Source of the DNA: an uncultured bacterium
GTDB taxonomy: Bacteria > Patescibacteriota > Minisyncoccia > Moranbacterales > GWC2-37-73
Assembly (NCBI GenBank): GCA_903851135.1
Contig: CAINNK010000014.1
Span: 1 to 37,573 of the forward strand
Length of the DNA: 37,573 bases
Reading direction: 5' to 3'
Shown: positions 1 through 37,573 of the stretch, in pieces
Layout: each line of letters begins with the position of its first letter
Numbering within the stretch: position 1 is the stretch's first letter
The notes under the pieces: model-generated
Told to the model about the DNA's origin: nothing
The model's input: only the letters and a program-made list of their open reading frames with translations
Databases searched by the model: none
Translations under genes and position numbers: made by a program

Positions 1-2
1 AA

Positions 3-53
3 CATTGTGGACTTGGTGGAAAAACACCAAATGAAGTGCTACAATTAGCCTAA
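3..53 (+). pseudogene. 3' end of an IS transposase (rve/IS3-IS481 type), truncated by the window edge
   Basis: Frame from nt 3 reads HCGLGGKTPNEVLQLA*, typical of the C-terminal 'RPH.LGGKTPxEV' tail of DDE integrase-type transposases; GGAAC...GTTCC sequence follows at ~69-90. Confidence 0.55.
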
Positions 54-220
54 TTTCTTAACTTACATGGAACCGCCAAATGTCTGTTCCTAAAACATTT
101 TGATGTTTCTGGCCTAGAAATGCCGTTCCTGGCCAAGCTAAAGGATATTTAACCCCTAAAATAGCCTACTTGCTGAGCCACTTTTGAAATATTTTTGTCA
201 AAAAAAATTTTCGCAATCAA

Positions 221-258
221 AAAAACACACCTATGAATTAATTCATAGGTGTGTTTTT
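221..258. terminator. Perfect 38-nt palindrome, probable bidirectional intrinsic terminator
   Basis: AAAAACACACCTATGAATT/AATTCATAGGTGTGTTTTT, 19-bp arms with A/T runs on both sides; downstream of the minus-strand Nudix gene. Confidence 0.7.
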
Positions 259-343
259 GGATATGAATTTTAATTTCAACTTAGTATAATTTTCCCCACT
301 CTGATGTCTAATTTTTGAAAATCTTCATAGGTTACCATAGGAT

Positions 344-895
344 TTATATATTATTTTTTAATTTTTCCTTCAGCAGTAAAATTGCCAACGCTGAACCCAT
401 GGCCACAATTTCATTTTTCTGGGCCATTTCAACAGCCCGTTCAAAGCCAACTAACAAAACTTCAATCTCTTCTTGAACATCATCATCTGAATTAAAATGT
501 TTGTCAGTTTTCAAAACATTTTCAGCAAAAAAGAAATGCATTTTTCGATTGAGTTGACCATAGGTTTCATAGAAAGAACCAAGCGCAGTCAGAGAAGTTG
601 CAACATAGCCAGTTTCTTCTTCAAATTCACGCTTTGCACCATCTTCGAGCGTTTCTGTTTTCTCACAAGAACCTGAGGGAAATTCAATCACTGTGTCATC
701 AACCATATATCTATATTGCTTGATCATCACAAGCTTTTTGTCTTGCGTCATTCCAAGTACCATGGCCGAATCGTTGCTGTCCCAATAAGTCCATTCTTTC
801 TGCTGCCCACTGGGAAGTTCGACCAGGTCTTTTCTGACCCTGAAATATCTTGAATCAAAAGCAACTTCAGATTTCAAACATTTCCATTTTTGCAT
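344..895 (-). CDS. Nudix hydrolase (ADP-ribose pyrophosphatase-like)
   Basis: 183 aa; Nudix box GSCEKTETLEDGAKREFEEETGYV. Confidence 0.9.
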   Translation of the reverse strand: MQKWKCLKSEVAFDSRYFRVRKDLVELPSGQQKEWTYWDSNDSAMVLGMTQDKKLVMIKQYRYMVDDTVIEFPSGSCEKTETLEDGAKREFEEETGYVATSLTALGSFYETYGQLNRKMHFFFAENVLKTDKHFNSDDDVQEEIEVLLVGFERAVEMAQKNEIVAMGSALAILLLKEKLKNNI

Positions 896-929
896 AAGTA
901 TAAATTAATTTTAGATAAAAAAACCGAGA

Positions 930-1208
930 CTATAATAGTCCCAGTCTTTTTTTGGCTTCGAAAACTTGGTGGCTGTTCATTTGACCAGACTTTTCCATTT
1001 GCTCAAGTGTGGCGAGAATATCTTTTTTATTTTTTTGGATATTCTCTGGAGTCATCACTTTTTTCATCAGACTTTCTCGTTCTTGCGGATTCATCTTCTC
1101 CAGCTTTTTCATTGCCATGCGCTGCAGCATTCCCATACTCTCAGGATCAGCAGGATTGGCCACTTTTTTCTTTTTCTTGTCTTTTTTGAAAACATCTAGA
1201 ATACCCAT
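930..1208 (-). CDS. Small Lys-rich uncharacterised protein
   Basis: 92 aa ORF in the gap between genes, no recognisable family. Confidence 0.6.
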   Translation of the reverse strand: MGILDVFKKDKKKKKVANPADPESMGMLQRMAMKKLEKMNPQERESLMKKVMTPENIQKNKKDILATLEQMEKSGQMNSHQVFEAKKRLGLL

Positions 1209-1404
1209 AATAAGTTTGTAAAGTTAAAAGTTATAAAGTCATAAAGCAAACTATGATAATACCCATCGTAATTAAAAGATTTTAAAATCCTAAACCCCAA
1301 ATCCTAATTTCCAATAAAGTTCCAAATCCCAAGTCCTAATTTTTGACATTTAAATTTTGGATTTCCTTAGACATTAGACATTTAGATTTAGGATTTTGGT
1401 AAAC

Positions 1405-2307
1405 CTATTTTTTGTATTTCATCGTCAATTCGTAACTCGTCACCAGCAGCGCTGAAGCCACAAAGATCGAGGAATAAGTTCCAAAAGTCACACCAACCAA
1501 AAGAGCCAAGGAAAAATATTTAATGGAAGCGCCGCCGAAAAGATAAATGGCCAGCAACGTTACAATAACAGTCATGGAAGTGTTGATGGAGCGCACCAAC
1601 GTTTCATTGAGACTTCTGTTTACTACATCAGCAAATGGTTCTTTTGAAGAACCCCGCAAAAGATTTTCTCTGGTTCGATCATAAACCACAATCGTATCGT
1701 GCACTGAAAATCCAAGAATTGTAAGAAGTGCTGCGATAAATGGAATACCAACCTTGATGCCGTAAAAATGCCCCAGAACTGAGAAAACTCCGGCAGTTAT
1801 AATAACGTCATGTGCAAGAGCGATAACGGCTCCTGCGCCATATTTCCAAGACTCAACCGGACGAGAAACTTTGCGAAAAGCCCAAGCAATATAAGCCATA
1901 ATTGCCGCAATAGCGATGCCAAGAGCGTTGAGAGATTTTGTTTTGAGTTCTTTTGAAACGGAAGAATTGACGAAATCGACTCGCAATTGGGTTGCGTCAG
2001 CGTATTTGCCATTAATTGCTTTCCAAGCATCGTCGTTGGTCTTGTCTTCCTCAGCGGCATAGCGAATCAAGACTGAATTATCGCCTGAAGCTTGAATTGT
2101 CAAACTGTTTAAACTTATGCCCGAAAGCACATCTGAAATTTCTTGATTTGAAGGAATGGTGTTGGCAAATTTGACTTCCATCAAAGTTCCACCGGTAAAA
2201 TCAGTGTCATATTTCAGACCCCAAACCAGCAGACTCAGCACACTCAGCAAAGTTAAGGTGCCAGAGAAAATATAAGCGTATTTAGTTTTGGAGATAATGT
2301 TGAACAT
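1405..2307 (-). CDS. secF: Protein translocase subunit SecF
   Basis: 300 aa; D.TGGTL motif, LGFSVHDTIVVYDRTREN motif, C-terminal membrane region, adjacent to secD. Confidence 0.97.
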   Translation of the reverse strand: MFNIISKTKYAYIFSGTLTLLSVLSLLVWGLKYDTDFTGGTLMEVKFANTIPSNQEISDVLSGISLNSLTIQASGDNSVLIRYAAEEDKTNDDAWKAINGKYADATQLRVDFVNSSVSKELKTKSLNALGIAIAAIMAYIAWAFRKVSRPVESWKYGAGAVIALAHDVIITAGVFSVLGHFYGIKVGIPFIAALLTILGFSVHDTIVVYDRTRENLLRGSSKEPFADVVNRSLNETLVRSINTSMTVIVTLLAIYLFGGASIKYFSLALLVGVTFGTYSSIFVASALLVTSYELTMKYKK

Positions 2308-2417
2308 AACGGCAATTTGAAATTTGAAATTTTTAATTTGAAATGAATTTTAAATGATTTAATTTTAAAATTTAGAAATTAAAAATTGATTGAAAATTTT
2401 AAATTAAAAATTAAAAA

Positions 2418-4079
2418 TTATTTCTGGATATTTTTCTTCCGCACCCCAACCAGCCAAGTTCGTTCATGAATCCAATCACTAATGATGAATTTAAGCATTG
2501 TGCGAGTGACAACCACTGCTGTAAACATCGACACCACAACTCCAATAAACAAAGTGGCTGCAAAACCCTTCACGAAACCGGTGCCCATCAAATAAAGAAC
2601 GCCGGCAGTCAAAAGTGATGAGATGTTGCCATCCCTAATTGAAGTCCAAGCGCGCTTGAAACCTTCATCCAAAGAACCGGTGATGGTTCGACCGCCGCGA
2701 ATTTCTTCTTTGGTTCTTTCGAAAATCAGCACATTGGCATCCACTGCCATTCCAATTGAAAGAATGAAACCAGCAATACCGGAAAGCGTCAACGTGATGC
2801 CAGACATTTTGAAAATCGTAATCATCAGCCCGGTGTAAATCAGCAAGGCCAAGGAAGCAACCAAACCAAGAAAACGATAGAAAACAAGCATGAAAACAAT
2901 CACTGCTCCCAAACCAATTGCCCCGGCAATTAAACTTTTCTTGAGTGAATCCATGCCAAGCGAAGCTTCCACACTTTGTTGGGAAACCAAAGTAAGCGGC
3001 ACTGGCAGCGCCCCAGTGTTGAGATTCTGGGCCAAAGTCTTAGCTTCTTGCAAAGTGAACTTTCCTGTGATAACTGCTTCACCGTTGGTAATTTCTGATT
3101 GCACGGTTGGAGCGCTGATAATTTTTCCATCAAGCAAAATTGCAATGGTCTTGTTGAGATTTTTCTTGGTCAAATCTGCAAAAAGTTTTGTGCCTTCTTC
3201 GTCAAAACGCAAGGAAATTTGAGGTTCACCCAAGCCTTGGCTTTGGAAAACAACGGAAGCGCTTTTCAAATTCTTGCCAGTCAGGCCGGTTGATTTGTAT
3301 TTAAATTGCGGATATTGATCAGTGGTCATTTTCGTCAGCAAAATATGCGCGGCATGGACTTCCAAATTGTCGCCTTCGCCTCTTGATTCAATGAATTTGA
3401 TGATATGCCAACCGAATTGTGATTCAACTAAATCAGGGTAAAGTTCTCCTGGTTTGAGATTGCCTTCAAAAAGCACCTTGTCAAACTCTGGCACAAAAGT
3501 TCCCTTTTTCACAAAACCCAAATCTCCGCCGGCATCTTTTGATCCCGGATCTTGACTATTGGCTTTGGCCAAATCTTCAAAACTGGCGCCTTTCTTGATT
3601 TGATCAAGCAAATCAGCAGCTTTTTCCTTGGCCTTGTTATTAAGCGAATCAAACATCTGTTGAGTTTGAGGATCCATGCCCTCTTCTTGAAATTCCAATA
3701 GTGGCGTTTCTTTGATTTGGTTTTTGGCTTGCTCGATATCTTTCACGCCTGGGATTTCAACAATCACTCGATAATCACCACCGCTTTGAGCTGTTTGCAC
3801 CAATGGCTCGCCTACGCCAAAAGCATTGATTCTACGCTCAATCACATCTTGAGCCCCTTGAAGAGCATCGGTGATTTTGGCCGGATCAACCTTTGAAACG
3901 TCAGCTTTGTACTCCAAATGAATCCCTCCTTGCAAATCAAGCCCGAGATTAACTTTAAGCTTATTAAGTGTGTTGTACAGCGGTGCTATTTTCGAAACGG
4001 CTTGCGGATAGGAAATAAGCCCCACCACCACAGCCAAAAAAACGACTCCCGCAAACTTCAATTGTAATTTTCTTTTCAT
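2418..4079 (-). CDS. secD: Protein translocase subunit SecD with embedded parvulin (PpiC-type) domain
   Basis: LGLDLQGGIHLEY, GMAVDANVLIFERTKEE motifs; internal GASFEDLAKANSQDPGSKDAGGDLGFVKKGTFVPEFD...FGWHIIKF is parvulin-like. Start probably MKRKLQ (4079) rather than ORF start 4124. Confidence 0.96.
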   Translation of the reverse strand: MKRKLQLKFAGVVFLAVVVGLISYPQAVSKIAPLYNTLNKLKVNLGLDLQGGIHLEYKADVSKVDPAKITDALQGAQDVIERRINAFGVGEPLVQTAQSGGDYRVIVEIPGVKDIEQAKNQIKETPLLEFQEEGMDPQTQQMFDSLNNKAKEKAADLLDQIKKGASFEDLAKANSQDPGSKDAGGDLGFVKKGTFVPEFDKVLFEGNLKPGELYPDLVESQFGWHIIKFIESRGEGDNLEVHAAHILLTKMTTDQYPQFKYKSTGLTGKNLKSASVVFQSQGLGEPQISLRFDEEGTKLFADLTKKNLNKTIAILLDGKIISAPTVQSEITNGEAVITGKFTLQEAKTLAQNLNTGALPVPLTLVSQQSVEASLGMDSLKKSLIAGAIGLGAVIVFMLVFYRFLGLVASLALLIYTGLMITIFKMSGITLTLSGIAGFILSIGMAVDANVLIFERTKEEIRGGRTITGSLDEGFKRAWTSIRDGNISSLLTAGVLYLMGTGFVKGFAATLFIGVVVSMFTAVVVTRTMLKFIISDWIHERTWLVGVRKKNIQK

Positions 4080-4203
4080 ATTCATAAATTTCATTATATT
4101 ACAGTGCTTTAAATTAGGCAACAACAGGGCAGCTTTTAACTTATAGCCTCATTAGCTTTTAGGAAATATAAAAATACTAAAACATATATAACTAAAAGAC
4201 GGC

Positions 4204-4671
4204 CTAGATATTTTTTAAAATGGCTTCATTGGCTTTTGTGAGAATTCTTCTGGAATCAGCATTGCCAACTTTCTTGTAAGCTTCTTCGAAGCTAAGCCAC
4301 TCAAAAGCTTTATTTTCAAAATCAATTTGCACCTTGGTAATTTCTGTTTGCACACAGAAAAGCACCGCTCGTTTGAAAATGTTTACCCCTCTGCCCTTTT
4401 CAATTCGTTCTTTCCTTTCATTATTTTTGGCTTGATAAAAATACCATGAACTTTGACGAAAATTTGGCAAAATCAAAATTTGAGCAAGGCCGGTTTCTTC
4501 CAAAATTTCTCGACGCAAAGTTTGCTCTTCGTTTTCACCTTTTTCAACGTGACCCTTGGGAAAATCCCATTGCCAAGAGCGATAGCAAAGCAGCAAATAC
4601 AAGATTTCATTTTCTTGTTTTCTGAAAACCACCGCCCCTACTGATTTTTCAAAGGCAAAAAGTTTGGTCAT
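4204..4671 (-). CDS. Nudix hydrolase
   Basis: 155 aa; Nudix box GHVEKGENEEQTLRREILEETGL. Confidence 0.92.
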   Translation of the reverse strand: MTKLFAFEKSVGAVVFRKQENEILYLLLCYRSWQWDFPKGHVEKGENEEQTLRREILEETGLAQILILPNFRQSSWYFYQAKNNERKERIEKGRGVNIFKRAVLFCVQTEITKVQIDFENKAFEWLSFEEAYKKVGNADSRRILTKANEAILKNI

Positions 4672-4901
4672 ACAAATTTTCTATCTGAAGTTGACAGTCA
4701 TTTTAAAATAGATTAATAATAAAATTAGGCGTCATACTGAGGGAGTTAGGCAGGTCATTCCTTCGGAAGTTCATTCTCCTCATTGAGGGGCGCTGCTACG
4801 TCTCGGGACCTCCATTCAAAGTTGCGAAGTGGGACTTTGATATACGTTAGTGTTGCTGTCCTTAAAACATTTAAAATTTTGTTTTCTGGGCCAACACAAG
4901 G

Positions 4902-4990
4902 CCATAAGAATTTAGGGTTAGGAGGTCATTTTTTTAATTTGACCATGCACATTATTCTGTGCTCACCTGAAAATTCTTATGGTCTTTTTT
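4902..4990. ncRNA. Candidate structured RNA (three-way junction) followed by a T-run on the + strand
   Basis: P1 CCATAAGAATTT(4902-4913)/AAATTCTTATGG(4971-4982); inner TTAGG(4918-4922)/CCTGA(4966-4970); hairpins GGTCA/TGACC and GCACA/TGTGC; then TCTTTTTT. Confidence 0.4.
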
Positions 4991-7628
4991 ATTTTCCATG
5001 ACATTGCTTAAACTTTTTCCCACTCCCACATGGGCAAGGGTCATTGCGACCAACCTTGCTGCTGTTGATGATTGGCTGTTGCGGAGCAGCTTGCTGATTC
5101 GTTTGAGCTTCACTGCCGCCAGCAAATTGCTCAAGATTTTCTTGGGCTCCTTGATATTGCACATTTTGCGGCAACGCTTCAACCTGAGCCTGACTTTGAG
5201 TTGAAATCATGGAAATTTTGAACATAGTTTTAACGGTCGTTGAACGCATATTCTCCATCAAATGCGAGAACAAATGAAAAGCTTCCCGTTTGTATTCAAT
5301 CAATGGGTCGCGTTGGCCATAACCGCGCAAGCCAATGCCTTGACGCAGATAGTCGATTTCGTCCAAGTGATTCATCCAAAGGGTGTCAATAGTTTGCAAA
5401 ATAATAGCTTTTTCGATTTGGCGCAGGTTTTCGCTGCCGATTTCTTGCTCTTTCCTGATGTAAGCTTCTTTAGCCTTACCCATGACATATTCTTGCATCA
5501 GGGTAATTTTCTCGGCTGAATTCTTGGATTTGTCTTCTCTAATCTGCTCTAGCTTCTTTCCGTCCTGGGACGAAAAAGCAAAAATATTTTGAATTTCGGT
5601 TGTAATTTTTTCGACTTGCCATTCATAATCATCGCCAGCGCAATGCACAGAAATTGTGCGTTCAATTTCTTCATCAATATAACCCAACAATTCTGGCTTA
5701 ACATCTGAGGCCGCCAAAATTTCCTTGCGTTTTTTGTAAACAACTTCGCGCTGCTTGTTCATCACGTCGTCATAATCCAAAACGTGCTTACGCATATCAA
5801 AATTGTAGCCTTCGATTTTTGATTGCGCGCTTTCAATGGTTCGAGAAATAATTGGATTTTGAATAGGTTGATCTTCTGGCAGTCCCAGTGAATCCATCAT
5901 ACTCTTGAGTTTGTCGCCACCGAATCGGCGCATAAGTTCATCGTCAAGGGAAACATAAAATTGTGAAAGTCCTGGGTCGCCTTGGCGTCCAGCGCGTCCT
6001 CGCAACTGGTTGTCAATGCGCCGCGCCTCATGGCGTTCCGTTCCAATAATGCAAAGTCCGCCAACTTCACGCACGCCTTCGCCCAATTTGATGTCAGTTC
6101 CGCGTCCAGCCATGTTGGTAGCAATTGTCACAGCGCCAAATTGTCCAGCGCCAGCAATAATAGAAGCTTCTTTTTCATGCTGCTTGGCATTGAGAACTTC
6201 GTGCTTGATACCTTCGCGCACCAACAGCGCGCTGAGATATTCAGATTTTTCAATCGCAATAGTGCCGACCAAAACCGGTTGACCTTTGGCATTGAGCTGT
6301 TTGATTTTTTCCACAATTGCGTCAAATTTGCCTTTTTCAGTTTTATAAACCACGTCTGGCAAATCCTTGCGAGACATCACTTTGTTAGTTGGAATTTCCA
6401 GCACGTCCAATTTGTAAACCTTAGAAAGTTCTTCGGCACTGGTTGAAGCGGTTCCAGTCATGCCAGAAAGCTTAGCATACATGCGAAAATAGTTTTGAAA
6501 AGTAATGGTCGCCAGCGTGCGCGATTCTTTTTGCACTTCTACTTTTTCTTTAGCTTCGATGGCTTGATGCAAGCCGTCACTATAGCGGCGTCCTTCCATT
6601 AAACGTCCAGTGAAATCATCTACAATAATAACCTGTCCATCCTTGACCACATAGTCGCGATCACGCTTGAAAAGAATTTCGGCTTTGAGAGATTGTTCCA
6701 AATGATGAACGTAACTGATTTTTCCAAGTTCATAGATGTTGCCAACTCCCAAAGCTTGTTCAACTTTCGCCACCCCATTTTCAGTGAGCGTGACGGCTTT
6801 CATTTTTTCGTCAACTTCAAAATCCTCCGTCTCTTTCAAGCGAGGAATAATCTGAGCAAAACTTTGATACATCTTGGTTGATTCGCTGTCCGGCGCAGAA
6901 ATAATCAGCGGGGTTCTGGCTTCATCAATCAAAATAGAGTCGACTTCATCCACCACAGCATAACTCGGTTCGCGTTGTGACATTTGTTCAATACTTTGAA
7001 CCATATTATCTCGCAAATAATCAAAACCAAATTCATTGTTGGTTCCGAAAGTGATGTCAGAATTATACGCTTGCCTGCGAGAGATTTCGGAAAGGTTTTC
7101 CATTTCCACACTCACTTCATCGCTATCGATAATTTTTGGTTCATAAAGATAGGATACATCGTGCATGATGCAGGCCGTGGAAAGTCCCAAGGCATGATAA
7201 ACACTGCCCATCCAATTGCAGTCACGTTTGGCCAGATAATCATTAACAGTCACGATATGCACGCCTTTGCCTTCCAAGGCATTAAGATAAACCGCCAAAG
7301 TTGAAGTCAAAGTTTTGCCTTCCCCAGTTTTCATTTCCGTGATCAAACCTTTGTGCAGTGCGATGCCTCCCAAAAGCTGCACGTCGTAGTGGCGTTCATT
7401 GATCACTCGTTTAGCAGTTTCGCGCACCACGGCAAAAGCCTCAGGCAAAATCTGATCCAGAGTTTCTCCATTCTTGAGACGCTCGCGAAATTCCTGCGTC
7501 TTTCCTTTAAGCTCTTCATCCGGCAAAGCTACCATTTTTTCTTCCAAAGAGTTAATCGCTGCCACAATCGGACGAAATTTGTTCACTTCTTTTTCATTTG
7601 ATCCAAACAGTTTGCTGAATAGTGCCAT
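4989..7628 (-). CDS. secA: Preprotein translocase ATPase SecA
   Basis: 879 aa; MKTGEGKTL Walker A, AGRGTDIKLG, GTERHEARRIDNQLRGRAGRQGDPG, C-terminal SEC-C zinc motif NDPCPCGSGKKFKQCHGK. Confidence 0.99.
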   Translation of the reverse strand: MALFSKLFGSNEKEVNKFRPIVAAINSLEEKMVALPDEELKGKTQEFRERLKNGETLDQILPEAFAVVRETAKRVINERHYDVQLLGGIALHKGLITEMKTGEGKTLTSTLAVYLNALEGKGVHIVTVNDYLAKRDCNWMGSVYHALGLSTACIMHDVSYLYEPKIIDSDEVSVEMENLSEISRRQAYNSDITFGTNNEFGFDYLRDNMVQSIEQMSQREPSYAVVDEVDSILIDEARTPLIISAPDSESTKMYQSFAQIIPRLKETEDFEVDEKMKAVTLTENGVAKVEQALGVGNIYELGKISYVHHLEQSLKAEILFKRDRDYVVKDGQVIIVDDFTGRLMEGRRYSDGLHQAIEAKEKVEVQKESRTLATITFQNYFRMYAKLSGMTGTASTSAEELSKVYKLDVLEIPTNKVMSRKDLPDVVYKTEKGKFDAIVEKIKQLNAKGQPVLVGTIAIEKSEYLSALLVREGIKHEVLNAKQHEKEASIIAGAGQFGAVTIATNMAGRGTDIKLGEGVREVGGLCIIGTERHEARRIDNQLRGRAGRQGDPGLSQFYVSLDDELMRRFGGDKLKSMMDSLGLPEDQPIQNPIISRTIESAQSKIEGYNFDMRKHVLDYDDVMNKQREVVYKKRKEILAASDVKPELLGYIDEEIERTISVHCAGDDYEWQVEKITTEIQNIFAFSSQDGKKLEQIREDKSKNSAEKITLMQEYVMGKAKEAYIRKEQEIGSENLRQIEKAIILQTIDTLWMNHLDEIDYLRQGIGLRGYGQRDPLIEYKREAFHLFSHLMENMRSTTVKTMFKISMISTQSQAQVEALPQNVQYQGAQENLEQFAGGSEAQTNQQAAPQQPIINSSKVGRNDPCPCGSGKKFKQCHGK

Positions 7629-7703
7629 ATATTTAAGTTCGTGAAGTTAGAAAATTATCAAGTCAAAAGTTCACCAAATTAGAACGCTAAAAATTCATAA
7701 AGT

Positions 7704-7733
7704 CATATCAAAAAATATACATTTTTTGATATG
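7704..7733. repeat. 13-bp inverted repeat (hairpin) upstream of secA
   Basis: CATATCAAAAAAT-ATAC-ATTTTTTGATATG, perfect arms. Confidence 0.7.
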
Positions 7734-7859
7734 AAAAATTTTAACCTGTTTATTTCTTTAGCATACAGCAAAAATGGGGCTTCGTCTAGCCCGATTCTTG
7801 CTTTTATTGAAATACGCAGTGGCGCAATTCATTTCATTTCAAAGCACCTCAATAATTTT

Positions 7860-8438
7860 CTAGCTGCTGATTTGCCGCACTTTCTCAGAAAGGGCTTCTA
7901 GTTGCAAAGCGAAAGGATTTTCTGGCCAGCATTCAAGCAGTTCGGCGTTGGTTTCGAGAATATTTTTGATCTTTTGCTTTTTGGGCGCATTAAAAGTGTC
8001 AAAGATTTTCTCACCTCTTTTGGCGTGATCATCAAGCAGCTCAGTTAGGTTGTTGATAATGTCCGCAGATTTCAAAAGAATAGCATCATGCGAAAAAGTT
8101 TTAATGTGTTGCAAGGCCTGACTTTTTCGTTCATGCCAGGACAAACTTTTGTCAGTTTCCGTGACGCTCAAAACCAACTGCGCAACTTTCTTGCCAAAGC
8201 GCTCCTCCAACATTTCAAAGGTCACTTTCTTTTCCGCGATGCTGTCTTCAATGGTGTCATGCAAAATTCCAGCGCAAATCACTTCTTCATCCGCTCCGAT
8301 GCTGGAAAGCAAAATCCCAACCGTCAGTGGATGCGTGATGTATGAAATGTCTTTGCCTTTGCGTTTTTGTTTTTGATAAACTTCGTGAGTTTTGATTGCA
8401 AATTTGATTGCGCGTTGAATTTTTGCCAGGTCTTTCAT
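7860..8438 (-). CDS. HD-domain phosphohydrolase (RelA/SpoT HD-like)
   Basis: 192 aa; THPLTVGILLSSIGADEEVICAGILHDTIED HD motif. Confidence 0.85.
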   Translation of the reverse strand: MKDLAKIQRAIKFAIKTHEVYQKQKRKGKDISYITHPLTVGILLSSIGADEEVICAGILHDTIEDSIAEKKVTFEMLEERFGKKVAQLVLSVTETDKSLSWHERKSQALQHIKTFSHDAILLKSADIINNLTELLDDHAKRGEKIFDTFNAPKKQKIKNILETNAELLECWPENPFALQLEALSEKVRQISS

Positions 8439-8489
8439 AAATTAAATATATTTTAAGTTATAAACCAATGAAATGTTCTTTGCAGATTT

Positions 8490-9806
8490 TCAAGCCAAAC
8501 AGGACCGCAAAAATTCTTGTTGCGCCTTTATTTTCTCAGTCTTTTTCATTTTGGCAAGTTCGAGGACATTGCTGTCGGACAATTCTTCCAAAATTTTGTC
8601 GAATTCAGCCACCGTGGGATTGACTTGCAAAGCCATTTTGTTGATGCCCAAAAGTTTGATGCCATCCAAAGTTCGGACGCGAGAAAGCGCAACATAGCCC
8701 ATGCCATATTCAAAAGATTTGCTCAAATCCATTTCAACTGCATCGAGCGTCATGCCTTGACTCTTGTGCACGGTGATGGCCCAAGCCAGTCGCAGCGGCA
8801 CTTGCGTGATGGAAGCCAGCTCATCACCTTCTTCTTCAATTGACCATTTTTCCGGCGTCGCAGCAATATTTTTTCCAGCCAGCGTTTGGACGATCGGAAA
8901 TTCTTTGTCGTCATAACCAACCACCTTTCCCAAAGTGCCATTAACATAGCCTCGCTCAAAATTATTTTTCACAAACATCACCACTGCCCCTTTTTTGACC
9001 ACCAACACTTCCGGTGCCAAACAGCCTTTTCTCACCGCAGCGGCAATTTGGTCAATGCCCGAAGAAGTCATTTGAAACATTTTGGCCTCGCCTTGAATTT
9101 TCTTGAGCTGGAAATCATTCATCGCGTCAACATTAACGTTGTGCGTGAAAAGTTTTGTCGGCGTGATGTTTTTCTTGATTTCCTGGCCGGCTCTGGAAGC
9201 AAGCATTTCAAGTGTTTCCTGACTGCAAGCCTTGCTGCGAATGTCACCCAAAATTTTCAACATTTTTTGATCTTCTTGACGGTGTTGCTCTTCCAAATAG
9301 CAAATCTTTGGACTCATTTCTTCCCAGGCGGCGGATTCAACAACATAGTGAGCCACTTGGCCATATCTAGTCACGGGCGGCAATTGAAAAAAATCTCCGC
9401 ACAAAATCACTTGCAAACCACCAAAAGGCAAGAAGGGATTTTTGAATTTTTTGCAAATACTATTGACGATGTCCAATTGATGGGCGTGAAGCATTGAAAT
9501 TTCATCGATGATCAAAACCTTGACCGCGTCAAATCGATGTTTGTGATAGTGTCTTTTTTTGAGTTTGAGATATTCTTCTTCGTTGAAAACGTCCATGATG
9601 CCCATGCCTGACCAACTGTGAATCGTTTGGCCGTTCATGTGAGTGGCGGCAATGCCAGTTGAAGCTGTGACGGCCACGCCGATGTTGTTTTCTTTCAAAT
9701 ATTCGATATATTGTTTCAACAAATAGGTCTTGCCGCTGCCGGCAGGACCTGTCAAAAAAACGCTATGTCCCAATTTCAAAATGTCTAAGGCTGCTTGCTG
9801 TTTCAT
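8490..9806 (-). CDS. PIF1-like AAA+ DNA helicase
   Basis: GPAGSGKTYLLKQY Walker A, LIIDEISML Walker B, AWAITVHKSQGMTLD, YVALSRVR; likely start MKQQAALDIL. Confidence 0.9.
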   Translation of the reverse strand: MKQQAALDILKLGHSVFLTGPAGSGKTYLLKQYIEYLKENNIGVAVTASTGIAATHMNGQTIHSWSGMGIMDVFNEEEYLKLKKRHYHKHRFDAVKVLIIDEISMLHAHQLDIVNSICKKFKNPFLPFGGLQVILCGDFFQLPPVTRYGQVAHYVVESAAWEEMSPKICYLEEQHRQEDQKMLKILGDIRSKACSQETLEMLASRAGQEIKKNITPTKLFTHNVNVDAMNDFQLKKIQGEAKMFQMTSSGIDQIAAAVRKGCLAPEVLVVKKGAVVMFVKNNFERGYVNGTLGKVVGYDDKEFPIVQTLAGKNIAATPEKWSIEEEGDELASITQVPLRLAWAITVHKSQGMTLDAVEMDLSKSFEYGMGYVALSRVRTLDGIKLLGINKMALQVNPTVAEFDKILEELSDSNVLELAKMKKTEKIKAQQEFLRSCLA

Positions 9807-9901
9807 ATATGCGTATACTAACTCGAAAAAGTGCTCACGTAAATGCTGACCACGAGGAAAAACAAAAGCCACCTTTCAAAGGGCGGCGAATTGAACCAGG
9901 T

Positions 9902-10090
9902 TTAATGAGAAGTTTGCGTTTTGAATTTTGCCAACTCTTCCTTGGGCACATTTTCCTTAATCTTCCCTACAATCTGCTGGACTCGAGTGGCTGTAATTTT
10001 GACCTCCCTGGCAATATCGCGAAAATCCATGCCAGTGGCGTAGAGTCGATAAATCTTTTTTCTCTGCGGGGTGAAATTGTATGCTCGCAT
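9902..10090 (-). CDS. Small helix-turn-helix protein (sigma-70 region 4/LuxR-like)
   Basis: 62 aa; FTPQRKKIYRLYATGMDFRDIAREVKITATRVQQIVGKI. Confidence 0.6.
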   Translation of the reverse strand: MRAYNFTPQRKKIYRLYATGMDFRDIAREVKITATRVQQIVGKIKENVPKEELAKFKTQTSH

Positions 10091-10133
10091 AGCTTTATAT
10101 TTTTATTACTAATTATAATTCTAAAAACCAAAG

Positions 10134-10169
10134 AATTGAAAATAATTGCGACCGCAATAAATTTCAATT
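10134..10169 (+). repeat. 36-nt dyad repeat, copy A (type 1)
   Basis: AATTGAAAATAATTGCGACCGCAATAAATTTCAATT; identical to copy E. Confidence 0.9.
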
Positions 10170-10198
10170 CTGCTTTTGACCACTCAACTAAAATAGGG

Positions 10199-10234
10199 AA
10201 TTGAAATTTATTGCGATAGCTAAAAATTTCAATT
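10199..10234 (+). repeat. 36-nt dyad repeat, copy B (type 2)
   Basis: AATTGAAATTTATTGCGATAGCTAAAAATTTCAATT; contains the stop codon of the Cas2-fold gene. Confidence 0.9.
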
Positions 10235-10855
10235 ATTGTTTTTTAAATTGAAAAAGTTTTTCAGTTCCCTTTCCTTTTCAATTTCGCTAGCTATTATCAT
10301 CGTCATTTCTTCACCATTGAAGCCGAAAAAATTTCGAAGAATTTCAACTTCCTCCTGAAACTGATAGGGGCAGACCCAAACACTTTTTTGCAATTGATAC
10401 AGTCCCAATTCTTTGAGTTTTCCCCGAAGCATTTCACGCTTCGAACGATATCTTTCTTCAATATCAAAAATCAAGATCCGCCATTTTTTGTCCCAATGTT
10501 TTGGTTTTTTTATTTTCAATTCGTCAATTGAATATTTTTTAGCCAAAAGCTTCCCTTCATCACTCAAAGAAACATAGAGCTGCTTTCCTCGATATTCCAT
10601 TTTCAGTAAACCCTTTTTGCGAAGATAATAAAAAGAATTATAGAATCTATCCAACTCCTCACGCTTTCTTTTTCTTTTTTGCTCGAATTCAAAATCTTTA
10701 ATCAGGGCTGGAATTAACTTTCTGGCAAAAATCGGAGAAGTCGAAGCCACAGCAAACGCACCGCCCACCAAGATGCCTTTCAAAATTTTTTTGGAGATAT
10801 TTTTTGTATCAACACTCACAACTTTGTTTGTATTTTTATGCCTCAATTCTATCAC
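10229..10855 (-). CDS. PaaX-like winged-helix protein with Cas2-fold C-terminal domain
   Basis: 208 aa; N-terminal wHTH-like region, then KKWRILIFDIEERYRSKREMLRGKLKELGLYQLQKSVWVCPYQ, typical Cas2/PaaX ferredoxin-like core. ORF start codon is GTG. Confidence 0.75.
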   Translation of the reverse strand: MIELRHKNTNKVVSVDTKNISKKILKGILVGGAFAVASTSPIFARKLIPALIKDFEFEQKRKRKREELDRFYNSFYYLRKKGLLKMEYRGKQLYVSLSDEGKLLAKKYSIDELKIKKPKHWDKKWRILIFDIEERYRSKREMLRGKLKELGLYQLQKSVWVCPYQFQEEVEILRNFFGFNGEEMTMIIASEIEKERELKNFFNLKNNN

Positions 10856-10891
10856 AGTTGAAAAAAATTGCGATAGCTAGAAATTTAAATT
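10856..10891 (+). repeat. 36-nt dyad repeat, copy C (type 2)
   Basis: AGTTGAAAAAAATTGCGATAGCTAGAAATTTAAATT; directly abuts the ORF start. Confidence 0.85.
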
Positions 10892-10919
10892 CTTTGGGTT
10901 TGTGTTTCTTTCTTGAGGG

Positions 10920-10955
10920 AGTTGAAAGTTTTTGCGATAGCTAGAAATTTCAATT
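10920..10955 (+). repeat. 36-nt dyad repeat, copy D (type 2)
   Basis: AGTTGAAAGTTTTTGCGATAGCTAGAAATTTCAATT. Confidence 0.9.
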
Positions 10956-10994
10956 ATTTGCATCCTCTGCTTGTTGGTTATTAGTTTTTTGGAT

Positions 10995-11030
10995 AATTGA
11001 AAATAATTGCGACCGCAATAAATTTCAATT
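10995..11030 (+). repeat. 36-nt dyad repeat, copy E (type 1)
   Basis: AATTGAAAATAATTGCGACCGCAATAAATTTCAATT; identical to copy A. Confidence 0.9.
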
Positions 11031-11064
11031 ATTTTTCGAGGGATTTGAATGTGTCTGGTTATTT

Positions 11065-11223
11065 TCAATCGCTAATGATTATCTTTTTTCTTTCAACCTT
11101 AAAAACCATTTTTTGTCTTTATCTGATTCCCAATTCAGCGACGATTTCGGATGGTATAACAACAGCTAAACTTCTCTTCCCCACCCTTGTAACTTTTCTA
11201 ACCAATTCTTCTGATTTTTTCAT
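11065..11223 (-). pseudogene. AbrB/SpoVT-like DNA-binding protein interrupted by an in-frame TAA
   Basis: MKKSEELVRKVTRVGKRSLAVVIPSEIVAELGIR-TAA-RQKMVFKVERKKIIISD*; the post-stop residues resemble the normal end of this domain. Confidence 0.6.
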
Positions 11224-11286
11224 ATTTGTTTTTACCCCGTTAAAGTTAGTTGCACCTAACTTTTTAACTGAGGTTATTTTAATTTT

Positions 11287-11320
11287 TATTTTGTTACGTA
11301 GCATGCTACGTAACAAAATA
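11287..11320. promoter_or_regulatory. Perfect 34-bp palindrome, candidate operator
   Basis: TATTTTGTTACGTAGCATGCTACGTAACAAAATA, upstream of the AbrB-like gene. Confidence 0.6.
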
Positions 11321-11414
11321 TACAAAAAACTTTACTGCGTAGCATATTAATCCTTTATTAAAGGATAACTAATAATTAAAAGCATCTTGTCACAATTCGA
11401 ACAAGAAACATCCA

Positions 11415-11990
11415 TCAACTCATCATATGCACCCTGCCTGACAAATATGAAAGTTCCTGTGCCAAAGGACTTTCTGGCCAAGCTTCGAGCAAAACTGTGT
11501 TGGTCTCAAGTATGTTTTTGATTTTTTTATCTTTGGAAGCATTAAAGCGTTGAAAAATTTGGTCGCCTTCTTTGTTGTGATCATCAACCATCTCGGTCAA
11601 ATTACTAACAATATCAGCAGATTTCACCAAAATAGCTTCGTGTGAAAAAGTTTTGATATGCTCCAAGGCTTGTTTTTTTCGCTCATTCCAAGATAAACTC
11701 TTGTCGGTTTCAGTCACAGCCAAAACCAACTCAGCAACCTTTTCACCAAAACGATCAGTCAGCATTTCCACTGTCACTTTCTTTTCCTCGATACTATCCT
11801 CAATAGTGTCGTGCAAAATTCCAGCACAAACCACATCTTCATCAGCTCCAATACTGGAAAGCAAGATTCCCACTGTCAGAGGATGCGTGATATATGAGAC
11901 ATCTTTACCCTTACGTTTTTGCTTTTGATAAATTTCATGCGTTTTGGTGGCAAATCTAATCGCCCGCTGAATTTTTGATAAGTTCTGTAT
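11415..11990 (-). CDS. HD-domain phosphohydrolase, paralogue of 7860..8438; no ATG at the homologous start
   Basis: Homology continues upstream of the annotated GTG start: (ATA)QNLSKIQRAIRFATKTHEIYQKQKRKGKDVSYITHPLTVGILLSSIG; possibly start-defective. Confidence 0.65.
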   Translation of the reverse strand: MQNLSKIQRAIRFATKTHEIYQKQKRKGKDVSYITHPLTVGILLSSIGADEDVVCAGILHDTIEDSIEEKKVTVEMLTDRFGEKVAELVLAVTETDKSLSWNERKKQALEHIKTFSHEAILVKSADIVSNLTEMVDDHNKEGDQIFQRFNASKDKKIKNILETNTVLLEAWPESPLAQELSYLSGRVHMMS

Positions 11991-11994
11991 ATGA

Positions 11995-12741
11995 TTAGTT
12001 ATTTAATAATTTTTTTATCTTATTTTGAATTTCAACAGTACATTCAGGATCCATATCTAAATTATTAAGATAATTTTCTAAAACATTTTTATCTTTTATA
12101 ATATAAACTCCCACATCACCTTTCCATGTCACCAAACCATTGGAATAAACTAGCGCTTTTTGTATGGCAATATGGCCAACCCCATGAGAAGAAAAGTATT
12201 CTCTCAGAACAGATACTCTCTTATTTAAAATATTTCTTGAATCTTTATTAAGAAAAATTTGCCTTCCGTCTTTCTTTATATAACATTGATCATTTTCAAA
12301 ATAAACTTGCTCGGACAGATTTTTAACCTCCAAAACAATTATCCCCTTGTCTCCAATTATCACAGCATCGAAATCAAAAATATGAAATGGCAGTTTAACG
12401 TTTTTCAAAAAATTGTTTTTTCCAACTATATCCTCCAGCCAAGAATTCACCAAATCTTCACCTTCAAAACCTCTTTTTGAATTTTTCGCTTCCTTAATCA
12501 AATTATCAATTCTGGGCGAACTTAATGCAAAAAGCCAGTCAACCAATTTTTCATTCAATGGATAATATAGGAAACCCAAAAGAAATGAACCAATCACACT
12601 ATATTCAAATATATTCTGCAAAGAATAATATGCCGAAATTGATAAAGTGGCAAAAAATATAACACCTGTAATAACTAGCAAGAATATAGCTTTAAAAAAT
12701 TTCTTTTTTGGAAATGACATGCATGTGAAAAAATTAAACAA
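11995..12741 (-). CDS. Membrane-anchored NERD-domain protein
   Basis: N-terminal hydrophobic helices; FEGEDLVNSWLEDIVG...FDFDAVIIGDKGIIVLEVKNLS. Confidence 0.8.
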   Translation of the reverse strand: MFNFFTCMSFPKKKFFKAIFLLVITGVIFFATLSISAYYSLQNIFEYSVIGSFLLGFLYYPLNEKLVDWLFALSSPRIDNLIKEAKNSKRGFEGEDLVNSWLEDIVGKNNFLKNVKLPFHIFDFDAVIIGDKGIIVLEVKNLSEQVYFENDQCYIKKDGRQIFLNKDSRNILNKRVSVLREYFSSHGVGHIAIQKALVYSNGLVTWKGDVGVYIIKDKNVLENYLNNLDMDPECTVEIQNKIKKLLNN

Positions 12742-12795
12742 TTATTTCCCTTTAAGTGATTGTCCCACGGGAAACTCTTTTTTATTAATATGGCT

Positions 12796-12951
12796 TTACT
12801 TCTGAAAAATGAAAAGATGCTCGTGCATAATTAGGAGGAAGTTACTTTCTTGAGAACGTTTAACCCAAAAGCCAGTGGCTTTACAGTTGTGTTGTCTTTT
12901 AATAATGTCTTCTTTTAAGACAAAGCCTTGTCCAGCTAGACTAAGCGATTT
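12796..12951 (-). pseudogene. C-terminal remnant of a DNA methyltransferase
   Basis: Stop-free frame KSLSLAGQGFVLKEDIIKRQHNCKATGFWVKRSQESNFLLIMHEHLFIFQK* resembles the C-terminus of a family of site-specific DNA methylases; no catalytic motifs remain. Confidence 0.45.
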
Positions 12952-13070
12952 CTTTTTTTAATCAATTCAAGTTCTTTTTCAATATTTTCCATAATACATT
13001 ATTTTGAAAAAAATTTAATTTTACGATATCACAATATGCTTGAAATATTTTAACGGAAATTCATAATAAC

Positions 13071-13868
13071 TCAAACTTCATTTAAATTTATTTGAGCCAT
13101 AGATTCAACAACATCAATTATTTTTTTAATATCCTCAACTGGCAGTCTACCATCGCTTGCAATATGCTCTGCCAGCGTTTTAACAAGTGATTTCTCATCA
13201 CAAACAAAAACGCCAGCAATATCACGAGGTTCAAACTCAAGAACATTTTTTCTTCCAACAAAAACAAGAATCGGATGGATGAAAAATTTCTTCTTAATTA
13301 CTTTTTCAATACATTCATGTACAAACATGGTTCTCTTTTTTAAATCATTAATAATTGACTTGTTCTGAAAATCCTTTTCTCCAATAAGTAAATATTTTCC
13401 ATTAGTTTTAATTGGATAACTATAATTTTTCACTTCAATAGTAAAAATCGAGCCCTGTCCAACAACAATAAAATCGATATCTCCGTTTTTTGGAATTTCT
13501 ATATGCTGAAAAACTGAAAAATCTTTCTTTGGAATATTTTCAAGTTCTTTTTGAATCCTCAACTCCCCAATAATTCCTTTAAGATATTTATCAGAATTCT
13601 GATCATGTATGCGATATGGCAGATAAAATTTTTCAGTCGCAAGGAATAATATTCCAAAAGCAAGAAGACCAAGAGAAAAAGAAAGCAACCAAAAATAATC
13701 AATTTTAGATATACTGATAGAAATAAAAAACATCATAAATGCTAAAGTAGACGTGCCAAGATAAGAAACGAGGTATCTGTTTGATTTTCTAAAATGAAAA
13801 GATTCTTGATCGTTGAGATACTGACTTGATTTTCTAAATTTGAAATTAAACATAAATTTCTTAATCAC
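13071..13868 (-). CDS. Membrane-anchored NERD-domain protein (second copy)
   Basis: Two N-terminal TM helices; GIIGELRIQKELENI...NGDIDFIVVGQGSIFTIEVKNYS. Confidence 0.8.
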   Translation of the reverse strand: MIKKFMFNFKFRKSSQYLNDQESFHFRKSNRYLVSYLGTSTLAFMMFFISISISKIDYFWLLSFSLGLLAFGILFLATEKFYLPYRIHDQNSDKYLKGIIGELRIQKELENIPKKDFSVFQHIEIPKNGDIDFIVVGQGSIFTIEVKNYSYPIKTNGKYLLIGEKDFQNKSIINDLKKRTMFVHECIEKVIKKKFFIHPILVFVGRKNVLEFEPRDIAGVFVCDEKSLVKTLAEHIASDGRLPVEDIKKIIDVVESMAQINLNEV

Positions 13869-13878
13869 TATTTGATGG

Positions 13879-15705
13879 TTAATTCATAATCAATTTAATT
13901 TTGTCAAAAATCAGTTTGAAATTATTAAAATCAAAATTCCCTGCAAATTCATCATTTAATTCAACTAACTCTGCAAATTTTGCCTTCGAGTGAATCCAAC
14001 TTAAATCTCCGATATTTTCATCCCAAATCTTTTTTTCAAAATTATCTTCAGGATTCTCAATTCTTGACGTAGGTTTTCGCCTGCTATCAAAATTAATTTC
14101 ATTATCGAAATACATGCACTTACTATCACAAATATTTTTTAAATTAATATCACTATAATAAAATTCTATTGAAATATTCTTATAATTTTCACGACTGCTT
14201 GGCTTTGGAATACAGAAAGCATAGACATTATTACCATAATCTTTAAATTGTTGACCGCCCTTTTCTATATCTTCAACAATCTTCACCTCATCTCTATCAA
14301 AAATACCAACGATTTTACGTGATTGAGGAAATGTTGCAATTTTTTTCAACAAATCCTTCAACTCCGAAGATCCCCAGCCACTTGTGGGAAATTTAAAAGA
14401 AAAATCGATATCACAACCAATAATATTTAATTTTTCTTTTGCTTTTTTTAAATGTTTAATATCGGTGAACCCCTCAGTAATAATGAAGGGCTTTGTCGAT
14501 TCACTTAGCTTTTGTTTAAATTTCTCAAATTCATCGATTTTTAATATTAAATCTTTAATGCGTTCAGATTGTTTCGCAATCTTTTCATAAAATTCCTTAT
14601 TCGCAATCCTTAATTCTGCATAATTTTCTTTTCCTACCGACAAGATTCTTGAATCACTCTTAATCTTACTAAAAACCTCATAAAAGCGAGCACACTCTGG
14701 TGCCAAAGAAATAGTAACTGGTGAATGTGTCGCTATTACAACTAGAATCCCTTTTGATACAAAATATTTCTCAATGAGCTTGAAAAATGCTTCAGTTAAT
14801 GATGGATTAAATGTCGCGTCGAATTCATCCAGCAGTAATATTTTTTTGAATTCAAAATCAGTCCCATGAAAAGAGGCAAAAATTAGAGTGATAATCGCCT
14901 TTTCTCCATCAGAAAGATCCAAAAGACTCCTGCTGTCATCTAAATCAATATCGCCATTTTCTTTTAACTGATACAATTTAGGAATTTCATTTAATTGAAA
15001 ATCATCATCTTTAAGAAAATAATCGTTTATTCCCGACTTAAATCTATATTCCAGTTTAAGTTCAGAAAACAATTCATTTAGCTCAATCCACGGCGCAAGG
15101 CCAAGAGAATTTTGATCAAATTTTGCACCACTTTCCCCGCATTTTTTTATGCTATTATGAACGTTTTTTGCATACTTAAAAAATTCATCACCTATAAAAT
15201 TTGAAAAGATATCATCGGGCTGCCAAATAAAATCTCCGAAATCAGTATTATTAACATCTTCTTGCAATATCTGTCCATTTGAAAATTTTACTTCTCCAAA
15301 TTTTTCAATAAGGATATACCTAGATCTTTCACACGCTCCTTGAAACTGTTCCAAATTTTTCTGATTTGAATCTAGCTGGCACTGACGATAATTTTCCCAA
15401 ACTTGATTTTTTGTATTAATCGGGCCACTAATACCTTGTGTATACATATCTGCAATGCCAAAATTATCTTTAAACGATCTGAATATTACATCCCTATTTT
15501 TTAATTTAGTACCATCTAAAATAATATCTGCAACAATAGCCTTACTCTGATCATTTGGAAATTGCTGTCGAATTATGTCCATTAGTTGAGATTTCCCGCT
15601 TCCATTAACACCAGAAAGGATTATTAAATCACCATTAAGGTTAACCTCAAACCCAGAATTAAAGGAGCGATATTCCTGATTTACATGTATGTCTAGTTTT
15701 TTCAT
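13879..15705 (-). CDS. OLD-like protein: AAA ATPase fused to TOPRIM domain
   Basis: LSGVNGSGKSQLMD Walker A; LLDLSDGEKAIITLIFA signature; KILLLDEFDATFNPSL Walker B; TOPRIM FIITEGFTDIKHL...IVGIFDRDE. Confidence 0.85.
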   Translation of the reverse strand: MKKLDIHVNQEYRSFNSGFEVNLNGDLIILSGVNGSGKSQLMDIIRQQFPNDQSKAIVADIILDGTKLKNRDVIFRSFKDNFGIADMYTQGISGPINTKNQVWENYRQCQLDSNQKNLEQFQGACERSRYILIEKFGEVKFSNGQILQEDVNNTDFGDFIWQPDDIFSNFIGDEFFKYAKNVHNSIKKCGESGAKFDQNSLGLAPWIELNELFSELKLEYRFKSGINDYFLKDDDFQLNEIPKLYQLKENGDIDLDDSRSLLDLSDGEKAIITLIFASFHGTDFEFKKILLLDEFDATFNPSLTEAFFKLIEKYFVSKGILVVIATHSPVTISLAPECARFYEVFSKIKSDSRILSVGKENYAELRIANKEFYEKIAKQSERIKDLILKIDEFEKFKQKLSESTKPFIITEGFTDIKHLKKAKEKLNIIGCDIDFSFKFPTSGWGSSELKDLLKKIATFPQSRKIVGIFDRDEVKIVEDIEKGGQQFKDYGNNVYAFCIPKPSSRENYKNISIEFYYSDINLKNICDSKCMYFDNEINFDSRRKPTSRIENPEDNFEKKIWDENIGDLSWIHSKAKFAELVELNDEFAGNFDFNNFKLIFDKIKLIMN

Positions 15706-15730
15706 ATGTTTTTCTATGACGTTTCTTAAT

Positions 15731-15961
15731 TTACCAACTCATTAACTTTTCAATTACAACATGTTTAATTTTCTTATCACATTCCAAACAAAAGAACCTT
15801 TTTGATTCAACGCTATCTGATCCATGGAATTCTTTATAATCGCCATCTTCAATATCCAACGAATAATAATGCATTTCTTTTTGTGCAACACCAACTTTTT
15901 CATTAACACATTTACAATGTGGACACACATATTCTTTTATTGTTTCTTCGGTATTTTTCAT
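15731..15961 (-). CDS. Small zinc-ribbon protein, uncharacterised
   Basis: 76 aa; CPHC...CLEC pair. Confidence 0.6.
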   Translation of the reverse strand: MKNTEETIKEYVCPHCKCVNEKVGVAQKEMHYYSLDIEDGDYKEFHGSDSVESKRFFCLECDKKIKHVVIEKLMSW

Positions 15962-15975
15962 ATTATTCTAAAATA

Positions 15976-16401
15976 CTAAATTTTATATTTCAAAGAATAT
16001 TCCTTAATCAAATCAAGGCAATCTTCATATGCATCAGCCTTACCTCCAATGAACTCATTGAGTCCAAATTCTTCGATATCCTCACTTTCCCATAGCTCCT
16101 CCTTCCATTCTTTGCGATAATCTTTAGCTAATTTTGAAATATATTTCTCCAGAGATTTACCTGTAATTTTTTCTATAAATCCCTTGGCCATCAAGTCCAC
16201 TGTTTCTTTATGTAAATTTTGAAGATTTTCTCTCAACTCAAAACTTTTCAATTTCTTATCAGTTGAAATAACTTTCCAGTCTTTTAGCTCAGTTTCAAAA
16301 TTTTTATATTCCCTGCAAATGACCGAAAATGGAAAATAGAAATCTTTATTTTTATTAAGATATTTTAAAATTTTAATTGCAAGTTTTCTACTTATTTTCA
16401 T
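15976..16401 (-). CDS. Uncharacterised protein
   Basis: 141 aa ORF between the zinc-ribbon gene and the DpnI-like gene. Confidence 0.6.
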   Translation of the reverse strand: MKISRKLAIKILKYLNKNKDFYFPFSVICREYKNFETELKDWKVISTDKKLKSFELRENLQNLHKETVDLMAKGFIEKITGKSLEKYISKLAKDYRKEWKEELWESEDIEEFGLNEFIGGKADAYEDCLDLIKEYSLKYKI

Positions 16402-16465
16402 AAATTAATCAAGAATTTAATTTTTATTCCTGATCAATTTTTGATCAAATCCAAATTATTGTCAA

Positions 16466-17233
16466 CTACATAATTTTATACTTTCCTGGCTCAATAAATT
16501 CAATATATTTTTTATCTCTCAAAAACTGCAACTGCTGTCTTATTTTTGGTCTTATATTCTTATTTTCTGGATGAATCAATTGAAGCTCTTTTTCGAAAGC
16601 ATACATTTCCTGCAAAGAGAATTCCTTCTTATCCATTATATCAATGCAATTCATAATATCTAAAATCCAACCCTTGAGTTCTGGTTTTTTCATCTCTTTC
16701 AAAAAAGCAGTTTTTTGCCACTTTTCCAGAACCTCCCTTTTTAAAATTTCTTTATTATCTTCAATGTAAAAAATTTTCCCAGAATTCGGGATTTTTGAAA
16801 ATAGAATATATGAGCCAACCCAACCAGCCCTTTTGGCTGTTTCAGCCAAAGCTTTTCTTTTTTCAATGATTTCTGGAACAAAAAAATGCTTAGGTACAAC
16901 AAAAAAATTATGAACGGAATAATTATCAAGTAGATAGTGAAGAAAAAAGAAATTTGGCTTATTTTCAGATGACAGTCTTGTAATTATAGTCTTATATTCT
17001 GAGGAAATAACTTTTCCTTTAAACTCTTTTTGACTGGCTTTTTGTTCATAATTTTCTGAACATTTTTCACACAAAAAATCTGAGACTTTTTTATTGTTCT
17101 CTAAATTTTTTATATTATTACCACAGTTTGGACAAAAAATATTTTTCTCACTCCAAAATTCAGAAATAACTCTAATTTTTTGAGAATTATTTTTATAATT
17201 TATTGCCAATTTTTGATCCAAAAATAATTCCAT
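16466..17233 (-). CDS. dpnI: DpnI-family restriction endonuclease (cleaves methylated GATC)
   Basis: MELFLDQKLAINYKNNSQKIRVISEFW...CPNCGN...SDFLCEKCSENYEQKASQ...NPNFFFL...LAETAKRAGWVGSYILFSKIP...GKIF...GWILDIMNCID...IRPKIRQQLQFLRDKKYIEFIEPGKYK; matches recalled DpnI across its length, with D...ExK and the four Cys retained. Confidence 0.92.
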   Translation of the reverse strand: MELFLDQKLAINYKNNSQKIRVISEFWSEKNIFCPNCGNNIKNLENNKKVSDFLCEKCSENYEQKASQKEFKGKVISSEYKTIITRLSSENKPNFFFLHYLLDNYSVHNFFVVPKHFFVPEIIEKRKALAETAKRAGWVGSYILFSKIPNSGKIFYIEDNKEILKREVLEKWQKTAFLKEMKKPELKGWILDIMNCIDIMDKKEFSLQEMYAFEKELQLIHPENKNIRPKIRQQLQFLRDKKYIEFIEPGKYKIM

Positions 17234-17243
17234 AAAACCGTTT

Positions 17244-17263
17244 TTACGTAACCTGCTACGTAA
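17244..17263. promoter_or_regulatory. Dyad TTACGTA-N6-TACGTAA upstream of the DpnI gene
   Basis: TTACGTAACCTGCTACGTAA, about 10 bp upstream of the ATG; similar to the palindrome at 11287..11320. Confidence 0.6.
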
Positions 17264-17368
17264 CAAAGATAATTAACCCACATCCCCATCCTACTCCCAT
17301 TTTTGCTGTTTGGAAAGGGAGGAAGTTGTAAAGTTTATAACGTTACAAAATAAAAAGGCAAGGCCTGG

Positions 17369-17391
17369 ATTCCCGATCTGCTGTCGGGAAT
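17369..17391. repeat. REP-like hairpin
   Basis: ATTCCCGA-TCTGCTG-TCGGGAAT. Confidence 0.6.
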
Positions 17392-17418
17392 GACAACTAC
17401 AGGATGCAAGGAACTATT

Positions 17419-17679
17419 TCAATTTGTTGCCCAAATGCGAAACTGGGTTGCCTGTTTTGAATTGACCCGATAACCAACAGATAAAATCATATCCAAATTA
17501 AAGTATTCTATATCACGAATAATCTCTCTCTTACCCTCTTTTTGAACTGTTGCAATTTTTGCAACAGTTGACATCTCTTTTAATTCACCAGATTCAAATA
17601 CGTTTTTAATATGCCTAATTAAAAAATCGTCAAAAAACTCCGGCGCAGAGGCTGGAGTTTTTGGCAGATAAATTTTCAA
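17419..17679 (-). pseudogene. Truncated RhuM-family (virulence protein RhuM) fragment
   Basis: FLIRHIKNVFESGELKE...REIIRDIEYFNLDMILSVGYRVNSKQATQFRIWAT; the N-terminal HTH half and the C-terminus are missing. Confidence 0.65.
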
Positions 17680-17685
17680 GAAATT

Positions 17686-18228
17686 TTAAAACGCATCAAA
17701 ATTCACTGACCCATCTGAAGCAATTCCGTTGCAGACTCCGCGAAGGCCAACCAGGTTATTGCTTACCACGAGTCGGCTTTTTATCGAGGCAGCATCAGGC
17801 GAAGCTGGTCTGACGGTGATGTGAACCGGAAAAACTGGTTGACCCAGAACGGCTCCCTTGGCATATGTTCCGCCAGTTGGAATTGTTTCTGAAATTGAAA
17901 AACGCCAATAAAGCACCTTGCCTGCCAAAGAATTTCCCTTGCTGCAAGCTTGCCAATCGGCTCTCATTTGACTATTTGCCAAGTCGTTAGTTGCACTGGC
18001 GGCAGCATTTTGTTGGGCTGCAACGTCAGCTGCTTGCACGGGGCTAAGGTGATTGACGGTTTCCGGTTGTGTGGTTGCGGTTGCAACTGTTTTTGCCGTT
18101 GTGGCAGTGGCACTTTTCTGGGTTGGTTGAGCAATCGGCGTTTTCTTTTTGGAAAACAACAAAAACGCACCCGAAAGAAGGCCCAGAAAAATCAGCACAC
18201 CCAAAACCACTTTTAATGCAGTATTCAT
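17686..18228 (-). CDS. Single-TM, probably secreted/anchored protein with Thr/Ala/Gln-rich linker
   Basis: MNTALKVVLGVLIFLGLLSGAFLLF signal-anchor, then low-complexity linker. Confidence 0.65.
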   Translation of the reverse strand: MNTALKVVLGVLIFLGLLSGAFLLFSKKKTPIAQPTQKSATATTAKTVATATTQPETVNHLSPVQAADVAAQQNAAASATNDLANSQMRADWQACSKGNSLAGKVLYWRFSISETIPTGGTYAKGAVLGQPVFPVHITVRPASPDAASIKSRLVVSNNLVGLRGVCNGIASDGSVNFDAF

Positions 18229-18250
18229 TTTTTTTGTTTTTTTGCAAAGA

Positions 18251-18616
18251 TTAAAATCTGGCTGCTTCATCCACTACCAATTTTTTCTTGAGCGAAACAG
18301 CGCCACGTTTTCGAATGGTGCGCACTTTGTCTTTCTGATGAATGATTTGGTCTTCCAACTCATCAACACTCAAATCAATTGAAGCTTCAATGCTTTCTGT
18401 GATGTTTTCACTGCGAAAAAGATTGCGCGGCGTCCTGATCATCACTTCCACGCGGAATTTGCCTTTTTTGTCCAAATCAACTTCAACTTCAGTGTGCGTA
18501 ACCTCTTCCATGAATTTTTTGTCCAAGCTGGTCAAACGCTTCTCAATGTAGTCGCGAGTTTTTTGATCCACCTCAATTCCCTTAAACAAAAATCTCAGAT
18601 TTTCTGTAGTACTCAT
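18251..18616 (-). CDS. hpf: Ribosome hibernation promoting factor (HPF/YfiA), short form
   Basis: 121 aa; LRFLFKGIEVDQKTRDYIEKRLTSLDK...ASIDLSVDELEDQIIHQKDK. Confidence 0.88.
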   Translation of the reverse strand: MSTTENLRFLFKGIEVDQKTRDYIEKRLTSLDKKFMEEVTHTEVEVDLDKKGKFRVEVMIRTPRNLFRSENITESIEASIDLSVDELEDQIIHQKDKVRTIRKRGAVSLKKKLVVDEAARF

Positions 18617-18695
18617 ATTTTTTTGCTTAATAAATTATAAATCTCAATTCATTGAAAAAAATTTAGTTCTTCAATGATTGTAAAATTCCATAAAA

Positions 18696-19625
18696 TTAAA
18701 ATCCCAAGTAATTCACTTCTTCAACCAATTGGATGCCGAATTGATCGCGCACTTGTTGCTTGACGTAGCTTACCAGCATTATAACATTTTCTGCGGTGCC
18801 TTGACCAGTGTTGATAATATAGTTGGTGTGGTTTTCACTCACTTGAGCGCCACCAATTGTTTTTCCTCGCAGGCCCGCTTTTTCAATGATCCAACCGGCC
18901 GGCACCACCTTGTTGCGAGCTGGCACACCCTTCTCTTGCTCGAATTCTTTGAGCAAATTTTCATCTTCAATTTTTGGATTCATGAAATATGACCCAGCGC
19001 TTTTGGCGCCTTGCAAACCTTTTTTGGTTCGACCCATCACCGTTTCCATAACTTTGGCTTTGCAAACGGCAATGTCCGCCGGAGTCAATTTTAAAGTGGC
19101 GGAAAGCACAATCAAATTTTTGTTTTTCTTGAAGACACTGGAGCGATAGGAAAAATCACATTGGTCTTTCTTGAATTTCACAATTTCCAAAGTGTTGGCA
19201 TCAAGCGCTGTCACCTCATCGATATGATTGCCAATTTCAGTGCCAAAAGCTCCCGCGTTGCCGCGCACGGCGCCACCAAAAGTCCCTGGCACACCAGCCA
19301 AAGCTTCAATGTCGGCAAAGCCATTTTCCGCCGAAAAATTAACCACCTTGATCAAAGGCGTGCCGGCAGTAATATCCACCAAACCATCAGTCACTTGTGC
19401 CTGGCTGATTTTCATGCGAATAATCAGACCCTCATAACCATTGTCACTAATCAGCAAATTTGTGCCGCCGGCCATGACATAGAAATCAACTTTTTTTTCT
19501 TTGGCAAAAGTCAGCGCTTCTTTCAATTCTTCAACTGTTTTCACATCTACAAAATATTTCGCCTCTCCGCCCAAACGGAAGGAAGTCATTGGAGCCAAGG
19601 GCACATTTTCTTTAATATCTAACAT
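18696..19625 (-). CDS. murB: UDP-N-acetylenolpyruvoylglucosamine reductase
   Basis: APMTSFRLGGEAKYF, GGTNLLISD, GVPGTFGGAVRGNAGAFG, SAGSYFMNP, IEKAGLRGKTIGGAQVSENHTNYIIN. Confidence 0.97.
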   Translation of the reverse strand: MLDIKENVPLAPMTSFRLGGEAKYFVDVKTVEELKEALTFAKEKKVDFYVMAGGTNLLISDNGYEGLIIRMKISQAQVTDGLVDITAGTPLIKVVNFSAENGFADIEALAGVPGTFGGAVRGNAGAFGTEIGNHIDEVTALDANTLEIVKFKKDQCDFSYRSSVFKKNKNLIVLSATLKLTPADIAVCKAKVMETVMGRTKKGLQGAKSAGSYFMNPKIEDENLLKEFEQEKGVPARNKVVPAGWIIEKAGLRGKTIGGAQVSENHTNYIINTGQGTAENVIMLVSYVKQQVRDQFGIQLVEEVNYLGF

Positions 19626-19713
19626 ATTTTAACTGATTCTAGATTCTAGATTTTAGATTCTAGAATTGGAATTTTATATTTTTAAAATTAATTATTAAAC
19701 AGTTAGCTACTAG

Positions 19714-22455
19714 TTACTGGTTACTGATTACTTTCTTTTTTGCCTCTGACTTGCGAGCTTCTTCAAAGATAAAGACTGCTAGGGTTGTAGCTAAAACAAC
19801 CATCCAATCTTGCCAGCCAATTGGCAACATATGCAAATATTCTCTTAGCAATGGCACATACATCAAAGAAAGCAATATGAAAACCGAAATTACTATCGCG
19901 CCCAAGGCGTAAAGATTTTTGAAAAATCCAATGGCAAAAACTGACAATTTTTCACTGCGAGCTTGCATCAGATTCGCCATTTGGGTCATTGAAAGCACAG
20001 CGTAGGCCGCTGTGGTCGATTTCATGTATAGTACGCTAGCAAAGTCAATTTTATTGCCAAAATCCCAACCGCCTCTTTTCATGGACAAAACAAAAGCAAT
20101 CACGGCGCCAACCGCCATCAGAAGTCCCACTCGAATGAGCCTGAAAATGCCTTCTTTATCAATAACTTTCTCTTTGGATTTGAAGGGTTTGCGCTGCATA
20201 ATGTCCGGTTCAGAAGGCTCCAAACTAAGCGAAAAGGATGGAAAAATGTCCGTACCCAAATCAATCGCCAAAATTTGAACCGCCGCAATTGGGGCCGGAA
20301 GTCCAAGCAACACCCCAAGCACTACCGTGAAAAATTCGCTGACATTGGAAGTAAAGACATAGTAGACAAATTTTCTCAAATTTTGATAGATTGTTCTGCC
20401 TTCCTTGATTGCTTGGACAATTGAAGCGAAATCATCATTAAGCAAAATCATGTCCGAAGCATTTTTGGCCACATCCGTGCCAATTTTGCCCATCGCAATT
20501 CCAATGTCCGCCCGCTTGAGAGCTGGCGCATCATTGACGCCATCACCAGTCATAGCAATCACATAGCCACTCTTTTTGAGCGCGGTGGCAATTCGCAATT
20601 TTTGCTCAGGAGCAATGCGGGCAAAGGCCAATTCTTTTTCTTTAATTTTGGCAATCAATTCTTTGTCTGAAAGCGTATCAAGGGTTTTACCATTAATCAC
20701 TTCTCCTTCTGGCGATTTGAGCAAGCCCACTTTTCGAGCAATTGCCCTGGCTGTGATTTCATAGTCACCTGTAATCATAATTACTTTAATGCCGCTTTGA
20801 GTACACTGAGTAATGGCTTTTTGCACATCCAGTCTCGGTGGATCAATCATCCCCATTGTGCCAACCCAAATCAAATCTTTTTCTGCTTCAGCGCTGTATT
20901 GCTCTTTGGAGATTGCTGAAAGATCGCGTGTAGCAAAAGCCAGCACGCGCAGAGCTTGCTCAGACATAGCGTTAAAACTATTTCGGGCTCTTTCTTTGTC
21001 CTCCTGGGTGAATGGCAAAAGTTTGCCGCCAATTTGTTTTTGCGTGCACAAATCAATCAGCACATCCGGCGAACCTTTCACAAAAGATGTGATAGTGGAA
21101 TTTTTTTTATCTTTAAAAATCACACTCATGCGCATTCTTTCTGAAGAAAAAGGATTTTCATCAATCTTTTCTTGATCCTTGTGGAAAAAAGCCAAGTCAT
21201 TTTCGAATTTTTTTGCCACGACCAAAAGCGCACCCTCAGTTGGATCGCCGGCGATGGCGCACATGCCGTTTTTTTCACTAACATCTGCATCATTGCAAAG
21301 CACCCCGATTTGCAACAATTTTTGCAGTTGCAAATTTCCAGCGGGATTGATTTTGCGTCCAAACAAAGAGAAACTGCCCTTGATGGAATAGCCTTCCCCG
21401 TCAACCGTCAGTTCTTCATCGCCACACAAAATATTAGTCACCATTAATTCATTGCGCGTGATAGTGCCAGTTTTGTCAGTGCAAATAATGTCCACCGAAG
21501 CCAAAGTTTCCACAGAGTTTAATTTTTTGGCCAACACATTTCGCTTCAGCAGTCGTTTCATGCCCAAAGAAAGCGCCACAGAAATTGCTGCCGGCAAACC
21601 CTCCGGCACCACCGACACCGACAACGCCAAGGCAAACAAAAAGTTGTCATAAAGGGAAGTTTTGGAATAAAAACCGGCAATCATCACCAAAGTTCCAATC
21701 GAAACTGCCGCGATGGTGACGTCTCGACCAAGCACGCGCATTTGTTTTTGCAGGGGCGTGTCTTCTTCTTTGACTTCCGCCACTAAATTAGCAATATTGC
21801 CAAGTTGAGTTTGCATGCCAGTCTGCGCCACCACCGCCACCGCTGTGCCACGAGTGAGCGTTGTGCCCATAAAAACCATATTATCAATATCCACCAAATT
21901 CAAATTTTCTTCCGAAATTAGTGTGGTCGTTTTTTTGCCAGCCTTCGATTCGCCAGTGAAAATGAACTCATTGGCATACACGCCGTAGCTTTCCAGTAAA
22001 TAGGCATCGGCGGCCACCGTGTCACCCGAAGCAATATAGATAATGTCCCCTGGTACTAAAAATTTAGCGTCTATTTCTTGCCGCTGGCCATCGCGCAAAA
22101 CCACTGCCTTGTCACTAGCCAGCTGACGAATGTTTTCCAAAGTTTTTTCGGCTTTATATTCTTGAAAAAATCCAATCAAGGCATTGATGCCGACAATCAG
22201 CAAAATGATGGTCGTGTCGCGATATTCATGAAAAAGAAAGGACAAAAAACCTGCCACCAACAAAATCCAAACGAGGGCGTCATTGAATTGATTGAAAAGC
22301 AGTGAAAACCAACTCCAATTTTGTTTTTTTTGGACTTCGTTAAATCCGGCTTTCTTGAGCCTTGCCCGCGCCTGCTCGGTTGTCAAGCCAGCAATTGAGG
22401 ACTCGAATTTTTCTAAAACTTCTTCTTTGGTTAGATTGTATGTTTGTTTTGGCAT
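19714..22455 (-). CDS. P-type cation-transporting ATPase (Ca2+/PMR1-like)
   Basis: 913 aa; DKTGTITRNE phosphorylation site, TGES loop (IFTGESKAGKK), MTGDGVNDAPALKRADIGIAMG. Confidence 0.93.
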   Translation of the reverse strand: MPKQTYNLTKEEVLEKFESSIAGLTTEQARARLKKAGFNEVQKKQNWSWFSLLFNQFNDALVWILLVAGFLSFLFHEYRDTTIILLIVGINALIGFFQEYKAEKTLENIRQLASDKAVVLRDGQRQEIDAKFLVPGDIIYIASGDTVAADAYLLESYGVYANEFIFTGESKAGKKTTTLISEENLNLVDIDNMVFMGTTLTRGTAVAVVAQTGMQTQLGNIANLVAEVKEEDTPLQKQMRVLGRDVTIAAVSIGTLVMIAGFYSKTSLYDNFLFALALSVSVVPEGLPAAISVALSLGMKRLLKRNVLAKKLNSVETLASVDIICTDKTGTITRNELMVTNILCGDEELTVDGEGYSIKGSFSLFGRKINPAGNLQLQKLLQIGVLCNDADVSEKNGMCAIAGDPTEGALLVVAKKFENDLAFFHKDQEKIDENPFSSERMRMSVIFKDKKNSTITSFVKGSPDVLIDLCTQKQIGGKLLPFTQEDKERARNSFNAMSEQALRVLAFATRDLSAISKEQYSAEAEKDLIWVGTMGMIDPPRLDVQKAITQCTQSGIKVIMITGDYEITARAIARKVGLLKSPEGEVINGKTLDTLSDKELIAKIKEKELAFARIAPEQKLRIATALKKSGYVIAMTGDGVNDAPALKRADIGIAMGKIGTDVAKNASDMILLNDDFASIVQAIKEGRTIYQNLRKFVYYVFTSNVSEFFTVVLGVLLGLPAPIAAVQILAIDLGTDIFPSFSLSLEPSEPDIMQRKPFKSKEKVIDKEGIFRLIRVGLLMAVGAVIAFVLSMKRGGWDFGNKIDFASVLYMKSTTAAYAVLSMTQMANLMQARSEKLSVFAIGFFKNLYALGAIVISVFILLSLMYVPLLREYLHMLPIGWQDWMVVLATTLAVFIFEEARKSEAKKKVISNQ

Positions 22456-22500
22456 TTGAAAATTAAAAAAGTTTTGTTAACAATATTTAAGGTCTTTAAT

Positions 22501-22848
22501 TTACACTGCAGGATTTTGGGGATCACTTTTCTCTCTCTTTACTCTTATTTGCGCATTCCTTTTTGCGAGTCCTTCAATTTTAGCTACGGCCTCCATCCCA
22601 ATTAAGTTTCTATATTTTTCTCGGTAAGTTTCAAGATCTGACAACACATCACTTTCTCCCAGCAGAACATTTTCAGCCGCTTCTTCTGTATAATTCGGAT
22701 CACTTTTAATAATTTTATGCAGGCCAATCAGCAAGCCATATACATAATCATAATAACTACGCTCATCCGCACTAAGCTCACCTAGTTTCTTGTCATTTTC
22801 ATTCTTCATTGAAGAAGCAAGATTTTTTTCAAAGTTTCCAAATGGCAT
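22501..22848 (-). CDS. Uncharacterised small protein
   Basis: 115 aa ORF; no recognised family. Confidence 0.6.
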   Translation of the reverse strand: MPFGNFEKNLASSMKNENDKKLGELSADERSYYDYVYGLLIGLHKIIKSDPNYTEEAAENVLLGESDVLSDLETYREKYRNLIGMEAVAKIEGLAKRNAQIRVKREKSDPQNPAV

Positions 22849-22994
22849 AGGTTTTTTTGTTAAAAATATATTCCAATAATAACAACAAACGATTTAATTA
22901 TAGCATAATTTAATAAACCGGATAAGCTTTACAAGGACCAGATTTCGAGTTAAGCTATTTTAAAAGTTCTTTAATAAAGCAAACCTATACCGCC

Positions 22995-24191
22995 ATGAAA
23001 AATGATGTTTTTAGTTTGCGGATAGGTTTTTGTCCGCGTAAAAATTGTCTTGAAACATTTGAATCTCTGGATTTTGAATTCTTTCTATCGATGCCTTTTT
23101 GTTCGACTAACCTTTTTTTGCCAGCAGAAGAAAATAACCTGATTATGGAATTAATATCAGGCGCAGAAGTTTTCTGGAGACAAGCCAGAATAAGCCAGTT
23201 GCAAAATCTTTTTCCTTCTACGAATAAAAAAAGTGTGTTGATTCCAATCCCATTTTTTAACCATACCAGATATAATCATGCGCTGATGGTTGCAATGATG
23301 GGAATGGCAGTTTTGGAAAAGGCCCTCAAAGATGGACTGCGATTAAAAAAGAAGGAAATTATTTCTTTTGTCTTAGCTTGTCTTTATCATGATGCAGCTA
23401 CTCCAGCTGGTGGAGATCAAACCAAGGCGCTGTTTGGAAAATTGCTTTGCGAAGAAGAAAATTTTTCAAACCATCTTCTCAACTCAAAAAACTTTGTTCA
23501 AAAATGGCAAAAGTATCTTCCACTCGCCCAGCAATACGTCGTGGGAAAAGGAAAACTAGGAAAGCTGCTGGATTATTTGGATAAAATCAGCTATGTTCTT
23601 CTGGATTTGCATGGTTTGCGATTTCACACCACTGCACGTCTGGCTAAATTCATGAAAGATAATCCATTTTTCGGGGATGTCTGGCTTGACATTAATTTTG
23701 CAAACAATGGAAAGCTCTATTTTTCTGACCCCAAAAAGCTTCACGATTTTCTTTTAGTCAGAGCACTGATGCATGTTGAACTTTACAAAAATCCAGCCTC
23801 TCGAAAAATCGAAAAACTTTTAGCGCAAAAGACCGCAAAGCTTGTTGAGGCTAAAATCACTTCCCTGGAAGATTTTCAACGGCAGGATGATCAGTGGCTT
23901 TTTCAGGCCTTAGAGGAAAATGGCTTTTTCTCTTGTAATGTTTTTGATCCAGACAAAATCCAATTTCGAAAGTTTGACAATGAAGAATCTTGTCGAAATT
24001 TTGGAAAAGATCTTGGTGAGAAAATGATTGCCATTGAGTCAATCGGACCTTTCAAGACCGGTCTCGATTGGCCAGTTCAATTTGAGAGGAAGATAATCCC
24101 CCTACATCAAGTGATTTCTCAAAAGCAAATCAACCACTTGGAAGAACTTTCCAATGCCAAAAATGGTTGGTATGTCTATTTTTACAAATAA
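22995..24191 (+). CDS. HD-superfamily hydrolase-like protein
   Basis: 398 aa; HTRYNHALMVAMMGMAV...LACLYHDAATPAGGDQTK; one of the few + strand genes. Confidence 0.75.
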   Translation: MKNDVFSLRIGFCPRKNCLETFESLDFEFFLSMPFCSTNLFLPAEENNLIMELISGAEVFWRQARISQLQNLFPSTNKKSVLIPIPFFNHTRYNHALMVAMMGMAVLEKALKDGLRLKKKEIISFVLACLYHDAATPAGGDQTKALFGKLLCEEENFSNHLLNSKNFVQKWQKYLPLAQQYVVGKGKLGKLLDYLDKISYVLLDLHGLRFHTTARLAKFMKDNPFFGDVWLDINFANNGKLYFSDPKKLHDFLLVRALMHVELYKNPASRKIEKLLAQKTAKLVEAKITSLEDFQRQDDQWLFQALEENGFFSCNVFDPDKIQFRKFDNEESCRNFGKDLGEKMIAIESIGPFKTGLDWPVQFERKIIPLHQVISQKQINHLEELSNAKNGWYVYFYK

Positions 24192-24218
24192 GCAGCTTAT
24201 CTGAAAAGATAAGCTGCT
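24191..24218 (+). terminator. Intrinsic terminator
   Basis: AGCAGCTTATCT-GAAA-AGATAAGCTGCT then TTTT, immediately after the stop codon. Confidence 0.85.
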
Positions 24219-24301
24219 TTTAAATTGGCAAAATTTATTTTTTAATTTTTTCTCAGACCCATATTAGACCCATATATTAATAACTAGATAGATGACAATA
24301 T

Positions 24302-25483
24302 TCAAACGGAAATTAATGCAATCATGCGGGCTTTTAATTCTTCGTAAACCTCAACATTAATTTCCTTCACTCTTTCAAGCTGATGATTGTATATCTTCAA
24401 AACACTCCTTGAATCATAATCCAAGGAACTTATCAAAGCCTCATCTCCTGTTAAAAGAAAATTTTTGACAACTTCAACGTTATTCTTGAAATTAGCCCTA
24501 ACAGCCTGGATGTTTTCATTGAGATTTTTCTTCTCTATCAGTTCTTGGATGTCGTCACTACTTGAAAATATTAAATTTATACGTTTTTTTTCGCTTTCCA
24601 TCTCTGGACTTGTAACAAATCTTTCAACTCCAGAATAAAGCCTCGCGAGCAGGTCTTCAAAATTGACTTTCTCGAATAATTCCACGTGTTCGGCGAGAAA
24701 ATTTTTAGCTGCAACTTTGTCAATGTCTTCATCCGGAATATTTTCATCATTTGCTTCGTCGACAAGGCAGCCAAGATTTCCAACAATAAAAGATGGGGCT
24801 GCTGAGATATCTTGAATTCCAATATATTTATATGATAACTTTTTATCATCAATGCTCAAGACTCTGCAGCCTTCAATTTCAATTTCTTTTGGCTCAATTT
24901 GTTGCACATCCCTATTAAGAAAGTCGCCATACCACCAATCTCCGTTTTCAAGATGCGCAATATCAACAACGTGACCAACTGGACTCCCTAAATAGTTTTC
25001 GATGCCAGCTTTTTCCAATAAACGCTGACCCAACAACGATGCTCCTACGCAATTAAAACTTTTGTGCTCTCGCATCGTCTTTGGCCAAGAATTCCATTTG
25101 GTGCTTTTTCTTGGCTGTTCCTTAAATTTCAGAACTAGTTTTTGAATTTGAGAATAACAATTTTGAATGTATTCAACCTGGGCCGCACTTTTCTCCTGCG
25201 CGTTTCTCGCTTCACTTATTTTTTTTATCAACGCTAAATCCGGCTCCAGCCCCCAATCTTTAGAGAGATTATCAATTTCAATATCTAAGGATTGACTAAA
25301 CCATTTTCTTACTTCCAAATCTTTTAGTTGGTCGATATTGTCTGGCATAGTTTCAACTCCCAACACCATCTCTTTCCAAGCCAAAAATGCCTGTTCCTTA
25401 TCTTCAACAGAAAGTTCTTCTTTTTTATTCTGAATATTTTTTTCTGGAATCAAGGTCGAATTTCCAAAATTTTCCACGGACAT
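24302..25483 (-). CDS. Uncharacterised protein with transglutaminase-like Cys/His/Asp arrangement
   Basis: SFNCVGASLLGQRLLEKAG...SPVGHVVDIAHLENGDWWYGDFLN. Confidence 0.6.
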   Translation of the reverse strand: MSVENFGNSTLIPEKNIQNKKEELSVEDKEQAFLAWKEMVLGVETMPDNIDQLKDLEVRKWFSQSLDIEIDNLSKDWGLEPDLALIKKISEARNAQEKSAAQVEYIQNCYSQIQKLVLKFKEQPRKSTKWNSWPKTMREHKSFNCVGASLLGQRLLEKAGIENYLGSPVGHVVDIAHLENGDWWYGDFLNRDVQQIEPKEIEIEGCRVLSIDDKKLSYKYIGIQDISAAPSFIVGNLGCLVDEANDENIPDEDIDKVAAKNFLAEHVELFEKVNFEDLLARLYSGVERFVTSPEMESEKKRINLIFSSSDDIQELIEKKNLNENIQAVRANFKNNVEVVKNFLLTGDEALISSLDYDSRSVLKIYNHQLERVKEINVEVYEELKARMIALISV

Positions 25484-25497
25484 AAATTTTTCTGATT

Positions 25498-27036
25498 TTA
25501 TTTCTCAAACTTATAAATCAAAATGTTGCTATACTTGTCCACCAACACCAAACCTTGCGTGCTGAAATATTGATTGTCGCGATTAAGGGCCTTGTTGGAA
25601 ATGATGAGCGCCTTGGGATCATTGCGAAGATCTTCATAGTCTTCGGTGCGCTTGAGTTGCGGCCCGATGGCGGCCCAATAGGCTGGATTGTACTGCGGCC
25701 AATCATAGTTGTAGAGCGTCAAACGATTGGCACCAAGATAATATTTCGTGATGACATAATCAAAAGCATTCAAAATGTAAAAATTGTTGTCCTTGTATTT
25801 GTCCATGTGCAAAATCATTTCGTTGTAGCCTTTTGAATTGGCTAGCGGAACCGTCAATGAAATGAGGCCAAGATAAAATGCAATAACCACAATCACAACC
25901 CAAGTTCGCAACCTGGAAAGCCAGAGTCCAATGAAGATGAAAATGAAATAAGCAGCCGGCAACAAATAGCGAGCCACGAAATATTGTTGATCCGGCAGCG
26001 TGGCCGAAAGCGTGTAGATAATGAACATAAAGCCAGTTGAAAAAACCAGCAAGCTGACAACTTTTGCTTTTTTTTCTTTGCGCATCAGATAGACAACCCC
26101 GATGCCAAACATCATCGCCAGCACCATCCGAATCGAAAGATGAGAAATTCCCAAAAGTTCATTCGGTTGCGGCATGCCAGAAGACATTTCACCCAAGGGA
26201 GTTCCAAATAAAAACATTTGAATGTTCACGATAATATCTCCAAAGCTGGCAGGCTTGACCCAACTCAGGTTGTTGCCTTTAATGGAAATGTGATGCAAAA
26301 ACATTTTTAGCCAAGGCAGAAAAACCAAAAAAGTCACGCCATAACCCAGGAAGATTTCCCTGGTCGGCAAAATTTTTCCCACAATGGCTCTAATTTTTTG
26401 TTGAAAAGATTTTAACTGACTCCAATTGAGACTAAAAATTCCCCAAGCCACAAAAACACCATAATAAACAGTTGCAAAAATAACTCCCATGTAGTGGGTG
26501 AGCATCGACAGGCCCGTGAAAAATCCCCAGAAGGCAAAATATTTTTTTTCTTTGGTTTGCAAGCCTTTCACAAAAAAATAGGCGCTGATCAAAATCAAGA
26601 AAACCAACATCGTGTACATTCTGGCTTCCTGAGAATATTGAATCGCAAATGGCGAAATTGTCGCAACCAAAGCTGCATAAAGTCCGACTTTGCGACTGAA
26701 CAATTCTTTGGCTAATAGATATAGCGCCCAAACTGCCAGGACTCCAAAAATCGCTGAGAAAAGTCGAATGCCAAACACGCTATAGTTAAAAAAGGATGAA
26801 AAAACTTTCAGCGTTGCATAATATAGTGGTGGATGCACGTCGTTAATGATCATCCTAATCATATTGCGAAAAGTTTCTTTCACTGCCACGCCCGTGAACG
26901 CTTCGTCATACCAGAAATCCCGCCTGACCAAACCCGTGAAACGATTGAAAACTGCCACGGCCAATATCAGCAAGATGTAATACTGCTGATATTGCTGATG
27001 AAATTTTTCCAAACTTGCTTTGAGTTTTTTGAGCAT
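25498..27036 (-). CDS. Glycosyltransferase family 39-like membrane protein
   Basis: 512 aa; RRDFWYDEAFTG...DVHPPLYYATLKVF...GIRLFSAIFGVLAVWALYLLAKELF, multi-TM. Confidence 0.88.
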   Translation of the reverse strand: MLKKLKASLEKFHQQYQQYYILLILAVAVFNRFTGLVRRDFWYDEAFTGVAVKETFRNMIRMIINDVHPPLYYATLKVFSSFFNYSVFGIRLFSAIFGVLAVWALYLLAKELFSRKVGLYAALVATISPFAIQYSQEARMYTMLVFLILISAYFFVKGLQTKEKKYFAFWGFFTGLSMLTHYMGVIFATVYYGVFVAWGIFSLNWSQLKSFQQKIRAIVGKILPTREIFLGYGVTFLVFLPWLKMFLHHISIKGNNLSWVKPASFGDIIVNIQMFLFGTPLGEMSSGMPQPNELLGISHLSIRMVLAMMFGIGVVYLMRKEKKAKVVSLLVFSTGFMFIIYTLSATLPDQQYFVARYLLPAAYFIFIFIGLWLSRLRTWVVIVVIAFYLGLISLTVPLANSKGYNEMILHMDKYKDNNFYILNAFDYVITKYYLGANRLTLYNYDWPQYNPAYWAAIGPQLKRTEDYEDLRNDPKALIISNKALNRDNQYFSTQGLVLVDKYSNILIYKFEK

Positions 27037-27046
27037 AATTATTAAC

Positions 27047-27081
27047 CTACAAATCTACAAATTAACTACAAATATACAAAT
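27047..27081 (+). repeat. 35-nt element, 8-8-3-8-8 architecture
   Basis: CTACAAAT CTACAAAT TAA CTACAAAT ATACAAAT. Confidence 0.8.
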
Positions 27082-27128
27082 AGTTTTTTGTCATGTTATT
27101 AAAATCGGTGCTCCGTTTTGATCCGTCA

Positions 27129-28562
27129 TTAATCCGCGTCAATCAGTTGACGACCAATTTTCCAAACATCCCCCGCTCCCATGGTAATCAAAACATCAAA
27201 CTCTCCGCTGTGCTTCTTGAAATATTCCACTGCCTGCTCGATCGTTGCGATATATTCAGCCCTGCCGCGATTATATTTGTTAATCAAATCAACCAGCTGC
27301 GCTGAAGAAACGCCGCCTTGCACTTCACGCGCGCTGCCATAAATATCAATCACCACCACTCTGTCAGTGTCGTCAAAACTTTGCGCAAAATCTTGCAGCA
27401 AGGCTTTGGTTCGAGTGAAAGTGTGCGGATGAAAAACTGTCCAGATTTTCTTTTCGCCGTATCGCTGCCTGGCGCCACTGAGTGTGGCCTTGATTTCATC
27501 CGGATGATGCGCATAGTCATCAATCAAAATGGCATCGCCAAACATTCCAACTTGTTCAAATCTGCGGGAAGTTCCTTTAAACTCTTTCAAGGCTAAACCA
27601 ACTTTTTCCAAATCAAGTCCCAAACTGTGGCAAAGTGCAATCACCGCAGTGCAGTTGAGCACATTATGCTTGCCAGTTAGTGGCGTTTCAAAAATTCCCA
27701 AACTTTTTTCTTTGAAAAAAACTTCAAAGCTTTGCATAATTTTATTTTCCGAATCTTGCATTTTGCGCTCCACGTTTTGCGCTCCACGTTTTGCGTTTTC
27801 CATTTCACGTTCCACGATTTGGTATTCATTTTCTTTTCTAAAGCCATAGGTCACAACCTGACAATTGGCAGATTTAGCAACTTCCAAGGTGTCTACACTG
27901 TCGCCCCAAACCACCAGATGTCCAATCTTGGGAATTTTAGCTACAAAATCTTTGAAGACATTTTTGTAGGCAGAAAAATCTGGGAAAAAATCTGGATGAT
28001 CCCAATCCACGCTTGTCAAAATCGCTGACCAAGGGTCATAAAACTTTAATTTGTTTTGATATTCGTCCGATTCAGCCACGAAATATTGCCCTTGTCCGGA
28101 AAGAGCGCTGCTGTTCCAATCCAAAACTTGACTGCCAACAATTGCTGACGGATCAGCGCCTGCCACCAAAAACGCTTGCGCTAAAATCGCTGAGGTTGTG
28201 GTTTTTCCGTGCGTGCCGCAAACTGCAATGCCAAGTTTTTCGCGAAAAAGCAAGCCCAACATTTCAGGATAACTAAGCAAAGGAATATTTTTTTCTTGAG
28301 CCGTTTTGATCTCAATATTATTTTCCAGATTATAAGCCGTGGAAAAAATCACCACGTCTGCATCAGCTGGGACATGTTGACTTTCAAAGGTTTCAAAAAA
28401 CTGAATGCCAACCCTTTTCAAGATGGCGTCAGTATAAAAAACCTCGCTCGTATCTGAGCCAGAAATCTCAACTGACCGCGCCTTCAAAATCTCAGCCACC
28501 GCCGTCATTCCTGCACCTTTGATTCCCACGCAATATACTTTTTTGAAATCCTTAATCTGCAT
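27129..28562 (-). CDS. murC: UDP-N-acetylmuramate--L-alanine ligase
   Basis: GIKGAGMTAVAEIL, GTHGKTTTSAILA, GKHNVLNCTAVIA, DDYAHHPDEI. Confidence 0.96.
   Translation of the reverse strand: MQIKDFKKVYCVGIKGAGMTAVAEILKARSVEISGSDTSEVFYTDAILKRVGIQFFETFESQHVPADADVVIFSTAYNLENNIEIKTAQEKNIPLLSYPEMLGLLFREKLGIAVCGTHGKTTTSAILAQAFLVAGADPSAIVGSQVLDWNSSALSGQGQYFVAESDEYQNKLKFYDPWSAILTSVDWDHPDFFPDFSAYKNVFKDFVAKIPKIGHLVVWGDSVDTLEVAKSANCQVVTYGFRKENEYQIVEREMENAKRGAQNVERKMQDSENKIMQSFEVFFKEKSLGIFETPLTGKHNVLNCTAVIALCHSLGLDLEKVGLALKEFKGTSRRFEQVGMFGDAILIDDYAHHPDEIKATLSGARQRYGEKKIWTVFHPHTFTRTKALLQDFAQSFDDTDRVVVIDIYGSAREVQGGVSSAQLVDLINKYNRGRAEYIATIEQAVEYFKKHSGEFDVLITMGAGDVWKIGRQLIDAD
27757..27826. repeat. Ten-unit degenerate heptamer repeat inside murC
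   Basis: TGCATTT TGCGCTC CACGTTT TGCGCTC CACGTTT TGCGTTT TCCATTT CACGTTC CACGATT TGGTATT. Confidence 0.85.
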
Positions 28563-28601
28563 AATACTTATTTAAATTGATGATATTTATAACGACTATA
28601 C

Positions 28602-28636
28602 CCACAAATTTACAAATTGGCTACAAATCTACAAAT
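28602..28636 (+). repeat. 35-nt element, 8-8-3-8-8 architecture
   Basis: CCACAAAT TTACAAAT TGG CTACAAAT CTACAAAT. Confidence 0.8.
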
Positions 28637-28682
28637 CGATACGTGTCCTACTGACTGACAGGATGACAGTTCTTTTTTATAC

Positions 28683-28717
28683 ATTCGTAGATTCGTATTT
28701 AATTCGTAGTTTCGCAT
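28683..28717 (-). repeat. 35-nt element variant, inverted orientation
   Basis: ATTCGTAG ATTCGTAT TTA ATTCGTAG TTTCGCAT on the + strand. Confidence 0.7.
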
Positions 28718-28749
28718 CGGTTAAAGCTAGAAGCTAATTAAGCTGCCCA

Positions 28750-29859
28750 TTACATCCTGGCCAACTCAATCACCCCGTTAGCAATCACATCGGCAGCATT
28801 GGGATGATAAAATGTTTTGATCTGCTCAATCATTTGCTCCCTGAGAATATTTTCTGAAAGAATTTTTTGAATTTTTTCCAAGAGCAGGTGCTCACCAAGG
28901 TTTGTTTCTTCCAAGACGATTGCCGCACCAATTTTAGCCAATGCAAAAGCATTCATGCGCTGATGATTATTAGCACTGTTTTCCAGCGGAATCAAAATCG
29001 CCGGTTTTCCGTTGGCAGCTATTTCAGAGATGAAACTTGCCCCAGCTCGACTGACCACCAAATCGCAAAGCGCAAAAGAGTCTCGAAGTTGATTGGCATT
29101 GAGAAATGGAGTAACAAAGTATCCCTCCCTGCCAGCTTTCACTCCCTGCTGAGCCGCTCCAGCAATCACTTCTTCAAAATTCTTCTCTCCGGTTTGATGA
29201 ATAATTTGATAGCTATACAAAAGTTGTGGCAAAATTTTCACGATTGCATTGTTGATGATTTGCGATCCTTGACTGCCGCCGAGAATCAACAAGGTTTTTT
29301 TGGAAGTTGTGAAGTTCAGTTGTGTTCTCATCATAATAGCATCGCCATCAGTCACTTGAAATCTGACTGGATTGCCCGTAAGCGCCACTTTGTAACTTGC
29401 AAAATATTGCTCCGCTGAAGGATAAGCCACCGCCACTCGATTGGCAAATTTGGCCAAAAATTGATTCGCAATCCCAGGCATTGAATCTGACTCATGAATC
29501 AAAATCGGAATCCGATATATCCAAGCGGCAATCACAACCGGCATGGCCACATAGCCACCTTTGGAAAAAATTGCGTCTGGCATAAATCTGAAGAGAACCC
29601 AAAGAGCTTGCAAGAAGCCAACAGGAATTTTGAAAACGTCCGTGAAATTTTGCAAAGAAAAATAGCGTCGCATTTTTCCACTCAGTACATGCTTGGTTGG
29701 TATGCCATTTTCACTCATCACTTTCTTTTCCATTTCGGCCCCACTGCCAACATACAAAAACTCAGTTTCCGGTCCAATCTTTTCTTTGATTTTGCCTGCA
29801 ACCGCAATCAACGGAAACAAATGTCCGCCGGTGCCACCACCCGTAAGTACAATACGCAT
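28750..29859 (-). CDS. murG: UDP-N-acetylglucosamine--MurNAc-(pentapeptide) pyrophosphoryl-undecaprenol GlcNAc transferase
   Basis: GGGTGGHLFPLIAVA, ILIHESDSMPGIANQFLAKFA, LGGSQGSQIINNAI, VVSRAGASFISEIAANGKPAILIPL. Confidence 0.97.
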   Translation of the reverse strand: MRIVLTGGGTGGHLFPLIAVAGKIKEKIGPETEFLYVGSGAEMEKKVMSENGIPTKHVLSGKMRRYFSLQNFTDVFKIPVGFLQALWVLFRFMPDAIFSKGGYVAMPVVIAAWIYRIPILIHESDSMPGIANQFLAKFANRVAVAYPSAEQYFASYKVALTGNPVRFQVTDGDAIMMRTQLNFTTSKKTLLILGGSQGSQIINNAIVKILPQLLYSYQIIHQTGEKNFEEVIAGAAQQGVKAGREGYFVTPFLNANQLRDSFALCDLVVSRAGASFISEIAANGKPAILIPLENSANNHQRMNAFALAKIGAAIVLEETNLGEHLLLEKIQKILSENILREQMIEQIKTFYHPNAADVIANGVIELARM

Positions 29860-30009
29860 AAAATTTTTATTATAGTTCTTAGTTTTTAGTTCACTAAACG
29901 GTAATAGTTCTTAGTTGTTAGTTCACGGTTCACGGAATGTTGACTGTGAACTATATACCTTAATCTTAGCAAAAATACCAATAAAAATCCACCCTCTGGC
30001 TATTTCAAG

Positions 30010-31122
30010 CTATTTATCACTCAAATCTGAAAATTTTGAAATGTTGAGCAGAATTCCAACCGCTGCCATCAAAAAAATAATGGATGTTCCGCCATAACTA
30101 ATAAACGGAAGTGGAATTCCAGTAAATGGCACCAGCGCGATATTTGCACCAATATTAATGAAAGCTTGCATGATAATCCAAGTTGTAATGCCAGTAGCGA
30201 CTAGGCGCCCAAATGTGTCTGGCGCATTTTTCGCGACTCTAAAACCTCGCATAGCAAAGACTAAAAACAAAACAATCAGAATGATTCCACCGACTAAACC
30301 GAGCTCTTCGCCAATCACCGCAAAAATTGAATCCCCAACAGGTTCTGGCAAATAGTTGAATTTTTGTCGACTGTGACCCAACCCAAGCCCAAAAAATCCC
30401 CCACTGCCAACGGCCAACAAGGCCTGACTGATTTGATATCCAATACCTTTCGGATCAGCACCAGGGTCCAAAAATGAAGAGATTCGATCAAAACGATACG
30501 GCTCTAATTTGATCAAAATCCAAAGCGCAAAAGTTCCCAACGTGCCCATAGCAAAAAGATGTTTCATTTGAGCCCCAGAAACAAAAAAGATTGCAAAAGA
30601 AGTCAGAATAATCACAAAAAGCGTTCCCATATCAGGTTGTTTGATGATTAGAAAACCAATCAAACCCATGATTCCCAAAAATGGCAACAGTCCTTCAAAA
30701 ACATCTTTGATTTTTTGCGTTCCTTTGCTTTCAAACCAAGCAGCTAAATAGATAATGATGGCTAGTTTTAACATTTCAGAGGGTTGGAAAGAAAATGGTC
30801 CAAGCTGAATCCAACGACTAGCACCATAAACTCTCGAACCTATTCCTGGCACAAACACAAACATCAAAAAAATTATAGCTATCAAAAAAAATGGCACGGC
30901 AAATTTCTTCCAGAAACGATAATCAACTTTTTGAAAAAAATACAGCACCGCGAAACCAGGCAGCACTCCATAAAAAAGTTGATGCTTGAAAAAATAATAG
31001 CCATCGCCAAAACGCGTCTGTGAATAAATCACCCCCGCACTGGCAATCATCACCAACCCAAAAGCCAGCAACGCCAAAACAGTGAACAATAGGGTTTTAT
31101 CTGGTTGTTTCTCGTTATTCAT
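30010..31122 (-). CDS. ftsW: SEDS-family peptidoglycan glycosyltransferase FtsW
   Basis: 370 aa multi-TM; GLGLGHSRQKFNYLPEPVGDSIFAVIGEELGLVGG, PFISYGGTSI; next to murG and murC. Confidence 0.92.
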   Translation of the reverse strand: MNNEKQPDKTLLFTVLALLAFGLVMIASAGVIYSQTRFGDGYYFFKHQLFYGVLPGFAVLYFFQKVDYRFWKKFAVPFFLIAIIFLMFVFVPGIGSRVYGASRWIQLGPFSFQPSEMLKLAIIIYLAAWFESKGTQKIKDVFEGLLPFLGIMGLIGFLIIKQPDMGTLFVIILTSFAIFFVSGAQMKHLFAMGTLGTFALWILIKLEPYRFDRISSFLDPGADPKGIGYQISQALLAVGSGGFFGLGLGHSRQKFNYLPEPVGDSIFAVIGEELGLVGGIILIVLFLVFAMRGFRVAKNAPDTFGRLVATGITTWIIMQAFINIGANIALVPFTGIPLPFISYGGTSIIFLMAAVGILLNISKFSDLSDK

Positions 31123-31126
31123 AGAC

Positions 31127-31161
31127 CTACAAATTTACAAATCAATTACAAATATACAAAT
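31127..31161 (+). repeat. 35-nt element, 8-8-3-8-8 architecture
   Basis: CTACAAAT TTACAAAT CAA TTACAAAT ATACAAAT. Confidence 0.8.
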
Positions 31162-31188
31162 GTACAAAAAATATGCCAGCCAGAATTT

Positions 31189-31223
31189 ATTTGTAGATTT
31201 GTAGCAAATTTGTAGATTTGTGG
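31189..31223 (-). repeat. 35-nt element, inverted orientation
   Basis: ATTTGTAG ATTTGTAG CAA ATTTGTAG ATTTGTGG on the + strand. Confidence 0.8.
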
Positions 31224-31236
31224 GGATAAGGGGATG

Positions 31237-31914
31237 TTAGACTTTATTTTTTGAATTTTCTTTCCGCCACTTCTCAATTTCCTTGTGATTGCCACTGAGC
31301 AAAACTTCGGGAACCTTCCAACCATTAAATTCTTCTGGCTTTGTATATTGCGCGTGTTCCAAATATCCATCCTTGCTATGGGATTCATACACAGCACTTT
31401 CCTGATTGCCAAGCACGCCGGGTAGCAGTCGCGTCACGCTGTCTACCACTAACATGGCCGGAATTTCACCGCCAGTCAGCACAAAATCCCCAATGGAAAT
31501 TTCTTCATCAATCAAATGCTGCGCCACGCGTTCATCCACGCCTTCATAACGACCACAAATTAAAATCAGTTGGTCATATTGCGACAATCTTTCTGCATCT
31601 TTTTGGGTGTAGCGTTTGCCCTTGGCTGAAAACAAAATAGTCCTAGTTCTTAGCTTGTCTGGCAACGAAGTAAGCTCTTGGCTTTTGGCTTTTAGAAAAT
31701 TTATGCAATTGAAGATTGGCTCAACAGCCATCACCATGCCTGCTCCTCCGCCATAGGGCGTGTCATCCACGTTGCGATGTTTGTTTTCGGTGTAATCTCG
31801 CAAATTGTGCGCCTGAATTTCAATCGCCCCGCTTTCCTGGGCACGCTTAACAATTGACTCGCCAAAATAGCTGTCAAAAATCTCTGGAAAAATTGTAACT
31901 ATATCAAATCGCAT
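31237..31914 (-). CDS. trmD: tRNA (guanine-N1)-methyltransferase
   Basis: FDIVTIFPEIFDSYFGESIVKRA, DDTPYGGGAGMVM, LICGRYEGVDERV, SIGDFVLTGGEIPAMLVVDSVTRLLPGVLG. Confidence 0.98.
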   Translation of the reverse strand: MRFDIVTIFPEIFDSYFGESIVKRAQESGAIEIQAHNLRDYTENKHRNVDDTPYGGGAGMVMAVEPIFNCINFLKAKSQELTSLPDKLRTRTILFSAKGKRYTQKDAERLSQYDQLILICGRYEGVDERVAQHLIDEEISIGDFVLTGGEIPAMLVVDSVTRLLPGVLGNQESAVYESHSKDGYLEHAQYTKPEEFNGWKVPEVLLSGNHKEIEKWRKENSKNKV

Positions 31915-31950
31915 AAATAAGTTTTAAAGTAATAAAATTTAAAGCGGAAG

Positions 31951-31996
31951 CTTCTCAGAGGCTAAGCCTCCCCTTGGAGGCTTAGCCTCTGAGAAG
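31951..31996. repeat. Perfect 21-bp inverted repeat with 4-nt loop
   Basis: CTTCTCAGAGGCTAAGCCTCC-CCTT-GGAGGCTTAGCCTCTGAGAAG. Confidence 0.95.
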
Positions 31997-32056
31997 TCCC
32001 CCAATTATGGTTAATTTTAACATAGTATTCCAAAAGAAAAAAGGCGAGAAATTAAA

Positions 32057-32092
32057 AAAGCGATTCTGGTTAAATTTTACCAGAACCGCTTT
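32057..32092 (-). terminator. Intrinsic terminator of the XRE-family gene
   Basis: Minus strand AAAGCGGTTCTGGT-AAAATTTA-ACCAGAATCGCTTT followed by T-run. Confidence 0.85.
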
Positions 32093-32117
32093 AAACAACT
32101 TACCCTCTTGGAAATAA

Positions 32118-32519
32118 TCAATTTGGATTGAGGGATTCCGAACTGATGTCGGGAAGACCCTTTTCTAATCTTTCAAGTTTTCTTTCCTTTTCGCAAATTT
32201 GCACTAATCTTAAAAGAACTTCTGGGAGATCAGAAGAACCAAAACGGTACTTAAGACATTCGTCAAAATCCTCACGTGTCATTCCCTCCGCAAGAAACAA
32301 ATCTTTCCATTCAATAGAGAACACAGAGCAAAGAACTTCCCAATAATCACTCCAAGCTGAATCATATTGTGTCCCTTCTTCCATTTGTGTAATTTGATCT
32401 AATGGAATGTTTGTAAGCCTTGCAAGTTTTTCCCTGGTAAAACCTGCGGCTTCGCGATGTTTTAAAATATTCCGCTTAAATAATTCAGCCGCAAGACTTT
32501 TGTCATTAAAGTTATCCAT
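32118..32519 (-). CDS. XRE-family helix-turn-helix protein
   Basis: NILKHREAAGFTREKLARLTNIPLDQITQMEEGTQYD; likely start MDNFNDKS. Confidence 0.75.
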   Translation of the reverse strand: MDNFNDKSLAAELFKRNILKHREAAGFTREKLARLTNIPLDQITQMEEGTQYDSAWSDYWEVLCSVFSIEWKDLFLAEGMTREDFDECLKYRFGSSDLPEVLLRLVQICEKERKLERLEKGLPDISSESLNPN

Positions 32520-32638
32520 TTTCACATTCTCCTCGTTTTTTATTACAAAGAACTGCATTTAATATAAACCTAGCAAGATTATTTCTAAAAATCAAATATG
32601 TTGCAAATATTGCAGATAACGGTTACGATAATTGGACT

Positions 32639-33979
32639 ATGCAAATCAAAACTTTGACCCAATTTGAAGCATATCTCAAGACTCGCATTCCGACGCGGGA
32701 AGCTTTGTTTGTTGGGCAGCTTGGCCTTAAGCGAGCCAAATATTTCATGAAATTGTTGGGCAATCCCCAAAATCAAATCAAGGTCATTCACATTGCTGGC
32801 ACTTCCGGCAAGGGTTCGACTGCCTATTTGGCCAGTCACCTGCTGCAAAGCCAAGGTTTTCGAGTTGGGCTTTCAATTTCGCCGCACATTTTTGACATCC
32901 GCGAGCGTATCCAAATCAACAACCAATTGCCAAGCGAAAAATTGCTTTTTAAATATTTCAATCAAATTTTGCCAATTGTCAAAAAAATGGAAACATGCCG
33001 CTATGGCGCCCCGACTTATTTTGAAATTATCGTGGGACTAGCCTACTATATTTTCGCTCAGGAAAAAATGGACTACGCGGTCATTGAAACTGGCCTCGGT
33101 GGCAGACTTGACGGCACTAACACGGTTGACAGCAAAGATAAAATTTGTCTACTCACCAAAATCGGACTTGATCACACGGAAATTCTGGGAAACACAATTG
33201 CTGAAATTACCAAGGAAAAAGTTGGGATAATCGGAAAACAAAACATAGTAATCAGTAACTGGCAATCAGTAACCAGTAATCAAATAATTATTGACAGATG
33301 CAAGGAAAAAAATGCGAATTTATATTTCATAAAACCTCAAAAAAATTATTCACTCATTTCTTCAAATAAAACAGCGACGATTCTTGATTTTAATTTCGCC
33401 AAAGACAATTTCAAAAATATTAAGCTTGGACTTCTTGGCCAGCATCAAGTTGAAAACTGCTCCTTGGCGCTAGCTTGCCTTTCGGTCTTGGCTAGTCGTG
33501 ATAAATTCGCAATTGACGAATCAAAAATGCGCAGCGCTTTGCAAAAAATTTCCATCCCAGGTCGCATGGAAATTCGCAAGATTGGCAAGACAAATTTGAT
33601 CATTGATGGCGCTCACAACCCTCAGAAGATGACCGCTTTCATTGCCAGTCTTAAAATCATTTTTCCAAAACAAAATTTTGATTTTATCCTAGCATTCAGA
33701 AAAGGCAAGGATTTCAGAAATATACTGACGGAAATCCTGCCGGTTGCAGATCATATCTTTCTAACTGATTTTTCTCTAAGCAACCAAGAAAACAGTTCCA
33801 GTTCAACTGACAGCAAAGAAATTGCATCCTACTTCAAAAAAGAAAAGTTTTCAAATTTCTCCATCATCGAAAACAATCAAAAAGAAATTCTCGCTACCAT
33901 CAAAAAAGGCAAGAAATCAATCGTGCTAACAGGTTCACTTTATCTCATTGGTTCGGTTTATGGATACCTTGAGAAATAG
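32639..33979 (+). CDS. folC: Folylpolyglutamate synthase/dihydrofolate synthase
   Basis: HIAGTSGKGSTAYLASHLLQSQGFRVGLSISPHIFDIRERIQ, ETGLGGRLDGTN, LLTKIGLDHTEILG, IDGAHNPQKM. Confidence 0.95.
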   Translation: MQIKTLTQFEAYLKTRIPTREALFVGQLGLKRAKYFMKLLGNPQNQIKVIHIAGTSGKGSTAYLASHLLQSQGFRVGLSISPHIFDIRERIQINNQLPSEKLLFKYFNQILPIVKKMETCRYGAPTYFEIIVGLAYYIFAQEKMDYAVIETGLGGRLDGTNTVDSKDKICLLTKIGLDHTEILGNTIAEITKEKVGIIGKQNIVISNWQSVTSNQIIIDRCKEKNANLYFIKPQKNYSLISSNKTATILDFNFAKDNFKNIKLGLLGQHQVENCSLALACLSVLASRDKFAIDESKMRSALQKISIPGRMEIRKIGKTNLIIDGAHNPQKMTAFIASLKIIFPKQNFDFILAFRKGKDFRNILTEILPVADHIFLTDFSLSNQENSSSSTDSKEIASYFKKEKFSNFSIIENNQKEILATIKKGKKSIVLTGSLYLIGSVYGYLEK

Positions 33980-34046
33980 ATTCTAGATTTTTGATTCCAG
34001 AAAAAAATGTGACATATCAATAGCACTTGCCAGTGTTTAAACCAAA

Positions 34047-34083
34047 AACAAAAAGACATTTCGCTTGGAAATGTCTTTTTGTT
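34047..34083. terminator. Bidirectional terminator between folC and the tRNA-like gene
   Basis: AACAAAAAGACATTTC-GCTTG-GAAATGTCTTTTTGTT, 16-bp perfect arms. Confidence 0.88.
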
Positions 34084-34085
34084 AT

Positions 34086-34225
34086 AGGCCCGGTTGGATT
34101 CGAACCAACTTTTATGATTCTCAAACTAAGAAAACGTTGACTGACCAAAATTTTTGAAAAAATAACAAGTCAAGATTTTCCAGCGTCACCCGTAAGAATT
34201 GCTTTTGCCATTAAGCTACGGACCT
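34086..34225 (-). tRNA. tRNA-like gene with ~65-nt insertion in the anticodon loop; isotype not assignable
   Basis: Minus strand: acceptor AGGTCCG/CGGGCCT, D-arm GCTTAATGGCAAAAGC, anticodon stem ATTCT/AGAAT, T-arm GTTGGTTCGAATCCAAC; total 140 nt. Confidence 0.65.
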
Positions 34226-34257
34226 ATCTAATACTACATTGACAAAGAAGATTTATT

Positions 34258-34713
34258 TCATTCAAATATTTTTGTTTTAAATTCTTCCACTGCCTTCTTT
34301 TCTTCAATCACTTCAGCTTTGTATAATTTCTGTAAAAGCAGTGGCACGCCACAATTTTCACATTTTCCCCAAGCACAAAATCCTTGCTTTTGATGATGTT
34401 TTCGGCAAATTGAAATTTCAACGTCAAAGGTTTCTTTTGACATTTTTTCTTTAGTCTTCAGTGAAATGCATTGCAGACCATATTTTTCCAAATCGCCTTT
34501 ATCCCAAAAAGACATCTCATTTATCTTTCCCACAAAATTTACTGTTTTTTCAAGCTCTCTTCCAGTATATTTCCCTGTGGTCGGATCCCACTCGCGCAAG
34601 ACCATGATGTCACCCTCTTGGCATTCAAAATCAGCCACGCGCAAATCATAAGTTTTCCTGCCATCAAGCACTAATTGAAAATACTCCGGCCAAGTTTTTT
34701 TCTCAATGCGCAT
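34258..34713 (-). CDS. ASCH/DUF3850-like domain protein with C-terminal Cys cluster
   Basis: KTWPEYFQLVLDGRKTYDLRVADFECQEGDIMVLREWDPTTGKYTGRELEKTV; then C-x2-C-type residues. Confidence 0.75.
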   Translation of the reverse strand: MRIEKKTWPEYFQLVLDGRKTYDLRVADFECQEGDIMVLREWDPTTGKYTGRELEKTVNFVGKINEMSFWDKGDLEKYGLQCISLKTKEKMSKETFDVEISICRKHHQKQGFCAWGKCENCGVPLLLQKLYKAEVIEEKKAVEEFKTKIFE

Positions 34714-34722
34714 AACGATATT

Positions 34723-35628
34723 TTAAATAATTTTTAGCTCCTTAAGCCAGTCACACCAAACTTTTTCCAAACCGGGATTTTTTCTCCAGTCATCTTCGGA
34801 AATTTTTCCAGCCTCATAAGCTTGAGTCTTTTTGGCAAGTTCTTTGAGCTCACTGACGCTGACCCACTTGGTCTGTTTGGTTTCCAGGAGACTGCGATTA
34901 ACTTGCCCTTCCGATTCAACTTCAAAAATTTGCCAGAAGTGCCAAGTGCCATCAATTCTGCGACAAGGATTTTCCTTGCGACCTTCAATTAAAAATTTCA
35001 ATGATTTGGCAACAAGACCTGTCTCCTCAAACAATTCCTGTTTGGCCATTTCTTCAAAATCTTCATATCCATCCAAGTGTCCTGCCGGCAAAGCAAAAGC
35101 AAAAGGAGGTTTCATTCTTTCAATTAAAAGAATTTTCTCTTCTTTTCGCACAATCATCCCCACACTTTTATGATCGCACACTTTTGCGCCTGTTAGATAC
35201 TGCTTAATATCATTCAGGTCTCCGTCCAAAATCTCATCATACATCGCTTTAATTTCATCGCCGTAAGAAACTTCTTCCGGCACTGGATTGAGCAAATAGA
35301 TTTTTTTGTTGTTGACATGGGCAAAGCCGATTTCCATAAGGGTATTACCACCAATATAATTTTTGATGCCTTTTTTGTCAAAATTTAAAACTAAAATTCC
35401 GTCACTTGAGCAAATAGCATCATAATACCATTTGATATAGCCTTGAGTTTTTTTGGCAAGATAATGCTCACCGTTTTCAACCAAGCTCCAAATTTCCTGT
35501 TTTTCACCTTTCACAAAAGCTTCATAATCGGGATGAACAATGGCCTCATGTCCCATTGCAAAAAGTTTGTCGCGATATTCAAGCATCTGTTCTTTGAAGG
35601 CGGAACTTCCGCAAATTGTAATTTTCAT
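34723..35628 (-). CDS. Nucleoside 2-deoxyribosyltransferase-like domain fused to Nudix hydrolase
   Basis: N-terminal MKITICGSSAF...YIGGNTLMEIGFAHVNNKKIYLLN; C-terminal GHLDGYEDFEEMAKQELFEETGLV Nudix box. Confidence 0.8.
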   Translation of the reverse strand: MKITICGSSAFKEQMLEYRDKLFAMGHEAIVHPDYEAFVKGEKQEIWSLVENGEHYLAKKTQGYIKWYYDAICSSDGILVLNFDKKGIKNYIGGNTLMEIGFAHVNNKKIYLLNPVPEEVSYGDEIKAMYDEILDGDLNDIKQYLTGAKVCDHKSVGMIVRKEEKILLIERMKPPFAFALPAGHLDGYEDFEEMAKQELFEETGLVAKSLKFLIEGRKENPCRRIDGTWHFWQIFEVESEGQVNRSLLETKQTKWVSVSELKELAKKTQAYEAGKISEDDWRKNPGLEKVWCDWLKELKII

Positions 35629-35639
35629 ATGTCTAAAAT

Positions 35640-36818
35640 TTAAATATTTTCCTTTCGCTGCTTAAAACTCAGAGAATATTTTTTGTTATTATAAATAGTT
35701 CTGATGATGTAATTCAAAAGCCAAGTGATCAGAATCACGCCCAAAAAATAAAGCCAGCCGACGAAAGTAAACTTCGGCCATTCATTCTTGGTTACAAAAC
35801 CAACCATAGCAGAGATTACCCCGATACTGGTAATTACCTGTAAAGATTGCAATCCCCTGCCAGCACTTTGATTTTTGATTTCAACCAAGTTTTGGATGGA
35901 AGACAAAAGATAATCGTTGGTCATTTTCCAAATTTCTTTGATATATTCCAAGGTGTCTATCAAAGTTTCAAATTTAAATTGAAAAAGAGTCGTCAAATGT
36001 TCTTCAATGGCCATTTTCTTGCTAATAGCAGCTCTGGTTTTCACGTACGATCCCATCTGATTGATTCGGTTGTTGATCAAACTTATGGTGGTTTGATATT
36101 CATCCAATTTACTGCGCACAAGTCCAACTTCCTTGCCAGTAATTTCTTTTTGATCCTTGATCTTGGCAATCTCTTCCCAGATGGTGCGATGAATTTGCAA
36201 ATATCTTTCCAACTGATCCTTAAATTCCCTGAAAAAGATGAGATTTTCAACCAATTCAGATCCCACCCCAGCGCTGCTTTTCGGCAAATGCAGCAAAATG
36301 TAATCATGAGTTTTCAGCACTGAAATTTCTGTTGAAGCAATAGTGCTATACACCTGTCCGAATTCTTGGTAGGTTTTGTCTGATTTTTTGGCATCTTCAA
36401 AAATTGTCACCACGGTTGGATTTTGAATTTTGATGTTAGCCAGCAATTTCGGGGTCGGCGCACCCAAAGAAAAAATATAGTTTAAAGCCGGTTCCAAATT
36501 TTCGCAATAATATTTTTCCAATTGCTTTTTTGCCTGTTCAACATTTTCCGCTTCCATTTCAAGGACGTATAAGCCATCTTCATAATATCTAATTTCAATG
36601 CCTTGTTTGGTGATGGCTTTGATATATTCAAAATAGCTTGTTTGACGAGAAATTTCAGTTAGTTCCAATTTCTTGTGCAAACTCTTGAGCTTTTGACGAT
36701 CTAGCGCCAGCTTTGATTTTCCTGCCAGAAAAAAATCAAAAGCCTCTGAAAGATGCAGCGTTGTGCGCTGATACCAACCGCCATAGGTAACTAATTTTTT
36801 TGTTTTTGCCATAGAAAA
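35640..36818 (-). CDS. Uncharacterised coiled-coil protein with C-terminal TM helices
   Basis: Long heptad-rich central region and hydrophobic C-terminus VITSIGVISAMVGFV...FVGWLYFLGVILITWLLNYII. Confidence 0.6.
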   Translation of the reverse strand, partial: FSMAKTKKLVTYGGWYQRTTLHLSEAFDFFLAGKSKLALDRQKLKSLHKKLELTEISRQTSYFEYIKAITKQGIEIRYYEDGLYVLEMEAENVEQAKKQLEKYYCENLEPALNYIFSLGAPTPKLLANIKIQNPTVVTIFEDAKKSDKTYQEFGQVYSTIASTEISVLKTHDYILLHLPKSSAGVGSELVENLIFFREFKDQLERYLQIHRTIWEEIAKIKDQKEITGKEVGLVRSKLDEYQTTISLINNRINQMGSYVKTRAAISKKMAIEEHLTTLFQFKFETLIDTLEYIKEIWKMTNDYLLSSIQNLVEIKNQSAGRGLQSLQVITSIGVISAMVGFVTKNEWPKFTFVGWLYFLGVILITWLLNYIIRTIYNNKKYSLSFKQRKENI

Positions 36819-36856
36819 AATTTTAATATTTGCCACACCTCAAATTATACCATAAA

Positions 36857-37270
36857 CTATGTTAAATTTTTCAAGTTTTCATTTAAAACAACTGGTTGCA
36901 TTGCAATCAGCTCATCTTTGAAAGAAGTTTGTGGAATTTGATTAAGCAAAAATATTTTCTTGCCAAGCACATGAGCAAAACCCATTTCCAAAAAAGAGTT
37001 GCCGCCAACATATCCAACCACCCCATTCAAGTCGCAATTGACCACCAAGATTGCATCACTGGCTTTGATTTTTTCATAATAATCTCGAATTAAATCATTT
37101 TCAATTTTATTCTTCACTGATTCGTTATGGATGTGGTCTGAGGTTTTCATTTCCGCATACTCCTGCGTGTGCCGTGGCAAAATAACCTCGTGCCCAAGTC
37201 TTAGCAACTCATTATTAAGCTCAAGCATTTTGATCGAAACTTTCATGCTGCCACAAATCACGATTTTCAT
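36857..37270 (-). CDS. Nucleoside 2-deoxyribosyltransferase-like protein
   Basis: MKIVICGSMKVSIKMLELNNELLRLGHEV...YVGGNSFLEMGFAHVLGKKIFLLNQ; paralogous to the N-terminal half of 34723..35628. Confidence 0.7.
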   Translation of the reverse strand: MKIVICGSMKVSIKMLELNNELLRLGHEVILPRHTQEYAEMKTSDHIHNESVKNKIENDLIRDYYEKIKASDAILVVNCDLNGVVGYVGGNSFLEMGFAHVLGKKIFLLNQIPQTSFKDELIAMQPVVLNENLKNLT

Positions 37271-37369
37271 ATTTTCTTTCCTACGAATTACGAATTTATA
37301 CAAATGTACGAATGTACAAAAATCTTCAGATAAATTACTTAGCGGACTTCGGCTTTCCACCAAAAATAA

Positions 37370-37573
37370 TTAGTTTTGCCTATTTACCTTTAGAGCTTTA
37401 AACAAAAGTTCATACTCATGCTCTCGCGGAATAAAGTTCTGCCCACCAGCATTCACGATTTCTTGCAACTTTGCCAGTGAAATAAATTTAACCTCCTCAA
37501 TTTCTTCTGCCTGAAGAATCAGGTCAGTCAAATCAAAATCTTTTTTGACCAAATAAACTTGCGCAAAATCGTT
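37370..37573 (-). CDS. Nudix hydrolase C-terminus, runs off the window
   Basis: NDFAQVYLVKKDFDLTDLILQAEEIEEVKFISLAKLQEIV, typical post-Nudix-box region; the frame stays open to the window end. Confidence 0.6.
   Translation of the reverse strand, partial: NDFAQVYLVKKDFDLTDLILQAEEIEEVKFISLAKLQEIVNAGGQNFIPREHEYELLFKALKVNRQN

Follow-up and report, generated by a model that had tools for sequence, protein, structure and literature searches.

What does a gene for a PaaX-like protein with a Cas2-like fold do between five copies of a palindrome, and are these copies operators, a CRISPR-like array or parts of a mobile unit? The gene lies in a window of 37,573 nucleotides, the whole stretch of DNA analysed here, from a Moranbacteria-type patescibacterial genome of 1.28 Mb, to which Ca. 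Moranbacteria are closest in the named genome collection. Five 36-nt units in one common orientation, with spacers of 29, 28 and 39 nt, surround it: palindromes A (10134..10169; type 1, centre GCGA|CCGC, the outer copy) and B (10199..10234; type 2, centre GCGA|TAGC) downstream, and palindromes C (10856..10891; type 2), D (10920..10955; type 2) and E (10995..11030; type 1, outermost) upstream. A and E are identical at 36/36 positions. The initial annotation had already described these places, order, orientation and spacers, the identity of A and E and the second type formed by B, C and D, all of which we confirm; its view of every unit as a near-palindrome holds for A, B and E (15/18 dyad pairs each) and for D (13/18), but C is degenerate and must be considered weak because it retains 10/18 pairs. 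This arrangement of five dyads is not due to chance. A scan for C/G-core palindromes found four of the A–E sites and one unrelated palindrome (two overlapping matches near 31958-31973) in the window, versus 0–2 sites (mean 0.3) in shuffled windows at the same threshold. The 36-mers, which the initial annotation had suggested searching for, occur in their own genome at this locus and as one solo copy on another contig, and nowhere else. A clean empty site for the locus was looked for in relatives and was not found. In one relative (G001), the corresponding hotspot holds genes resembling a restriction-modification system, on the same side of the PIF1-like gene. The window itself contains a variable island at 10800-17300, with an HD-domain protein, two NERD-domain proteins, an AAA ATPase and a DpnI-like restriction enzyme, and about 130 nt of it (12796-12931) recur with 88–90% DNA identity in different surroundings in two other genomes (G003:C40 and G005:C5).

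The gene occupies positions 10229..10855 of the minus strand and encodes 208 amino acids if read from GTG 10855, or 196 if read from GTG 10819. It had been proposed to be framed exactly by the palindromes; its TGA stop does lie inside B, and the earliest GTG that could serve as a start is adjacent to C, but the true start may instead be the in-frame GTG at 10819, since residues 1–15 have very low confidence in the predicted structure (a model of medium quality, pLDDT 75, pTM 0.60). Given the ambiguous start, the model confidence and the enrichment of -10-like hexamers across the family, the segment 10801..10855 (minus strand) by palindrome C is probably a 5′ leader or promoter region. The protein combines a winged helix with a Cas2-like fold: it matches Pfam PaaX_M (PF20803) above the cut-off (E = 1.3e-19) and Cas2 weakly, NCBIfam gives PaaX at 5.5e-10 and cas2 at 1.8e-4, and foldseek with the predicted structure retrieves E. 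coli PaaX (8a39, E = 5.6e-7) as the best match, followed by Cas2. The full-length PaaX equivalog TIGR02277 failed, with 39 bits for a cut-off of 264 and coverage of positions 41–138 of 279 only. The Cas2 aspartate that follows strand 1 (D131) is kept, and it is invariant in 24 aligned family members, among whose invariant columns no conserved His/Tyr was seen; a Pfam scan gave no match of the window protein to the HUH domain Y1_Tnp (PF01797). By its sequence, the window protein is not a RAYT. PADLOC returned weak Cas2 matches only. A phage origin was ruled out, as PHROG and phage records gave no match and a single viral contig among viral sequences carries a relative. Botulinum neurotoxin entries in a PDB sequence search were weak (E ≥ 0.016), involved a lysine-rich helix and were taken as chance.

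The combination of gene and palindromes is far from restricted to the window. Homologues occur in 15 of the 19 genomes of the same family, with up to seven divergent copies per genome, and about 37 of the 43 genes concerned have a near-palindrome of 30–50 nt repeated upstream and downstream, whose sequence differs from one gene lineage to another. A search of named genomes returned 520 relatives and, among the 80 listed, nearly all were titled Patescibacteria or unclassified candidate phylum; PaaX_M matches were present in 67 of 193 sampled Patescibacteria genomes, with up to 11 copies. Palindromes matching on both flanks (score of 18 or more) accompany 66 of 81 homologues from the named Patescibacteria set versus 1 of 130 control genes, i.e., other genes of the same loci; together with the counts in the family, this makes the arrangement a general one. 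Among close relatives, we found neither repeats unlinked to the gene nor orthologues devoid of repeats, the two outcomes that the initial annotation had named as contrary to it. In a held-out sample of 38 further genes drawn phylum-wide, for which predictions were recorded before the sequences were obtained, matching flanking repeats were found in 20; several of the others are divergent genes whose product no longer has the aspartate. Such a loss is seen in some deep relatives (L253, L244, L272, L261 and L262), where the aspartate is replaced (FSLPE, FEIPE, FNIPE, YEIPE) and matching flanking palindromes are missing; these may form a separate, purely regulatory branch. Most loci have one or two palindromes per side, and about three quarters of loci have a palindrome past the stop codon. 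The median distance is 48 nt from the upstream palindrome to the start codon and 40 nt from the stop to the downstream one. Where the palindrome centre is asymmetric, the flanking copies are direct in 14 cases and inverted in 6. One syntenic locus (L148 compared with L153) has gene and palindrome 91% identical and flanks about 71% identical, the downstream palindrome being absent from L153; this contrast suggests a local replacement.

The palindromes are almost certainly, as their covariation with the protein indicates, its own binding sites. Upstream and downstream palindromes have a similarity of 0.86 within a locus versus 0.43 between loci, and the more alike two proteins are, the more alike are their palindromes (Mantel r 0.37, permuted maximum 0.08). 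When every site position is compared with every alignment column, base -2 of the palindrome is coupled most strongly to residue 134 (Z = 9.6; next 5.1), which lies three residues after the Cas2 aspartate and is E in the window protein. An acidic residue (D/E) pairs with G or T at -2 (47 loci) and a non-acidic one with A or C (32 loci), which yields a 47/2/0/32 table for the 81 loci with confident palindromes (Fisher 1.5e-20). Of the two exceptions, L055 is genuine, while L041 is an exception because its dyad was misassigned by the automatic calling, which was wrong or unclear there and at L034, L035 and L085 (terminators or other dyads were picked). The residue class switches nine times along the protein tree, each time on a branch that also sees a switch of base class, versus a random mean of 0.6. 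The held-out loci followed the rule in 16 of 17 automatic tests, with L276 as the exception, and five more judged by eye were consistent with it, one of them having a non-acidic residue matching A; only half of the rule was thereby retested, because this sample contained almost no A/C centres. The next couplings also involve the Cas2 fold (base -1 with residue 134; base -4 with residues 141 and 137), and weaker ones involve the winged helix (-14 with residue 77 and -17 with residue 76, in a predicted helix spanning 61–80). Such covariation would place the Cas2 fold on the centre of the palindrome and, less firmly, assign its outer arms to the winged helix. As of a 2022 review, no structure of a PaaX–operator complex had been solved (PMC9493321), and we found no published link of PaaX or Cas2-fold proteins to flanking palindromes in the open-access literature searched. 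A large and unexplained protein family, PaaX_M, is now tied to cognate DNA sites, and the pairing of residue 134 in the Cas2 fold with base -2 of the palindrome can be offered as a specific and testable code of recognition.

The palindromes are AT-rich, 32–38 bp long and symmetric through a centre whose consensus, taken from 182 of them, is RCNN|NNGY; C at -3 was imposed by the palindrome search, and an unconstrained dyad search gave the same centres (GCATATGC, GCTATAGC, GCGGTCGC, GCCATGGC, GCAATTGC and others). Complementarity is high in the core (0.70–1.00) and in the arms from -11 to -17 (0.89–0.97), with a dip between them (0.64–0.73). Judged from these profiles, this two-zone pattern is the imprint expected of a dimer with two contact zones, unlike the constraint expected from a hairpin. 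TATAAT-like hexamers are enriched 16–39 nt downstream of upstream palindromes (102 versus 50 for downstream palindromes), which suggests that the upstream palindrome overlaps the promoter; autoregulation through the upstream copies is likely.

The palindromes also occur away from the genes. Solo copies number about 3–10 per genome in the two palindrome families examined. Pattern searches of the six genomes of the genus detected one palindrome family at 4–15 sites per genome, including those linked to elements, in all but the host genome of the window, which has a single weak site; four of the other five have the cognate gene, and none was detected in G001. A reversed control pattern gave 0 sites in the same six genomes. 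The GTCGGCCGAC family is confined to the two genomes that have that exact gene type, with the gene's own pair in both and three solo copies in one of them. Most solo palindromes are found at the 3′ ends of genes, many of them where two genes converge and few where two diverge, and what their contexts have in common is mainly the palindrome of about 37–45 nt itself. One of them is missing in a relative, where the orthologous spacer has itself diverged. A whole unit has been duplicated in one genome (G017), where two copies lie in unrelated flanks and share 97% identity over a segment that starts about 13 nt ahead of the upstream palindrome and runs to the downstream one; the second copy carries a stop codon. 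In another genome (G013), the flanks of this second site adjoin without the gene, and solo palindromes from two further lineages are present in the spacer. Movement seems rare, because the two members of a close pair of elements are mostly found in syntenic places, and neither a precise target-site duplication nor a transposition intermediate was seen. Regarding the mobile cassette initially envisaged, the clear duplicated unit and the dispersed solo palindromes speak for it, but most copies are inherited in place. Other dispersed palindromes exist in these genomes. A GC-rich one, AGAGGCTAAGCCTCCCCTTGGAGGCTTAGCCTCT (window 31956-31990), is repeated on another contig (L011, about 2432) and is probably the REP of a Y1_Tnp gene. 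Another, AACATTCTCACATTCTCAAGAATGTGAGAATGTT, is found at about seven places in the host genome (L011 about 3579; L199; G000 C1, C4, C6, C13 and C14) and at many in G003. Near-identical doublets of two palindrome families (1590-1690 and 7651-7760) delimit a 6-kb stretch at L210 (G005:C57:18200-27400), and the syntenic place in G003 (L197) has one palindrome and lacks the stretch.

We consider it fairly probable that the protein binds its own palindromes and that the unit and its solo copies spread in a REP/RAYT-like manner, with a Cas2-fold protein replacing the HUH transposase. The PaaX-like protein would bind the long palindromes as double-stranded DNA and as a dimer, a geometry that we infer from the sites. 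The outer arms (about -11 to -17) would be recognised by the winged helices, and the two Cas2 folds would come together at the two-fold axis, where they would read the central RCNN|NNGY. Site copies bracket the gene, those at the promoter probably mediating autorepression, and both the bracketed unit and lone palindromes would occasionally spread, mostly to gene 3′ ends. With this occasional spread, each gene lineage and its palindrome form a cognate pair, and the whole would work like a REP/RAYT system. The protein itself might promote the spread, perhaps through a catalytic use of the near-invariant Cas2 aspartate. That these are palindromic selfish elements, widespread in Patescibacteria, which a Cas2-fold protein instead of an HUH transposase both recognises and propagates is an idea that we advance tentatively. 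If the protein does drive the spread, REP-like systems would have arisen more than once, in a second and independent origin. A Cas2 relative acting on palindromes without Cas1 would bear on the origin of CRISPR adaptation proteins, and the reading of palindrome centres could be a possible non-CRISPR ancestral role of Cas2-type proteins.

The main rival is an ordinary autoregulated transcription factor of the PaaX type, for which the palindromes would be operators and the solo copies a small regulon, with no mobility caused by the protein. This is a serious explanation, and we regard it as rather unlikely. E. coli PaaX, a homologue, has a dyad operator, TGATTC(N27)GAATCA, and represses its own promoter (PMC9493321); the promoter-like hexamers beside the upstream sites, the two-zone dimer footprint and the mostly vertical inheritance also fit a plain regulator. 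The multi-site autoregulatory operator proposed at the outset gains from the same hexamers and from the covariation of palindrome and protein at base resolution. Nevertheless, it leaves unexplained the palindromes past the stop codon, which a plain regulator would have to use for looping or for neighbouring genes, and the solo copies between convergent genes and at gene 3′ ends. Against it, too, four PaaX genes examined on actinobacterial plasmids have no such palindromes, and the unit of G017 was duplicated from palindrome to palindrome.

RNA-level action, with the palindromes as transcript hairpins of a type III toxin–antitoxin-like system or of a Cas2/VapD-like RNase that regulates itself, seems very improbable. 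RNases do exist among Cas2-like proteins, and a gene with repeats of about 36 nt on either side would suit such a system. However, G-T and A-C mismatches outside the centre are equally common (87 versus 82), so that there is no sign of selection for an RNA hairpin, and complementarity extends to the innermost pairs (0.70, 0.90), where a hairpin loop would not require it; the RNA hairpin or type III toxin–antitoxin was ruled out by this mismatch comparison and the symmetric centre. Moreover, the centre base covaries with the protein, and no Rfam family reached its gathering score, sub-threshold matches of microRNA type being the only ones. We give as little credit to the palindromes being REPs moved in trans by the Y1_Tnp (RAYT) enzymes of the genome, with the Cas2-fold protein merely binding them. 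Y1_Tnp genes are present in all six genomes of the genus and could act in this way, but the one on contig C45 of the host genome (L240, G000:C45:50500-54200) lies between perfect palindromes of a different kind, AGGGACTAAGTCCCCAATTGGGGACTTAGTCCCT, with a third copy nearby (217, 1695, 2220), and is a canonical RAYT/REP unit; in addition, the restriction of GTCGGCCGAC palindromes to the genomes with their exact gene type argues against mobilisation by another enzyme.

The host genome does possess a complete-looking type V-A CRISPR-Cas locus on another contig (L241, G000:C39:12000-19529), with its own repeat, GTCTAATACCTATATAAGATTTCTACTTTTGTAGAT, unrelated to the dyads, and a gene for a 1335-residue protein that we take by eye to be Cas12a-like, followed by Cas4-like (named in the same way), Cas1-like and Cas2-like genes; no cas1 or effector gene lies next to the repeats, as the initial annotation had remarked for the window as a whole. 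A CRISPR-like or proto-CRISPR array around a stand-alone Cas2, as suggested by the Cas2 fold and by 36-nt repeats in one orientation with spacers of 28–39 nt, is hardly credible, as the spacers, far from varying between relatives, are conserved in the sister species (G003) and duplicated within its locus, no exact viral match was found for two of those in the window, in most loci neither side bears more than one or two palindromes, and the true Cas12a locus uses an unrelated 36-nt repeat.

Compared with stand-alone Cas2 proteins and CRISPR adaptation modules, the window protein shares the Cas2 fold and the aspartate after strand 1, but its gene has no Cas1 beside it and no leader or varying spacers, and the protein has an extra winged helix and a putative sequence-specific reading of palindrome centres. 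With PaaX regulators (E. coli PaaX, PDB 8a39; Jannaschia, 3l09), it shares the domain order, a winged helix and then a Cas2-like middle domain, a dyad operator with widely spaced half-sites, and probable autorepression. Unlike them, it lacks the C-terminal region (208 amino acids, covering positions 41–138 of the 279-position model) and keeps the Cas2 aspartate, and its palindromes lie on both sides of the gene and are dispersed, with no linkage to phenylacetate genes. The closest parallel is offered by the REP/RAYT (TnpA_REP) “REPtrons” (PMC2817692, PMC8266576), in which RAYT genes are flanked by their own REPs and usually stay put, and REPs change yet remain palindromic (PMC2817692). The window-type system differs from them in its protein (winged helix plus Cas2 fold, without Y1_Tnp domain or conserved His/Tyr), in its AT-rich palindromes of 32–38 bp, symmetric through RCNN|NNGY and probably bound as duplex, in the number of copies (about 3–15 versus tens to hundreds of REPs) and in flanking copies that are often direct and do not keep to an inverted orientation. 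It resembles them in having a gene between its own palindromes, several divergent pairs per genome, palindromes that change but stay palindromic, solo copies dispersed at gene ends, and orthologues that mostly remain in place.
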